Part shown: positions 1-64,000 of the stretch, piece by piece
How positions within the stretch are numbered: the stretch's first letter is position 1
How the letters are laid out: every line of letters begins with the position of its first letter
Origin: Exiguobacterium sp. 9-2
GTDB taxonomy: Bacteria; Bacillota; Bacilli; Exiguobacteriales; Exiguobacteriaceae
Assembly (NCBI RefSeq): GCF_036287235.1
Contig: NZ_CP142850.1
Coordinates: 2,385,336-2,449,335 of the forward strand
Length of the DNA: 64,000 nucleotides
Direction of reading: 5' to 3'
Program-made: the position numbers and the translations under genes
Notes under the pieces: generated by a model
Seen by the model: the letters and a program-made list of their open reading frames with translations, nothing else
The model's database searches: none
What the model was told of the DNA's origin: nothing

Positions 1-1372
1 ACTTGATGAGACGGTTCATTTCGACCGCATATTCCATTGGAAGTTCTTTTGTGAACGGCTCGATGAAGCCCATAACGATCATTTCCGTTGCTTCCTCTTG
101 TGAAATCCCGCGGCTCATGAGGTAGAACAATTGTTCTTCCGAGACCTTCGAGACTTTCGCTTCGTGCTCGAGCGAAATGTTATCGTTGAGGATTTCGTTG
201 TACGGAATCGTATCCGATGTCGATTGGTTATCCATGATGAGCGTATCACATTCGATGTTCGAACGTGCGCCTGTCGCTTTACGTCCGAAGTGAACGATAC
301 CGCGGTACGTGACTTTACCACCGTGTTTTGAGATCGACTTCGAGACGATCGTCGACGATGTGTTCGGTGCTAAGTGAATCATTTTCGCACCCGCATCTTG
401 GTGTTGGCCTTTACCAGCGATTGCGATCGACAATGTCATACCACGTGAACCTTCACCTTTGAGGATGACGGCTGGGTATTTCATCGTCAGTTTCGAACCG
501 ATGTTACCATCGACCCATTCCATCGTTGCGCCAGCTTCACAGATCGCACGTTTCGTAACGAGGTTGTAGACGTTGTTCGCCCAGTTTTGGATCGTCGTGT
601 AACGGCAGTAAGCGTTCTTGTTGATGAAGATCTCAACGACCGCTGAGTGAAGCGAGTTCGTCGTGTAGACCGGTGCTGTACATCCTTCGACGTAATGAAC
701 CGATGCTTCGTCATCAACGATGATCAACGTCCGCTCGAATTGACCCATGTTTTCCGAGTTGATCCGGAAGTAGGCTTGAAGCGGCGTGTCGACTTTAACG
801 CCTTTTGGTACGTAGATGAACGATCCACCTGACCAGACCGCTGTGTTCAAGGCTGCGAACTTGTTGTCTGTTGGCGGGATCAATTTTCCGAAGTACTCAC
901 GGAAGATATCTTCGTTCTCTTTTAAGGCTGTATCTGTATCTTTGAAGACGACACCGATTTCTTCGAGGTCTTCCTTCATGTTGTGATAGACAACCTCTGA
1001 CTCGTACTGAGCCGAGACACCTGCCAAGTATTTTTGCTCTGCTTCTGGGATACCGAGTTTGTCAAACGTACGTTTGATTTCTTCCGGTACTTCATCCCAC
1101 GATTTCTCTGCACGTTCAGACGGCTTAACGTAGTACGTGATATCGTCGAAGTTCAATTCTGAGAGATCGCCACCCCACGCTGGCATTGCTTGTTCGTTGA
1201 AGATCTTGAGTGATTTCAAACGGAAATCAAGCATCCATTGTGGTTCTTCCTTCATTTTCGAGATCGTTTCGACGACTTCAGTCGTCAAGCCACGTCCAGA
1301 ACGGAAGATCGAGATATCGCGATCGTGGAAACCATATTTATAATCGCCAATTTCCGGCATGTTCTTTGCCAT
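1..1372 (-). CDS. sufB: Fe-S cluster assembly scaffold protein SufB (3' end missing)
   Basis: SufB is the scaffold subunit of the cytoplasmic SufBCD complex on which iron-sulfur clusters are built. The frame runs open from the start to the window edge and ends in the typical C-terminal stretch [12 protein letters not shown], so only a few residues and the stop should be missing. The start at 1372 ([15 protein letters not shown]) is chosen because AGGAGG at 1386-1381 sits 8 nt upstream; an in-frame ATG at 1378 is too close to that site. The family motifs [16 protein letters not shown] and [16 protein letters not shown] are present. It is the last gene of sufC-D-S-U-B, the usual Firmicutes order. 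Confidence 0.96.
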
Positions 1373-1408
1373 GTTCATTTCCTCCTCTTACTTGCTTGTG
1401 ACCGAAGT

Positions 1409-4338
<2,930 letters not shown>

Positions 4339-4353
4339 GCTTCCTCCCTCGTC

Positions 4354-5139
4354 TTACGCTTTTGTTTCGATTTCGACGTCTTCGATGCCGAGTTCTTTTT
4401 TAACCCAGTCATAACCTTCTGCTTCGAGACGGTGTGCGAGTTCTTTACCGCCAGACATGACGATTTTTCCGCCCATCATGATGTGGATGAAGTCTGGCTC
4501 GATATAGTTCAAGAGACGTTGATAGTGCGTGATGATCAAGCAGCCGAATTCAGGTGAACGCATTTCGTTGACACCTTTTGCAACGACTTTAAGTGCATCG
4601 ATATCAAGACCTGAATCGATTTCATCGAGAATCGCGATTGCTGGTTTAAGCATCATCATCTGAAGAATTTCGTTACGTTTCTTTTCTCCACCAGAGAAAC
4701 CTTCGTTGAGGTAACGGTGTGCCATTTCTGAAGGCATCTCGAGAAGACCCATTTGTGAATCAAGTTCACGGATGAATTTCATGAGTGAGATTTCATCGCC
4801 TTCTTCACGACGCGAGTTGATCGCTGAACGAAGGAAGTCTGAGTTCGTAACACCACTGATTTCGCTTGGGTACTGCATTGCGAGGAACATACCTGCTTGT
4901 GCGCGTTCATCGACTTCCATGTCGAGGACGTCTTCGCCGTCGAGTGTGACTGAACCAGATGTCACTTCGTACGATGGGTGACCCATCAATGCTGATGCGA
5001 GTGTTGATTTACCTGTCCCGTTTGGTCCCATGACCGCGTGGATTTCCCCGCCTTTGATTTCCAAGTTGACGCCTTTCAAGATTTCCTTGCCGTCGATCGC
5101 GACGTGTAGATCTTCAATCTTCAAGTGTGAAGCCTTCAT
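4354..5139 (-). CDS. sufC: Fe-S assembly ATPase SufC
   Basis: SufC is the ABC-type ATPase that drives shape changes in SufBCD; it is cytoplasmic and does not transport anything. Walker A is GPNGTGKST, the signature region is NEGFSGGEKKRNE and Walker B is AIAILDEIDSGLD. The start at 5139 (MKASHLKIEDLHV) gives the usual length of 261 residues and has GGAGGG upstream; an in-frame start 24 nt earlier would add an atypical extension. It is the first gene of the suf operon. No recognised regulator site was found in the 133 bp upstream. Confidence 0.95.
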   Translation of the reverse strand: MKASHLKIEDLHVAIDGKEILKGVNLEIKGGEIHAVMGPNGTGKSTLASALMGHPSYEVTSGSVTLDGEDVLDMEVDERAQAGMFLAMQYPSEISGVTNSDFLRSAINSRREEGDEISLMKFIRELDSQMGLLEMPSEMAHRYLNEGFSGGEKKRNEILQMMMLKPAIAILDEIDSGLDIDALKVVAKGVNEMRSPEFGCLIITHYQRLLNYIEPDFIHIMMGGKIVMSGGKELAHRLEAEGYDWVKKELGIEDVEIETKA

Positions 5140-5272
5140 GTTAGAATCCCTCCATCTATTCATTTCGTGACTGACGATTCAGAACACGAGCGTTACTAAT
5201 TTAGTATCATTCTAATCTTAAAGAAACATGGCGTATTATTCAAGCGTCATCGCTCGTTGTTTTTTCTCAAAA

Positions 5273-6523
5273 TCATGCGTTTTGTTGAGAATCATTCGAA
5301 AGTTTCACCGGTTCCTCCAGTTCCTCGATCGTCGAAGTCCGATGAATCCGTTGTGACAGTAGGAGCAGTGGTATTCCGAATAATGTCAAGCCCGCTAAAA
5401 TCCCGAAAATCGGTAACGGACGGTCCGCTCCATATAAACTTAATAAATGTCCGCCGGCAATTGGACCGATTGATTGTCCGATCGACGTCAAGCCCATTGC
5501 CCCGAAATAACTGCCCCTTAATTCCGGCTTCGCAAAGCGATCAGTCAAGATGTCGGTCATCGTGAACATCATCACTTCCCCGCACGTGAAGATGAACATC
5601 GCGACGATCATCCACCAGATCGCGTTTGCATTCCCCATGACGAACAGTCCGATCGCAACAGTCGCAATCCCGGTCGTGATCGAAACGAGCGGTGACGTCT
5701 TGACGCCGAACTTCATGATCGGATACTGCACGATCAAGACGGTGATCGCATTGATCGTGATTAAGATCGCATAGAGTGTCTTCCCGCCTTCAAGGAGTGA
5801 CGTCTCCGTCAAGAATTGCGGCAAGGTCGAATTGAACTGACTGTAGCCGAAGACCCCGAAGATGATGCCGGCGAGTGCCAGCGTAAAGGCGATATCCGTC
5901 CGCAACAGACGAACCGTCGCTCCGAATGAGACCTTCTTGCCACCATGTGTCTCAGTGATTGGATGACGTTTAAATAAGAATCCAATCATCACCCCGTATG
6001 CCATATAGACGAACGCCGTGATGTAAAACGTTGCGGACGTATTCCCCGCACTCAGCAGTAAGGCAATTCCTGGTCCGATCGCAGCTGCGATGTTGATCAT
6101 CGCGTAACGAATGTTGAAGACGAATAACCGATTTGCTTCGTCCGTCGTATCACTGATCAAGGCACGAGCGGATGGTTCGAAAATCGAACGACAGACTCCG
6201 TTCAAGGCACTGAGGATGAAGAATGCCCAGAACGTCTCGACTTGCGCGAGTGCGATGAAGACGATCGCGAACCCGATCGTTCCGGCAAGCATCATCGCCC
6301 GGCGACCATACCGGTCCGACAATGTACCGCCGATGAAACTCATAACGAGACTGGCGATCGCCGAAATACTGAGAACCCAGCCGACATCGACCGGATCAAA
6401 CTTCAGAACGGTCGTCATGTAGATAGCGAAAAACGGCATCGTAATGAACGTTCCGAGACGTGAGAAAAACGTCCCGAACAAGACCCCGAGTGTCAACGGA
6501 TGCAGTTGACGTATGCGTTGCAT
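5273..6523 (-). CDS. MFS drug-efflux-type transporter (DHA1-like)
   Basis: This is a major facilitator superfamily protein of 416 residues with about 12 hydrophobic segments. The loop 2-3 motif A appears as GGTLSDRYGRRAMM. Overall it resembles the Bacillales YttB/YqjV type of exporters, which are usually annotated as multidrug transporters; the actual substrate cannot be read from sequence. The ATG at 6523 is preferred because AGGGGG stands 7 nt upstream; a TTG 30 nt further up has no such site. It stands alone between the met operon terminator and the suf operon. Confidence 0.8.
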   Translation of the reverse strand: MQRIRQLHPLTLGVLFGTFFSRLGTFITMPFFAIYMTTVLKFDPVDVGWVLSISAIASLVMSFIGGTLSDRYGRRAMMLAGTIGFAIVFIALAQVETFWAFFILSALNGVCRSIFEPSARALISDTTDEANRLFVFNIRYAMINIAAAIGPGIALLLSAGNTSATFYITAFVYMAYGVMIGFLFKRHPITETHGGKKVSFGATVRLLRTDIAFTLALAGIIFGVFGYSQFNSTLPQFLTETSLLEGGKTLYAILITINAITVLIVQYPIMKFGVKTSPLVSITTGIATVAIGLFVMGNANAIWWMIVAMFIFTCGEVMMFTMTDILTDRFAKPELRGSYFGAMGLTSIGQSIGPIAGGHLLSLYGADRPLPIFGILAGLTLFGIPLLLLSQRIHRTSTIEELEEPVKLSNDSQQNA

Positions 6524-6555
6524 ATGATTCCCCCTAACCCCTGTTTCAGACAAAT

Positions 6556-6588
6556 GAAAAGCATCCTTCCATTATATAGGAAGGATGC
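6556..6588 (-). terminator. Rho-independent terminator of metNPQ
   Basis: A 10 bp perfect stem (GCATCCTTCC pairing with GGAAGGATGC, 8 nt loop) is followed on the minus strand by TTTTCATTT, just past the metQ stop. Confidence 0.88.
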
Positions 6589-6602
6589 CGGCTTCGGTGA
6601 AC

Positions 6603-7430
6603 TTATTTGCTGACTGGAACGACCGCACCTTTGTACTTGTCGAGAATCCAATCTTGGTTTTTCTTTTCGTGTAGAACGTCAAGAAGTGCTGTGACACGCT
6701 TGTCTTTTTCATCACCATCACGTGTAACGATGATGTTGACGTATGGTGAAGACTCATCTTCTGACGCGATCGCGTCTTTCAACGGGTTCAAACCGTTATC
6801 GATCGCATAGTTCGTGTTGATGAGGACTGCGTCGCCTTCATTGTTTTTGTAAGCTTGCGGAAGAAGCGATGCTTCGATGTTCGTCTTGAACTTGAGTTTC
6901 TTCGGGTTCTCCGCGATGTCACCGAGTTGCGCGTCTGTCGTTTTACCGTCTTTGAGTTTGATTAATCCTTCGTTTTGAAGGAACGTCAAGACTCGACCGC
7001 GTTCCGCGACGTTTGAGCTCGTTAAGATCGTTGCACCGTTTGGCAACTTATCGAGTGACTTGTATTTCTTCGAATAGATACCGAGTGGTTCAACGTGGAC
7101 GCCACCTGCGTTCGCAAACTTATACGATTTGTTTTCTTTCTCTTGTTGCTCGAGATACGGCACATGCTGGAAGTAGTTCGCGTCGAGTTCTTTTTCAGCG
7201 AGCGCTTTGTTCGGAAGCACATAATCTTGGAACTTCTTGATTTCAAGTTTGTAGCCTTTTGCTTCATATTCCTTTTTAACGTGCTCGAGAATCTCAGCGT
7301 GCGGTACGTTTGAAGCACCGATGACGAGTGTCTTGTTGTCGCTTCCTGATGATTTTTCGCCACAAGCAGCAAGACTGATTGCTAAAACGGATACAGCGGC
7401 AGTACCTACGAATTTTTTCCAAACTTTCAT
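6603..7430 (-). CDS. metQ: Methionine ABC transporter substrate-binding lipoprotein MetQ
   Basis: MetQ captures methionine outside the membrane and delivers it to the MetNP importer. The 275-residue protein has a lipoprotein signal peptide with lipobox SLAAC, so Cys23 is the predicted lipidated residue. The body matches the NlpA/MetQ family, for example VIGASNVPHAEILEHV and INTNYAIDNGLNP. The start at 7430 (MKVWKK) has GGAGG 8 nt upstream; a TTG 15 nt earlier overlaps that site and is unlikely. It is third in the operon after metN and metP, under the SAM riboswitch. The methionine substrate is supported by that riboswitch. Confidence 0.94.
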   Translation of the reverse strand: MKVWKKFVGTAAVSVLAISLAACGEKSSGSDNKTLVIGASNVPHAEILEHVKKEYEAKGYKLEIKKFQDYVLPNKALAEKELDANYFQHVPYLEQQEKENKSYKFANAGGVHVEPLGIYSKKYKSLDKLPNGATILTSSNVAERGRVLTFLQNEGLIKLKDGKTTDAQLGDIAENPKKLKFKTNIEASLLPQAYKNNEGDAVLINTNYAIDNGLNPLKDAIASEDESSPYVNIIVTRDGDEKDKRVTALLDVLHEKKNQDWILDKYKGAVVPVSK

Positions 7431-7462
7431 GAATGATTCCTCCAATATGAATAAAATTTGAA

Positions 7463-8128
7463 TTAACGTTTATCGATTGCTCGGATCAGTAAGTCCCCAA
7501 TGATTTGGATGACGAAGACGATTGCTAAGATTAAGAGTGTCGCAATGACGATGACATCGTTTTGAGAACGCTGGAATCCTTCGATGAAGGCCATGTCCCC
7601 GAGTCCACCTCCGCCGACTACTCCGGCCATTGCCGTGTAACCGACAAGTGCAACGAGTGTAACCGTGATACCAGAAACGATAGCAGGCAATGCTTCTGGG
7701 ATTAAGACTTTGTAGATGATTTGGAACTTCGTCGCGCCCATCGATTCAGCTGCCTCGATGACACCTTTATCGACTTCGCGAAGTGCGAGTTCAACCATCC
7801 GACCGTAGAACGGTGCGGCTCCTAAAATCAGTGCCGGTAATGCTGCTGTTGGTCCGAGGAACGAACCGACGACTGCTTTCGTAAATGGAATCAATAAGAT
7901 CAGTAAGATGATGAACGGAATCGAACGGAAGACGTTAACGATCAAGCTCAAGATCGAATAAAACGCCCGATTTTTGAACAACAATTCTTCATTTGTCGCA
8001 AACAATAATAAACCAATGATCAAACCGAGAACGAATGTCGAAAGACCAGCGACTGCCGTCATATAGATCGTACTGCCTGTCGCTTCCCACACCATGTCCC
8101 AGTCTAGGTTGTCAAAGAATGAAATCAT
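7463..8128 (-). CDS. metP: Methionine ABC transporter permease MetP
   Basis: This is the membrane permease of the methionine importer (called MetI in E. coli and MetP in Bacillus). The 221-residue protein has about five membrane segments and the permease coupling motif EAAESMGATKFQIIYKVLIPEA facing the ATPase, visible in the EAAESMGA part. It overlaps metN by 4 bp and is followed by metQ. Length and content are ordinary for the family. Confidence 0.94.
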   Translation of the reverse strand: MISFFDNLDWDMVWEATGSTIYMTAVAGLSTFVLGLIIGLLLFATNEELLFKNRAFYSILSLIVNVFRSIPFIILLILLIPFTKAVVGSFLGPTAALPALILGAAPFYGRMVELALREVDKGVIEAAESMGATKFQIIYKVLIPEALPAIVSGITVTLVALVGYTAMAGVVGGGGLGDMAFIEGFQRSQNDVIVIATLLILAIVFVIQIIGDLLIRAIDKR

Positions 8129-9147
8129 CGGTGATCCACCTCCACTTCAACATCACTGGCTTGAAGCTTCGTGATGACCGCTTGTGTTGCTTCTGTTTCC
8201 CCGATTAACTGAATGAACAGCGTACCGAGCGCCCCTTCCTGTGATTGACCGACGTTTCCGCCGATGATATTGAACAGGACGGGTGAATCCTTCATGACTT
8301 CCGCGAGGATCGGACTTTCCGCCGTCGATCCGACGAATGTCAACTGAACGATTTTTCCGGTTGGGTAGCGTTCGCGGAGTTTCGCGAACGTCAACTCGTT
8401 TTCCGATGGCGACGTCAATTGTTTGACGAATTCCTTCGTCATCGCTTGCTTCGGATGACGGAAGACTTCTGCGACCGGTCCTTGTTCGACGATTTTACCG
8501 GCCTCCATGACGGCGACCCGGTGACAGATTTTTTGAATGACGTGCATCTCGTGTGTGATCAAGACGATCGTCAGTTTCAATTTTTCATTGATGTCGACGA
8601 GTAACTCAAGAATCGAGTCCGTTGTTTTCGGATCGAGTGCACTTGTTGCCTCGTCACATAAGAGAACGTCCGGGTTCGATGCCAGTGCCCGAGCGATACC
8701 GACACGTTGCTTTTGACCACCGGATAATTGCGACGGATAGGCTTTTTCGCGTCCATCCAAACCAACGAGTTGGATCAGTTCCGCGACCCGTTCCTTGCGG
8801 CGTGCCTTCGGAAAGCCACCAAGTTCGAGTGGGAACATGATGTTCTCTTCAACTGTTCGTGACCAAAGTAAGTTGAAGTGCTGGAAGACCATCGAGACAT
8901 TCTTGCGGACGCCCCGTAATTCTCTAGGTTTCAGCGATGTCATTTCGACACCATCGATTTGGATCGAACCACTCGTCGGTGCCTCAAGCATATTCAGCAA
9001 TCGGATCAAGGTCGATTTCCCTGCTCCGGAATAACCGATTATTCCAAAAATTTCACCGCGCTCGATTGTCAGATCGACATTCGCGACGGCTTCGACCGCT
9101 CCGCGCTTTGAGCGATAAATCTTTCCTACGTCTTGTAAACGAATCAC
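8125..9147 (-). CDS. metN: Methionine ABC transporter ATP-binding protein MetN
   Basis: MetN is the ATPase that powers methionine uptake. Walker A is GYSGAGKSTL, the signature is YPSQLSGGQKQR and Walker B is VLLCDEATSAL. The C-terminal 90 residues form a NIL domain, which in this family binds methionine and slows transport (known for E. coli MetN). The start is GTG at 9147, with AGGAGG about 7 nt upstream and no better ATG nearby. It is the first gene after the SAM-I riboswitch and its terminator, so expression should fall when S-adenosylmethionine is plentiful. Confidence 0.95.
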   Translation of the reverse strand: MIRLQDVGKIYRSKRGAVEAVANVDLTIERGEIFGIIGYSGAGKSTLIRLLNMLEAPTSGSIQIDGVEMTSLKPRELRGVRKNVSMVFQHFNLLWSRTVEENIMFPLELGGFPKARRKERVAELIQLVGLDGREKAYPSQLSGGQKQRVGIARALASNPDVLLCDEATSALDPKTTDSILELLVDINEKLKLTIVLITHEMHVIQKICHRVAVMEAGKIVEQGPVAEVFRHPKQAMTKEFVKQLTSPSENELTFAKLRERYPTGKIVQLTFVGSTAESPILAEVMKDSPVLFNIIGGNVGQSQEGALGTLFIQLIGETEATQAVITKLQASDVEVEVDHR

Positions 9148-9164
9148 AACTGTCCCTCCTAAAA

Positions 9165-9206
9165 TAAAAAAAGTGCGCGCGTTTTAGAGCAAACGCGCGC
9201 ACTTTT
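9165..9206 (-). terminator. Riboswitch expression-platform terminator
   Basis: A 12 bp GC-rich stem (GTGCGCGCGTTT and its complement at 9191-9202) is followed on the minus strand by seven T. It lies between the SAM-I aptamer and the metN ribosome site, so it should form when SAM is bound and stop transcription. Confidence 0.93.
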
Positions 9207-9223
9207 CAGTACACAAAACCATT

Positions 9224-9331
9224 TGCTCTCATCTCCCAGACTTTTGTCTGCTGGAATTAGCACCACTTCGGATCAGATCCGCGGTTGCCGGGTTTCATCG
9301 GGCCAGTCCCTCCACCACTCTCGATAAGAGT
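9224..9331 (-). promoter_or_regulatory. SAM-I (S-box) riboswitch
   Basis: The minus strand carries the conserved S-box blocks in order: CTCTTATCGAGAG, GGAGGGACTGGCCC, GATGAAACCCGGCAACC, GGTGCTAATTCCAGCAG and CTGGGAGATGAGAG. The first and last blocks pair as helix P1. The element lies directly upstream of a strong terminator and metNPQ, the standard layout of an OFF switch that senses S-adenosylmethionine. Confidence 0.97.
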
Positions 9332-9362
9332 TTCGGTATTAAGTTTGTAGAATATATTCTGA

Positions 9363-9391
9363 ATATTAGCAGGGGTTATTTTTGTTGTCAA
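9363..9391 (-). promoter_or_regulatory. Sigma-A promoter of the metNPQ transcript
   Basis: The minus strand reads TTGACA, 17 nt, TAATAT, placing the start near 9356, about 25 nt before the riboswitch. The -35 box contains the mccB stop codon (TGA at 9390-9388). Confidence 0.75.
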
Positions 9392-10554
9392 ACAGTTTTT
9401 TCAGAAACTTTTTCGAGGAACGTGAAAGCACGCGTTAAGTCTTCTTTCAAATCTTCCGCATCCTCAAGTCCAACTGAAATCCGGACGAGACCGTCCGTGA
9501 TGCCGAGTTCTGCGCGACGTTCTGCTGGGATCGACGCGTGCGTCATCCGTGCCGGAACGGAAATCAGGCTCTCGACGGCACCAAGACTCTCAGCAAGTGT
9601 GAAGAAATGTGTCGCCTCGACGAGTTTTTCTGCGTTCGCTGCTGAACCGACATCAAAGCTGATCATCCCACCAAATCCAGTCGCTTGTTTCGCTTGGATG
9701 TCGTGACCAGGATGCGATGCAAGTCCTGGGTAGAAGATGTTCGAGACGATGTCTTGCGCTTGCAAGAACGCAACGAGATCATGGGCTGTCTCTTCGATCG
9801 CATCCATCCGGATACCGAGTGTACGAAGACCACGGACGAGCAAGAAGCTGTCTTGCGGTCCAAGCACGCCGCCTGTCGAGTTTTGGATGAAGTGCATCTC
9901 TTCGCCGAGCGCATCATCTTTGACGACGACAAGTCCAGCGACGACGTCCGAGTGTCCGCCGATGTATTTCGTCGCACTGTGCAAGACGATGTCTGCACCG
10001 AGCGCGAGTGGTTGTTGATGATATGGTGTCGCGAACGTGTTGTCGACGACGAGTTTAAGATCGTGACGTTTGGCGATCGTTGCGATCGCTGCGATGTCCG
10101 TTACTTTCAACAACGGGTTCGTCGGTGTTTCGACGTAGACGATCTTCGTGTTGTCTTGGATCGCTGCTTCCGTTGCTGCAAGGTCCGTCGTATCGACGAA
10201 TGTCACTTGAATGTTGAACTTCGGTAAGACGCGTTGCATCAAGCGGAACGTACCACCGTAGACATCATCTGTCATGACGATGTGGTCGCCAGACTCAAGC
10301 AAGTGGAAGACGGCATGAATCGCTGCCATCCCAGAACCGAAGGCAAAACCACGTGCGCCGCCTTCAAGATCCGCAATCAATCGTTCGATGCTCGTCCGTG
10401 TCGGGTTCGCTGTCCGTGAGTATTCGTATCCGTCCTTAAGTTGACCGATTTTATCTTGCTTGTATGTGCTTGTTTGATAGATTGGTGGTGTAACGGCTCC
10501 TGTTGCCCGATCGACACCTGTTCCTCCATGAATCAATGCTGTCTTCTTACGCAT
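9388..10554 (-). CDS. mccB: Cystathionine gamma-lyase / homocysteine gamma-lyase MccB
   Basis: MccB is a PLP enzyme of the Cys/Met metabolism family that splits cystathionine to cysteine, ammonia and 2-oxobutyrate. It has 388 residues, the PLP lysine in LHSATKYIGGHSDV and the family start TALIHGGTG. The sequence alone cannot separate a lyase from a cystathionine gamma-synthase or MetC. The neighbours mccA and luxS make the reverse transsulfuration role most likely. The ATG at 10554 overlaps the mccA stop by 8 bp and has AAGGTGG upstream; a TTG 21 nt earlier is less likely. No terminator separates it from the metN riboswitch. Confidence 0.88.
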   Translation of the reverse strand: MRKKTALIHGGTGVDRATGAVTPPIYQTSTYKQDKIGQLKDGYEYSRTANPTRTSIERLIADLEGGARGFAFGSGMAAIHAVFHLLESGDHIVMTDDVYGGTFRLMQRVLPKFNIQVTFVDTTDLAATEAAIQDNTKIVYVETPTNPLLKVTDIAAIATIAKRHDLKLVVDNTFATPYHQQPLALGADIVLHSATKYIGGHSDVVAGLVVVKDDALGEEMHFIQNSTGGVLGPQDSFLLVRGLRTLGIRMDAIEETAHDLVAFLQAQDIVSNIFYPGLASHPGHDIQAKQATGFGGMISFDVGSAANAEKLVEATHFFTLAESLGAVESLISVPARMTHASIPAERRAELGITDGLVRISVGLEDAEDLKEDLTRAFTFLEKVSEKTV

Positions 10555-11470
10555 GAGTTTCGTCCACCTTTTCAAAGATTTGTTGGCTTAAATAGCGTTC
10601 GGCACTGTCTGCGAAGACGGTGACGATCGTACTGCCGGGGTGACGCTTTGCGATATCAAGCGCAGCAACGAGCGCTGCCCCTGCTGAGCTACCGACGAGT
10701 AATCCTTCGCGAGCAGCGAGTGTATGAACCGCGTCAAATGCATCACGGTCAGAAATCGTATGAATCTCATCAACGAGTTCACGCGGAACGAGGCTTGGCC
10801 ATTTCGCTGTACCGATACCTTCTGTCTTATGCGGACCGGCTGGACCACCGTTCAAGACGGAGCCTTCCGGTTCGACGATTGCTGCTTTTGTACCGAGACG
10901 TTGTTTTAAGAAGTCCGCTGTTCCGGCGAACGTACCACCTGAACCACAACCGGCAACGAACCAGTCGATATGCGGTAAGTCCGCAATCAGCTCAGGACCG
11001 AGTGTCCGCTGATACGTGACTGGGTTCTCTTCGTTTTCGAATTGTAACGGAACGTAACTATTCGGAATTTCCTGACCGAGTTCTTTTGCCCGGTCGATGG
11101 CCCCTTGCATATCGAGTTCAGTCGGCGTGTTGACGACGGTTGCGCCGAGTGCCCGCATCAACGTCTGCTTTTCCTGACTGAATTTTTCCGGAACGACACA
11201 GATGACTTGGAGATCGTATTTTTTAGCGGCGAGCGCCAAGCCGATGCCGGTATTCCCGGCTGTCGGCTCGATGATCGTACCGCCTGGTGTCACATGTCCG
11301 TTTTCGATTGCTGCATCAACGAGTTGAATGCCAAGGCGGTCTTTGACGCTGCCCCCAGGGTTCATCCATTCGAGCTTCGCCAAAATGCGCGTACCAGCAG
11401 GCAAATCGAATGAAGTGATCTCGTAGAGTGGTGTGTTTCCGACGAGGTCGCGGACGTTGTTCGCGATCAT
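10547..11470 (-). CDS. mccA: Cystathionine beta-synthase-type enzyme MccA
   Basis: This is a PLP enzyme of the cysteine synthase/cystathionine beta-synthase family, 307 residues. The PLP lysine lies in [11 protein letters not shown] and the phosphate loop is [10 protein letters not shown]. In Bacillus subtilis the homologue MccA (YrhA) joins homocysteine to O-acetylserine to give cystathionine. Here the gene lies between luxS, which makes homocysteine, and mccB, which uses cystathionine, so the same role is inferred rather than plain CysK. The start at 11470 forms an ATGA overlap with the luxS stop; an ATG 18 nt earlier lacks a good ribosome site. Confidence 0.88.
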
Positions 11471-11931
11471 CCGAAGACGATGTCCCATTCATCACGACCG
11501 GCAAGCATTTTCTCGGCATAGTGCTTCGCTCCTTTGAGGTCATGTGCGCTCGCAAATCCACATTGGACTTCGTTTTGCGCTGGAATCTCTTCTGCTGCGA
11601 GGACGTCTTTCAACGTCTTCTCAACGAGTTCGCTCATTTTTTCGACCGAGTCGAAGTTCATCATCGCCATATAGAAACCTGTTTGGCATCCCATCGGCGA
11701 GACATCGATGACATCATCCGAGTAGTTACGGATGTTTTCAGCAAGTAAGTGCTCGAGTGTGTGCATCGCACGCATCGGCATTTGCTCAACGTTTGGTTGT
11801 GTGAAACGGATATCGTATTTGACGACTTGGTCCACTTTACCTTCTTTATATCCTGCGACGCGGATGTAAGGTGCTTTGACTTTCGTATGATCCAGGTTAA
11901 AGCTTTCGACGTTCATTTTTTGAAGTGCCAT
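11467..11931 (-). CDS. luxS: S-ribosylhomocysteine lyase LuxS
   Basis: LuxS cleaves S-ribosylhomocysteine into homocysteine and DPD, the precursor of autoinducer-2. The 154-residue protein has the metal site HTLEH near residues 54-58, the third ligand and catalytic cysteine region in [10 protein letters not shown], and the MGCQTGFY block. It starts 3 nt after yrrT, with GGGGGA upstream, and overlaps mccA by 4 bp. Its place inside a reverse transsulfuration operon suggests that recycling of homocysteine to cysteine is its main local job, with AI-2 as a by-product. Confidence 0.96.
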
Positions 11932-11934
11932 GAT

Positions 11935-12573
11935 TTATTCCCCCATTTTCTCGGCTTCTACGAGCCAGACGAAGTGATTGTATTGTATAAATTTAACAGT
12001 GAATCCTCGTGATGTAAACAATTCTTCCATGACTGGAATCAACGGGTAAAACTCGCGTTCGAGATCTTCCGCTAACGCATCAAACCCTTGAGCACGTGCT
12101 TCACGGATCGTTTGCAGGCGTGCCTCTTCTGAGACGAACATCGTATCCGCGTAGACGATTTTTCCGTCTGCCGGTAAATGTGATGCCATCAGTTCGATTG
12201 CTTCTCCCTTTTCCTCATCTGTTAGATGATGAAACGCATACGTCGAAACAAAACTGCGTGCTTCCTTCGCCTCGAACGAGAGGAAGTGACCGTCTTGTAC
12301 ATCAAGTGACGGAATCTTTTCCGTCAGGATTGCCCGCATCTCCGGACTTGGTTCGACGGCGAGTACGGCGTCGTGACGTGCCAGAAGACGTTGTGTCAGG
12401 TTCCCTGTGCCTGCTCCGAATTCAATGACCGGCGACTGCGCTTTATCCGCAACTGTATCCAAAATCTCATCGTATCGACGAAAAACCTCTTTATACTCCG
12501 GATCATGTCCGGTTACTGTCTCGTCATACGTTGATGCCCATTCTGTGAAAACATCCATAAAACGTACTGTCAT
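11935..12573 (-). CDS. yrrT: YrrT-like SAM-dependent methyltransferase
   Basis: This is a class I SAM-dependent methyltransferase of 212 residues. SAM-binding motif I is IEFGAGTGNLTQRL and a post-I acidic residue follows in AVEPSPEM. It matches the Bacillus YrrT type, which heads the mccAB operon there too; its substrate is unknown to me. The start at 12573 follows GGAGG about 10 nt upstream. The operon order yrrT-luxS-mccA-mccB differs from B. subtilis, where mtnN occupies the luxS position, so a nucleosidase must be supplied elsewhere. Confidence 0.85.
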   Translation of the reverse strand: MTVRFMDVFTEWASTYDETVTGHDPEYKEVFRRYDEILDTVADKAQSPVIEFGAGTGNLTQRLLARHDAVLAVEPSPEMRAILTEKIPSLDVQDGHFLSFEAKEARSFVSTYAFHHLTDEEKGEAIELMASHLPADGKIVYADTMFVSEEARLQTIREARAQGFDALAEDLEREFYPLIPVMEELFTSRGFTVKFIQYNHFVWLVEAEKMGE

Positions 12574-12597
12574 GCCTTGTCGTCCTCCATCTCACCA

Positions 12598-12626
12598 GTT
12601 AATTCCGAGTAATCGGATATGAATTA
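12598..12626 (-). promoter_or_regulatory. Nested inverted repeat in the yrrT 5' UTR
   Basis: The minus strand contains TTAATTC and GAATTAA flanking an inner repeat TCCGA/TCGGA, just after the predicted transcription start. This could be an operator, for example for a CymR-like sulfur regulator, or a small RNA hairpin; neither is established. Confidence 0.4.
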
Positions 12627-12646
12627 AAGTAATTTTCCTTATTCGC

Positions 12647-12675
12647 ATTGTAGCAAGGAGATTCTATCCTGGCAA
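12647..12675 (-). promoter_or_regulatory. Sigma-A promoter of yrrT-luxS-mccAB
   Basis: The minus strand reads TTGCCA, 17 nt, TACAAT, with a predicted start near 12640. It lies downstream of the terminator at 12706-12740, so the operon does not depend on the upstream RNA's promoter. Confidence 0.78.
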
Positions 12676-12705
12676 GCGACCGGCTCGAAAAACTTCCAGA
12701 AAACA

Positions 12706-13018
12706 AAAAAAAGGCGTTGCCGGCGAACCGACAACACGAATAATGTGGTTAGAAATGCTACGAAGGAAAACCCAGCTCCATTCGGAATTGTTCGCTCTTC
12801 CGCGTGGAGGACGGCGCCTGTTCGACATGATCGCCAGCTTACGTTCACTTCCTGATCGGTCCTTTCGATCCACCACCCGTTCATTGCACCGCTTCGTCTT
12901 TGGGGGACGACTTAAGGGGAAACAATACACCGGCTTAGGATGGGAGAAAGGGTTCAGGACTTGAATCGTATTGAACGATCATCTCTGCTAGACTTCCTAT
13001 AATGCATTTCTAGAAGTT
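12706..13018 (-). ncRNA. Unassigned structured RNA with its own promoter and terminator
   Basis: A transcript of about 310 nt is bounded by a TTGACA-18-TATATT promoter and a terminator whose 10 bp stem with a TTCG loop (about 12715-12740) is followed by eight T. Its ends pair: TAGAAATGC at 13012-13004 matches GCATTTCTA at 12758-12750, continued by GGAA/TTCC and CTAGC/GCT-type pairs. Inside are ATCGT/ACGAT, CCATCC/GGGTGG, TCGTC/GACGA, GATCG/CGATC and GGCG/CGCC helices. I do not see the signature blocks of RNase P, SRP, 6S or tmRNA, a T-box or a known riboswitch. It could be a free RNA or a long leader of the yrrT operon. Confidence 0.6.
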
Positions 13019-13024
13019 GTTATG

Positions 13025-13054
13025 AATATACCATTCATATTTCTGCGTTGTCAA
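13025..13054 (-). promoter_or_regulatory. Sigma-A promoter of the unassigned RNA
   Basis: The minus strand has a consensus TTGACA at 13054-13049 and TATATT at 13030-13025, with an 18 nt spacer. Confidence 0.8.
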
Positions 13055-13075
13055 CGGATTATTGTAAATATTCCG
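13055..13075. promoter_or_regulatory. Palindromic operator candidate next to the -35 box
   Basis: CGGATTATT GTA AATATTCCG is a 9+9 bp inverted repeat with one mismatch. It directly abuts the -35 box of the unassigned RNA, a position suited to a DNA-binding regulator. The binding protein is unknown. Confidence 0.5.
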
Positions 13076-13085
13076 ACAATTTAAC

Positions 13086-13112
13086 AAAAAGAAAAATCCA
13101 ATCGGACTTTTC
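13086..13112 (-). terminator. Terminator after the YusE-like gene
   Basis: A short stem (AAAGTCC/GGATTTT with wobble pairs) followed by TTTCTTTTTG lies just past the stop codon. Confidence 0.55.
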
Positions 13113-13394
13113 TTACCGTTCTTGACAGAAAGCAAAGACGTTTTGGACAGACTGGAAAGCATAAAGTCGCTCTACGACTTGGTTTTCTTCAATTCGCAAC
13201 AACGCAGGAACACTCATGACACGGGCTTCTTCTAAGAAATCCGGAATGAAATTCCCGTTCGCCTTCTGAATCGATTGACCTGATTCCGTCGCTTCGACGA
13301 TATCGAGCATTCGTTCCGCGATAGCGCATGTCCCGCACATCGGTGCATAGACATACAATAGCCCGTTTTCCGGGACGGTCGTGACTTCTTGCAT
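13113..13394 (-). CDS. Thioredoxin-like protein (YusE type)
   Basis: This is a 93-residue thioredoxin-fold protein with the redox motif CGTCA in APMCGTCAIAERML and the cis-proline in VMSVPALLRIEEN. Size and position next to gcvH match B. subtilis YusE. The substrate is unknown; a disulfide reductase or transfer role is inferred from the fold. The ATG at 13394 has AGGAG 9 nt upstream, whereas the long in-frame extension beyond it crosses the gcvH terminator and is not coding. It appears to be a single-gene transcript. Confidence 0.75.
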   Translation of the reverse strand: MQEVTTVPENGLLYVYAPMCGTCAIAERMLDIVEATESGQSIQKANGNFIPDFLEEARVMSVPALLRIEENQVVERLYAFQSVQNVFAFCQER

Positions 13395-13435
13395 GACGGT
13401 CGCTCCTTTCTTCGTGGTATCTGTCGTCAGTATAC

Positions 13436-13484
13436 AAAAAAAAGAGAGCGGACGAAACGCAAGCGCCTCGTTCACTCTCTTTTC
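13436..13484 (-). terminator. Terminator of gcvH
   Basis: A stem built on AAAGAGAG/CTCTCTTT with an inner ACGA..GCGC..GCGT..TCGT extension is followed on the minus strand by eight T. Confidence 0.85.
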
Positions 13485-13492
13485 GTTAAGTA

Positions 13493-13876
13493 TTACTCGT
13501 TGATCATCGATTTGTACGCTGCAGCGTCCATCAATGCCTCGACTTGTGAAGCATCTTCGATTTCGATGTCGACCATCCAAGCGCCTTCGAATGGTGACTC
13601 GTTGACGAGTTCTGGGGAATCCGAAAGGTTTTCGTTGATAGCAACGACTTTACCAGAGATCGGTGCGTATAATTCCGAGACTGTCTTGACCGACTCGACT
13701 GAACCGAATGGCTCGTTTGCTGAGATCGTATCCCCGACTTCAGGCAATTCGACGAAGACGATATCCCCGAGTTCGTGTTGCGCGAAATCCGTGATTCCGA
13801 TACGCGCCTTGTTTCCTGATACTTCGACCCATTCATGTTCTTCCGAATAGCGTAAGTTGTCTTTTACTTGACTCAT
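13493..13876 (-). CDS. gcvH: Glycine cleavage system H protein
   Basis: GcvH carries the lipoyl arm that shuttles the aminomethyl group between the P, T and L proteins of glycine cleavage; in Bacillales it is also a source of octanoyl groups for lipoate relay. The 127-residue protein has the lipoyl lysine at residue 64 within [18 protein letters not shown] lies upstream of the ATG. No other glycine cleavage genes are nearby, as is normal for B. subtilis gcvH, which also sits in the yus region. Confidence 0.96.
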
Positions 13877-13940
13877 TTCCGATTCCCCCTGTGGACTAAT
13901 TTGGACTAACGTGTTCAGTATACCAAAATCGACTCTGAAC

Positions 13941-14303
13941 TTAATACCATTTTCCTTGATACATTTCTTCCTTGAAGCCGATCGTGACGTCTTTTCCGTC
14001 TGTAACGATCGGTCGCTTCAGTAACATGCCGTCACTTGCGAGCAACTTGTATTGCTCGTCTTCTGATAACTCAGGGAGTTTGTCCTTGATGCCTTGCGAA
14101 CGATACGATTGACCGCTCGTGTTGAAGAATTTCTTCAGTGGCTCTCCACTCTTTTGATGAAGTTCCTGAATCGTTGCAGCAGATGGTGTCTCCTCGACGA
14201 TATGTTTGTAATCGACTTCGACACCGTGTTGTTCGAGTGCTTTTTTTGCTTTGACGCACGTACTACATTTCGGGTAGCCGTACATCGTGACTGTTGTTGT
14301 CAT
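13941..14303 (-). CDS. Spx/ArsC family protein (YusI type)
   Basis: This 120-residue protein belongs to the ArsC/Spx/MgsR thioredoxin-fold family, with CSTC in [16 protein letters not shown]. It has the arsenate-reductase-like C-terminal block [18 protein letters not shown]. subtilis YusI sits at the same place beside gcvH and fadE; it is not the RNA polymerase-binding Spx itself, and its function is unknown to me. The ATG at 14303 is preferred over in-frame GTG and ATG codons just upstream because GAGGTG is best spaced to it. Confidence 0.78.
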
Positions 14304-14337
14304 GTTCATCACCTCACTTCCAAGAGTAGCAGATGGA

Positions 14338-14790
14338 TCACTTCTGCTTCAAGCGTGCGAGCGCCCCGTCGATCTGATCTTGATGATGGGCGTCATGGGC
14401 GACGAACGACTCGACGAATTCTTGCGGTCGGAAATTCTCATAGGTCGCCGCAAATTGCTCATCAGACAGACGATTGAGGTGATCGACGATATCACGCCGG
14501 ACACTGATCGCTTTCTTCAGTAAGGCAAGCGGATCGATATGATGCGCATACTCGACCGCCAATCGATTGAACTGATCGAAATCCGTCTCGACGAGTGTCA
14601 GCGGTTCGTCCGGTAACTTCGAGATGGCATGATCATAATAAAACCGGTCCCATAAATAGAGGTGGCTGACGCACTCAAGGACAGTCCACTTGTTCAGGGC
14701 AAGCGGCAGATTCCATTCTTCTGGCGACAAACGTTCAAGGGATTGATAGTAGGCAATCGCAAATTGCAGTTCAACCAATTCTTGGCGCAT
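14338..14790 (-). CDS. DinB-like metal-dependent hydrolase family protein
   Basis: This is a 150-residue four-helix protein of the DinB/YfiT-like superfamily. The likely metal-binding histidines are in ECVSHLYLWDRFYYDH and VAHDAHHQDQID. Members include thiol-dependent transferases and damage-inducible proteins, but the reaction here cannot be told from sequence. The ATG at 14790 has AGGAGG 9 nt upstream; a TTG 18 nt earlier overlaps that site. It lies downstream of the fadE terminator and is probably transcribed separately. Confidence 0.7.
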   Translation of the reverse strand: MRQELVELQFAIAYYQSLERLSPEEWNLPLALNKWTVLECVSHLYLWDRFYYDHAISKLPDEPLTLVETDFDQFNRLAVEYAHHIDPLALLKKAISVRRDIVDHLNRLSDEQFAATYENFRPQEFVESFVAHDAHHQDQIDGALARLKQK

Positions 14791-14810
14791 CTCGTTTTCC
14801 CTCCTCAACC

Positions 14811-14852
14811 AAAAACTTCGCCTTTACAGAGATTTTCCCTGCAAAGGCGAAG
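14811..14852 (-). terminator. Terminator of the fadN-fadA-fadE operon
   Basis: A 10 bp perfect stem (CTTCGCCTTT/AAAGGCGAAG) is followed by TTTTTGG on the minus strand, just after the fadE stop. Confidence 0.9.
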
Positions 14853-14865
14853 CGGTAAACCTGAC

Positions 14866-16650
14866 TTAGACCGTATATTTGTTTGATTCGATGAGGCGTT
14901 TTGCGATGACGCGTTTCGTACCGATGACGTTGATCGGCTGATAACGGCTGAATTTTTTGAGTGCCGAGAGCAACATCCGGAGTTCGTCGCCGCTTGCTGC
15001 CGCGTAGAGAGTCTCTTTCGCGTCATGCTCGACAGCTTCGAATGCTTGTTGCGCGAAGACTTCCGTATAACGGACTTTCAGTTCGCTCTTCTCGATGCCT
15101 TTATCGGCAATCGCTTTGTCCGTCCGGACGATCGCTGACTCAAGCGCATAGATTGCACTCATGATGTCGGCTGTGTTCGCTAAGATCTCTTGCTCGCCTT
15201 GAAGTTTGTCCTGGTATTTCTGGACCGCTGTTCCGGCAGTCAATAAGAAGATTTTCTTCATCATCGCGAGTAAGTGACGTTCGCGATCGAGTGGCGCTGT
15301 TCCGATTTCTGTCGGCATGAAGCTCATCACTTCTTGTTGCAGACGCTGTGCTTCCGCAAGCAATGGTAACTCGCCTTTCATCGCTTTCTTCAGCAATGTT
15401 CCTGGTACGAGGAGACGGTTGATCTCGTTCGTTCCTTCAAAGATCCGGTTGATCCGTGAATCGCGGTACATGTTCTCGACTTCGTATTCTGCCATGAAGC
15501 CGTAACCACCGTGAATCTGAACCGCTTCATCGATGACATAATCAAATGTTTCCGAAGCAAAGACTTTGTTCATCGAGCATTCAATCGCATACTCCGCGAT
15601 AGCATCGGCGATTTTCTTACCGTCTTTGCTCTCTTCTTCCGACAGCTGATCAAGACTATCTTGGAACAAACCACCTGTCCGGTAGACTGAGCTTTCCATC
15701 GCATACGTCTGTGCTGCCATCGTCGCGAGTTTTTCTTGAATCAATGGGAACGAGCTGATTGGTGTTTTGAACTGCTTACGTTCATTTGAGTACTGGACTG
15801 CGAGATCAATCGCCCGTTTCGATGAACCGACAGCACCAACAGCTAATTTATAACGACCGACGTTCAAGATGTTGAAGGCGATGACGTGGCCGCGTCCAAT
15901 TTCACCAAGGACGTTATCGACTGGTACTTCTGCATCTTGTAAGATCAATGTCCGTGTCGATGACCCTTTGATCCCCATCTTCTGCTCCTCGACACCTGTC
16001 GAGACACCTGGATACGATCCTTCGACGAGGAAGGCTGTGAACTTGTCACCGTCGATTTTTGCGTAGACGACGAACAAGCTTGCGAAACCAGCGTTCGTGA
16101 TCCATTGTTTTTCACCGTTCAAGATGTAGTGCGTGCCGGCTTCATTCAAGACAGCTGTCGTTTTGGCACCGAGAGCATCCGAACCAGAGCCCGGCTCCGT
16201 CAATGCGTACGAAGCAATCCACTCCCCTGAAGCGAGTTTCGGCAGGTATTTCTGCTTTTGCTCTTCGTTTCCGAAGAAGACGATCGGCAACGAACCGATT
16301 CCGACGTGTGCGCCGTAGCTGAGGGCGAATGAACGGCCACGTGCGAACTTTTCCGTAATGATTGAAGACGAAATCTTATCCATCTGATAGCCGCCGTATG
16401 CTTCCGGAACGTCTGCACCGAGTAGACCAAGCTCGCCTGCTTCACGGAGGAGACCGACTGATAATTCGAACTCGTGTTTTTCGATCCGGTCAAGGACAGG
16501 AACGACACGATCTTCGACGAACTTCGCTGTCATGTCACCGACCATTTTGTGTTCTTCCGAGAAATCCTCTGGTGTGAAGAGACGTTCTGGCGCTAACTCA
16601 TCTAATACGAAACTGCCACCTTTGATTAATTCGTTTGTCGTTTGGCTCAT
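14866..16650 (-). CDS. fadE: Acyl-CoA dehydrogenase FadE
   Basis: FadE performs the first oxidation of fatty acid beta-oxidation, forming trans-2-enoyl-CoA and passing electrons to electron-transfer flavoprotein. At 594 residues it is of the longer YusJ type with an added C-terminal domain of about 180 residues. The FAD/substrate block is [16 protein letters not shown] and the catalytic glutamate region is [12 protein letters not shown]. It overlaps fadA by 4 bp and ends the operon. Electron-transfer flavoprotein genes are not in this window. Confidence 0.93.
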
Positions 16651-17837
16651 TGTCCTGTTCCTCCTTCAACTAGTTCGAATACGCCTGCTGCGCCCATTCC
16701 GCCACCGATACACATCGAGACGACACCATACTGGACATTCCGACGTTTCATTTCATGCAAGAGCGTCAATGTGAGTTTTGTTCCTGTACAACCGAGTGGG
16801 TGACCGAGGGCGATCGCTCCACCGTTGACGTTGACGATGTCTTCGTTTAATCCAAGCTCGCGGATGACACCGAGTGACTGCGATGCGAACGCTTCGTTCA
16901 ACTCGATCAATCCGACGTCTTCAAGCGTGATGCCTGCGAGTTCAAGTGCTTTCGGAATCGCGACGACTGGTCCGATTCCCATCACTTCCGGACGGACACC
17001 ACCGACCGCAAACGACTTGAACTTTCCGAGAATCGGTAACCCTTGGCGTTCTGCTTCTTCCCGTTCCATGACGAGGACAGCAGCCGCACCGTCTGACGTC
17101 TGCGAAGAGTTCCCTGCTGTGACGCTACCGCCGAGGCGGAACGCTGGGCGAAGTTTTGCAAGACCTTCCGGTGACGAATCCGGACGAACGCCTTCATCGT
17201 GTTCGACGATGAATGTCTTCTCTTCGATTTTCAGTTCATCATTGACGAATTGTTCCGTCACCGTTACCGAGACGATTTCGTCAGCAAACTTACCAGCTGC
17301 GATAGCTGCCGCTGCTTTTTGGTGACTCTTCAACGCAAACGCATCTTGATCTTCCCGTGAGACATTGTAGGTCGCAGCGACTTGCTCCGCTGTGTGCCCC
17401 ATGCTCATGTAGTATTCCGGTGCCGTGTCGACGATCGACGGATTAGGTCGGACGACGTGACCTGGCATCGGAACTTGACTCATCGATTCAAGTCCACCAG
17501 CGACAACCGCAGTTGCTTGCCCTGTCATGATCTTCATCGCCGCGTCAGCGATCGATTGTAGTCCACTTGAACAATACCGGTTGATCGTTATTGCCGGTAC
17601 CTCATGGGATAAACCACCGAGGACTGAAGCGTAACGGGCAATGTTCATCCCCTGCTCTGCTTCCGGTAAGGCACATCCGAGAATGACGTCATCGACCGCT
17701 CCCGTGTAACCGGACCGTTTCAACGTTTCTTGGATGGCGATGCCTGCTAATTCATCCGAGCGCATCGATTTGAATGCGCCCTTTTTTGCTTTTCCGACCG
17801 GTGTTCGTGCACCGGCGACGATTACTGCTTCCTTCAT
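16647..17837 (-). CDS. fadA: Acetyl-CoA acyltransferase (3-ketoacyl-CoA thiolase) FadA
   Basis: FadA is the thiolase that cleaves 3-ketoacyl-CoA with CoA to shorten the chain by two carbons. The 396-residue protein has the nucleophilic cysteine in [11 protein letters not shown], the histidine in GHPLGCTG and the second cysteine in [12 protein letters not shown]. It lies between fadN and fadE, 17 bp after fadN and overlapping fadE by 4 bp, matching B. subtilis yusK. A biosynthetic acetoacetyl-CoA thiolase is possible by sequence alone but the operon argues for degradation. Confidence 0.94.
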
Positions 17838-17854
17838 CCGAATCCCCCCAGTCC

Positions 17855-20272
17855 TCAGTTACGAAGCGGCTTGCCTTTAACGAGCATGTGCTGCATCCGT
17901 TGTTGTGTCTTCATCTCACCGATCAGGCTCAAGAATGCTTCCCGTTCGATGTCGAGCATATATTGTTCATCGACGTGGCTACCGAAGGCGACGTTTCCGC
18001 CGGCGATGACGTGTGCGAGTTTACTAGCGATTTTCAAATCGTGTTCCGAGATATAGCCGCCGTAGAACATTTCGCGTGTCGCGAGTTCCAGCGTCGCTTT
18101 ACCAGCACGACCGACGACTGGAATCTTCGCTTTCGCTGGTGCCGTGTAGCCGGTCCGGTCCAGTTCAAGGACGAGTTGTTTCGCATCATACGTCAAGTGA
18201 TCTCGGTTCATCGAGATCTGATCAACGGAGCGGACATATCCGAGTTCGCGTGCTTCAAAGGCTGATTTTGAGACTTTTGCCATCGCGACGTTTTCGAACG
18301 TTTTTTGTGCTGCTTTCTCGATATTAACGAGTCCGTCTGGTGTGTTTTCTAACAGTCGACGGTACGTATTGACGTTTCCGCCGCCTCCTGGAATTAGACC
18401 GACACCGACTTCGACGAGACCCATGTACGTTTCAAGACCAGCTTGCAGGCGAGCTGCCGGAAGCGAGATTTCTGTACCGCCACCAAGCGTCATCCCTTGT
18501 GGAGCAGCGACGATCGGACGCGATGCGTAACGAATCTTTTGAATCGATTGTTGGAACTTGTTGATGATCCAGTCGAGTTCGAACCAGTTCTCATCTTCCG
18601 CTTCCATCAGCATCATCGCTAGGTTCGCACCGACACAGAAGTTCTTGCCATCGTTCGCGATGACGAGACCACGGTGGTTTTTCTCAACGAGATCGACCGA
18701 CTGTTCGATCATCTGCATGATGTCGACACCGATCGCATTGCTCTTCGATGTGAACTCAAGGACTGCGACATCATCGCCGATATCAAGCAAGCGCCCCCCA
18801 TTGTTCTCAAGGAGAACACCGTTTGACTTCCGGACGTCGCGGAGACGGATTTCCTTCGGATTGACCGTTGCTCCGACGTAGTCTTTCGTTGCAACGTCAT
18901 AATGACGACCGGACGCATCATAGAAACTCGTTTTTCCTGCTGCGAGCATCTCATCGACCCATGCCGGTACTTCGTAACCGTCTTGTTTCATCTTCGCAAC
19001 CGTCTTGTCGACACCGAGTGCGTCCCATGTCTCGAACGGTCCCATCTTCCAGCCGAAGCCCCATTTCATTGCTTCGTCGATCGCTTTGATGTCGTCTGCG
19101 ATCTCACCTGTCAGCTGAGCCGAGTAGAGCAATGTTTTCGCGTGGATTGGCCAGAGTAACGCGCCGACACGATCTTGTGCGAAGACGACGGCTTTCAGTT
19201 TGTTTTTTGCGCCCGGAAGTGCTTTGGCTTGTCCGATCGACGGTTCGGTAAGCGCTTTCTTTTCAACGTACTCGAATGTTTCGAGATCGAGTTCAAGGAT
19301 CTGTTTTCCGACTTTCTTATAGAATCCTTGACCCGTCTTCGCACCAAGCGCTCCTTGTTCGACAAGGCGACGCATCTCAGCCGGCACCGCGAACGTCTCC
19401 TTCTCTTCGCCTTCCGGCAACAAGTCATAGACGTTGTTTGCGACATGGACGAATGTGTCGATGCCGACGACGTCGAGTGTCCGGAACGTTGCTGACCCTG
19501 GGCGGCCAAGCAGTGGACCTGTGACGGAATCGACCTCCCCGATCGAATAGCCACCTTTTTTCATCTCATCCATCGTCACGAGGAGACCGTATGTCCCGAT
19601 TCGGTTGCCGATGAAGTTCGGTGTGTCCTTCGCAATGACGACACCTTTCCCGAGTCGTTCCTCTGCGAATTGTTTCATGAAATCGACGACACGTGGATCC
19701 GTGTCTGACGTCGGAATCAACTCGAGTAACTTCAGATAACGTGGTGGGTTAAAGAAGTGTGTCCCGAGGAAACGACGATTGAACGATTCCGAGCGTCCCT
19801 CGCGCATCGCTTCGATCGAGATGCCTGATGTGTTTGAGCTGACGATCGCGTCTTCCCGAATGAACGGTTCGATTGTTGCGAACAATTGCTGTTTGACGTC
19901 GAGTCGTTCAACGACGACTTCAACGATCCAGTCTGCTTCTTTCAGACGTTCTAAGTCGTCTTCTAAGTTTCCGATCTCGATGAAATCAATCAATTTCTTA
20001 GACGCGAGTGGTGCTGGGTTTTGTTTCAAGAGCTTTTCGCGGTTATCGCGCGCGATACGGGAACGAACGCGCGGATCACTCAGCGTCAAGCCCTGCTTCT
20101 CTTCTTGTGCCGTAAGTTCTTTTGGTACGATATCAAGCATCAATGTCCGTATGCCAGCATTCGCAAGATGTGCCGCGATGCCTGCACCCATCACCCCTGA
20201 ACCGATGATGACGGCGAATTGGATGTGTTTCGTCAACTGGATTGTGGTCGGCTGACCGATTTGACTCGCCAT
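17855..20272 (-). CDS. fadN: 3-hydroxyacyl-CoA dehydrogenase / enoyl-CoA hydratase FadN
   Basis: FadN is a two-domain beta-oxidation enzyme of 805 residues that hydrates enoyl-CoA and oxidises 3-hydroxyacyl-CoA. The NAD-binding motif is [15 protein letters not shown] near the N-terminus, followed by the hydroxyacyl dehydrogenase domains. A crotonase-type domain with the oxyanion-loop residues [12 protein letters not shown] occupies the C-terminal half. The ATG at 20272 (MASQIGQP) follows CAGGGGG by 7 nt; an in-frame start 33 nt upstream would fall in the promoter region. It heads fadN-fadA-fadE behind a FadR-like operator. Confidence 0.93.
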
Positions 20273-20294
20273 GATATACCCCCTGAGTTTAAAT

Positions 20295-20317
20295 TGAATG
20301 AACAACCATTCATTATA
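20295..20317 (-). promoter_or_regulatory. FadR-type operator overlapping the fadN promoter
   Basis: TGAATGAACAACCATTCA at 20295-20312 is an inverted repeat that fits the Bacillus FadR (TetR family) site TGAATGANTANTCATTCA with few mismatches. A TATAAT box at 20317-20312 touches it, so bound repressor would block the promoter. Long-chain acyl-CoA is the known inducer in B. subtilis. Confidence 0.82.
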
Positions 20318-20455
20318 CTGACAAAAAAAGAAGCCAATCGGTTTTCGTTTGCTTCTTCTACATCTTCATCATAAATGAATAATGATTCAGTAGCAATAAA
20401 AAATCAGTCAATGGACAAATTTTCCTGTTAGACTGATAAAAAGGAGTGGTTGAAA

Positions 20456-21103
20456 ATGAGTCAAACCGAGCACGTATGGAATCAAAAAGCCGCTGACTGG
20501 GCGGAGCGCGCTGATGATATGTGGACGAACGGCAGCCGCAAAACCGTTTTACCGTTCTTACGAAAAATGATCACTGGTGGTCGGTTGCTTGATCTCGGTT
20601 GTGGCGATGGTGCCGCCTGTCGACTACTGACACCGGACTTTCAGACAGTCGGACTCGATGTCTCAAACGAAATGATTCGAATCGCGCGTCAGAAATCACC
20701 CGAGCAGACGTTTATCGTCGGGACGGGCGAAGCGTTACCGTTCGCTGATCATGCATTTGACGTCGTTCTTGCCGTCAACTCACTCGAATGGTCGACACGT
20801 CCCGTTCAAGTACTGCAAGAAATCGAACGGGTTGCCCCACTTGTCGTCATCAGTCTACTTGGTCCGACAGCCGCTCCGCGTCAACTTGCTTACCGTCGTC
20901 TGTACGGTGAAGAAGTCGCGATGGGAAATACGATGATGCCGTGGGAATTGCTGCAGCTAGCAAAAGAGCGTGGCTGGACGTTGCTCGATGAAGCAGTCAT
21001 CCAAAAGGAAGGAGCCGTCATGACGGGGCATCGGTTACTTGACCAAGCACATGCTTTCTCCTGTTTATTTGCTTTTCAGACGACGGCTGTAAGGGAGAGA
21101 TAA
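20456..21103 (+). CDS. SAM-dependent methyltransferase, class I
   Basis: This 215-residue protein has a class I methyltransferase fold: motif I is LLDLGCGDGAACRLL, the acidic loop is VGLDVSNEMI and the motif near PFADHAFDVVLAVNS is typical of the UbiE/Methyltransf_11 group. Its substrate is unknown. The ATG at 20456 follows AAGGAG by about 9 nt; a TTG 6 nt earlier is less likely. It is the first plus-strand gene in the window and forms an operon with the small membrane protein gene 2 nt downstream. Confidence 0.75.
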   Translation: MSQTEHVWNQKAADWAERADDMWTNGSRKTVLPFLRKMITGGRLLDLGCGDGAACRLLTPDFQTVGLDVSNEMIRIARQKSPEQTFIVGTGEALPFADHAFDVVLAVNSLEWSTRPVQVLQEIERVAPLVVISLLGPTAAPRQLAYRRLYGEEVAMGNTMMPWELLQLAKERGWTLLDEAVIQKEGAVMTGHRLLDQAHAFSCLFAFQTTAVRER

Positions 21104-21105
21104 AT

Positions 21106-21363
21106 ATGTCACACAGTACCTTTTATACGTCTATATTAATAGCTTTATGTATTGTTTTTTTATTTTACATTGATGCTCTCGATGTTCTAGAAAGATGGCA
21201 ATTCTTCCTACTCTTTATTGGTCTCTTATTCTGTATACAGGCATTGGGGGACCGTTTATTTCGACGTTATCGGGAGAAACGTTTCCAACCACAAACTACT
21301 GTCTTCTTAATGATTGGTTTATTTGCTGGGATGGTGTTTCTAGGTAATATCATTTGGCCATGA
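21106..21363 (+). CDS. Small membrane protein of unknown function
   Basis: I do not recognise this 85-residue protein. It has three hydrophobic segments, at about residues 7-26, 31-46 and 67-83. A basic stretch DRLFRRYREKRF lies between the second and third and probably faces the cytoplasm. It starts 2 nt after the methyltransferase gene, which suggests coupled expression. The codons look slightly more AT-rich than the methyltransferase. No function is proposed. Confidence 0.6.
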   Translation: MSHSTFYTSILIALCIVFLFYIDALDVLERWQFFLLFIGLLFCIQALGDRLFRRYREKRFQPQTTVFLMIGLFAGMVFLGNIIWP

Positions 21364-21394
21364 TGCGAAATGAACGATGTAACGCACTATTCAC

Positions 21395-21530
21395 CTCACT
21401 GTCTTCTCACCCGAGACACAAGCCAGTCTTCCTCATCCTTCGGATGACGAACCCGGGTCTTGTTCGTCTCTGACAGCGCGAGTTAAAACATCGCGCTTTT
21501 TCCTGAAGGAGTCGGGTGAAGACATGTGAG
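21395..21530. repeat. Large imperfect stem-loop region
   Basis: CTCACTGTCTTCTCACCCGA at 21395-21414 pairs, with small bulges, with TCGGGTGAAGACATGTGAG at 21512-21530. Inside are smaller hairpins: CATCC/GGATG, GAC-GAAC/GTTC-GTC, and the terminator at 21475-21502. The nested closing stem is more structure than a terminator needs. It may be a decayed mobile repeat or an RNA element. Confidence 0.5.
21475..21502 (+). terminator. Terminator of the methyltransferase operon
   Basis: A 7 bp stem AGCGCGA/TCGCGCT with a 9 nt loop is followed by TTTTCC on the plus strand. Confidence 0.75.
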
Positions 21531-21550
21531 GAGGACGTACTCATTTGTTA

Positions 21551-21607
21551 TCCAAAGAACTCAAAAGCGACCGATTTCCGTCAATGGAATCGATCGCTTT
21601 TGAGTTC
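21551..21607 (-). terminator. Terminator of the DUF2785 gene
   Basis: A long stem GAACTCAAAAGCGA/TCGCTTTTGAGTTC with an inner GATT/AATC pairing is followed on the minus strand by TTTGGATAAC. It lies downstream of the repeat that follows the gene; the T-run is short. Confidence 0.55.
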
Positions 21608-21623
21608 ATCTAGGACGAACTAG

Positions 21624-21750
21624 GCATCTTCGACTCCTACAGGAAAAGGAAGCATGCTAGATGCTTCCGTCAGGGAAGAGGAAGACCCGGCAAATCGCAT
21701 GGAATGCGAAATGCCGCGGCTTACTTCCCGCCTGAGGAAAGCGAAGATGC
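21624..21750 (+). repeat. Structured dispersed repeat, degenerate copy
   Basis: The element is closed by GCATCTTCG/CGAAGATGC (9 bp perfect) and contains a GGAAGCAT/ATGCTTCC hairpin. It shares the blocks GACTCCT-C-GGAA, AAGACCC, CG-GGCTT and TTCC(C)GCC-G-GGAAAGCGA with the element at 48361-48500, in the same order and orientation. No coding frame explains it. Confidence 0.65.
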
Positions 21751-21774
21751 TGGGAACGTCCGGTATACTATGCT

Positions 21775-22593
21775 TCATCCTCCATGCGTTCGCTGATGTA
21801 CCTGTCGCAACCACTCTTCAACCAAGACAAGACCCGATTGTTTTTCCCATTTCAGTCGGAAATAGAGTGTCTGTAGCATCTGTTTGACGTTACGATACGT
21901 CGTCCATTCCGCATCTCCCCATGTCACGTCACTCTCAAGCCATTCCTTAATAATACGTTCGATTCGTTGTAATAAGATATCTTCTGACAGTCCATGACGA
22001 CAAGCTTGCAACCATGCCGTTACCATCCGATCCGCTTCTTCATCAATATAGAGATAATCAGACCGCGTCAACTGACGAATCATCGCATCGATCGCTCCGA
22101 TTTCCTCCTGCGGACGGCTGGCTGGATGCGTAAACCAGACCGCATAAACATCCGCGATATGCGCCATACTATGTGCCCACCCCAATCCGTCAATGAATCC
22201 GCGGACATCTCTTTCTTGCTTCAAATAAGTTTGTAAGTAATTCGATAGTCGATCCAGTTGATCTTGCGTCAAGACATGCCGGCTTTTATCCATCACTAAC
22301 AGCTCAGCAAGTGCCAAAGCTGAAAACGATCGCGTTAAAACAGCCGTTGCATCCGACGTTCCCATTCGGTACATCAATCCATGCCCGCTTAAAAGAAAAT
22401 CGAAAAGTCGATGAGCCTCTTCTATCGTAAATGACTCTGATGAGATGTAGGTCGCTAACTGCGGATAGATCAATCCATCCCGCAACTCAGAATCCGTCGA
22501 ACCGATATGTAGAAGCAACTCATCGAGTAACGTAGGTGTTACACTTTCGTTTTGTTGTAGCAGTTCTTTTAGCTGTTGTTCCGTTCGAGCCAT
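21775..22593 (-). CDS. DUF2785 domain-containing protein
   Basis: This 272-residue protein matches the pattern of DUF2785 proteins: an N-terminal helical stretch with SELRDGLIYPQLATYI, a central LTRSFSALALAELLV block and the conserved DGLGWAHSMAHIADV block. It is predicted to be soluble and mostly helical. The function of the family is not known to me. It has its own ribosome site (GGAGAGAAC upstream of the ATG) and stands between two terminators, so it is likely a single-gene transcript. Confidence 0.72.
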   Translation of the reverse strand: MARTEQQLKELLQQNESVTPTLLDELLLHIGSTDSELRDGLIYPQLATYISSESFTIEEAHRLFDFLLSGHGLMYRMGTSDATAVLTRSFSALALAELLVMDKSRHVLTQDQLDRLSNYLQTYLKQERDVRGFIDGLGWAHSMAHIADVYAVWFTHPASRPQEEIGAIDAMIRQLTRSDYLYIDEEADRMVTAWLQACRHGLSEDILLQRIERIIKEWLESDVTWGDAEWTTYRNVKQMLQTLYFRLKWEKQSGLVLVEEWLRQVHQRTHGG

Positions 22594-22616
22594 TTTGTTC
22601 TCTCCTTCCTGAATTC

Positions 22617-22649
22617 AAAAAAGACGATGCAGCGCTGCATCGTCTTTTC
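22617..22649. terminator. Bidirectional terminator after proline dehydrogenase gene
   Basis: The perfect palindrome AAAAGACGATGCAGC/GCTGCATCGTCTTTT has A-runs and T-runs on both sides and follows the proline dehydrogenase stop. Confidence 0.88.
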
Positions 22650-22652
22650 TAC

Positions 22653-23573
22653 TTATCCTTTGACCATTCCTTTGAGAACGAAGGCAACGTTTGCCGGTCG
22701 TTCTGCTAAACGGCGCATAAAGTAACCATACCAGTCACGTCCATAAGGGACATAGACACGGACTTTATATCCTTGTTTGACGAGTTCGAGTTGACGCTCA
22801 ACCCGGATGCCGAATAACATCTGGAATTCGAACTGGTCTTTTTCAATCCCGTTTTCTTTAGCGTAACGGATGATTTGCTCGATCATCGCATCGTCATGTG
22901 TTGCGACGGCAGCATAGTTTCCGAGTGATAATTGTAACTTCACGAGCTTGATGTAGTTGTGATCGACGTCTTCTTTTTCTGGGAACGCCACCGTTGCCGG
23001 CTCTTTATATGCCCCTTTAACGATCCGGAGATTCGTCTCGAAGCGACCGACGCGTTTGATATCATCTTCCGACCGGTAGAGGTATGACTGAATGACCGTA
23101 CCGATGTTATCGAAAGATTGGCGCAATTCTTCAAACAGTTGAATCGTTTTTTCACAACGTGGCTCATCTTCCATGTCGATCGTGACGAAGACACCGAGTT
23201 CTTTTGCCCGTGTTAAAATCCGTTCCATGTTCGAACGAATCAAGTCGCCCGAGATATCAAGTCCGAGTGATGTCAGTTTCAACGAGAGTTGCGAGTCTAA
23301 TTTTTCTTCCGCAATCATCTCAACCGCACGAATACATTCTTGTGTCATCATCTCTGCTTCCGCTACCGTCGAGATGAACTCCCCTAAATGGTCCATCGTG
23401 ACGCATAATCCTTTTGCGTTCAATTCCTGGATCGCCCGTTTTGATGCTTCCAATGAATCCCCTGCCACGAAGCGACTTGCTCCGAATTTAAGCCCGTATC
23501 GCTTGGCGAGACCGTTCAATGTCTTGTTTTGCGATAAGAAGATAAAACCATCCCGTAGTACTTTTTCCATCAC
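22653..23573 (-). CDS. fadM: Proline dehydrogenase (FadM/PutB type)
   Basis: This FAD enzyme oxidises proline to pyrroline-5-carboxylate. The 306-residue single-domain protein has the (beta/alpha)8 PRODH motifs TIDMEDEPRCEKT, RIVKGAYKEP, VATHDDAMIEQ and the substrate-binding end VYVPYGRDWYGYFMRRLAERP. Its place next to the fatty acid genes matches B. subtilis fadM (yusM). The start is either GTG at 23573 (8 nt after AGGGGG) or the following ATG; the spacing favours the GTG slightly. The P5C dehydrogenase gene is not in the window. Confidence 0.92.
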   Translation of the reverse strand: MMEKVLRDGFIFLSQNKTLNGLAKRYGLKFGASRFVAGDSLEASKRAIQELNAKGLCVTMDHLGEFISTVAEAEMMTQECIRAVEMIAEEKLDSQLSLKLTSLGLDISGDLIRSNMERILTRAKELGVFVTIDMEDEPRCEKTIQLFEELRQSFDNIGTVIQSYLYRSEDDIKRVGRFETNLRIVKGAYKEPATVAFPEKEDVDHNYIKLVKLQLSLGNYAAVATHDDAMIEQIIRYAKENGIEKDQFEFQMLFGIRVERQLELVKQGYKVRVYVPYGRDWYGYFMRRLAERPANVAFVLKGMVKG

Positions 23574-23654
23574 TCATGATTCCCCCTAAATAAATGCTAG
23601 GCTGTTTTACCGTATCGGTTCACATCTCTGCCTTTATATTATGACATAAAGCGC

Positions 23655-24329
23655 TTACATACGCTCTTTCTTTTGTTTATTTTTGAGAATCTGTTGTGCG
23701 ACAAGTCCCACGGCAAAGAATAAGACATACAGACCGATCGCGAGGAAGAACTGCCACGAGAACGGATCACGTAGGCTTGAGCCAATATTGTTGTAAACGA
23801 ACGCACCGGGAATGATCCCGATGTAGTTCGCGATCGCGAACTGTTTGAAGCGGATTTTTGATAATCCGGACGCGTAGCTGATCGCGTCAAACGGAAATAG
23901 CGGAATCAACCGGACGATCAAGACGACGAGAAAGCCGTTCGTTGCAATCCGTTCGTCGAGTACGTTCAGCTTCCCTTTCCCGATCAACTTCTCAACTCCA
24001 CGGCGACCGAGCAACCGGGCGATCCAAAAGCTGAGTAATCCACCCGTACCGGCACCAATAACATCAAGTAATGTCCCGAGCCACGGACCGTACGTATAGC
24101 CGCCAAAGACGGTCAAAAGACTCGCCGGAAAAAAGACGAGTGGTCGGACGGTATAAGCGAGCACATAGAGCAACATCCCTGTCAGACCTTGATTCCGTAC
24201 CCAATCCGATAATGCTTGAATGTCGAATTGCTCCAACATTCCCGACATCCGGAAATACAGGAGCAATCCAAGTCCAAACATAAAATACAGCGTGATCGGG
24301 AGCCAGTCCCGGAGCCGTAGTTTCTTCAT
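23655..24329 (-). CDS. TVP38/TMEM64 family membrane protein
   Basis: This 224-residue integral membrane protein belongs to the TVP38/TMEM64 (SNARE-associated, DedA-related) family. Evidence is the core FGGYTYGPWLGTLLDVIGAG followed by RLIPLFPFDAISYASGLSKI, plus about six hydrophobic segments. Family members are linked to lipid transport or membrane homeostasis, but no reaction is assigned here. It overlaps the upstream hemolysin III-like gene by 4 bp, so the two are cotranscribed and may act on the same membrane process. Confidence 0.85.
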   Translation of the reverse strand: MKKLRLRDWLPITLYFMFGLGLLLYFRMSGMLEQFDIQALSDWVRNQGLTGMLLYVLAYTVRPLVFFPASLLTVFGGYTYGPWLGTLLDVIGAGTGGLLSFWIARLLGRRGVEKLIGKGKLNVLDERIATNGFLVVLIVRLIPLFPFDAISYASGLSKIRFKQFAIANYIGIIPGAFVYNNIGSSLRDPFSWQFFLAIGLYVLFFAVGLVAQQILKNKQKKERM

Positions 24330-25039
24330 GACATCGTCGCTGGAGCAACGTAATAGAAAATCGACAGGAAGATCAACACACTACCAGCAAGGACGAACAG
24401 ATGCCAAATCGCGTGGTTATACGGCAAGCGTGCCCAGACGTAAAAGATGACGCCGAGGGAGTACGCAAGTCCACCACCGAGGAGCAGTAAGAATCCTTGT
24501 AACCCAAGTGCTTCATAGATCGGCTTGATCGCAAACAGACAACACCAGCCGAGAATCAGATAAGATGCATTTGAAATCCAAACATACTTACCTGTCGAAT
24601 ATAGCTTCCAGATGATGCCGAGCGTTCCGACACCCCAGACGATTCCAAGCAACGTCCAGCCGAGCGGACCACGGAGCGTGATCAAGGCGAACGGTGTATA
24701 ACTACCAGCAATCAAGAGATAGATGCCAGCATGATCTAAAATTTGTAGAACTTTGTTTGCTTTCGTATGCATCAGCGAATGCATCAAGGTCGAGAACAGA
24801 TAAAGGAGAATCATCGTTGCCCCGAAGATACTGACAGCAGTGACGTTCCAAGCGCTACCGGACTTCGTCGCCTGCAGGATCAACAGCACGAGCGCGACGA
24901 TACTGAAAATGACACCCAATCCGTGTGTAATGGCACTGGCGATCTCCTCTTTTAAGGAGTCACCTTTTGCGAGTAGCTCTTCGATCGTTTCTTTCGATTG
25001 TTGCTTGATCGTTTGCTTAAGTTCTTTTTTGGTAACCAA
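24326..25039 (-). CDS. Hemolysin III / PAQR family membrane protein (YqfA type)
   Basis: This 237-residue protein has seven predicted membrane segments after a charged 35-residue N-terminal tail. The PAQR/hemolysin III motifs are present: EIASAITHGLG, LYLFSTLMHS, DHAGIYLLIAGSYTP and NHAIWHLFVLAGS, whose His, Ser and Asp residues form the family metal site. The name hemolysin is historical; the bacterial role is unsettled. The start is a TTG at 25039 preceded by AGGTG, as no ATG is suitably placed. Confidence 0.85.
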   Translation of the reverse strand: MVTKKELKQTIKQQSKETIEELLAKGDSLKEEIASAITHGLGVIFSIVALVLLILQATKSGSAWNVTAVSIFGATMILLYLFSTLMHSLMHTKANKVLQILDHAGIYLLIAGSYTPFALITLRGPLGWTLLGIVWGVGTLGIIWKLYSTGKYVWISNASYLILGWCCLFAIKPIYEALGLQGFLLLLGGGLAYSLGVIFYVWARLPYNHAIWHLFVLAGSVLIFLSIFYYVAPATMS

Positions 25040-25166
25040 CCGAACACCTACTTTCTAATGACACAAGACTAACACTTTGATTATACGCTCTGAAGCGACA
25101 GCGTGCCTATCGAAAGATTCTGTCGATTTGATGACAACCGTCATCTGTTTGTCTTTTCCCGCTTAT

Positions 25167-25198
25167 ACAAAAATCCACACCGCTTAAGCGATGTGGAT
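25167..25198 (-). terminator. Terminator of the histidine operon
   Basis: A near-palindromic 13 bp stem (ATCCACAtCGCTT/AAGCGgTGTGGAT) is followed by TTTTTG on the minus strand, 6 nt past the hisE stop. Confidence 0.88.
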
Positions 25199-25203
25199 GT
25201 CGT

Positions 25204-25506
25204 TTACCACTTTTCAATATCTGGGCGGTCCTTAAACGTCGATTTTGTTCCATGACGTTCATTGAGGACAGCTTCGACTTCTTTGAAAGAGATACCACGG
25301 TCAGCAAGCAAGACCGTTAAGTGATACAGCAAGTCTGCTGTCTCTTCTGCTAACGTATCGTTACCAGCGAGAACGACTTCAAATGCCTCTTCGCCGAACT
25401 TCTTCGCGATCTTCTCATATCCAGAAGCAATCAAATAGTTCGTATAGGATTCTGCTTCTTTCGCGTCAATCTTCGCTTTGACCGTCTGTTCCAGTTCGTA
25501 TAACAT
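25204..25506 (-). CDS. hisE: Phosphoribosyl-ATP pyrophosphohydrolase HisE
   Basis: HisE removes pyrophosphate from phosphoribosyl-ATP, the second step of histidine synthesis. The 100-residue protein has the MazG-like fold residues in KKFGEEAFEVVLAG and EETADLLYHLTVLL. The ATG at 25506 follows GGAGGTG and makes HisE start inside hisI, with a 41 bp overlap; an earlier in-frame start would reach deeper into hisI and is unlikely. It is the last gene of the operon. HisI and HisE are separate proteins here, unlike the fused HisIE of many bacteria. Confidence 0.93.
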   Translation of the reverse strand: MLYELEQTVKAKIDAKEAESYTNYLIASGYEKIAKKFGEEAFEVVLAGNDTLAEETADLLYHLTVLLADRGISFKEVEAVLNERHGTKSTFKDRPDIEKW

Positions 25507-25819
25507 CGGGCACCTCCACTTCCGTATAGAAACAACTACGATTTCCTGTATGGCATGTCGGACCATTCGCTTTGACCGTGATCAAAAGACTATCTTGATC
25601 ACAGTCAATCCACATCCGTTTGAGTTCAAGCGTGTTCCCGCTCGTCTCCCCTTTCGTCCAGAGACGATTCTTCGTCCGCGAGAAGAAGGTGACAAGACCG
25701 GTCGCAAGCGTCTTATCATAAGCGGCTTGGTCCATGAAGCCGACCATCAAGACATCGTTCGTCTGCTCGTCGACGACGACGGCAGCGACGAGTCCTTTTG
25801 AAAAATTCAATGTCGTCAT
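25466..25819 (-). CDS. hisI: Phosphoribosyl-AMP cyclohydrolase HisI
   Basis: HisI opens the adenine ring of phosphoribosyl-AMP using zinc and magnesium. The 117-residue protein has the metal motifs DCDQDSLL and [12 protein letters not shown] and the substrate block [14 protein letters not shown]. It overlaps hisF by 4 bp and hisE by 41 bp. Length and motifs are normal for a stand-alone cyclohydrolase. Confidence 0.95.
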
Positions 25820-26565
25820 CGGACTTCGACTCCCCGTTCTTTGAGGTAGGCTTTCGTTTCCGGCATCGTGTATGTCGCTTCATGGAAGATTGAAGCAGCA
25901 AGGGCTGCGTCAGCTCCTGCCTCTAGCCCTTCCGCCAAGTGATCGAGTGTTCCGACCCCACCAGAAGCGATGATCGGCACGTTGACGACTTCACGCAAAC
26001 GACGAATCAAGGCGAGATCATAGCCGTCTTTTGTTCCGTCAGCATCCATTGACGTGACGAGTAACTCCCCGGCACCGAGCGCAACAGCTTCCTGTGCCCA
26101 CTCGATTGCGTCACGTCCGACGGGTTGTGTTCCACCGTGTGAGAAGACACCCCATGAGTCACCGGTCTGTTTCGCATCGATTGCGACGACCGTCGCTTGG
26201 ACACCGAACAGGCGGCTGACTTCTTGAATCAGTTGTGGATTTTGAAGCGCTGATGAGTTGAGTGAGACTTTGTCAGCACCGGCACGAATCAAGCGTTTCG
26301 CGTCTTCGATCGTCTTGATTCCGCCACCGACCGTAAACGGCATGTAGATGACTTCTGCGACGCGTTCGACGATATCAAGCATCGTCTCGCGCCCTTCTTG
26401 CGTTGCTGAGATATCGAGCAGGACGAGTTCGTCCGCCCCTTGCTCGTAATAGTATTTCGCGACGGCGACCGGGTCACCGAGATCACGTAAGTTTTGGAAT
26501 TTGACCCCTTTGACGACACGTCCTTCCTTGACGTCAAGACAGGGAATGATTCGTTTCATCAACAT
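25816..26565 (-). CDS. hisF: Imidazole glycerol phosphate synthase subunit HisF
   Basis: HisF is the cyclase subunit that uses ammonia from HisH to form imidazole glycerol phosphate and AICAR. The 249-residue barrel has the catalytic aspartates in [16 protein letters not shown] and [10 protein letters not shown], and the phosphate-binding ends [10 protein letters not shown]. The ATG at 26565 overlaps the hisA stop by 7 bp and has AGAGGTG 8 nt upstream. Confidence 0.96.
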
Positions 26566-27263
26566 ACGCGTAACACCTCTTTTAAGGCGAGTGATCCGTC
26601 GAGCAATGCCCGACCGACGACCGCTCCGTCCATCCCGATCTCTTTGAGGCGCGCGACGTCATCAACGGTCGTCACACCACCAGAAGCGATCAATTCGACC
26701 CCTTCCCGCTTCAAACGATCGAGTCCATCAACGTCCGGTCCCATCATCATTCCGTCACGCGAAATGTCTGTATACAGGAACGTCTTGATGCCTTTTCCGA
26801 TCAAGTGCGTCATCGCCTCTTCGAGCGTCCAACCGCTCGCTTCGAGCCAGCCGCGTGTCTGGACGATGCCTTCTTTTGCATCTAACGCAACAGCCAGTTT
26901 ATCACCAGCGAGAGCAATCATCTGCTCGAGTAACGCTTCGTCTTCTAGGGCAACCGTGCCGACGAGAATCCGGTCGATTCCGGCACCGACGTACGCTTCG
27001 ACGGTCTCGATGTTACGGACACCACCACCAGCTTCGACGAACAAACCGGTCTCCTTTTTGATGTCGGCAATCAAGCTCAAGTGCAACGGTTCGCCGGCTT
27101 TCGCGCCATCAAGATCGATCAAGTGGATCGCTGTCGCCCCATCTTCCTTGAAGCGCTTCGCAATCGTCAACGCATCACCGAAGAATGTCTGTTGGTCAAA
27201 ATCTCCTTGCTTCAGGCGTACGGCCTGTCCGCTCATTAAATCGATTGCTGGGTAGAGTTGCAT
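26559..27263 (-). CDS. hisA: ProFAR isomerase HisA
   Basis: HisA isomerises ProFAR to PRFAR by an Amadori rearrangement. The 234-residue barrel has the catalytic aspartates in [15 protein letters not shown] and [12 protein letters not shown] and shows the duplicated half-barrel seen in this family. The ATG at 27263 (MQLYPAID) is chosen from the family start; it overlaps the hisH end by 28 bp. The frame extends 138 nt further upstream, but that part lies within hisH. Confidence 0.95.
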
Positions 27264-27823
27264 GTCGTCTCTCTCCATTCCTTCAGTAGTTTCAATCCGA
27301 CTTCGCCACTCTTTTCCGGGTGGAACTGCATCCCCGTGACTTGTCCTTTTTGGACGATTGCTGGGACGAGACGTCCGTATTCGACCGAATCGACGATCCA
27401 TTCTGGATCACAGACGGCACCGTACGAGTGGACGAAATAGACCGCTTCGCCGTGGTTCGTCAGCTGGTGCCAGCCCATGTGTGGCAAGCGGACGTCGCTC
27501 GGTAGTTTTTCGATCGTTCCCGGTAAAATTCCGAGTCCTTCTGTCAGTCCATCTTCGTCACTCGATTCAAAGAGCAGTTGCATCCCGAGGCAAATCCCGA
27601 GGAACGGTTTCTTTTCCGCTTGTTCTTTTAAGAAGTCGACGAGTCCCGTTTCCTTCAGGCGCTCCATTGCCGGTGCATAAGCACCGACACCCGGTAAGAC
27701 GAGTGCTTCCGCTTGGTCGAGCAACTCCGTGTCACTCGTGACGATGACTGCTTCGCCGAGCTCCTTTAACGCCCGCTCGACATTCGCGATATTCCCGACG
27801 CCATAATCGACGATTGCTATCAT
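27236..27823 (-). CDS. hisH: Imidazole glycerol phosphate synthase glutaminase HisH
   Basis: HisH is a class I glutamine amidotransferase that supplies ammonia to HisF. The 195-residue protein has the nucleophile in FLGICLGMQLLFE and the histidine-glutamate pair in MQFHPEKSGEVG. It begins with the family start IAIVDYGVGN. The gene overlaps hisB by 4 bp and hisA by 28 bp. Confidence 0.95.
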   Translation of the reverse strand: MIAIVDYGVGNIANVERALKELGEAVIVTSDTELLDQAEALVLPGVGAYAPAMERLKETGLVDFLKEQAEKKPFLGICLGMQLLFESSDEDGLTEGLGILPGTIEKLPSDVRLPHMGWHQLTNHGEAVYFVHSYGAVCDPEWIVDSVEYGRLVPAIVQKGQVTGMQFHPEKSGEVGLKLLKEWRETTCNSTQQSI

Positions 27824-28401
27824 TGATCAATCAACCCTTTCGTAGACGGTACCCCTTCGCTCGTCACGGCGACTGCCTGACGGACGGCTCGACCGAGTGC
27901 TTTGAACAACCCTTCGATCATGTGGTGTGTGTTCGAGCCATATAAGACTTCGGCATGAATCGTCATCCGGGCACTCCGTGATAAGCCTTGGAAGAACTCT
28001 TCTGCGAGTTCCGTATCAAAGTCACCGAGCTTCGGATTCTTGAAACTAGCACGGAAGACCGTGAACGGACGACCGCTGAAATCGAGCACGACCGACGCGA
28101 GTGTCTCATCCATCGGTACACGCGATTCACCGTAGCGTTCAATCCCGGCTTTATCGCCGAGCGCTTCCGTCAACGCTGCCCCGAGGACGATCGCGGTATC
28201 TTCGACCGTGTGGTGGGCATCGATCCACGTATCACCTTTTGCTGTCACCTTCAGACCGATCCGGGCCTGAAAGGCAAATAACGTCAACATATGATCAAAG
28301 AACCCGACACCGGTCTTGATTTCAACCGGACCTCCTGCGAGATCGACCTCAACCTTGATGTCTGATTCTGCACTTACTCGTTCGCTTGCGCCACGCCGCA
28401 T
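27820..28401 (-). CDS. hisB: Imidazoleglycerol-phosphate dehydratase HisB
   Basis: HisB dehydrates imidazole glycerol phosphate to imidazole acetol phosphate. The 193-residue protein is the single-function form with both manganese-binding histidine clusters, DAHHTVEDTAIVLG and SNTHHMIEGLFKALGR. The histidinol phosphatase function is supplied by the separate PHP enzyme HisJ. The ATG at 28401 has AGGAGG 7 nt upstream and lies 28 bp inside hisC. Confidence 0.96.
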   Translation of the reverse strand: MRRGASERVSAESDIKVEVDLAGGPVEIKTGVGFFDHMLTLFAFQARIGLKVTAKGDTWIDAHHTVEDTAIVLGAALTEALGDKAGIERYGESRVPMDETLASVVLDFSGRPFTVFRASFKNPKLGDFDTELAEEFFQGLSRSARMTIHAEVLYGSNTHHMIEGLFKALGRAVRQAVAVTSEGVPSTKGLIDQ

Positions 28402-29345
28402 CGTAATTCCTCCTCTACACACGTTTCTAATACTTGCATCGCTTCTGGTGATCCACAACTGACACGGAATGCCTGGTCAAACAAGCGGATCCGTAATCCA
28501 GCGTCAGCACAACGCTGCGTAAAGCGTTCGGCTTCCGGATACTCGACATAGACGAAGTTCGCTGCACTCGGATACGTCTTGCCGATTGGCGCGAGAATCC
28601 GCTCGATCGCTTCGCGGCTCGCATACGTTTCCTCTAAGACTCGATCGAGTTCCGGTTCTGCCATGATGGCGATGCCGACAGCTGCTGATAGACCAGAGAC
28701 GTTGTACGGTGATTTAATCTGTTCGATTTCTTCGATGATTTGTTCGCTCGCGATGACAAAACCAAGTCGGAGCGATGCGAGTCCGAACGCTTTCGAGAGC
28801 GTCCGTAAGATGATCGCTTTCGGATATTCCTCGAGTAAGTGAAGCATCGACTGTTCGAGCGCGAAGTCGATGTACGCCTCATCGATGACGACGTATTTGC
28901 CACTGTCGAGCAAGCGACGGATGTCCGCTTCCTTGCGGAGGACACCGGACGGATTGTGCGGGTGACTCAAGAAGATGATCTCACCAGGAGCTGCGATCAA
29001 TCCGTCGACGTCAAGCGCCATCTCGTCGAGTAACGGCACGCGTTCAAACGGTGCCCGTGCTCGGTCAGCGTAGAACTGGTACATGACGAAATCCGGTTCC
29101 GAGGCGATGACCGGCATGCCGGGTCCGCCGTAGCGGGCACATAAGTAGCCGATCAGCTCATCCGAGCCGTTCCCGGCGACGAGTTGCGTCGGACGGACAC
29201 CAGCGTATGTTGCGTACGATGCCCTAACTTGATCGATGATCTCGACAGGATATTCATTTAAAGGGAACGTCGCGATCAATTCCTGGATCGCTTCGATCCC
29301 GACTGGACTGTGGGTCGTGAATCGTTCGTTTTGGTGTAATCGCAT
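28374..29345 (-). CDS. hisC: Histidinol-phosphate aminotransferase HisC (short form)
   Basis: HisC transfers an amino group from glutamate to imidazole acetol phosphate. The PLP lysine is in LRTLSKAFGLASLRLGF and the cofactor aspartate in YVVIDEAYIDF. At 323 residues it is roughly 30 residues shorter than most HisC proteins: the chain begins at RLHQNERF, where the usual SxNENP region lies, without the normal N-terminal arm. The ATG at 29345 forms TAATG with the hisD stop, and no upstream extension is possible outside hisD, so the short start seems real. Confidence 0.88.
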   Translation of the reverse strand: MRLHQNERFTTHSPVGIEAIQELIATFPLNEYPVEIIDQVRASYATYAGVRPTQLVAGNGSDELIGYLCARYGGPGMPVIASEPDFVMYQFYADRARAPFERVPLLDEMALDVDGLIAAPGEIIFLSHPHNPSGVLRKEADIRRLLDSGKYVVIDEAYIDFALEQSMLHLLEEYPKAIILRTLSKAFGLASLRLGFVIASEQIIEEIEQIKSPYNVSGLSAAVGIAIMAEPELDRVLEETYASREAIERILAPIGKTYPSAANFVYVEYPEAERFTQRCADAGLRIRLFDQAFRVSCGSPEAMQVLETCVEEELRCGVAQANE

Positions 29346-30562
29346 TAGTCTTCCCTCACTTCGATGGCTTGTGCGTGTGCTTCGAGTCCTTCGACCCGGG
29401 CAACGGTCTTCGCTGCGTTCGCGAGACGTTGTACGCCTGCGCGTGTGGCTTCGAGCATCGTCTGGTGACGCAAGAACGTCCGCGCCGATAATCCAGACGC
29501 AAAACGAGCTGTTCCGGATGTCGGTAAGACGTGGTTCGTTCCAGCGACGTAATCGCCGAGCGTTTCCGGTGTCTCGTGACCGAGGAAGATCATCCCAGCG
29601 TGACGGATCGACTTGACGACCTCTTGCGGATTGGCAACGGCAAGTTCCAAGTGTTCCGCTGCGAGACGGTTCGCTTCTTCGATCGCTTTCTCAAGTGGAG
29701 CGACGAAGACGCCACCGTTTTCCATCGCACGACGGGCAATCTCTTGACGCGGCAATTGCTGTAAGCGCCGCTCGATTTCTGCATCCACCGCTTGTTTCAT
29801 CTCTTCCGTTGGCACGAAGGCGATCGCGACAGCGTCACGGTCGTGTTCGGCTTGCGCAAGGAGGTCGGCTGCGATCCGGTCCGGATGCGCTGTTTCGTCC
29901 GCGATGACGACGACTTCCGATGGACCGGCAACCGAGTCGATACCAACGATCCCGTAGACTTGGCGTTTTGCTTCAGCAACGAAGCGGTTTCCGGGTCCGA
30001 CGATCAAGTCAACGGCTTGGATGCTTTCTGTTCCAAATGTCAGCGCGGCGACCGCTTGTGCTCCACCAATCGTATAGATTTCTGTCACACCAGCGATGCG
30101 TGCCGCAACGAGAACCTCATCACTTAAGTTCGTCATCGGTGTCACCATGACGACGCGTTCGACTCCGGCAACTTTCGCTGGAATCGCGTTCATCAAGACG
30201 GTCGATGGATAACTTGCTGCACCACCCGGTACGTAGATCCCGACCGAATCAACGGGAACGAACCGTTGGCGTCGTGTCACGTCTGCTTCGACGAGTTCGA
30301 TGTCAGACGGTAGTTCTTGTTCGTGCCACTCGACGAGTCGTGTCGCCATCAACTTCAACGAGTCAATCAAGTTGGCGTCTGCCTGTTCGAAGGCTTGTGT
30401 GATCCGTGTTTCACTGAGACGGAAATCTTCGAGATCGACCTGATCGAATTGGTTCGTGTAATCGCGGACAGCAGCGTCACCGTCTGTTGCGACGCGTTCG
30501 AGAATCGCGCGGACCGCGAGCTCCGTGTCGCGATCGATGCTGAATGGTTTTGTCGGTGTCAT
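29345..30562 (-). CDS. hisD: Histidinol dehydrogenase HisD
   Basis: HisD is the zinc enzyme that oxidises histidinol to histidine in two NAD-dependent steps. The 405-residue protein has the family signature region IVGIDSVAGPSEVVVIAD, the catalytic glutamate-histidine stretch EHLELAVANP and the zinc region LAQAEHDRDAVA. The ATG at 30562 (MTPTKPFSID) has AAGGAG 10 nt upstream and overlaps hisG by 4 bp; a start 72 nt earlier lies inside hisG. Confidence 0.95.
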   Translation of the reverse strand: MTPTKPFSIDRDTELAVRAILERVATDGDAAVRDYTNQFDQVDLEDFRLSETRITQAFEQADANLIDSLKLMATRLVEWHEQELPSDIELVEADVTRRQRFVPVDSVGIYVPGGAASYPSTVLMNAIPAKVAGVERVVMVTPMTNLSDEVLVAARIAGVTEIYTIGGAQAVAALTFGTESIQAVDLIVGPGNRFVAEAKRQVYGIVGIDSVAGPSEVVVIADETAHPDRIAADLLAQAEHDRDAVAIAFVPTEEMKQAVDAEIERRLQQLPRQEIARRAMENGGVFVAPLEKAIEEANRLAAEHLELAVANPQEVVKSIRHAGMIFLGHETPETLGDYVAGTNHVLPTSGTARFASGLSARTFLRHQTMLEATRAGVQRLANAAKTVARVEGLEAHAQAIEVRED

Positions 30563-31170
30563 GATCGTGTCACTCCTTCTGTCAATTGCTCGAGCAAGCG
30601 GATGACTTCCACCCGCTTCCGTTTTAACGTCCATTCGCTCGTAAAGAATCGAGCGCTGATATCGATGATTTTTTCGTATTCATTTAGTCCGTTCGCCCGT
30701 AACGTCTCACCTGTCTCGACGATATCGACGATTGCGTCAGCAAGACCAAGTAACGGTGCTAGTTCAACGGATCCGTTCAACGGTACGATGTCGACGTCGA
30801 CACCGAGTTCGCTGAAGTAGCGTTTTGCGATGACCGGATACTTCGTCGCGATCCGGACGCGGCGTCCGCCTTCGAATTGCAACGGTTCCTTTGCACAGAC
30901 GGACATCCGGCAGACACCGAACGGTAATTCCGCGAGTTCCGATAGTTCTTGATCCGATTCCAGTAGGATATCACTGCCGGTGATCGCGACGTCAAGAACA
31001 CCTTGAGCGACATACGGAATCAAATCCGATCCTTTCATGAAGACGAATTCGTGCTCGCCCCGTTTGACGATTAGTTCGCGTTCAATGGCTCCCCATGTCT
31101 CGACGCCAGCTTCTTTTAGATAACGTTCTGTCGCTTTCGACAGCCGTCCTTTCGTAATTCCGATTCGCAT
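30559..31170 (-). CDS. hisG: ATP phosphoribosyltransferase HisG, short form
   Basis: HisG joins ATP and PRPP in the committed step of histidine synthesis. At 203 residues it is the short form, which lacks the C-terminal regulatory domain and needs HisZ for activity and feedback control. The family motifs ITKGRLSKATERYL, AITGSDILLES and IVDIVETGETLRANGL are present; the last is the PRPP loop. It directly follows hisZ. Confidence 0.95.
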   Translation of the reverse strand: MRIGITKGRLSKATERYLKEAGVETWGAIERELIVKRGEHEFVFMKGSDLIPYVAQGVLDVAITGSDILLESDQELSELAELPFGVCRMSVCAKEPLQFEGGRRVRIATKYPVIAKRYFSELGVDVDIVPLNGSVELAPLLGLADAIVDIVETGETLRANGLNEYEKIIDISARFFTSEWTLKRKRVEVIRLLEQLTEGVTRS

Positions 31171-31992
31171 TTAGAGCACCTCCGCCAACCGTTCGACCGA
31201 GAATCCGATGCCGAACGCCTGTTGTTCTTGTCCGAATTGTTCATAGAGCCGGTCGTAGCGTCCACCGACGAGGACGGGTTCCGTCACGCCTTCGATGAAA
31301 CCGTGGACCGTGATCCCGTCGTAGTACGTCTGTAAGCCCATTTGACCGAAGTCGAGATCGGCATTGACGGCTTCCGCGAGATCAAGCACGGCATTGAGTC
31401 GTGTTTCGTCAACGTACGGTAAGATCGTCTCTGCTCCTTCGCGTCCGAATAATAAAGGAAGTTTCGCAAGTAAGGCATCATCAAGTTGACCCGCGATTCG
31501 CTTCAGTTCGATGACGTTACGTAAACGAAGCATCTGTGTCACTTGGTCGCGTAAGTGGTGATCACCGACACGTGTCTCAATCAAATGCTCGATCAGTCCG
31601 GCATCGCCGATTGAGAGGGTGACTTCTTTTCCTGTCAGTTCCTCGACGAGTCGGACCGCGAGTTGGATTGCTTCGACTTCTGCGATTTGTCCCCGTTCCT
31701 CGAATCCGACCTGGAACTTCTCTTCCGGTTGAAAGACGGAGCCACTGTAGAAGACACGTTTATATTGTTCGCGACCGCGTTCGCTGAGTGCACGTGCGAC
31801 ACTAGTCGTAAAATCCATCCGAATCTGTTCCCGTCCACCGATTTCCTCAATTAAGGGGGTGATTAATCGGGTATAGTTAGATTGTTCGAGTCCATCTTCG
31901 AGCTGACGGATGACCTGCTGGAGCCGCGTTGCTGAGGCACCGACATAGTCCGTCGCTCCATCCTTGAGTCGAATCGTAGAAAATGATTGCAT
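31171..31992 (-). CDS. hisZ: ATP phosphoribosyltransferase regulatory subunit HisZ (short)
   Basis: HisZ is a paralogue of histidyl-tRNA synthetase that binds histidine and switches on short HisG. The 273-residue protein keeps the class II synthetase-like core, with TPLIEEIGG, RMDFTTSVARAL and the end QAFGIGFSVERLAEVL. Many HisZ proteins are nearer 390 residues, so this one is compact, lacking most of the region after the catalytic-like core. It is the first gene of the operon; AAGGAG stands 8 nt before the ATG. Confidence 0.88.
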   Translation of the reverse strand: MQSFSTIRLKDGATDYVGASATRLQQVIRQLEDGLEQSNYTRLITPLIEEIGGREQIRMDFTTSVARALSERGREQYKRVFYSGSVFQPEEKFQVGFEERGQIAEVEAIQLAVRLVEELTGKEVTLSIGDAGLIEHLIETRVGDHHLRDQVTQMLRLRNVIELKRIAGQLDDALLAKLPLLFGREGAETILPYVDETRLNAVLDLAEAVNADLDFGQMGLQTYYDGITVHGFIEGVTEPVLVGGRYDRLYEQFGQEQQAFGIGFSVERLAEVL

Positions 31993-32026
31993 ACTCCCAC
32001 TCCTTTATCTTATTATCACTGTACCA

Positions 32027-32043
32027 CGCTAAATTATTTAACG
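32027..32043. promoter_or_regulatory. Inverted repeat at the his transcription start
   Basis: CGCTAAATTATTTAACG is an 8+8 bp inverted repeat with one mismatch. It covers the predicted start site downstream of the his -10 box, a typical repressor position. The binding protein is unknown. Confidence 0.5.
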
Positions 32044-32045
32044 AT

Positions 32046-32074
32046 AAGATACCGCGTTTGGGGCACATTGTCAA
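32046..32074 (-). promoter_or_regulatory. Sigma-A promoter of the histidine operon
   Basis: The minus strand reads TTGACA, 17 nt, TATCTT. No T-box or leader peptide is visible in the short leader, so control is more likely by an operator. Confidence 0.8.
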
Positions 32075-32114
32075 TCGCTTTGCTTGCCAATTCTAAAAAA
32101 TCGGAGGGTTACTC

Positions 32115-32909
32115 ATGCAATTATTGAAATGGGACGGTCACGTCCACAGTCCATATTGTCCACACGGTACGAAGGATCCACTTGAAGCCTACATCGAGCG
32201 TGCCTTAGAGCAAGGCTTAGAACGGATCAGCTTCACGGAACATGCCCCTTTACCTGAAGGTGTGACGGATCCTGCGCCAGATAACGATTCCGGAATGTCG
32301 TTCGCGACAGCCGATGCCTACCTGAAGGAATTGACGCAACTCCGCGAGACATACAAGAATCAGATTGATATCCGGATCGGGATGGAGTTCGACTACTGGG
32401 AAGGGCATGTCGACGGTACGCGTGACATCATTGCCCGCTACGCTGACGTCTTAACCGACGGCATTCTCTCACTGCATTACTTATACATCGATGAGCAATA
32501 TTACGGCGTCGACTTCAGCAAGGAAAGCTTCGGTGAGATCGTCACGAAACTCGGAAGCGTCACGGCGGTACACGAACGCTATTATGAAGGCATCCAAGCC
32601 CTCGTCATGACGGACCTCGGTGCACACCAGCCGAAGCGCCTCGGTCACTTAACGTTACCGACGAAATTCATCCAAGCCTATCCGCTTGAGTCGAACCCAA
32701 CGAACCTCGACGACACGTTACGGAAGATCCGTCAGGCGAACTTCACACTCGACGTCAACACAGCAGGACTCCGGAAACCATTATGTGGTCTTTCCTATCC
32801 TTACCCGGAACTCTTGCAAGTCACGCAGTCGTTATCGCTTCCGCTCGTCTATGGATCTGATGCCCATCTTGCGAAAGATGTCGGTGCTGATTTTGATTTC
32901 AAATGGTAA
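32115..32909 (+). CDS. hisJ: Histidinol-phosphatase HisJ (PHP family)
   Basis: HisJ removes phosphate from histidinol phosphate, the step before HisD. The 264-residue PHP-domain protein has the metal motifs DGHVHSPYCPHG at the N-terminus, ISFTEHAPLP, and YGSDAHLAKDVG near the end. It is divergent from the his operon, with GGAGGG before the ATG, and shares the same intergenic region of about 120 bp, so the two transcripts could be co-regulated. It completes the pathway encoded here. Confidence 0.94.
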   Translation: MQLLKWDGHVHSPYCPHGTKDPLEAYIERALEQGLERISFTEHAPLPEGVTDPAPDNDSGMSFATADAYLKELTQLRETYKNQIDIRIGMEFDYWEGHVDGTRDIIARYADVLTDGILSLHYLYIDEQYYGVDFSKESFGEIVTKLGSVTAVHERYYEGIQALVMTDLGAHQPKRLGHLTLPTKFIQAYPLESNPTNLDDTLRKIRQANFTLDVNTAGLRKPLCGLSYPYPELLQVTQSLSLPLVYGSDAHLAKDVGADFDFKW

Positions 32910-32912
32910 AAC

Positions 32913-32947
32913 AAAAATCCGGATGCCGTAGCGTCCGGATTTTTTTG
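32913..32947. terminator. Terminator between hisJ and the lipoprotein gene
   Basis: The stem AATCCGGA/TCCGGATT with a loop of 10 nt has T-runs on the plus strand and an A-run on the other side. It serves hisJ and probably also the convergent lipoprotein gene. Confidence 0.85.
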
Positions 32948-32948
32948 T

Positions 32949-33719
32949 TTAAGAATACGGGAAATCAGCAGAGTCGACAGGAGCAATCGATCGTGCTAAT
33001 TTTTTTAATTGTTTTAGCGACACGTTACCGGACAGGAGGACGATTTGATTGTCCTCGACGTAGTAGAGGTTCGTTCTCTTTTGTTTCTGCTCGAAATAAG
33101 CCGTCTGTCCGTTCGCAAGTGTCGTTTCCTTCCAGTCCTCGCCTTGAACGTCTTGCTTCGGAACAACGGTTAGAAGAATCGTTTGGGACTTCGTGTGGAA
33201 GAACCAAACACTATCGTCCCCATTAGGAGTCGAACTACTCATAATCGCTTGGAATGTCGAGAACGGTAAATTCAAGCCGCGAGCAGAACTACTCTTCTTA
33301 ATGTTTTGAACGTCGTCATATGAGACGCCTCCTAACATCCAGTTCGTCTCTTGCTTGGTATACTCTAGTACAGCAAGACGATCTGCTCCTTTTGGATAAT
33401 GCAGCGTCACGTAAGCATGATTTCCGACAACGATACTGCTCCAGATATCACCTTCAGTCGGGTGCGCTTTTGTTCCATCTTTAAAGTAAAACGTCACGTG
33501 ACGACGGAAATCCGCTTCAAACGAATCCTGTTCTGAAAAGTCCTTCGCTTTAATGCGTTGCACGATGGCATCGGGATTATTTACATCTTCAGCAGTATTA
33601 TCCTCGATCCAGTGTGACCTAAGCTGATTCAAAGGCGGAATTTGGTCCGGTTCTGCACAACCGGTCAAGATACTTGCAGCGAGTAAAGCACTGATTACAC
33701 CAATCCGTTGAAATCGCAT
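32949..33719 (-). CDS. Putative lipoprotein of unknown function
   Basis: This 256-residue protein has a lipoprotein signal peptide with lipobox ILTGC, so Cys21 is probably lipidated and the protein anchored on the outer face of the membrane. The C-terminal part (GQTAYFEQKQKRTNLYYVE and IVLLSGNVSLKQLKKL) resembles the fold of DUF4367-type domains found in sporulation or anti-sigma lipoproteins, but the match is weak. The ATG at 33719 follows AAAAGGAG; the in-frame part further upstream is not needed. It is a single-gene transcript. Confidence 0.65.
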   Translation of the reverse strand: MRFQRIGVISALLAASILTGCAEPDQIPPLNQLRSHWIEDNTAEDVNNPDAIVQRIKAKDFSEQDSFEADFRRHVTFYFKDGTKAHPTEGDIWSSIVVGNHAYVTLHYPKGADRLAVLEYTKQETNWMLGGVSYDDVQNIKKSSSARGLNLPFSTFQAIMSSSTPNGDDSVWFFHTKSQTILLTVVPKQDVQGEDWKETTLANGQTAYFEQKQKRTNLYYVEDNQIVLLSGNVSLKQLKKLARSIAPVDSADFPYS

Positions 33720-33851
33720 GACAATCTCCTTTTCCTCTTTTTTCCTTTCTTTGAGTATCTCACGTTGCGGGACTAAGTCTTTAAGAAAATTATGAAAAGA
33801 AGGAAAGGAGAATTTCTGATTAATACGCATTCATACGCGAAAAATCTACAG

Positions 33852-33901
33852 ACAAAAACAGACTAGCCCCCTTCTATTTGAAGAAAAGAACTAATCTGTT
33901 T
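33852..33901 (-). terminator. Terminator of hxlA-hxlB
   Basis: A stem AACAGAtTAG/CTAgTCTGTT is followed by TTTTGTC on the minus strand, just after the hxlB stop. Confidence 0.75.
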
Positions 33902-33909
33902 CGCATGTT

Positions 33910-34458
33910 TCATTCTAAGTTGGCATGTTTCCCGTACATCGTTTGCGAATCGAGCTGTTTGTCTTCCATGATCTGCAGAATCAATCCATCATAGAACAAC
34001 AACATCGTCTGTTCGAACAACGAGCCCATCGGTTGAACCGTCTCGTCCGCTGATGCCGTTTGTTCTTTCGGAACTCCAGGCAATTGGACGACCAAGTCGG
34101 CTAATCGTGCTAACGTTGACGTCGGACTGATCGTGACAACCGCTACCGTTCCACCAAGTTGCTGTGCTTTCTCGACGATTGGAATCAAGGTTTTCGTCTC
34201 ACCTGATCCGGAACCGACGATTAACAAGTCACCCTCGCGTAAATTCGCCGTGACCGTCTCGCCGACGACATAAGCATCGAGTCCCATGTGCATCAGCCGC
34301 ATGACGAACGCTTTCCCCATCAAGCCGGAGCGACCGGCTCCTGCGAGAAAGATTCGGTTCGCTTGAAGCACAGCGTCTGCCAGTTCTTTCGTCTCCGTCT
34401 CATCGATCGCTTCGACCGTCGATGTCAGTTCTTTGATAATCGTTTGGATATGTGTCAT
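33910..34458 (-). CDS. hxlB: 6-phospho-3-hexuloisomerase HxlB
   Basis: HxlB converts the hexulose 6-phosphate made by HxlA into fructose 6-phosphate, the second step of the ribulose monophosphate route. The 182-residue SIS-domain protein has the sugar-phosphate motifs FLAGAGRSGLMGKAF and VGSGSGETKTLI and the C-terminal PMGSLFEQTMLLFYD region. It follows hxlA with no gap. In organisms that are not methylotrophs this pair detoxifies formaldehyde. Confidence 0.94.
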   Translation of the reverse strand: MTHIQTIIKELTSTVEAIDETETKELADAVLQANRIFLAGAGRSGLMGKAFVMRLMHMGLDAYVVGETVTANLREGDLLIVGSGSGETKTLIPIVEKAQQLGGTVAVVTISPTSTLARLADLVVQLPGVPKEQTASADETVQPMGSLFEQTMLLFYDGLILQIMEDKQLDSQTMYGKHANLE

Positions 34459-35094
34459 TTACGCCTCTTGCAGCATCCGGTGCATCGTTGACGCTGTCTT
34501 TTGTTTATCATCTTGTCCCGTGATCCCGCCACCGACGATGATCAGATCAGGACGTGCAGCGATGACTTCCGGTAACGTCTCCATCTTGATACCACCCGCA
34601 ACAGCTGTTTTTGCGTTTGTCACAACCGATTTGATTGTCGCAAGATCCTCGAACGAGTTTTGACCGACTGCTTGGAGATCGTAACCTGTGTGGACACAGA
34701 TGTAGTCGACGCCTAATGCATCAAGTTCTTTCGCCCGTGTTGCGATATCTTTCACAGCAATCATGTCGACGAGAATCTGTTTGCCTGATTTTTTCGCTTC
34801 TTCGACTGCCCCTTTGATCGACATGTCTTCGGCTGCACCAAGAATCGTTACGATATCAGCGCCGTGTGCGACAGCTTGACTGACTTCGTAGCCGGCAGCG
34901 TCCATGATCTTCAAGTCAGCGAGGACCGTTAAGTTCGGGAACGCGGCTTTCATTTCTTTGACGGCGCGGAGCCCCTCGTTGATGACGACCGGTGTGCCGA
35001 TCTCAACGATATCTAAATTGTCTTCCCCGATTTCTTTGACTAAAGCGATCGCACCTGCTGTATCGACTAAATCAATTGCGAGTTGTAATTTCAT
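34459..35094 (-). CDS. hxlA: 3-hexulose-6-phosphate synthase HxlA
   Basis: HxlA fixes formaldehyde onto ribulose 5-phosphate. The 211-residue (beta/alpha)8 protein shares the orotidine decarboxylase superfamily layout, with [15 protein letters not shown], the catalytic block [26 protein letters not shown] and the phosphate end [11 protein letters not shown]. It is first in the hxlA-hxlB operon, divergent from hxlR. Formaldehyde detoxification is inferred since no methanol dehydrogenase gene is in view. Confidence 0.94.
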
Positions 35095-35169
35095 TTTATA
35101 TCTCTCCCATTCTTCTCTGTATTGTCGTACCTGACACTTCCTTCAAACGTTCATGAAGGAACAGGACTA

Positions 35170-35198
35170 AATATAATCCGCGGGAGCATTCTTGAGAA
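35170..35198 (-). promoter_or_regulatory. Sigma-A promoter of hxlAB
   Basis: The minus strand reads TTCTCA, 17 nt, TATATT. The poor -35 box fits a promoter that needs an activator. Confidence 0.6.
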
Positions 35199-35201
35199 GT
35201 A

Positions 35202-35243
35202 CGCACTTTTAATTTACATAGTGCGGTTTTTCATACATAGTGC
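35202..35243. promoter_or_regulatory. HxlR binding region: direct and inverted repeats
   Basis: ACATAGTGC occurs twice, at 35216-35224 and 35235-35243, 19 bp apart, just upstream of the hxlAB -35 box. GCACT at 35203-35207 also forms an inverted repeat with the first copy. B. subtilis HxlR activates hxlAB from tandem repeats upstream of the promoter, so this is the likely site. Confidence 0.65.
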
Positions 35244-35298
35244 AGAAAAGTATACTGTCGATTGGAAGAAAGACTATACTAGAACAGGAGGTGGAACA

Positions 35299-35664
35299 AT
35301 GCCACATTTTGAAGACCGTCAGTTTAACTGTGAGAAGGAATTGACCCTCTCGATCATCGGGGGAAAATGGAAGATGCTCATTCTTTGGCACTTAGGCAAG
35401 GAAGGGACAAAACGCTTCGGGGAACTGAAAAGTCTGATGCCCGGGATCACACAACGGATGCTCGTCAATCAACTGCGGGAACTCGAAGACCACCACATCA
35501 TTCACCGGGAAGTTTATCCGGTCGTACCACCGAAGGTCGAATACTCGTTGACGCCACACGGCCATAGTTTAATGCCGATTTTAGATGCGATGTATGACTG
35601 GGGTAAGGATTATGCGAAAAACGTTCTGGAGATCGACTTCGAACAACAAAAGATATCACCATAA
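35299..35664 (+). CDS. hxlR: HxlR-type transcriptional activator
   Basis: This 121-residue winged helix protein matches the HxlR family: [22 protein letters not shown] at the start (key residues GGKWK), [13 protein letters not shown] as the recognition region and [15 protein letters not shown] in the wing. The neighbouring hxlA-hxlB operon makes it the formaldehyde-responsive activator. The ATG at 35299 follows AGGAGGTG by 7 nt; the long in-frame extension upstream runs through the regulatory region and is rejected. In-frame TATACT at 35275-35280 may be its own -10 box. Confidence 0.9.
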
Positions 35665-35721
35665 AAAAGATGCTCATGTTCTTGTCTCTTTTCAGAGATA
35701 AGTCCATGGAGCATCTTTTTT
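35664..35721. terminator. Bidirectional terminator between hxlR and the GNAT gene
   Basis: The stem AAAAAAGATGCTCATG/CATGGAGCATCTTTTTT with an inner CTTGTCT/AGATAAG hairpin gives T-runs on both strands between two convergent genes. Confidence 0.88.
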
Positions 35722-36229
35722 AGGATTCTTCCACTGTATAAATCTTCGACATCGCCAGTTCATCGACGTATTCGCCATCGATGAAGAGCGATGCGATGCG
35801 TGTTCCTTCGATGTTGAAGCCAAACTTATGATAGAGCTCGATTGCCCGCAAGTTGTCCTTGCGAACCGTCAACTCGAGTCGGATGAGTCCCGCTTCAATC
35901 GCAAATGCATCAACCGCTTCAAGTAGACCCGCACCAAGCCCACGACCCGTATAGGCATCGAGCAAGCCGATGACGAGGTTCGCCCGGTGACGAATCCGAC
36001 TCGGCTCACCACCAACGACGAGCACATAACCGACGAGTTGCTCGTCGACATCCACGACAAAGATGTCCGAGTTCGCAGCCTGACCGAACTTCTCGATGAA
36101 CGCCTCCGCCTGTTCCGTTGACAGGACGCGTTCTTCCGGCTCATACAACATATATTTCGTTTCCCGATCAATGCGTCGCATCAAGTCCGATAATGCCTTT
36201 CCGTCCATCAACGTGGCACGTCGTATCAT
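35720..36229 (-). CDS. GNAT family N-acetyltransferase
   Basis: This 169-residue protein has a GNAT fold. The acetyl-CoA loop is in LLDAYTGRGLGAGLLEAV, which carries the R/Q-x-x-G-x-G/A pattern, and motif B is in RAIELYHKFGFNIEGTRI. The end, with LFIDGEYVDELAMSK, resembles the RimJ/PhnO-like small molecule or peptide acetyltransferases. The substrate cannot be told. It has GGGAG 9 nt before the ATG and borders the AT-rich island. Confidence 0.82.
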   Translation of the reverse strand: MIRRATLMDGKALSDLMRRIDRETKYMLYEPEERVLSTEQAEAFIEKFGQAANSDIFVVDVDEQLVGYVLVVGGEPSRIRHRANLVIGLLDAYTGRGLGAGLLEAVDAFAIEAGLIRLELTVRKDNLRAIELYHKFGFNIEGTRIASLFIDGEYVDELAMSKIYTVEES

Positions 36230-36271
36230 AGGTGTCAGCTCCCATTCATTAAAGTTAAATTATTTTTCAAA

Positions 36272-37192
36272 TCAAAATTTAGTTTTTTTTATTACTTCAC
36301 CAATTTCATTAAACTCCCATCCTTCGATATCTTTATCGAAAAAAATTTTTTGGAAGCCATCACCGTTGATATATTTTAAAAGTAAAAGGGCTATTTTCTG
36401 ACCTATATTAATAATATTTTGAGTATTAGTTTTATAACTAAAAAAAGAATATTCAAAACCCTTTATTTCAATAAAATCATCGTTCAAATATATATATTTC
36501 TCTTCCTTAAAAATGTGAACTTCTTTAGTTTCTTTATCTTCGACTCTTTCAGCGCTATTTATAATTGGTGAAATTACTTCACTAAATGACATCTTTCTCT
36601 CTTTCCTAGCATTATAAAAATATTCATCTGTAGCATCGACTCTTTTCACGGAAGATTCGCCTATATTTTCTTTATTTTTTATTTCTTTTAAATTATTAGT
36701 ATTTAATAAAAATTTAATTTTAGGAGTAGTTATCATAATATAATCAATTTGTACAATTATTTCTTGAACTTTATTTTCCCAATCTTGATTTTCAAATTCT
36801 TTTAAAATAACAAGTTGTATATTTTCATCATTTGCGAAATCTTTAGCCGGTTGGGTATACCCTTTTGTTGTAATAATAATTGATTTATCTGGTTTTATTT
36901 GATGAATAACACCATAAAAATTTCTTACAATATCAATACCAATTGTTTCAGAGTAATCCTTACATTCAATAAGAACTCTCCGTTTTGGTCCTTCTTTTTT
37001 TTCAATAACTACGTCTATTTGATGTTGTGCGTTTTTGCCCTCACCAGATAGTTTTAAATCATGCAAAACTACATCATTGTTATCTTCGTTAAGAATTTTA
37101 AAAATAATAGCAGCTAGTTTTTCATATTTTGTACCATTTTTTAATTTTTCTTCTGTAACATATCGATCATAAATTGTATCCATTTTACTCAT
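36272..37192 (-). CDS. Restriction endonuclease-like (Mrr_cat-type) protein, AT-rich
   Basis: This 306-residue protein has a PD-(D/E)xK nuclease pattern in its first half: NGTKYEKLAAIIF, then HQIDVVIEKK and RVLIECKDYSETI, where the Asp and the Glu-x-Lys would be metal and catalytic residues. This fits Mrr_cat or similar restriction-like domains. The second half is not recognised and has no membrane segment. The gene is far richer in A and T than its neighbours, sits alone next to the 3' end of ssrA, and has no methylase or specificity partner. The ATG at 37192 follows GGGAGG by 8 nt. Confidence 0.7.
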   Translation of the reverse strand: MSKMDTIYDRYVTEEKLKNGTKYEKLAAIIFKILNEDNNDVVLHDLKLSGEGKNAQHQIDVVIEKKEGPKRRVLIECKDYSETIGIDIVRNFYGVIHQIKPDKSIIITTKGYTQPAKDFANDENIQLVILKEFENQDWENKVQEIIVQIDYIMITTPKIKFLLNTNNLKEIKNKENIGESSVKRVDATDEYFYNARKERKMSFSEVISPIINSAERVEDKETKEVHIFKEEKYIYLNDDFIEIKGFEYSFFSYKTNTQNIINIGQKIALLLLKYINGDGFQKIFFDKDIEGWEFNEIGEVIKKTKF

Positions 37193-37577
37193 TTTAAATA
37201 CCTCCCTTTTGATTAATACAATATATTTGTGTTTACAAAAAAGCATTCCTACTATATATAAGGTAAGAATGTTTCTTTCAACTTCTTATTTTTTTTATTT
37301 GATATATTCATTAAGCTCATCGAATAATTTTTTGTCTAATTTTAACTATATCCTCACACATTTTTTAGTAGCTGTTTGATATTAGTTGGGAGTTATATAA
37401 TCTAGTAATGAGTCAACAAACAGATTAATCCCATTTTTTGTTATAAATTATTATATCATATCTCTATTCACAGAATTCAAGTTTGAAAAGTGTATATTCA
37501 AAGTTTTAATAAATAAAAAAATGTCTAAATCCTATTAGAGGACTTAGACATTTTTGAAATCCTAAGATTTCAGGGTA
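37193..37577. other. AT-rich intergenic stretch between the nuclease gene and ssrA
   Basis: No complete gene is seen. A short minus-strand open stretch near 37296-37340 would encode DKKLFDELNEYIK followed by a stop, possibly the end of a decayed gene. The only clear feature is the ssrA terminator at 37514-37555. No copy of the ssrA 3' end that would mark an attachment site was found. Confidence 0.5.
37514..37555 (-). terminator. Terminator of ssrA
   Basis: The stem AAATGTCTAAgTCC/GGAtTTAGACATTT is followed by TTTTTATTT on the minus strand, about 22 nt past the tmRNA CCA end. Confidence 0.9.
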
Positions 37578-37933
37578 TGGAGACGGTGGGAGTCGAACCC
37601 ACGTCCGAAGGCATCGTATACTTAAGCTTCTACGTGTGTAGTCAATTTATTGGGATCTCGTCGTCAGGCTGCCAATTGACAGGCGTCCGTCCGACCAGTC
37701 TGATTCCATCTCTTCTCTTTCCCTCCAGACGGAAGGGTCCAAGCGTAGCCTGTTTAAAGTGAGACCCTAGAAATCAGCCGACCAGGCGACAGCTGCTAGG
37801 ATCCGCAGTTGCTATTACGCTGCTGCGAGTTGTGTGTTAGTTTTGCCAGTTATGGCTGGTGCGTTTTAACGAGGCCGACCCCTCGACACGCCACAGAAGA
37901 CCGAACTACCCCCGTCGAATCCGTAACGTCCCC
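37578..37933 (-). ncRNA. ssrA: Transfer-messenger RNA (tmRNA)
   Basis: The RNA of about 356 nt rescues stalled ribosomes together with SmpB. The 5' end GGGGACGTTACGG pairs with the 3' end CGTCTCCA to form the acceptor stem, and the 3' part has the T-arm GGACGTGGGTTCGACTCC. The tag frame is at 37847-37815: it starts at the resume codon GGC and reads GKTNTQLAAA followed by tandem stops TAA TAG. The CCA is encoded. The 5' boundary is set from the acceptor pairing. Confidence 0.96.
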
Positions 37934-37966
37934 AAGATATAAAATTGGGGCTTTCCGAATACTAAT

Positions 37967-37995
37967 ATTCTAGCAGAAAAGTGTTACGGGTTCAA
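37967..37995 (-). promoter_or_regulatory. Sigma-A promoter of ssrA
   Basis: The minus strand reads TTGAAC, 17 nt, TAGAAT. The -35 box overlaps the smpB stop codon. A start near 37960 would leave a 5' leader of about 27 nt for RNase P to remove. Confidence 0.75.
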
Positions 37996-38462
37996 TACTT
38001 TTGCTTATCGCGTAGTGCTCGTTCGATATCACGCTTTGCATCCTTCTTTTTCAAGTCGTCGCGTTTATCGAATTTTTTCTTCCCGCGTCCAAGTCCAATC
38101 AAGCATTTCGCGTAACCATTCTTGATATAGACCTTCAGCGGAACGATCGTATAACCGTCCCGTGAGACCGCACCGATCAAATTCGCAATCTGTTTCTTGT
38201 GCAACAAAAGCTTCCGTGGGCGGAGCTGCTCATGGTTGTATCGGTTCCCCTGTTCGAAGTGAGCGATGTTCGAGTTCCAGAGAATCGCCTCTCCCCCGTC
38301 GAACCGGACGAACGCGTCCCCGATGCTGATTTTTCCTTTACGAACCGATTTGATCTCCGTCCCCGTCAAGACGAGACCGGCTTCAATCGTATCCTCGATC
38401 GCATAATCGAACGAGGCCCGTTTGTTGTTCGCTAAGACTTTCGAATCTGTTCCCTTTGGCAT
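37992..38462 (-). CDS. smpB: SsrA-binding protein SmpB
   Basis: SmpB binds the tRNA-like part of tmRNA and brings it to stalled ribosomes. The 156-residue protein has the family start [18 protein letters not shown], the central [21 protein letters not shown] block and a basic tail [17 protein letters not shown]. It lies between rnr and ssrA, its functional partners. The ribosome site before the ATG is weak (GTGGTGA). Confidence 0.96.
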
Positions 38463-38494
38463 ATTCGTTCACCACATTTCCGATGCGGAAGCGC

Positions 38495-40849
38495 TTATTT
38501 GCGCTTCCGTTTCTTATTCGAGACCGCCTTATGGAACGGCGGCTTATCTTTCTTATTCTTTAACGAGAATCCTTTTCCCTTGCTTTGGTCGCTCTTACCC
38601 GACCGTTTCTTGCCACGACGATCGTCTTTCTTCTTGTCGTCGCGTTTGTGTCCCGGACGTCCACCGCTTGAGCGAATCGTCTTCGACTCGAAGCGTTTCT
38701 TCGGTTGCCGCTCTGGCATCCCAACGACGCTGAAGTCGATCGTCCGTTCATCGATGTTGACGTTCGTGACCTTGATTTCGACGAAATCACCGATCCGGAA
38801 CTGTTGCTTCGTCCGCTCACCGATCAGTTGATAGTTCGCTTCATCGTAACGGTAGAAGTCATCCGTCATCGCTTGGATGTGGACGAGTCCCTCGATCGTG
38901 TTCGGCAATTCGACGAACATCCCGAAGTTCGTCACGCCACTGACGACACCTTCGAACGTCTCGCCAATGTGTTGCTCCATATACTCGGCTTTCTTCAACG
39001 CGTTCGTTTCCCGCTCCGCATCAACGGCGCGACGCTCGCGTTTCGACGAGTGATCAGCGATCTCAGGTAAGATTTCCGAGTAACGGTCTTGCGTCTTCTG
39101 TGACTTATCGTTGTAGATGACATATTCACGCAACAGACGGTGAACCATTAAGTCTGGGTAACGACGAATCGGTGACGTGAAGTGCGTGTAGTAGTCCGTC
39201 GACAGACCGAAGTGGCCAATCGGTTCGATGTCGTATTTCGCTTGTTGGAGCGAACGGAGCATGACCGTACTGACGACGGCTTCTTCTGGCTCACCTTCAA
39301 CAGCATTGAGAATCGATTGCAACGTTTTCGGTGCAACTGACTCACCCTTGCGTTCGACGTTGATGCCGAAGTTACCAATGAACTTGAAGAACGTATCGAG
39401 ACGTTCTGCTTTTGGCTCATCGTGAATCCGGTACATGAACGGTAGTTTTTGACGCTGGATGTGCTCGGCGACCGTTTCGTTCGCTGCGAGCATGAACTCT
39501 TCAATCAGCTTCTCAGCGACTGACCGTTCCCGGAGGATGATCTCACTCGTCTTGCCTTCTTCGTTGACGAGGACCTTCGCTTCTGGGAAGTCGAAGTTGA
39601 TCGCACCACGACGTGAGCGGCGTTCGCGGAGGATTGCTGCGAGTTCCGCCATCTTGTCGAAGTACTCGACGAGATCCTGATACTTTGCGATCACTTCTTC
39701 GTCTTCACGTTCGATGATTTTCCGGACGTCCGTATACGTCATCCGTTCCGTCGTCTTGATAACACTCTGGAATATCTCGTGGTTGACGACAGCACCGTTC
39801 GCATCGATTTCCATGATACAGCTGAGCGTCAGACGATCGACGTGCGGGTTGAGCGAGCAGATCCCGTTCGATAGACGGTGCGGAATCATCGGGATGACGC
39901 GGTCGACGAGATAAACACTCGTTCCGCGCTCACGCGCTTCTTCGTCGAGTGCTGAATCTTCTTTGACGTAATGCGAGACGTCGGCGATGTGGACACCAAG
40001 CTCGAAGTTACCGTTCGCTAATTTCTTGACGTGAACCGCATCATCGAGGTCTTTTGCGTCCGCTCCGTCAATCGTCACCGTCAATTCGTTCCGTAGATCA
40101 ACGCGTCCGACTAAGTCTTTCTCATCGATCTGATCCGGTACAGCATTCGCCTCAGCAATCGCTTCCGGTGAGAAGTCGACGTTGATCCCATGCTTATGGA
40201 CGATCGATAAGATGTCGACGCCTGGGTCATTCTTGTGACCAATGATTTTCAATACTTTCGCTGTTCCAGCGTAGCGACCGTCTGGATACTTCGTGATCCG
40301 GGCGAGGACTTTGTGGCCATCGACGGCACCGAGCGTATCGTCGTTCGCGACGACCGGTAAGAACGTCAGCTTCGTATCATCCGGTTCGATGTAAGCAATC
40401 GATTCAATCCGTCCTTTTGGACTGACGAACGTTCCGACGAAATCGGCTGGTCCGCGTGAGAGAATCTTGAGCAGTTTCCCTTCGCGACGATCGCCGCCGT
40501 TTGACTCGGCAAACACTTTGACGAGGACACGGTCGCCGTTATAGACGTTCTTCAGTTCCGGTGCCGGTAAGAAGATATCGCCTTCTGAGCCGTCTTCCGG
40601 TGAGACGAAACCGAACCCGCGTTGGTGGACGGAAATCTTCCCAGCGACTTGACCGATTTGCGCGAGCGTTCCGTACTTGTTCGAGCGTGTCCGGGCGATC
40701 AATGCTTCGTCTTCCATTGCGTTTAGCGTCCGGATCAATTCCTTGAATGCTTCCGTATCCGCTAGTTCTAGTTTTTTCGTTAATTGATCAATCGACAACG
40801 GACGTTCTTCCGTCGTGATGACCGTTAGTATTCGTTCACGTAATTCCAA
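38495..40849 (-). CDS. rnr: Ribonuclease R
   Basis: RNase R is a 3'-5' exoribonuclease able to degrade structured RNA; it also helps clear non-stop mRNA during trans-translation. The 784-residue protein has an N-terminal winged helix, cold-shock domains (HQRGFGFVSPEDGSEGDIF), the RNB catalytic core with TIDGADAKDLDDAVHV, an S1 domain (FEGVVSGVTNFGMFVEL) and a very basic tail. The start is a TTG at 40849 with GGAGG 7 nt upstream; no ATG is better placed. It is followed by smpB and ssrA. Confidence 0.96.
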   Translation of the reverse strand: MELRERILTVITTEERPLSIDQLTKKLELADTEAFKELIRTLNAMEDEALIARTRSNKYGTLAQIGQVAGKISVHQRGFGFVSPEDGSEGDIFLPAPELKNVYNGDRVLVKVFAESNGGDRREGKLLKILSRGPADFVGTFVSPKGRIESIAYIEPDDTKLTFLPVVANDDTLGAVDGHKVLARITKYPDGRYAGTAKVLKIIGHKNDPGVDILSIVHKHGINVDFSPEAIAEANAVPDQIDEKDLVGRVDLRNELTVTIDGADAKDLDDAVHVKKLANGNFELGVHIADVSHYVKEDSALDEEARERGTSVYLVDRVIPMIPHRLSNGICSLNPHVDRLTLSCIMEIDANGAVVNHEIFQSVIKTTERMTYTDVRKIIEREDEEVIAKYQDLVEYFDKMAELAAILRERRSRRGAINFDFPEAKVLVNEEGKTSEIILRERSVAEKLIEEFMLAANETVAEHIQRQKLPFMYRIHDEPKAERLDTFFKFIGNFGINVERKGESVAPKTLQSILNAVEGEPEEAVVSTVMLRSLQQAKYDIEPIGHFGLSTDYYTHFTSPIRRYPDLMVHRLLREYVIYNDKSQKTQDRYSEILPEIADHSSKRERRAVDAERETNALKKAEYMEQHIGETFEGVVSGVTNFGMFVELPNTIEGLVHIQAMTDDFYRYDEANYQLIGERTKQQFRIGDFVEIKVTNVNIDERTIDFSVVGMPERQPKKRFESKTIRSSGGRPGHKRDDKKKDDRRGKKRSGKSDQSKGKGFSLKNKKDKPPFHKAVSNKKRKRK

Positions 40850-40863
40850 CGTGACACCTCCAG

Positions 40864-41604
40864 TTACTTGCTCCAGTTCAATGACTCCAGGAAGTCCAAG
40901 ATGTCAGAGTGGAGCTGGTCTTTTTCTTTGTCGAGCGTAATGACGTGACCTGAGTTCTCATACCAGATCAGCTCTTTTTGGAAGGCACTGACTCCATCAT
41001 GGATGATGTTCGCGGAGTCGGTGTTGATCATGTGATCATTGCGTGCTTGGACGACGAGCGTCGGTGCGTAGACGTCCTCAAGCGAATCGCGTGTCTCGCG
41101 CAGCAGTTCCTGTAAGTCCTTCAAGGTCGGCATCGGTTCGAAGGACGCCATCTCTTGGTCGATCTCTTCTTGTGATTTGCCTTCTCGCTTCTTGAATTCT
41201 CGTGCGTACTCGGTGACTCCTGCATACATGACTTCTTCACTTTTGATGTAGGCGGGTGCACACATCGGGATGACCGCTTTGACCGGACGGTTCATCGATA
41301 ACTTCAACGACATGACGCCACCGAGCGACAGTCCACAAACGGCGATTTCGTCATAGCCTTTATCGACGAGTTCCTGATATCCGGCAAGGACATCCTGCCA
41401 CCAGTCGGCTGGCCCGGTCTTCGTCAGCTCTTCGGGTGGGGCAGCGTGCCCTTTATATTGTGGTGCTAGGGACGTATAGCCTTGTTTTTGCAAGTAGCGA
41501 CCGAGGATGCGGACATCCGCGCTCGATCCCGTGAATCCGTGTAATAGTAAAACGGCACGTGGGCCGGCTTCGAAAAAGAATGGTTTTGGTAAAGTGATTT
41601 TCAT
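40864..41604 (-). CDS. Carboxylesterase (Est30-like alpha/beta hydrolase)
   Basis: This 246-residue alpha/beta hydrolase has the oxyanion start [13 protein letters not shown], the nucleophile in [10 protein letters not shown], the acid in [14 protein letters not shown] and the histidine in [16 protein letters not shown]. It matches the Bacillaceae monoacylglycerol lipase/carboxylesterase group (YvaK, Est30), which prefers short to medium acyl esters in vitro. The natural substrate is unknown. Position between secG and rnr is conserved in Bacillales. Confidence 0.88.
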
Positions 41605-41664
41605 AAAATGATTCCCCCTCTAACTCTATACCCCATATCCGGAAAAAATGAATATCGAGAAATA

Positions 41665-41699
41665 CAAAAAACGACAGCGCGATCATACGGCTGTCGTTT
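41665..41699 (-). terminator. Terminator of secG
   Basis: A 10 bp stem AAACGACAGC/GCTGTCGTTT is followed by TTTTGTATTT on the minus strand; it separates secG from the esterase gene. Confidence 0.85.
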
Positions 41700-41705
41700 C
41701 AATGC

Positions 41706-41939
41706 TCACTTATAAAAAGCGACGAGTAACGCCAAGATGAAGAGTAATGCTCCTAAGATAGACGCCACACGATTTAGGACCGCATCCAAGCCACGAGCTT
41801 TTTGGCGACCAAATAATTGTTCTGCTCCACCCGTCAATGCTCCGAGTCCGGTCGTACGACCCGACATCAATAGAACGACGATGATGAGAAGAACGGAAAC
41901 GACGATGAGGCCGACAAGAGCCACGTTATGAATGATCAT
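41706..41939 (-). CDS. secG: Protein translocase subunit SecG
   Basis: SecG is the small accessory subunit of the SecYEG channel. The 77-residue protein has two membrane segments (about residues 4-24 and 55-75) joined by the family loop MSGRTTGLGALTGGAEQLFG. The ATG at 41939 follows AAGGAGG by about 8 nt; a start 63 nt upstream would cover the promoter. It has its own promoter and terminator. Confidence 0.93.
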   Translation of the reverse strand: MIIHNVALVGLIVVSVLLIIVVLLMSGRTTGLGALTGGAEQLFGRQKARGLDAVLNRVASILGALLFILALLVAFYK

Positions 41940-41973
41940 CGATGATCCTCCTTCAGTAATATACGCTTCTTTC

Positions 41974-42002
41974 ATTATAGAGAAAAACAAGTACGGGAAC
42001 AA
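41974..42002 (-). promoter_or_regulatory. Sigma-A promoter of secG
   Basis: The minus strand reads TTGTTC, 17 nt, TATAAT. Confidence 0.75.
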
Positions 42003-42035
42003 GGAATAGATTTAGGAACTTTTTCCTGCCTGACG

Positions 42036-42070
42036 AAAAGAGACACCTGAATCATTGACTCAGGTGTCTT
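42036..42070 (-). terminator. Terminator of the ribose operon
   Basis: The stem AGACACCTGA/TCAGGTGTCT is followed by CTTTTCG on the minus strand, 7 nt after the rbsB stop. Confidence 0.85.
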
Positions 42071-42076
42071 ATCTCC

Positions 42077-42994
42077 TTATTGTTTGATCAATTCGAGATC
42101 AACTGGGATGTTCTTCTCGACTTTGTCGCCTTTTAGGTGCTTGATTGCTGTCTCGACACCCATTTTCCCGATCTCAGTCGGTTTTTGAGCGATCGTTCCT
42201 GCCATTTTTCCGTCTTTGACGGCTTTGACGGCATCATCCGTTGCATCGAAGCCGATGACTTTGACATCGTTCAGACCCGCTGCTTTTAACGCTTCGACCG
42301 CACCGAGAGCCATTTCATCATTGTGAGCGAAGACGGCTTTGATGTCTTTGTTGTTTTGAAGGATGTTCTCCATGACCGACAATCCTTTTGCCCGGTCGAA
42401 GTTTGCTGCTTGTTTTGCGACGACGTCAAGTTTACCATCGACTGCTTCATGGAATCCTTTACCACGGTCACGAGTTGCGGATGCTCCTGGAATTCCTTCG
42501 AGTTCAACGACTTTCGCTTTATCGCCGACGAGTTCGATCATGAACTCACCTGCTTGTTTCCCACCCGCGACGTTATCTGACGCGATGTGTGCGACGACGT
42601 CGCCTGCTTCTGCGTTCCGGTCAACCGTGATGACTGGGATGTTCGCATCGTTAGCTGTTTGGACGGCTGCACCAACTGCTGCTGAATCCGTTGGGTTGAT
42701 CAAAATGAGATCGACTTTCTTTTGAACCATGTCTTCGATATCGCTTGCTTGTTTTGCCGCATCATCTTGTGCATCGGCGACTTGAAGAGTTGCGCCTTGT
42801 GCTTTGGCTTCTTGTTCTGCCCCTTCTTTTAACGAGACGAAGAATGGGTTATTGAGGGTTGAAATCGAAAGACCAATCTTGAAGTCCTTCGTCTTTTTCT
42901 TCGTATCACCGTTGCTGCTGCCCGGTTGTTCCGTCGAACAGGCGGCTGCGAAGACCATTAATGCCATCATGACGACTGCAAGTAGTTTTTTCAT
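42077..42994 (-). CDS. rbsB: Ribose ABC transporter substrate-binding lipoprotein RbsB
   Basis: RbsB binds ribose outside the membrane for the RbsAC importer. The 305-residue protein has a lipobox FAAAC with Cys19 as the lipidated residue. The periplasmic binding fold shows IGLSISTLNNPFFVSLKEGA, VITVDRNAEAGDVVAHIASDN and VKVIGFDATDDAVKAVK, which are typical for ribose-binding proteins. It is the last gene of rbsR-K-D-A-C-B. Confidence 0.94.
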   Translation of the reverse strand: MKKLLAVVMMALMVFAAACSTEQPGSSNGDTKKKTKDFKIGLSISTLNNPFFVSLKEGAEQEAKAQGATLQVADAQDDAAKQASDIEDMVQKKVDLILINPTDSAAVGAAVQTANDANIPVITVDRNAEAGDVVAHIASDNVAGGKQAGEFMIELVGDKAKVVELEGIPGASATRDRGKGFHEAVDGKLDVVAKQAANFDRAKGLSVMENILQNNKDIKAVFAHNDEMALGAVEALKAAGLNDVKVIGFDATDDAVKAVKDGKMAGTIAQKPTEIGKMGVETAIKHLKGDKVEKNIPVDLELIKQ

Positions 42995-43021
42995 CTGTAA
43001 ATCCTCCTTTTTGAGTGTGGG

Positions 43022-43990
43022 TTACGCTGCTTGTTTCCGGTCCGCGAGTACCGCGAACAAAATGACTAAACCTTTGACGACGAGTTGGAAGAACGAGGAG
43101 ACACCAAGCAAGTTAAGTCCGTTGTTTAGTGTTCCGATGATCAAGGCACCGATCAAGGTACCGACAATCCAGCCACGACCACCTGAGAGGCTCGTCCCAC
43201 CAAGGACGACCGCTGCGATGGCGTCGAGTTCGTACGATGTCCCCGCCGTCGGCTGTGCCGAGTTCAGACGAGACGTCAGGATGATTCCGGCAAGTGCCGC
43301 CATCAACCCAGAGAGTGAGTAAATCATGATTTTGACTTTATTGACTTGAATCCCCATCAACTTTGCTGCTTCTTCGTTACCACCAATCGCATACGTATAG
43401 CGACCGAACGTCGTCTTCTTCAAGATGAAGTAGAGGACCGCGAAGGCAAGCAACATTGTTAAAACCGGTACTGGGAAGATCCAGAAGTAGCCGCGTCCGA
43501 ACAGTTCGAACCAGCCACCTTGGCTCAGACCAGTGATTGGTTTCCCGTCCGTATAGACGAGCGTCAATCCGCGGAAAATCGTCATCGTCGCAAGTGTTGC
43601 GATGAATGGTGCGACTTTCCCGAGCGAGATGACCATCCCGTTTAACGCACCCATGACAGCTCCGACGATTAGACCAGCCAGAACAGCGATCAACGCTGAT
43701 GTTCCGTCCGTCATCAGACCCGCGACGAAGGCGGACGAGAGGGCGAGAATCGAGCCAACTGATAAATCAATCCCACCTGTCAGAATGACAAACGTCATCC
43801 CGAAGGCAATCAAGGCATTGATCGAGACTTGCCGTAAGATGTTAAATAGATTATTCAGTGTTAAAAAGTCCGGTTCCATGATCGAGACGACGAGGACGAT
43901 CGCGAACAATCCTGCGAGTGGTCCAAGCTTTTGTCCGATCCCAAGACGTCTCGGTTTTGCTTCCGTTACCTTGCCTTGCATCAATTCCAT
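43022..43990 (-). CDS. rbsC: Ribose ABC transporter permease RbsC
   Basis: RbsC is the membrane channel of the ribose importer. The 322-residue protein has about ten hydrophobic segments and the permease motif ELDAIAAVVLGGTSLSGGRG that contacts the ATPase. The ATG at 43990 follows AGGAGG by 8 nt and lies 1 nt past the rbsA stop; an upstream in-frame start would overlap rbsA further without a ribosome site. Confidence 0.94.
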   Translation of the reverse strand: MELMQGKVTEAKPRRLGIGQKLGPLAGLFAIVLVVSIMEPDFLTLNNLFNILRQVSINALIAFGMTFVILTGGIDLSVGSILALSSAFVAGLMTDGTSALIAVLAGLIVGAVMGALNGMVISLGKVAPFIATLATMTIFRGLTLVYTDGKPITGLSQGGWFELFGRGYFWIFPVPVLTMLLAFAVLYFILKKTTFGRYTYAIGGNEEAAKLMGIQVNKVKIMIYSLSGLMAALAGIILTSRLNSAQPTAGTSYELDAIAAVVLGGTSLSGGRGWIVGTLIGALIIGTLNNGLNLLGVSSFFQLVVKGLVILFAVLADRKQAA

Positions 43991-43991
43991 A

Positions 43992-45470
43992 TCATTGTCC
44001 TCCTGTCGCAAGTGTCATGATGCTTTCTTGCGTCGCTTCCTGTCGTGTCAACATGCCGCTCATCTTGCCTTCGCGCATGACGTAGACCCGGTCGCTCATC
44101 CCGAGAATCTCCGGGAGGTCCGAGCTGACCATGATGATCGCGACACCCGCCGCAGCGAGTTCGTTCATGATGAGATAAATCTCTTTCTTCGCCCCGACGT
44201 CGACACCACGTGTCGGTTCGTCGAGGATCAAGACTTTCGGTTGTGTCCCGAGCCACTTCGCGAGGACGACCTTTTGTTGGTTCCCACCGGACAATGACTT
44301 CGCCGGCTGGTCCATCGAGCTGTGCCGGACCGAAAGTGACTTCAAATATCCTTCCGCGAAATCGCGTTCTGCCTGATCCTTGATGACACCAGACCGGGAT
44401 AACGAACGAATCGTTGGCAGTGAGATGTTCTCGCGCAGTGAAAAGTCGAGGAACAAGCCTTCGCCTTTGCGGTCTTCGGTCAAAAAGCCGATTCCTTGGC
44501 GAATCGCATCGTATGGTGTCTTGATTTTCAGCGACTGTCCGTTCAGTTCAATCGTTCCCTCTTTCAGGCGATCGACCCCGAACAGCCCGCGCATGACTTC
44601 CGTCCGCCCAGCGCCCATCAAACCTGAGAAGCCGATGATTTCACCCGCCTTGACGGAGAACGAGACATCGTCAAACCGTTTCCCGCTCGCCTGTTTCACC
44701 TCAAGGACGGTCTCACCGATCGACACATCACGGTCCGGATACCTTTCGCCCATCTCACGACCGACCATCTCTCGGACGATCTGTTCGAACGATGTCTCGG
44801 GAATCGCGTGCGTCGAGACGGAGATCCCGTCCCGTAAGACCGTGATTCGGTCGCAGAGCTCGAAGATTTCCTCCATCCGGTGTGAGATATAGACGATTGA
44901 GACACCTTGGTTGCGCAGTGCCGTCGCGACGCTGAACAAGGCACGAATTTCCCGCTCCGTCAGTGCGGCTGTCGGTTCATCCATGATGATGACCTTTGCG
45001 TCCGTCATCAAAGCTTTTGCGATCTCGATCATCTGTTGCTGACCGACCGATAACGTCCGAGCGAGTTGATCGACGTCCATGAAGACGTTCAATTCGGCGA
45101 GTTCACGTTCTGCCTGCCGCTTCATCTCCCCTTGCTTGAGAATCCCGAAGCGTGACTTCAACTCTCGTCCGAGGAACAAGTTCTCCGTCACCGTTAAATC
45201 CGGGAGGATGTTCAGCTCCTGGTGGATGAAGGCAATCCCCGCCTCTTCGGCAAGTTTCGGATTCTTATACTCGACGTCCTGTCCATCGACGCGGATCGTA
45301 CCTGCGTCCGCTTTATGAACACCGGTCAAAATCTTCATCAGCGTCGATTTCCCGGCACCGTTCTCTCCCATCAAGGCATGGATCTCACCCGCAGCGAGTT
45401 CGAAGTCGACACCTTTCAGGACGGGAACAGGCCCGAATGCTTTTTTGATACCTGTCATCTCGATACGCAT
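43992..45470 (-). CDS. rbsA: Ribose ABC transporter ATP-binding protein RbsA
   Basis: RbsA is the double-ATPase subunit of the ribose importer. The 492-residue protein contains two ABC domains. The first has Walker [13 protein letters not shown], signature LSVGQQQM and Walker [11 protein letters not shown]. The second has a degenerate Walker A ([10 protein letters not shown]), signature LSGGNQQKV and Walker [12 protein letters not shown], as usual in this family. It lies between rbsD and rbsC. Confidence 0.95.
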
Positions 45471-45482
45471 CGCATGACCCCC

Positions 45483-45872
45483 TTAAAAGATTACGCCGGA
45501 ATGGAAGATGACATTTGCGTACGGTGTCGCTTCCCCAGTCCGGATGATGACCTTCGCCTGCTGTGTCTGTTTCTTGAATTCCTCGTGCGAAACGAACGTC
45601 GTCTCGATCTGCATGGCTTCGAGTTGCTCGAGGACATCCGGATTCGCTTCTTTGATCTCTGTCGCCAGTGTCAGTTGTTCAATCGCCATGTCACCGGCGA
45701 CGACACGGACGACGTCGAGGAATGACGGTGTGCCGAGTTCCAGTGCTAAATCGATTCGGGCGACCCCGTCTGGAATCGGTAAGCCGCAATCGGCGATGAC
45801 GATCGTATCGGTATGACCGAGATCGGTCAGGACCTTGCTGATATGACTGTTTAAGATACCGTGTTTCTTCAT
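45483..45872 (-). CDS. rbsD: D-ribose pyranase RbsD
   Basis: RbsD speeds the conversion of beta-pyranose ribose to the furanose form that RbsK uses. The 129-residue protein has the catalytic histidine in [20 protein letters not shown] (His20), and the end [16 protein letters not shown] is the family C-terminus. It overlaps rbsK by 4 bp. Confidence 0.95.
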
Positions 45873-46747
45873 GCGTCTCCCTCCATCTGTTCCCGTGTTG
45901 GCATGCCGCCTTGAGCGCCAAGCGCGCGAATCGATAAGCCGGCTGCCCGGTTCGCGAAACGAATTGCCTCGACGAGCGGTTGTCCTTCCGTTAACGCAAC
46001 GGCTAAGGCACCGTTGAACGTATCCCCTGCTCCTGTCGTATCAACGACGATCGTCTCGATCGCTGGAATCGTCACGATCGACTCACCGTCGTAGAAGCGT
46101 GCCCCGCGACTGCCTTCGGTCACGATCAATTTATTCGGATATTCCATCAACCAATGTTCGATTGGCTGGTCTTGTCCGAAGATCAAGCCACATTCATGTT
46201 CGTTTGGCGTTAAGTATGTGACGTGTTCAATCAATTCCGGACTGAGTGACATCGCCGGTGCTGGATTCAAGACGACTGGAATGCCGGCTGCATGTGCTTC
46301 GCGAGCAACGGTCTCGACCGTTTCGATTGGAATCTCGAGCTGGAGTAAGATGATTTCACTGTCTGCGAGAATCGGCGCGAGTGTATCATCCGCAAATTTC
46401 ACATGTTGATTAGCAGACTGAACGACGACGATCGAGTTATCGCCTTCAGCGAGCGTGATATGTGCCGTTCCCGTCCGTTCGCCTTCAATCGTTTGCAAGT
46501 GTGTCGTCTGTACTCCTTGCGTTTTGAAGTTTTCGCGAATCGCTTCACCGTTTGCGTCACTGCCGACGCAACCGATCATTTCGACGGTACTGCCGAGACG
46601 CGCGACCGCCACTGCTTGGTTCGCCCCTTTTCCGCCCGGTACGGTATGAAAGGCATCCCCGATGACCGTTTCGCCTGCGCCTGGGCGGCGTTTACTTTCG
46701 ACGACGAGATCCATCGAGATACTGCCGATGACACTGATTTGTTTCAT
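45869..46747 (-). CDS. rbsK: Ribokinase RbsK
   Basis: RbsK phosphorylates ribose to ribose 5-phosphate. The 292-residue PfkB-family protein has the sugar-binding [15 protein letters not shown] near the N-terminus and the ATP/catalytic motif [18 protein letters not shown] with the base aspartate. It overlaps both rbsR and rbsD by 4 bp, so translation is coupled along the operon. Confidence 0.95.
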
Positions 46748-47724
46748 GCTTCCTCATCCTTCCGTTTCGTCGTTTCCCGTTCGATGATCTCAACTGTCAA
46801 CTCATGATGAACGGCGGCAATCGGTGTGCCTTCAATCCGCTGAATCAAAAGTTTCGCCGCCAGTTCTCCCATTTGATAGATCGGCTGCGCAATCGTCGTC
46901 AACGGTGGTGAAATCATTTGTCCGAGTTCGATGCCGTCATAGCCGATCACTTGTAGCTCGTCCGGAATCGTGATCCCGCGTTCCGCAGCGACTTGCACCG
47001 TTGCTGCAGCGATGACATCGCTTGCGGCAAAAATGCCGTTGCAGTGATAGTGATCAAAGAGATAGTTCGCGGCATCGAGCGCTCCTTGAAAGTGGAACGG
47101 TGACTCGATGCTTGCGACGAGATGGGTTCCGGCGACTTCCTCAAAGCCGTCCCGGCGTTTCTTGATCGTCGGGAGTTTCGAGGGACCGCTGATGACTGCT
47201 AGCTCCGTCGCACCAGAAGCAAGTAAGAACGAAGCTGCCTTTTTCCCGCCTTCGTATCCGTTTGACGTCACCGTCGGAATCGCTCCTTGTAACACGCGGT
47301 CTAACGCTACGACCGGCACTTCGAGTTCTTCATAGTTCGGATTGTTTGAGTAGTTCGTTGTGATGATCAATCCGTCGACATGCATCGCCTCGAGTGACTT
47401 GATATATTCGCGTTCTTTCTGAAACTGTTCGTCTGTGTTACACAAAATGACCTGAAAACCATGTTGATGTGCCATATCTTCCACAGCTCGTGCGAGTTGT
47501 GGGAAGAACGGGTTCGTGATGTCTGGAACGATCAATCCGATCAGTCCGGACCGTTTTTGGAACAACGATCGCGCGACTCGGTTCGGTCGATAGTCCAATT
47601 GTTTGATTGCCTGAAGCACCGCCTTACGCGATTTCTCACTGACATAACCCTTTTCGTTCATGACGCGTGAGACCGTCGCGACGGAGACATGGGCCGCTTT
47701 CGCTACTTCCCGGATGGTCGACAT
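46744..47724 (-). CDS. rbsR: LacI-family ribose operon repressor RbsR
   Basis: RbsR is a LacI-type regulator. The 326-residue protein starts with the helix-turn-helix TIREVAKAAHVSVATVSRVM followed by the hinge RPNRVARSLF and a sugar-binding domain. It heads the operon it is expected to repress. The ATG at 47724 follows GAGGTGG by 8 nt; the in-frame extension upstream covers the promoter and operator and is rejected. A perfect palindrome between the promoter boxes is the likely binding site. Confidence 0.93.
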   Translation of the reverse strand: MSTIREVAKAAHVSVATVSRVMNEKGYVSEKSRKAVLQAIKQLDYRPNRVARSLFQKRSGLIGLIVPDITNPFFPQLARAVEDMAHQHGFQVILCNTDEQFQKEREYIKSLEAMHVDGLIITTNYSNNPNYEELEVPVVALDRVLQGAIPTVTSNGYEGGKKAASFLLASGATELAVISGPSKLPTIKKRRDGFEEVAGTHLVASIESPFHFQGALDAANYLFDHYHCNGIFAASDVIAAATVQVAAERGITIPDELQVIGYDGIELGQMISPPLTTIAQPIYQMGELAAKLLIQRIEGTPIAAVHHELTVEIIERETTKRKDEEA

Positions 47725-47743
47725 GTTTCGCCACCTCTTTCTT

Positions 47744-47759
47744 TTGATAACGCTTACAA
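47744..47759 (-). promoter_or_regulatory. Catabolite-responsive element (cre)
   Basis: TTGTAAGCGTTATCAA on the minus strand fits the CcpA cre consensus WTGNAARCGNWWNCAW at every position. It lies just after the predicted start, where CcpA would block transcription. Confidence 0.85.
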
Positions 47760-47764
47760 GAATC

Positions 47765-47793
47765 ATCATATTGTGTAACCGGTTACACATCAA
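47765..47793 (-). promoter_or_regulatory. Sigma-A promoter of the rbs operon
   Basis: The minus strand reads TTGATG, 17 nt, TATGAT. The whole spacer is filled by the palindrome at 47772-47789. Confidence 0.75.
47772..47789. promoter_or_regulatory. RbsR operator
   Basis: TGTGTAACCGGTTACACA is a perfect 18 bp palindrome centred on CCGG. LacI-family operators often have this shape, and it lies exactly between -35 and -10. Confidence 0.82.
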
Positions 47794-47847
47794 TCTTTTT
47801 TATCTAAAATATATTTTATTTTTTTTCGAGCTCTTGAATTGAAACAT

Positions 47848-47876
47848 AAAAAAGAAGCCTGACACGGCGTCAGACT
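47848..47876 (-). terminator. Terminator of the small membrane protein gene
   Basis: The stem AAGtCTGAC/GTCAGgCTT is followed by CTTTTTTAT on the minus strand. Confidence 0.8.
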
Positions 47877-47922
47877 TACGGTAATTCCGTATAATCATGC
47901 ATTTGAACGTTCTGAATCATCC

Positions 47923-48162
47923 TTAAATAAAGACGATCAGCGAGAGACCAATCAGAATATTAATGAATCCTAATCCATCCGTCGCTTTCGTGTACAACGA
48001 CGGTTTATCTTTTTTTGCGCTATCGTTTAGATACATCAATGTCACGGCAATAACAGTCGTGATGCCAAGAGGTGCATTCAAAAAACTATCGGAATACGTA
48101 AATAAGTTGTTCGTAATGTAGAGACTATTTAAGACAGATAAACCAAACAACATTTTATGCAT
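47923..48162 (-). CDS. Small membrane protein of unknown function
   Basis: I do not recognise this 79-residue protein. Hydrophobic segments at about residues 4-18, 33-46 and 64-79 suggest a membrane protein, with a charged loop NDSAKKDKPSLYTKATDG between the last two. The ATG at 48162 follows AGGAG by about 8 nt; an in-frame start 21 nt upstream lacks a good site. It has its own terminator and no partner gene. Confidence 0.6.
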   Translation of the reverse strand: MHKMLFGLSVLNSLYITNNLFTYSDSFLNAPLGITTVIAVTLMYLNDSAKKDKPSLYTKATDGLGFINILIGLSLIVFI

Positions 48163-48294
48163 GAAACTCACTCCTATAATCAACGGGATCTTACGAAATT
48201 AACTAAGATCTAATTTCGCTCTCCCTCTATTATAGAATATTCTTCCAGTTACTCTTCCTTACACTATTGAAAGAAAGTATTTGGATGCATACGC

Positions 48295-48337
48295 AAATAC
48301 ACCGCAAGACAGCGTCACGCCATCTTACGGTGTATTT
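48295..48337. terminator. Long stem-loop, possible bidirectional terminator
   Basis: The stem AAATACACCGtAAGA/TCTTgCGGTGTATTT with an inner CGT/ACG pairing lies between the small gene and the structured repeat. The T-runs are short, so termination is only likely. Confidence 0.5.
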
Positions 48338-48360
48338 CTTGTCCTCTCAGTAGCACGTTA

Positions 48361-48500
48361 GATTGTTGATTTTCGGAAAAGACGGAGACTCCTGCGGGAA
48401 GAGCGGAATAGGCAAGACCCCGCAGGAGCACACGCGACGAGGAGGCTTGCCTTCCGCCCGCGGAAAGCGACGTCTTGGACGGAAATCAATGAACAATCGG
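48361..48500 (+). repeat. Structured dispersed repeat
   Basis: The ends form an imperfect inverted repeat, GATTGTTGATTTTC and GAAATCAATGAACAATC. Inside, ACTCCTGCGGG pairs with CCCCGCAGGAG, and GGCAAG pairs with CTTGCC. Its core GACTCCTGCGGGAA / AAGACCCCGC / GAGGAGGCTTGCC / TTCCGCCCGCGGAAAGCGA is shared with the degenerate copy at 21624-21750. Similar structured repeats occur in other Bacillales genomes; the class is from memory. Confidence 0.72.
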
Positions 48501-48519
48501 AGTCTAGCTGACAAGTCTT

Positions 48520-48864
48520 TCATCTTTTTGCTTTCCCGGCTCTTTTTCGCTCCACGAACAAACGCCGAATCAAAGCAACAACGAACGCAACGATTGCCAG
48601 CGGCTCAAACAAATAAATCAATAGGAACGTGACATCGATGACGGCATCCTCCGGATTATAACGGATGATATAGAGCGCACCGGGTAAGATGGCAATCAGT
48701 CCACCAATTCCGAGTGCCGTTCCAAAAATCAGACTCTGACGCGAAAACCGGCTCGTGATTTGATACAAACCGATGAATAGTATGAGTTCCGTAAAATAGA
48801 TGAGGCGCAACGGGATGTCACCAATCGACGTATCAAGCCCTAAAACCAAAAACCGAAATAGCAT
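48520..48864 (-). CDS. Putative membrane protein of unknown function
   Basis: This 114-residue protein has about three hydrophobic segments (residues 20-36, 45-67 and 76-100) and a short basic tail RRLFVERKRAGKAKR that should face the cytoplasm. I do not recognise a family. AAGGAGG stands about 8 nt before the ATG, which supports it as a real gene. Its 3' end borders the structured repeat, which leaves it without an obvious terminator of its own except the hairpin near 48.3 kb. Confidence 0.6.
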   Translation of the reverse strand: MLFRFLVLGLDTSIGDIPLRLIYFTELILFIGLYQITSRFSRQSLIFGTALGIGGLIAILPGALYIIRYNPEDAVIDVTFLLIYLFEPLAIVAFVVALIRRLFVERKRAGKAKR

Positions 48865-48999
48865 GTCGATTCCTCCTTCCCTCTAGTTCTACCCCGAACA
48901 GCGTCCTCGTAATACTTGATTTCCAGTTTCCATGCATATCCTCGCTTCAATTAGGGAATAGCTAGAGAGTTACAGTCACATACAGAGAGTTGGGATCGG

Positions 49000-49320
49000 A
49001 TGAAAGAAGAACACTCGATGAGGGTCGTCAGTTGTCTGAATGATTATTTCGAACGTCATCAGCAACCCCTTCAGGTCGATCTCTTACGAGGTCTACCACC
49101 GATCGTGCTATTGTTGCGCGATGACGCGAAACGTGCCTTTCCAAAAGAAGCGAATTTGCACGATGAACTGTTACAAGACATCAAACGTTTGATTCAGGAA
49201 TGTTTGGATCCCGATACGTTACGCGAATTAGGAATCGATGTCGATCTCCCGGACTTTTTCGTGACCCGTGCACCGCTTCATTCTGCCCATCATTATCTCG
49301 TTACATTCATTGAAGACTGA
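49000..49320 (+). CDS. Hypothetical protein
   Basis: This 106-residue plus-strand protein has no family I recognise. It is soluble and acidic, with a helical middle (PKEANLHDELLQDIKRLIQECL) containing leucines spaced for packing and the end SAHHYLVTFIED. The ribosome site is weak for both the ATG at 49000 and the alternative at 49018. A strong terminator directly follows the stop, which supports expression. It could act by binding a partner, but no role can be proposed. Confidence 0.55.
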   Translation: MKEEHSMRVVSCLNDYFERHQQPLQVDLLRGLPPIVLLLRDDAKRAFPKEANLHDELLQDIKRLIQECLDPDTLRELGIDVDLPDFFVTRAPLHSAHHYLVTFIED

Positions 49321-49329
49321 CTTTATGTT

Positions 49330-49387
49330 AAAAGCAGTTATTTCTTCTTTCACGAAAAACACGTGAATCAAGAGATAACTGCTTTTT
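49330..49387 (+). terminator. Terminator of the hypothetical gene
   Basis: The stem AAAGCAGTTAT/ATAACTGCTTT, extended by TCTT/AAGA and TTCACG/CGTGAA, is followed by TTC on the plus strand after a T-rich arm. Confidence 0.85.
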
Positions 49388-49396
49388 CATGGACAA

Positions 49397-49432
49397 CAAA
49401 AAAAACCGATAGCGCCAATGCACTACCGGTTA
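49397..49432 (-). terminator. Terminator of the desaturase operon
   Basis: The stem ACCGgTAGtGC/GCgCTAtCGGT is followed by eight T on the minus strand, 30 nt past the CxxC gene. Confidence 0.82.
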
Positions 49433-49461
49433 GACTTCACTTCACAGATAGAAAAGGTAAC

Positions 49462-49710
49462 TTAATTCTCAGCCTCAAGAATCGCTTCGATTTCAGCTTC
49501 TACTTCTTTGTTGACCATTTGTGAACGTTTTTTTCGTAACTCGAGATCCATTTCCTGATCGATGAAATGGTTCGTATGCTTGTCGAAGCAATCAAAACAA
49601 ATCGGATAAAAGTCTTTTGCTTCTTTGTTCAATGAGTTGAATTCCCATGTATCGAGTTCCAAGTAACTGACTTGGTTATTCGTTTCAGTTCCACAGATTT
49701 CACACTTCAT
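49462..49710 (-). CDS. Small two-CxxC protein coupled to the desaturase
   Basis: This 82-residue protein has CEIC at residues 3-6 and CFDC at 38-41, which would bind one zinc or iron, followed by a charged helical tail. The spacing of the two pairs is close to that of rubredoxins, but the second pair lacks the usual CPxCG form, so a zinc ribbon is equally possible. The ATG at 49710 follows AGGAGG and lies 2 nt after the desaturase stop, which implies coupled expression. A redox or assembly role for the desaturase is only an inference. Confidence 0.7.
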   Translation of the reverse strand: MKCEICGTETNNQVSYLELDTWEFNSLNKEAKDFYPICFDCFDKHTNHFIDQEMDLELRKKRSQMVNKEVEAEIEAILEAEN

Positions 49711-49712
49711 GT

Positions 49713-50636
49713 TCAATTGCCTCCTGAGACGTCGATTTTCGCTTTTTCGAGTTGACGTTCTTGACGTTCCTTGATGCGTTTCAAACGTCCATGATACTTC
49801 ATGATGTTCGCTTGTGATTGTTTCGCTTCTTCGCTTGTCGGCTCCAAATCAGCGATTCCCCAGTATTTGACGACGACATCTAATACTTGGTCGAAGTATT
49901 GGAGGGGTCCATAGTTCGTATCAACGGCAATCGTCTTCATGCGTTCTGTAAAGTCCGGCATGACAGCACCCGGCATCGAGAAGTTAATGATGACATCTTC
50001 AAAGAAGACGATGAAGTTCGGGTCGAGCTCTAAGTGTGCTTTGACCGTGTCACGATAGAACGCATAATGGAGCGCTTCGTCTTTCGCTAGACGACGGAGT
50101 AACGTTGCTAAGTCTTTGTCGTGTGCCCCTGCGATTTTCGCAACGTTGTTATAGAAGACGAGTGTCGCTAACTCTTGCAGTGATGTATACGCCATTGTCG
50201 CTAGTGGGTTCGTGAAGTCTGGGAACCAGCCGTTCTCAACGACACGTCTTCTTAATTGATGAAGGCGCGTTGGATTGACGTTTCGTGTGACGAGTAAATA
50301 CGTCTCGAGTAAGTTCGAGTGCTGATCTTCTTCTGCTGTCCACGTCCGGACGAAATCATTGATGACTTCCATTGAGTTCTTGAACGTGTAATCTAAATGC
50401 GACGTGTACCACGGTAAGTTGACCTCTGTCAGTAATGCCGTCTCAATCGCTACGATGACGCCTTCTGGAAGCGTGACTTGGCTTTCGTCCCAAGGAACAC
50501 GTTTGAATGACATCGCCTTATCCCACGGAATGAACTCGTGATAGCTCCAGTCAATATTGGCTGAACGCTCCTTGTGTAGTCGATATAACTCTTGAATGCG
50601 TGGTTCTAAACGGATATCTAAATCTGAATTTAACAT
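49713..50636 (-). CDS. Soluble acyl-ACP desaturase (fatty acid desaturase type 2)
   Basis: This 307-residue protein belongs to the diiron acyl-ACP desaturases that put a double bond into saturated acyl chains. The two iron-binding motifs appear as TWTAEEDQHSNLLETYL and LAKDEALHYAFYRD, matching the ExxH pairs of the family, with further ligands in AIETALLTEVNLP. Soluble type 2 desaturases are common in plants and actinobacteria and less usual in Bacillales, which mostly use membrane-bound Des. The ATG at 50636 follows AAGGAG by 8 nt. Double-bond position cannot be predicted. Confidence 0.88.
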   Translation of the reverse strand: MLNSDLDIRLEPRIQELYRLHKERSANIDWSYHEFIPWDKAMSFKRVPWDESQVTLPEGVIVAIETALLTEVNLPWYTSHLDYTFKNSMEVINDFVRTWTAEEDQHSNLLETYLLVTRNVNPTRLHQLRRRVVENGWFPDFTNPLATMAYTSLQELATLVFYNNVAKIAGAHDKDLATLLRRLAKDEALHYAFYRDTVKAHLELDPNFIVFFEDVIINFSMPGAVMPDFTERMKTIAVDTNYGPLQYFDQVLDVVVKYWGIADLEPTSEEAKQSQANIMKYHGRLKRIKERQERQLEKAKIDVSGGN

Positions 50637-50722
50637 GATCCTGTCTCCTTTAGACGTATTTTCATCTGCATCGAGCAAGATGTAATTAATCCCTATAACT
50701 ATTTAATTTGCACTTATTTATG

Positions 50723-50731
50723 AGTATAACA
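50723..50731 (-). promoter_or_regulatory. Extended -10 promoter of the desaturase operon
   Basis: The minus strand reads TGTTATACT, an extended -10 box without a clear -35. An inverted repeat CATCT-ACTC-AGATG lies just upstream at 50739-50752 and may be an operator. Confidence 0.55.
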
Positions 50732-50821
50732 TTTTAGTCATCTACTCAGATGAATCAATTTTTTGACAGTTCATCATAGTTTTGATGACAAAAGCAATTT
50801 TCATGTTTGACATTGCTTGAT

Positions 50822-50869
50822 ATAAAAACCTCCTATCCGTGTGTACGTATCACACGAATAGGAGGTTTT
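50822..50869 (-). terminator. Terminator of the glycolytic operon
   Basis: A long stem AAAACCTCCTATtCGTGTG/CACACGgATAGGAGGTTTT is followed by TTATATC on the minus strand after eno. Confidence 0.9.
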
Positions 50870-50901
50870 GCTTATAGCTTATTCAAACGATCAACCTGAA
50901 A

Positions 50902-52194
<1,293 letters not shown>

Positions 52195-52253
52195 TTAAAT
52201 TCGCTCCTTTTGTGTGTAAGAAATATGTGCTGTAATTCTTTCGATCGACGGGA

Positions 52254-53801
52254 TTATTTCTTCAATACGATCGATTTACCAGTCATCTCTGCTGGTTGGT
52301 CCGCTCCGAGGAGATCAAGGACCGTTGGTGCGAGGTCAGCGAGTGCACCTGTGAGTGGTTCAAGGAGTTCGACGTCCTCGACCGTCACGATACATGGAAC
52401 GGGTTCTGTCGTATGCGCCGTCATCTTACTGCCGTCCGCATTGAGGACTTTATCCGCGTTCCCGTGGTCAGCCGTGATGACTGCCGCGCCGCCTTTGCTG
52501 AGAATCAAGTCAACGACTTTCCCAAGACACTCATCGACAGCTTCGATCGCCTTTTTCGTCGGCTCGAGCATACCCGAGTGACCGACCATATCCGGGTTAG
52601 CGAAGTTGAGGATGATCGCGTCGTGTTTGTCCGAGTTGATTGCGTCGACGAGGGCATCTGTAACTTCATAGACGCTCATCTCCGGTTTCAAGTCGTATGT
52701 CGCGACTTTTGGTGAAGGGATCAAGATCCGATCTTCCCCTTCGTATGGTTCTTCACGTTGTCCGTTGAAGAAGAACGTGACGTGCGGATACTTTTCCGTT
52801 TCCGCGATGCGTAGCTGTTTGAGACCTTGTTTTGACAATGTCTCACCAAGCGTATTTTTGATGTCTTCAGGCGGGAATACGATGTCCGTATCAATCGCAT
52901 CCGAGTACTTCGTCATTGAGACGAGTAGCAGGTTCTTCGGTGCGTTGTCCGGAATTTCGAAACCGTCGAAGCCACCTTTTTCTTTGTAGACTTTCGAAAG
53001 CTGAATCGCACGGTCAGGACGATAGTTGAAGAACACGATCGCATCGTTATCGTGGATCGGTGCGACTGGCGTACCGTCTTCCTGCACGACAACAGTTGGT
53101 TCGATGAACTCATCCGTTACGTCTTGTTTGTACGAAGCTTCAACCATGCCGATTGGATCCTTCGTCGTTGGACCTTCACCGAACGTGATGACGTCATAGA
53201 CTTTCTTGACGCGCTCCCAACGGTTATCGCGATCCATCGCATAGTAGCGACCAGAGATACTCGCGAATTGTCCGACATTCAATTCATCCATCTTCGCTTG
53301 CGCGTCACGGAGGAAACCAGCACCCGATTGTGGGTCGCAGTCACGACCGTCCGTGAAAGCATGGAGGTAGACTTTTTCGATTTCGTGAAGTTTCGCGAAT
53401 TCGAGCACCGCATATAAGTGGTTGATGTGACTGTGGATTCCACCGTCAGAGACCAAACCGAAGATATGAAGCGCTGAACCGTATTTCTTCACGTGACCTG
53501 CCGCATCGTTCATCGCTTGACGCGAGAAGAACGAGCGATCCTTGACCGCGTTGTTGATTCGGGATAGCGATTGATAGACGACGCGACCTGCACCGATGTT
53601 CAGGTGACCCACTTCTGAGTTCCCCATTTGACCTTCAGGCAAACCGACGTATTCACCTTTCGCATTCAACAACGTATGCGGGTATTGACCCCAGTAACGG
53701 TCGAAGTTCGGTTTGTTTGCCGCCGTAACGGCATTTCCGAACTCCTCGTCACGCATACCAAAACCATCAAGGATGATCAGTGCGACTGGACGTTTTTTCA
53801 T
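52254..53801 (-). CDS. gpmI: Cofactor-independent phosphoglycerate mutase
   Basis: GpmI interconverts 3- and 2-phosphoglycerate using two manganese ions. The 515-residue alkaline phosphatase-fold protein has the phospho-serine in [16 protein letters not shown], the start [14 protein letters not shown] and the metal site [11 protein letters not shown]. The start codon directly adjoins the tpiA stop. This manganese enzyme type is the one used by Bacillus. Confidence 0.97.
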
Positions 53802-54554
53802 TTAAATCGCCTCCAACAGTTTGAGGAACGATCCTGTCTCAAGACTTGCACCGCCGACGAGCGCGCCGTCGATGTCTGGTTGAGCCATATATTCTTTGAT
53901 GTTTTCCGGTTTGACGCTACCACCGTATTGGATGCGGACAGCTTCTGCTGCTTCAGCACCGAATTCAGCTGCAACGACGTCACGGACGAATTTACAAGAA
54001 TCTTGTGCATCTTGTTCTGTCGCTGATTTACCTGTTCCGATTGCCCAGACAGGCTCGTAAGCAACGACGAGATTTTTCACTTGGTCGACAGTAAGACCTT
54101 TAAGGCTGTTTGCTGTCTGTTCGCGGATGACGTCTTCGAACTTGCCGCCTTCACGCTCTTCCAGTGTTTCACCTACACAAACGATTGGAACGAGACCGTG
54201 CTCGAACGCTTTTTTCGCTTTGCTGTTGATGAACGCATCTGTTTCGCCGAAGTACTCACGACGCTCAGAGTGACCGAGGATGACGTATGTCACGTCGAGT
54301 TCTTTGAGCATGAGCGGGCTGATTTCACCAGTGAACGCACCGCTCTCTTTGTCGTACATGTTTTGAGCACCAATCTTAAGATCCGTACCAGCTGCTGCTT
54401 CTGTCAAGTGTGCCAAGAATACTGCTGGCGCACAGACGGCTGCGTCGACTGTCGTCGAAGCAGGTACAGCTCCTTTGACTTCCTCAACGAATGCGACTGC
54501 ATCCTTGAGCGTCAGATTCATCTTCCAGTTACCTGCGATAATTGGTTTACGCAT
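53802..54554 (-). CDS. tpiA: Triosephosphate isomerase
   Basis: TpiA interconverts dihydroxyacetone phosphate and glyceraldehyde 3-phosphate. The 250-residue barrel has [11 protein letters not shown] with the active lysine, the histidine in [14 protein letters not shown], the catalytic glutamate in [16 protein letters not shown] and the phosphate-binding YGGSVKPEN. It lies between pgk and gpmI, 27 nt after pgk. Confidence 0.97.
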
Positions 54555-54581
54555 TGAGAAACACTCCCTTGTGAACTTAGA

Positions 54582-55766
54582 TTACTTGTCGTTTAGCGCT
54601 TCGACACCAGGAAGAGCTTTCCCTTCCATGAATTCGAGACTTGCTCCACCACCTGTAGAGATGTGGCTCATTTTGTCAGCAAGACCGAATTTCTCTGCCG
54701 CAGCAGCTGAGTCGCCACCGCCGATGATTGAGTACGCATCACTGTCCGCAAGAGCTTGCGCGACACCTTTTGTACCGTTTGCGTATTTATCGAGTTCGAA
54801 TACGCCCATCGGTCCGTTCCAGACGACGAGTTTCGAGTTCTTGATTGCCTCTGCATAGAGTTCAACCGTTTTTGGACCGATATCAAGTGACATGTGATCT
54901 GCTGGGATCTCTGTGATGTCACGTGGTCCGACATATGTTTCTTCTCCGAATTCCTTCGTGATGACACAGTCGATTGGCATGAGGAACTTAACGCCTTTTT
55001 CTTCTGCTTTCTTCATGAATTCCTTCGCTTGGTCGATTTTATCGACCTCAAGAAGTGAAGTACCGACTTCGATACCACGAGCTGTGAGGAACGTGTACGA
55101 TAAGCCGCCACCGATGATCAACGTATCGACGATGTCGAGTAAGTGATCGATGACACCGATTTTATCCGCTACTTTCGAACCACCGATGATTGCCGTGAAC
55201 GGACGATCTGGGTTAGAAAGAGCTTTACCGAGAACTTGAAGTTCTTTTTCGATGAGAAGACCGGCAACTGCAGTGTCGACATGGTGTGCGATACCTTCTG
55301 TCGATGCGTGTGCACGGTGTGCTGCGCCGAACGCGTCGTTGACGAAGACGTCAGCGAGTTTCGCGAATCCTTTAGCGAGCTCTTCGTCATTTTTCGTTTC
55401 ACCAGGGTAGAAGCGAACGTTCTCTAAGACGACGACATCGCCGTTTTCGAGTTTGTTGACTGCTTCTTCTGCAACTGGACCGTATGCTTCTTCAACGAGC
55501 TTGATGTCTTTACCAAGCAATTCGCTGAGGCGTGCTACGACAGGTGCAAGTGAGAACTCAGGGTTCTTTTCGCCTTTTGGACGACCCATGTGGCTAGCGA
55601 GAATGACTTTTGCTCCGCCGTCGATCAAGTGTTTGATCGTTGGGAGTGCAGCACGGATCCGTGTGTCATCCGTGATTTTACCGTCTTCCAACGGTACGTT
55701 GAAATCCACGCGTGTAAATACGCGTTTTCCTTGTACATCGATGTCGCGAATCGATTTCTTATTCAT
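54582..55766 (-). CDS. pgk: Phosphoglycerate kinase
   Basis: Pgk transfers phosphate from 1,3-bisphosphoglycerate to ADP. The 394-residue protein has the start [14 protein letters not shown], the substrate arginine region [11 protein letters not shown] and the nucleotide site [12 protein letters not shown] and [11 protein letters not shown]. It follows gapA after a 121 nt spacer with two hairpins. Confidence 0.97.
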
Positions 55767-55795
55767 ACATTCGTCCTCCGTCTCTTACGTATAGT

Positions 55796-55864
55796 GAGGG
55801 GCGAATGCCCCTCCCGCTTTTTTCCGCAATAAGAGCGGAGACTGATATCGTTTCCGCTCTTATT
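55796..55864 (-). other. Two intercistronic hairpins between gapA and pgk
   Basis: AATAAGAGCGGA/TCCGCTCTTATT (55828-55839 with 55853-55864) and GAGGGGC/GCCCCTC (55796-55813) are perfect stems without T-runs. They fit RNA processing or stability elements better than terminators. Confidence 0.7.
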
Positions 55865-55887
55865 CAATTGCTATTTAATTGCTCGAA

Positions 55888-56937
<1,050 letters not shown>

Positions 56938-56948
56938 TCAAAAGGGGG

Positions 56949-57977
56949 TTACCCTTTCAAAATCGAAGCTGCTGCGCCTTCATCCGTGATCAGGATGATG
57001 TCCGGCGACTGTTTGACATAGGCGTTGATCGCTTCTGCCTTCGAATGACCACCTGCGACGACGATGACGTGTTCGACTTGCTTCAAGTCAGCCAGTTGGA
57101 GACCAACCGTCTTGACCCGGTGCACGATGTTCCCGTCTCGGTCGAAGTAATATCCGAATGCTTCCGCTACTGCCTGTTCATGTTCCAGTCGGGTCAGGAG
57201 ATCCTCAGACGCGCGACGACGTTTTGCCATCGTTTTCGCCTCACCAATTCCATGTACCACGATTGAAGCACCTTTAATCATTTGAAGCACATTTTTTATG
57301 CTCGGCTCTTCAATCATCTTGACGAACGTCTCTGTACTGACCATGTCCGGGATGTGAAGCAGATGATAATCACTTTGAGCGCGTGACGCCATCCGTGAGC
57401 ATACTGTGTTCGCTTGTAGTTCGAGCGTTTCTCCCAGTCCTCCGCGTGCCGGAACGAACGTCATCGGACGGTGTTCCTTGTCTGGCGACATCATCGCCGC
57501 GACGGAAGCCATCGTCGTACCGCCTGTGACAGCGATCGTATTGTGATGGTCTGAAGAAAGCTCTCGTTTGAGTCGTGCGACGGTCGCCCGCCCCATGTCT
57601 CGTTGTACCCAGAAGGTTTCATCGGAATCACCCGGTACGATGACGACGTCCCGTACTCCAAGTCTCTCTTTTAAGGCTTTCGCCATGTCTGAGATCCCTG
57701 CGAGTTCTCCCATGATGCTGTGCATGCTGCGAAGAACGTTTCGTCCTTCATCTGTCAAGGACATCCCTTGCGTCGCGACCTCTAAGAGGTCTTGCTGCTT
57801 CAAGAAGTCAACTTCCCGCCGTAAGACGCGTTCCGTCAAGCCAAGGCTTGTCGCAAGCGTACGTCGTCCGATTGGTTGCATCAGTCGTACGTAATGAAGG
57901 ATGTCGTAGCGTGTCTGCATTTCTTCGATCAGATCAGGCACGATTCGTTTTTGGATCTGGACTAACTGCCGAATCAT
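56949..57977 (-). CDS. cggR: Central glycolytic genes regulator CggR
   Basis: CggR is a SorC/DeoR-type repressor of the glycolytic operon that is released by fructose 1,6-bisphosphate. The 342-residue protein has an N-terminal winged helix (GRRTLATSLGLTERVLRRE) and a sugar-binding domain with VIVPGDSDETFW and AVTGGTTMASVA. The ATG at 57977 follows AGGAGAGGG; the in-frame extension upstream covers the operator and promoter. A hairpin AAAGGGTAACCCCCTTT at the end of the gene lies where cggR-gapA RNA is cut in B. subtilis. Confidence 0.94.
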   Translation of the reverse strand: MIRQLVQIQKRIVPDLIEEMQTRYDILHYVRLMQPIGRRTLATSLGLTERVLRREVDFLKQQDLLEVATQGMSLTDEGRNVLRSMHSIMGELAGISDMAKALKERLGVRDVVIVPGDSDETFWVQRDMGRATVARLKRELSSDHHNTIAVTGGTTMASVAAMMSPDKEHRPMTFVPARGGLGETLELQANTVCSRMASRAQSDYHLLHIPDMVSTETFVKMIEEPSIKNVLQMIKGASIVVHGIGEAKTMAKRRRASEDLLTRLEHEQAVAEAFGYYFDRDGNIVHRVKTVGLQLADLKQVEHVIVVAGGHSKAEAINAYVKQSPDIILITDEGAAASILKG

Positions 57978-58002
57978 GTATTTCCCTCTCCTCTCAAGTA
58001 GC

Positions 58003-58040
58003 TGGACGCTTTTTGTCCCGCATGTCATAACGTGTCCCAC
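58003..58040 (-). promoter_or_regulatory. CggR operator
   Basis: The minus strand reads TGGGAC-N6-TGAC then CGGGAC-N6-CGTC. This resembles the B. subtilis CggR tandem site CGGGAC-N6-TGTC, with a spacer 1 nt shorter. It lies between the promoter and the cggR ribosome site. Confidence 0.8.
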
Positions 58041-58053
58041 TTGGTACACCGTT

Positions 58054-58082
58054 ATCATAACAGTCCATTTCTCGCCTTGCAA
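58054..58082 (-). promoter_or_regulatory. Sigma-A promoter of the cggR-gapA operon
   Basis: The minus strand reads TTGCAA, 17 nt, TATGAT, with a TG that extends the -10 box. It lies between the glutaredoxin-like gene and the operator. Confidence 0.78.
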
Positions 58083-58092
58083 GTCTCGTTTC

Positions 58093-58353
58093 TCAAGTTT
58101 TTTGAAGTAAGCGGTTTCTTATCGTTTCCGTCTCAAATTTGCCATAACTCCAGATTTCCTCGTCATGCATGACGACCGGAATTTCATATAAGAACCGTAG
58201 ACTGAGCGCTTCATCCTGATCGATGTTGACTTCCTCGAATGTCCATTCCGGAAACTCATCGAGTACGAAGTCGAGTAAGATGGCGGCCTCTTCACATAGC
58301 GTACATCCCGGACGTGAATAGAGTGTTAAGTGTCTGTGTCGTTTTAATCCCAT
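58093..58353 (-). CDS. Glutaredoxin-like protein
   Basis: This 86-residue protein has a glutaredoxin/thioredoxin fold with CTLC in LYSRPGCTLCEEAAILL and the cis-proline in LYEIPVVMHD. The family is the DUF836-like glutaredoxin group found between rpoN and cggR in other Bacillales. It overlaps the rpoN end by 10 bp, so it is translated with rpoN. A disulfide or thiol-transfer role is inferred; the partner is not known. Confidence 0.78.
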   Translation of the reverse strand: MGLKRHRHLTLYSRPGCTLCEEAAILLDFVLDEFPEWTFEEVNIDQDEALSLRFLYEIPVVMHDEEIWSYGKFETETIRNRLLQKT

Positions 58354-59486
58354 TCTGATTGCGCCTTCCTTTGCTGCATCGTTTTTTTCGTTAAACCAAG
58401 TGCTGCCCGATATTTCGCAACCGTCCGTCGCGCGACTGTCAGACCGTCTGCTTGCAGACGATCCGTCAATTGCTGATCACTTAACGGACGATCGCTATGT
58501 TGAATGTATTCGGCGATCCGCCGTTTAATTAAAAAACTCGAATCTCCGGTTGTCGTCCGTGAGACGAACAAGTCTTCTAAAGCAACGAGACCATGAACCG
58601 TCTCGACATACTTCGCAGCAATCGCTCGACCAATCGTTGACGGATGATGCCCCGTCGCCTCAGCGACTTGTTTTTTCGTCAGTGGCTCAAGATGCAGTTC
58701 TCCCTTGAACCAGCGTTCTTGTCGCTCAAGCAAGACCGAGAGGATAGCATGCATCGTAACGCGACGTCGTTCGTACGCGCGCAAAAAAGGCGTTGCCTCT
58801 TTTAATCCGAGCCACTTCTGATCCATGTCGAGTGTCATCCAGTCGATCTGAAGTTTTCCATCTAACAGGTGAATCCGTGCTTCTGCCATGACCGGTCGTT
58901 CTTCTTTAGGAAGATCCGGTGTCCGGCTCAGGCGCGTCAATCGTTTTCGCAACCGTGCTCGATCCTGTTCACTGAACTGCGCGAACACTTGACTCGCCGG
59001 TTCATGTCGTAACCGATCCGTCAGTCCGATCAATTCTGCGTCGTCTAGCTCGATCGCCTGTAACCATTGGCACTCGCGCTCCGAGCGGGCAGCAATGCCG
59101 ACTGGTTCACATTGTTGTAAGAGTGTCCGTGCTTCTGTAATCGTTGCGACATCGGTCGAGAAGGATGCAGCGAGCTCCTCGTCCGATGTCCGCAATAAAC
59201 CGTCCGCTTCTAAATACACGATGAGTTGTTCCGCCATATATCCTATTTCCTGTCTGACTGATTCTAAACGTATTTGTGCAAGAAGCTCGTCTTCATAGGA
59301 TGCCAAATGTCCTGCCATCTGCTCGGCCTCTAACGAAACCTGATTCGGGTAATGGCGGTGCAATCGTCGTTTTAACCGCCGCCATTCCTCCTCGAGTTCT
59401 GCCGCTGGTTGCTCAAGTACGTGTAACTGATACTGTTGTGACGCCGATAACGTCATCTGTTGCGTTTGTTCCTGGCGTTGATCCAT
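58344..59486 (-). CDS. rpoN: RNA polymerase sigma-54 factor (SigL), short form
   Basis: Sigma-54 directs RNA polymerase to -12/-24 promoters and needs an ATP-driven activator. The 380-residue protein ends with the RpoN box VARRTVAKYR and has the core-binding block LLQQCEPVGIAAR. The helix-turn-helix KKQVAEATGHHPSTIGRAI follows. It is shorter than most (about 430 residues), and the N-terminal activator-interaction region QQMTLSASQQYQLHVLEQ is divergent from the usual LxQKLxLTPQLQ pattern. No sigma-54 activator gene lies in the window. Confidence 0.9.
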   Translation of the reverse strand: MDQRQEQTQQMTLSASQQYQLHVLEQPAAELEEEWRRLKRRLHRHYPNQVSLEAEQMAGHLASYEDELLAQIRLESVRQEIGYMAEQLIVYLEADGLLRTSDEELAASFSTDVATITEARTLLQQCEPVGIAARSERECQWLQAIELDDAELIGLTDRLRHEPASQVFAQFSEQDRARLRKRLTRLSRTPDLPKEERPVMAEARIHLLDGKLQIDWMTLDMDQKWLGLKEATPFLRAYERRRVTMHAILSVLLERQERWFKGELHLEPLTKKQVAEATGHHPSTIGRAIAAKYVETVHGLVALEDLFVSRTTTGDSSFLIKRRIAEYIQHSDRPLSDQQLTDRLQADGLTVARRTVAKYRAALGLTKKTMQQRKAQSEWD

Positions 59487-59587
59487 CGATTTCCCTCCCT
59501 CACTTCTTATTATAGAAGAAACGTTTTGAAAAACATGCTCTGAACCCCTTTTGAGTCGCTAGAGAAAAGAAAAGTCATCCTTCCCTA

Positions 59588-59616
59588 TTGCTTTTCTGAA
59601 AAAATGTCGCTATACT
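59588..59616 (+). promoter_or_regulatory. Sigma-A promoter of tRNA-Arg
   Basis: The plus strand reads TTGCTT, 17 nt, TATACT, 24 nt before the tRNA. Confidence 0.8.
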
Positions 59617-59639
59617 ATTAATTGTTCAGTACATCAGAT

Positions 59640-59715
59640 GCACCCGTAGCTCAGGGGATAGAGCACTGGTTTCCGGTACCAGGTGTCGGGAGTTCGAATC
59701 TCTCCGGGTGTACCA
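59640..59715 (+). tRNA. tRNA-Arg (anticodon CCG)
   Basis: The 76 nt sequence folds as a tRNA: acceptor GCACCCG/CGGGTGT (first pair G-T), D-arm with GCTCAGGGGATAGAGC, anticodon stem CTGGT/ACCAG with loop TTCCGGT (anticodon CCG), T-arm GGGAGTTCGAATCTCTC, and encoded CCA. It reads the CGG arginine codon. Confidence 0.96.
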
Positions 59716-59728
59716 TTTATTCAACCAC

Positions 59729-59761
59729 AAGGCAATGCCAGCAATGGCATTGCCTTTTTTC
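59729..59761 (+). terminator. Terminator of tRNA-Arg
   Basis: The stem AAGGCAATGCCA/TGGCATTGCCTT is followed by TTTTC on the plus strand. Confidence 0.92.
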
Positions 59762-59821
59762 TATACTGATATGTTTCGTTTGCCCTTGTAATGGAAAAAT
59801 ACCTAAAAGTCGCATCGTATC

Positions 59822-59851
59822 TTTTGACCAATATTGACCAAAGGATTATGA
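59822..59851 (+). promoter_or_regulatory. clpP promoter with CtsR operator
   Basis: The plus strand reads TTGACC, 17 nt, TATGAT. On the opposite strand, 59838-59822 reads GGTCAAtATTGGTCAAA, the tandem heptad of the CtsR heat-shock repressor, overlapping the -35 box. Confidence 0.88.
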
Positions 59852-59903
59852 TAAGGATAAGTCGAATAGGAAGCTACATACCAACTATAAGGAGGCAAAG
59901 ACT

Positions 59904-60482
59904 ATGTTAATTCCAACAGTCATCGAACAAACAAACCGCGGGGAACGTGCTTACGATATCTACTCACGTTTGCTAAAAGACCGCATCATTCTTCTCGGGA
60001 GCGCGATTGACGACAACGTCGCCAACTCAGTCGTTGCCCAACTTCTGTTCTTAGCAGCAGAAGATCCAGATAAAGAAATCTCGCTTTACATCAATAGTCC
60101 AGGTGGTTCGATCACTGCCGGTATGGCGATTTACGATACAATGAACTTCATCAAACCACAAGTCTCAACGATTTGTATCGGTATGGCAGCATCGATGGGT
60201 GCGTTCTTGCTACAAGCAGGCGCAAAAGGAAAACGTTTCGCGTTACCAAACGCTGAAATCATGATCCACCAACCGCTCGGTGGTACACAAGGTCAAGCAT
60301 CGGATATCAAAATCCATGCGGAGCGTATCATCAAAATGCGTGAGCACCTCAACAAAATCATGGCTGAAAACACAGGACAACCACTTGAAGTCATCGAACG
60401 CGATACAGAGCGTGACAACTTCATGTCAGCACAAGCTGCTGCTGATTACGGTCTCATCGACCGCGTCATGGAACGTGCATAA
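59904..60482 (+). CDS. clpP: ATP-dependent Clp protease proteolytic subunit
   Basis: ClpP forms the barrel-shaped serine protease that degrades proteins unfolded by ClpC, ClpX or ClpE. The 192-residue protein has the catalytic serine in [14 protein letters not shown], the histidine in [14 protein letters not shown] and the aspartate in [18 protein letters not shown] precedes the ATG. It is a single-gene transcript under a sigma-A promoter with a CtsR box, so it should rise on heat or protein-folding stress. Confidence 0.97.
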
Positions 60483-60489
60483 GTCATCC

Positions 60490-60520
60490 AGAGTGTCTTC
60501 TTCGGGAGGCACTTTTTTTG
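60490..60520 (+). terminator. Terminator of clpP
   Basis: The stem AGTGtCTTC/GGAGgCACT is followed by seven T on the plus strand, 8 nt past the stop. Confidence 0.88.
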
Positions 60521-60562
60521 TATCCATAGAAAATCGAAGCCTTGTCGGTTATCGTTACATAC

Positions 60563-60595
60563 AAAAAAACCTCCCGTTCCTTATAGAACGAGAGG
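60563..60595 (-). terminator. Terminator of the ribbon-helix-helix gene
   Basis: The stem CCTCtCGTTC/GAACGgGAGG is followed by seven T on the minus strand. Confidence 0.85.
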
Positions 60596-60602
60596 GCGAT
60601 GA

Positions 60603-60839
60603 TCAGTCGATCAAGTCTGTGATGTCTGAAACGATATCGTGGTTTTCACGAATCAGCGAGTAGATCGCGTTCGCATGTGGCGAAAGCTCTTCTTCTGCTT
60701 GTAATTGTTTCAGGAATAAAGATGTTGCGAACGCAACGAGTGTGCTTTTCGGTACACCGATTGCTTTTGCTTTTTTTGTTAACACTTCATCAAACTTCGC
60801 ATCGACTGTCAGCGAAATACGTTTCTTTTCGTTAGCCAT
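60603..60839 (-). CDS. Ribbon-helix-helix (CopG-like) small protein
   Basis: This 78-residue protein starts with KKRISLTVDAKFDEVLTKKAKAIGVPKSTLVAF, matching a ribbon-helix-helix DNA-binding domain (beta strand KRISLTVD, then two helices). The short C-terminal tail is acidic. Such proteins act as small repressors, often as antitoxins, but no toxin gene adjoins it. It sits between clpP and whiA, where many Bacilli have crh. The ATG is preceded by AAGGAGTTTTTGAA. Confidence 0.68.
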   Translation of the reverse strand: MANEKKRISLTVDAKFDEVLTKKAKAIGVPKSTLVAFATSLFLKQLQAEEELSPHANAIYSLIRENHDIVSDITDLID

Positions 60840-60921
60840 TTCAAAAACTCCTTAATTCGAACATTTAGTTGCATCGACTATATATTATAGTAGACTATGG
60901 TTCATCCCGCAAGCGACCCTC

Positions 60922-61878
60922 TTATATGGCCCCTGTCATCGACTCGCCATTTCGTACTTTTTCAGCGATTTGATCAATCTTCCGCAACCGGTGATTGATC
61001 CCTGATTTTGAGATGGAGCCGCTTTCGACCATCTCACCAAGCTCTTGCAACGTGACGTCTTGATGTGTCACGCGCAAGATCGCGATCTCTTTCAATTTAT
61101 CCGGTAAGACATCGAGTCCGACCGTTCGCTCGAGGAACTTAATATTTTCGACTTGGCGTAATGCTGCGCCAACCGTTTTGTTGAGGTTCGCTGTCTCACA
61201 GTTGACGAGACGGTTGACCGAGTTACGCATATCTTTTAAGATCCGGACGTCCTCGAACCGTAGCATCGATTGTGTCGCATCAACGAGCTTGAGGAAATCA
61301 GAAATCTTCTCGCTCTCCTTGATATAAAGGATATGTCCCTTTTTCCGTTCGATTGCCTTTGCGTTCAAATCAAAAACGTTTGATAGACCGCGGAGCGCCG
61401 CATTGTGTTCTTCATATAAGCTGAAGATCTCCAAGTGATACGACGACGTCGCCGGATTGTTGAGCGAACCCCCGGCGAGGAACGCCCCTCGTAAATACGC
61501 GCGTGCTTTTCGTTCATCGTTTAAGATCGTGTCACTGATGGAACGAATCATCGTGAATCCTTCTCCTAAAATCCCGAGGTCTTGCAAAATCTTATCCGCC
61601 TGTTGTTTGACGCGGACGATGTAGACATTATTCTTTTTCAGACGCATTTTCTTCCGAACGAGCAGATCGAGATGAACCCCGTATGCTTTTTTCAAAAGCG
61701 AATAGATCCGACGGGCAATCGAGGCATTCTCGGTCGAGATATCGAGTGTCAGACCACGTCCGAGACCGAACGAGATCGCACCGTTCATCCGGGCAAGCGC
61801 CGCGAGTTCCGCCTTCATCTCGTGATCGGTGATCGGAATCTGCGTTAATTCTTTTTTGACTTCTGAGGCAAAGCTCAT
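60922..61878 (-). CDS. whiA: DNA-binding protein WhiA
   Basis: WhiA is a conserved Gram-positive DNA-binding protein linked to cell division and chromosome segregation in Bacillus. The 318-residue protein has a LAGLIDADG-like N-terminal domain without endonuclease residues ([18 protein letters not shown]) and a C-terminal helix-turn-helix ([22 protein letters not shown]). It overlaps yvcK by 4 bp and ends the rapZ-yvcK-whiA operon. No terminator was found right after it. Confidence 0.95.
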
Positions 61879-62873
61879 GTCAGCTCCTCCTTTCCTTCGA
61901 GTTGACGCATCCGTCGAATCGACAACACTTTTCGCATGACGAGGCTTGCGACAGCATCTGAGTCATGACGGATGAAGTGATGATTGTAATCGACGATATC
62001 GTCCGCAAGCACTTCAACGCCTGCTAACTCGAATTGTTTTTCATTATAGGTGACGATGTCAGCGTGATCCTTTTGGTATTTCTTCAGGTAACTCGCATCG
62101 ATCGATTCATTATTAACGATGATCGTATCGACGACTCCTTGTCCGAGGAAGCGTTCGAGTGCCGCTAAATGTTCATTGGCTGTGAACGCCGTCGTCTCAC
62201 CGGGCTGCGTCATGACGTTACAGATGTAGACGACTGGAGCTAGCGATTGCTGGATTGCTTCCCGGATTTCGTCGATCAGAACGTTCGGGATGATACTCGT
62301 ATAGAGACTACCCGGACCAAGGACGATGACATCGGCATCAAGAATCGCCTGAATCGCTTCCGGTACTGGACGGACATCTTGTTCTTCAAGGAATATCCGT
62401 TCAATCTTCTTACCGACCTTCGGAATCAACGACTCGCCTTTGACGATCGTCCCGTCCTCAAACTCGGCACAAAGTGTGATCGTCCGTTCCGTCGCCGGAT
62501 AGACTTTTCCTTCCGCGTTCAACAGTTGCCCCATGACACCGATCGCTTCAACGAACGAACCGTTACAAAGTTGGGTTGCTGCCGTCAACATCAGATTTCC
62601 GAGTGAATGACCATGCAGTCCTTCCCCGGTCTCGAACCGGTACTGCATGATCCGGTCCATCAATGTCTCTGACTTCGATAAGGAGACGATGACGTTTCGG
62701 ATATCGCCCGGCGGCAACATATTGAATTCCGTCCGCAAACGACCAGAACTGCCCCCGTCATCAGCAACGGTGACGATGGCTGTGATGTCAAGCGGGTAAT
62801 GTTTCAGTCCACGAAGAAGCGTCGAGAGTCCTGTTCCACCACCGACAGCGACGACTTTACGTTCCCATTTCAT
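61875..62873 (-). CDS. yvcK: Gluconeogenesis factor YvcK/GlmR family protein
   Basis: YvcK (GlmR) binds UDP-GlcNAc and helps direct carbon into cell wall precursors during growth on gluconeogenic carbon. The 332-residue CofD-like protein has the start [18 protein letters not shown] and the motifs [12 protein letters not shown] and [14 protein letters not shown]. The ATG at 62873 overlaps the rapZ stop (TGATG); a GTG one codon earlier is possible. It lies between rapZ and whiA as in other Firmicutes. Confidence 0.94.
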
Positions 62874-63742
62874 CACTTCTCCCCCTTCGCATACACATAA
62901 TCCCGGTGATTCGTCTCAATATGATACTGCGTCGCAAATTCTTTACTGATCGCTTCTGCAAACGTGATTGAGCGATGTTTCCCACCTGTACAACCGAGGG
63001 CGATGACGAGTTGCGACTTCCCTTCCCGCTCGTATTGCGGAATCAGGAATTCGAGCAGGTCGACGAGTTTTTTATAGAACAGCTTTGCTTCCGGCCATTG
63101 CATGACGTACGATGCCACTTCCTCGTCAAGTCCAGTTTTTGGACGCAACTCTGGAATGTAGAACGGGTTCGGTAAGAAGCGCAGGTCAAAGACAAGATCC
63201 GCATCAAGCGGTAAGCCATGTTTAAAGCCGAACGACATGACGTTGACCGTGAACGGAATCCGTGTGCCTTCCGTGAACTCCTTTAAGAGACGTTCTTTCA
63301 GTGCAAGCGGCTTGATGTCACTCGTATCAATCAGCATCTGTGCTTTATCGCGGAATCCTTCGAGCAACGTCCGTTCACGTTCGATTCCAATCAATGGTGA
63401 ATCCGTCGGGGCAAGTGGATGCGAACGACGCGATTCCTTATAACGGCGGACAAGGACATCGTTTCGTGCATCAAGGTACAGCATCCGGATTTGTAAGTCC
63501 GTTTTCTTTAAATCCTCATAGACGACAAAAAAGCTGTCGATGAAATCACGCGCGCGGGTATCGATGGCAACGGCGATTTTAGGACGCACTTGTCCAATGA
63601 CTTCGATGAGATGCGGCAGTAACGTCGGGGGTAGATTGTCGACACAAAAATAGCCTAAGTCCTCAAAGCTGTTCATTGCGACAGTCTTCCCAGCCCCACT
63701 CATACCCGTGATGATGACAAGTTGCGGTTGATTCTGTTCCAT
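62873..63742 (-). CDS. rapZ: RNase adapter/nucleotide-binding protein RapZ (YvcJ)
   Basis: RapZ/YvcJ is a P-loop protein. In E. coli RapZ controls glucosamine synthesis through small RNAs; the Bacillus homologue YvcJ binds nucleotides and has no proven equal role. The 289-residue protein has Walker [17 protein letters not shown], a conserved SFGFKHGLP and the C-terminal block [18 protein letters not shown] that binds the ligand. GGAGGGCG precedes the ATG. It is first in the rapZ-yvcK-whiA operon. Confidence 0.94.
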
Positions 63743-63803
63743 CTTTTCGCCCTCCAGACAACAGTTCCGTGTGTATTTTTTCGCTTCTTTTTCAGTATAT
63801 CAT

Positions 63804-63850
63804 AAAAAAAGAGCCAGCTTCACTGAAGTCTCCTTCAGTGAAACTGGTTC
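63804..63850 (-). terminator. Terminator of trxB
   Basis: The stem AACCAGtTTCACTGAAG/CTTCAGTGAAgCTGGcT is followed by seven T on the minus strand, 4 nt past the trxB stop. Confidence 0.92.
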
Positions 63851-63854
63851 GATA

Positions 63855-64000
<146 letters not shown>

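What the first reader, a model, noticed from the sequence alone, without database searches (positions are those of the whole stretch)
12706..13054. Unassigned structured RNA gene upstream of yrrT-luxS-mccAB
A TTGACA-18-TATATT promoter and a terminator with eight T define a minus-strand transcript of about 310 nt. Its two ends pair over 9 bp and continue in a second helix block, with at least five inner helices. None of the signature blocks of RNase P, SRP, 6S, T-box or S-box RNAs are visible. A separate good promoter at 12675-12647 drives the sulfur operon, so this looks like a free RNA; a leader that senses a sulfur metabolite is the alternative.
Basis: partly seen in the sequence, partly recalled or inferred. 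Interest (0 to 1): 0.72.

Follow-up and report, generated by a model that had tools for sequence, protein, structure and literature searches.

The report
Unlisted structured RNA in Exiguobacterium
All the Exiguobacterium-type genomes examined carry a roughly 310-base RNA of no catalogued family, which folds into a long rod with a run of C's exposed at its tip and looks like a free regulator that could block the start sites of other genes' messages.

Summary
Rfam 15 has no match to it. A copy lies in 38 of 38 genomes held of this bacterial family: 19 in the window's genus, 19 in its sister genus. All 37 distinct sequences are predicted to share paired ends, a second helix and a long irregular rod tipped by an unpaired GUCCCCCAAA loop. 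Compensatory changes support the fold in both genera. In the sister genus no yrrT follows the RNA (0 of 19 loci); a SAM riboswitch follows in 11 of 11 loci scanned. It is therefore most likely a free RNA, not a yrrT leader. The interval is RNA-free in the 4 other-family genomes where it could be read. My best explanation is a trans-acting antisense RNA whose C-rich loop pairs with Shine-Dalgarno sequences. Candidate targets are gntP in the window's genus and gcvT in the sister genus. A CodY-like box sits just upstream of the promoter in all 38. Expression, targets and CodY control are inferred, not shown. It looks like a new RNA family that probably works like known C-rich sRNAs, though its architecture is unusually large.

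The parts
13067..13081 (-). CodY-box-like site (AATTGTCGGAATATT on the minus strand; consensus AATTTTCWGAAAATT recalled, 3 mismatches), just upstream of the -35
   Evidence: 5 matches in the 64 kb window, 3.17 expected by chance; same position in 38 of 38 genomes, 3 mismatches in 19 of 19 of the window's genus and 2 in 19 of 19 of the sister genus; in sister-genus locus L041 chance expectation 0.03 per 8 kb
13025..13054 (-). sigma-A type promoter TTGACA-18-TATATT
   Evidence: TTGACA, TATATT and the flanking GAATG and CAT are invariant in 38 of 38
13023..13037 (-). TGAATGGTATATTCA, dyad GAAT-5-ATTC over the -10, possible operator
   Evidence: only match in the window with up to 2 mismatches, 0.16 expected; GAATG.TATATTCAT invariant in 38 of 38
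12705..13018 (-). the RNA gene; start inferred about 7 nt after the -10, end at the T run
   Evidence: present in 38 of 38 genomes
13004..13012 (-). P1, 5' strand UAGAAAUGC (partner 12758-12750)
   Evidence: replaced by CUUGA-CAC/GUG-UCAAG in the sister genus
12750..12758 (-). P1, 3' strand GCAUUUCUA
12994..12998 (-). P2, 5' strand AGGAA (partner 12768-12764, UUCCU); AGGAC/GUCCU in the sister genus
12764..12768 (-). P2, 3' strand UUCCU
12816..12993 (-). P3, long irregular rod carrying the C-rich loop
   Evidence: 68-79 pairs enclose the loop in 37 of 37 distinct sequences (P1 and P2 included in that count)
12899..12908 (-). apical loop region GUCCCCCAAA, proposed antisense seed
   Evidence: identical in 38 of 38; mean unpaired probability of CCCCCAAA 0.81-1.0 in 37 distinct sequences
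12770..12815 (-). P4 side hairpin ending in the conserved UGGGUU segment
12705..12737 (-). intrinsic terminator with eight T
   Evidence: stem keeps pairing through changes in both genera
12647..12675 (-). separate promoter of yrrT-luxS-mccAB
   Evidence: kept in the window's genus by eye on the rows (weaker in L025)
13113..13394 (-). upstream thioredoxin-like gene (no Pfam hit; weak NCBIfam thioredoxin match), the syntenic anchor in both genera
   Evidence: present beside the RNA in 38 of 38 loci

Best explanation
This is a free-standing regulatory RNA of about 310 nt that defines an uncatalogued family. It has its own promoter and its own terminator (sequence evidence). Its ends pair, and a three-way junction carries a short hairpin and a long imperfect rod (supported by comparison). 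The tip of the rod exposes GUCCCCCAAA, the best conserved unpaired element shared by the two genera. Inferred: this loop pairs in trans with G-rich Shine-Dalgarno sequences (core UUUGGGGGA) and blocks ribosome binding, as the C-rich motifs of staphylococcal sRNAs do. Best target leads are the gluconate permease gene gntP in the window's genus and the glycine-cleavage gene gcvT in the sister genus. Also inferred: transcription answers to nutrient state through CodY at a box just upstream of the -35.
For: Own promoter and terminator. Found in 38 of 38 family genomes. Fold: all 37 distinct sequences have P1 (8-10 pairs), AGGA paired with UCCU, 68-79 pairs enclosing the tip, and the tip unpaired with p 0.81-1.0. 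Covariation in the window's genus, 12 of 18 distinct sequences: 16 of 67 pairs change on both sides, 42 cells against 12.3 in shuffles (0 of 500) and 2-10 in slid controls. Sister genus, 19 sequences: 14 of 75 pairs, 82 cells against 31.1 (0 of 500) and 4-17 in slid controls. A model built only from the first genus, without the promoter, hits the RNA in 11 of 11 sister-genus loci given: 9 in full at 20-31 bits, 2 in part at 16 and 11.6 bits, the last at E 0.12. The loop is invariant while the rod below it diverges. Targets: gntP start regions in 18 of 18 orthologues pair with the loop at -16.5 to -20.1 kcal/mol; gcvT start regions in 19 of 19 sister genomes at -17.5 to -19.4 with the sister loop. 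With the window-genus loop, 327 open-frame starts from 400 kb of the own genome average -8.2, sd 3.2. CodY-like box at one position in 38 of 38.
Against: No expression data. The only target evidence is complementarity to Shine-Dalgarno sequences, which are G-rich anyway, and both candidates were picked with a pattern containing the complement, so their high rank is partly selected; the background set used the 15-nt window-genus loop, the gcvT energies a 19-nt sister loop. Neither target holds in both genera: GntP homologues give -13.3 to -14.7 in 10 of 11 sister-genus loci read (of 17 sister genomes with a match), one -16.4, and -11.8 in G007; gcvT of the window's genus gives -14.5 to -16.1 in the 7 starts read correctly. 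In whole genomes the first-genus model finds the true place in only 1 of 19 sister genomes at E up to 1; 8 sister genomes show another weak hit, which is a gene end plus a terminator. Two covariation measures in the sister genus are not exceptional (32 and 299 of 500 shuffles), and one in the first is only mildly so (11 of 500). A 70-bp rod is more than a seed loop needs and suggests a further role. The best 13-base complement of the tip outside the gene itself has 2 mismatches. CodY presence was not shown; a typed motif was absent from the 464 kb of this genome looked at.
Confidence: 0.6

Rival explanations
1. It is a cis-acting leader or attenuator of the yrrT-luxS-mccAB operon that senses a sulfur metabolite; the 12737-12714 hairpin is a conditional terminator.
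For: Lies directly upstream of yrrT in 19 of 19 loci of the window's genus, within a sulfur gene cluster.
Against: yrrT has its own promoter. In the sister genus yrrT is absent from 19 of 19 loci (about 1.2 kb read past the RNA) and a SAM riboswitch follows in 11 of 11 loci scanned, with a MetN-like gene next in the 3 loci read further. An alternative antiterminator fold was not tested.
Confidence: 0.04
2. It is a structural or protein-binding RNA (scaffold, RNA-polymerase or RNA-binding-protein decoy) in which the rod, not the C-rich loop, is the working part.
For: Very long rod predicted in 37 of 37 sequences and supported by compensatory change; invariant internal segments such as AUAGGA and UGGGYUKUCCUUC shared by both genera that a seed loop alone would not require.
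Against: The unpaired loop GUCCCCCAAA is the best conserved exposed element of both genera while most of the rod is free to change. 6S RNA is present elsewhere. By eye, no array of exposed GGA motifs as in CsrB-type decoys; not counted by a call.
Confidence: 0.25
3. A dual-function RNA that encodes a small peptide (like RNAIII of Staphylococcus aureus).
For: Some sequences have short frames in the 5' arm, e.g. 15 codons in the window (read). In the sister genus an ATG is kept in 19 of 19, but its frame has no stop inside the RNA.
Against: No frame with a start kept in 90% of sequences and a stop inside the RNA at a steady distance in either genus (12 and 19 sequences); the frame of the window has stops in near relatives.
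Confidence: 0.03
4. A diverged member of a known family (RsaE/RoxS, RNase P, SRP, 6S, T-box or another) that Rfam models miss.
For: C-rich motifs resemble RsaE/RoxS and other Gram-positive sRNAs.
Against: cmscan of 4227 families finds nothing above cut-off on the RNA in the window, in 11 sister-genus genomes and in L016, L018, L025 and L038. RsaE is 93 nt (PMC8334554), about a third of this RNA; 6S is elsewhere.
Confidence: 0.08

Closest known systems
RsaE/RoxS (Firmicute sRNA, Rfam RsaE)
   Same: C-rich UCCCC motifs that pair with ribosome-binding sites of metabolic mRNAs (passages of PMC8334554)
   Different: 93 nt with two motifs (PMC8334554); this RNA is about 310 nt, shows one exposed motif shared by both genera on a long rod, and gives no Rfam hit. 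Whether the genome also has RsaE was not tested.
RsaD of Staphylococcus aureus
   Same: C-rich region that blocks the alsS ribosome-binding site, and control by CodY (passages of PMC8334554 and PMC9266662), the same pairing of features proposed here
   Different: 176 nt; sequence relation not tested here; CodY control of this RNA is only a motif match
RNAIII of Staphylococcus aureus
   Same: Large structured RNA, some of whose stem-loops are rich in C and serve contacts with mRNAs (PMC9266662 passage)
   Different: 514 nt, 14 stem-loops, encodes delta-haemolysin, agr-linked; this RNA has no conserved closed frame and a different predicted plan
SAM riboswitch (S box)
   Same: Neighbour: lies at 9330-9226 in the window and directly after the RNA in 11 of 11 sister-genus loci scanned
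   Different: Separate element with its own Rfam match; the RNA itself does not match it

Membership tests
RsaE/RoxS | match to the Rfam covariance model | tested here: not met
   no hit at gathering level in window or the relatives scanned and none up to E 10 for the region
RsaE/RoxS | exposed C-rich motif able to pair with Shine-Dalgarno sequences | tested here: met
   GUCCCCCAAA predicted unpaired in 37 of 37 distinct sequences; function untested
Gram-positive C-rich antisense sRNAs (as a mechanism) | binds a target mRNA at its ribosome-binding site through the C-rich motif | tested here: inconclusive
   strong predicted duplexes with gntP and gcvT start regions, but candidates were pattern-selected and genus-specific
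Gram-positive C-rich antisense sRNAs (as a mechanism) | independent transcript with own promoter and terminator | tested here: met
   sequence evidence only, no transcript data
cis-acting leader (T-box, S-box, other riboswitch) of yrrT | stays linked to the regulated gene | tested here: not met
   yrrT beside the RNA in 19 of 19 loci of one genus, 0 of 19 of the other
6S RNA | match to RF00013 | tested here: not met
   the genome's 6S is at G000:C1:2130996-2131185, 78 bits; this RNA has no match
CodY regulon | CodY box at the promoter | tested here: inconclusive
   2-3 mismatches to the recalled consensus, same position in 38 of 38; chance expectation in the window for 3 mismatches is not small (3.17 per 64 kb)
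CodY regulon | CodY binds and changes transcription | not testable with these tools
   needs EMSA or a codY mutant

The most novel reading that the evidence does not exclude
A family-wide RNA of a new architecture: a rod of about 70 base pairs, kept by compensatory change while much of its sequence is free to vary, holds one invariant C-rich loop away from a three-way junction. The rod could act as a spacer or a protein or ribosome docking arm, so that the RNA is a built-in translation-control particle for many G-rich start sites and not a simple antisense sRNA.
Probability: 0.15. Interest if true: 0.8.

Novelty: new member of a known kind. Interest (0 to 1): 0.52.

Why it matters
It is a clear, testable RNA family present in every genome held of a widespread extremophile group. 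My searches (listings, plus passages of two genus papers) showed machine-predicted sRNA counts but no described sRNA for the genus. It can be cloned and knocked out directly. If the C-rich loop works as proposed, it shows the staphylococcal RsaD logic (nutrient regulator, C-rich RNA, metabolic start sites) in a lineage-specific RNA of very different build. Published RNA-seq of E. antarcticum B7 (PMC4247613, passages) filtered reads of annotated ncRNA and counted coding regions, so older data could be re-read for this transcript.

Tried and rejected
Sulfur-operon leader: rejected on gene order. Known family: rejected by cmscan and by 6S lying elsewhere. Small peptide: no conserved closed frame. 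Homologues outside the family: model R1 over 299 class genomes gave 14 window-genus genomes and one other, G178, E 0.006, 22.5 bits; its sequence is a terminator hairpin beside a coding gene, so I treat it as chance. That search also missed every sister-genus genome it listed (13), so it cannot exclude distant homologues. Weak R1 hits of 112 bases in 8 sister genomes are the end of a coding gene plus a terminator. Syntenic intervals: of 27 trx-like loci in other families, 12 were read; 4 have a good MetN match in reach (L281, L285, L288, L291) and hold no such RNA, judged by eye and by a C-rich pattern; two more (L287, L292) have only weak ABC matches and were not counted. A pseudoknot between CCCA of the tip and the conserved UGGG (4 bp possible in both genera) was considered, not tested. 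The -10 dyad resembles an ARG box with the spacer one base too long (recalled); not followed. In one search my start picker chose a wrong upstream start for 4 of the 11 window-genus gcvT loci fetched (11 of 19 genomes); those 4 are left out of the energy range given.

Full report
What was checked. The promoter (TTGACA-18-TATATT), the terminator with eight T and the separate yrrT promoter are all there. The RNA folds at -111.9 kcal/mol, z -4.7, with 0 of 100 shuffles as stable. Helices in window coordinates: P1 13012-13004 with 12758-12750; P2 12998-12994 with 12768-12764; a long rod 12993-12816 whose tip loop region is 12908-12899; a side hairpin 12815-12770; terminator 12737-12714. Rfam 15 gives only tmRNA, a SAM riboswitch and a tRNA in the window, and nothing above cut-off in the region even at E 10.

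Distribution. blastn with the 361-base gene and promoter finds it in 19 of 19 genomes of the window's genus (own genome included), and by the promoter part alone in 11 of 19 of the sister genus. A query from the sister genus finds it in 19 of 19 there. So 38 of 38 genomes held of this family have one copy at these cut-offs. An exact promoter pattern in the named genome collection gave 13 stretches, all with Exiguobacterium in the title. In four other-family genomes where the trx-like gene and metN lie within reach, the interval has no such RNA. The model search over 299 class genomes found 14 window-genus members and one spurious terminator. It missed the 13 sister-genus genomes it listed, so distant homologues are not excluded.

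Gene order. The trx-like gene lies beside the RNA in 38 of 38 loci. Window's genus: gcvH, trx-like, RNA, then yrrT (19 of 19 loci), luxS, a cysteine-synthase-like gene and mccB, then a MetN-like gene (window and L043). Sister genus: yrrT in 0 of 19 loci; a SAM riboswitch follows the RNA in 11 of 11 genomes scanned, then a MetN-like gene in the 3 loci read further (L040, L041, L046). The RNA stays with the upstream gene while the downstream operon changes, which argues against a leader function.

Structure. Two alignments support the fold. Window's genus (12 of 18 distinct sequences, A1): 97.9% of cells pair, 16 of 67 pairs change on both sides, 42 such cells against 12.3 in shuffles and 2-10 in slid controls; further pair types reached by 11 of 500 shuffles. 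Sister genus (19 sequences, A4): 98.7% pair, 14 of 75 pairs, 82 cells against 31.1 and 4-17; two measures there are not exceptional (pairs with both-side change 32 of 500 shuffles, further pair types 299 of 500). Between genera P1 and P2 are rewritten but keep pairing: UAGAAAUGC/GCAUUUCUA against CUUGA-CAC/GUG-UCAAG, and AGGAA/UUCCU against AGGAC/GUCCU. P1 and P2 never vary inside the sister genus, and P2 never in the first, so they rest on that comparison and, for P1, on two varying pairs in the first genus. A model of the first genus, RNA only, hits the RNA in the 11 sister loci given: 9 in full at 20-31 bits, 2 in part (16 bits; 11.6 bits, E 0.12). In whole sister genomes it reaches E up to 1 at the true place in only 1 of 19. 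All 37 distinct sequences have P1, P2 and 68-79 pairs around the tip, with the tip unpaired at p 0.81-1.0. The rod aligns poorly between clades, so its covariation is probably under-counted, and MFE folds are predictions.

Function, inferred. GUCCCCCAAA is invariant in 38 of 38 and predicted to be exposed. It complements G-rich Shine-Dalgarno sequences. A pattern for the complement before ATG gave 90 matches in 9 genomes against 16 for the reversed pattern, but Shine-Dalgarno sequences are G-rich in any case. Two leads stood out. gntP (NCBIfam gluconate:H+ symporter): 18 of 18 orthologues in the window's genus (G007 has only a 41% homologue) keep GGGGGAAGUCA, 17 with at least four U before it and one with UUAU, at -16.5 to -20.1 kcal/mol. 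gcvT: 19 of 19 sister genomes keep GUUCGGGAUUGGGGGAU at -17.5 to -19.4 although the sequence further upstream varies. Background from 327 start sites averages -8.2, sd 3.2 (window-genus loop). Both leads were chosen by the pattern, and neither holds in both genera. No glycine riboswitch was found at the four gcvT loci scanned (L251, L260, L267, L273).

Promoter. Thirty-eight of the 69 bases ahead of the RNA are invariant in all 38 genomes, and a CodY-like box lies at one fixed place, with 2 mismatches in the sister genus and 3 in the window's genus. In the sister genus this is unexpected by chance (0.03 per 8 kb); in the window alone it is not. A dyad over the -10 may be a second operator.

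Literature. Passages of two reviews describe C-rich staphylococcal sRNAs, RsaE (93 nt) and CodY-repressed RsaD (PMC8334554, PMC9266662). Of the genus papers I saw passages of two: one predicts sRNAs by program and counts them (PMC10837837), one filters ncRNA reads (PMC4247613); their supplements were not read. Searches for Exiguobacterium with sRNA, noncoding RNA and covariation, non-coding RNA (for E. antarcticum), candidate structured RNAs and RoxS gave no description of this RNA in what they listed; one search listed 10 of 229 papers, and only open-access papers are held.

Verdict. A real, conserved, structured and most likely free RNA family, outside Rfam. Mechanism: most likely C-rich antisense control of translation (0.6), with a protein-docking or scaffold role as the main rival (0.25).

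Noticed in passing
window 12604-12617: Inverted repeat TCCGATTACTCGGA (minus strand) between the yrrT promoter and the yrrT start, kept with small changes in the window's genus (rows, by eye); a candidate CymR or other operator (name recalled).
   Followed up: no
window 9226-9330: SAM riboswitch before metNIQ (88.9 bits); in the sister genus the same element directly follows the RNA gene (11 of 11 scanned).
   Followed up: partly
L251-L269 gcvT start regions: Invariant 5' flank GTTCGGGATTGGGGGAT in 19 of 19 sister-genus genomes, with no Rfam riboswitch at the three of these loci scanned; kept well beyond a Shine-Dalgarno sequence.
   Followed up: partly
window 12738-12749 and sister-genus counterpart: The linker ACCACAUUAUUC between P1 and the terminator is unpaired and nearly invariant in the window's genus, GUGCUACGUUCU in the sister genus; possible protein or RNA contact.
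   Followed up: no
   Followed up: no
window 37575-37933: tmRNA gene, full-length Rfam match, 181 bits.
   Followed up: no
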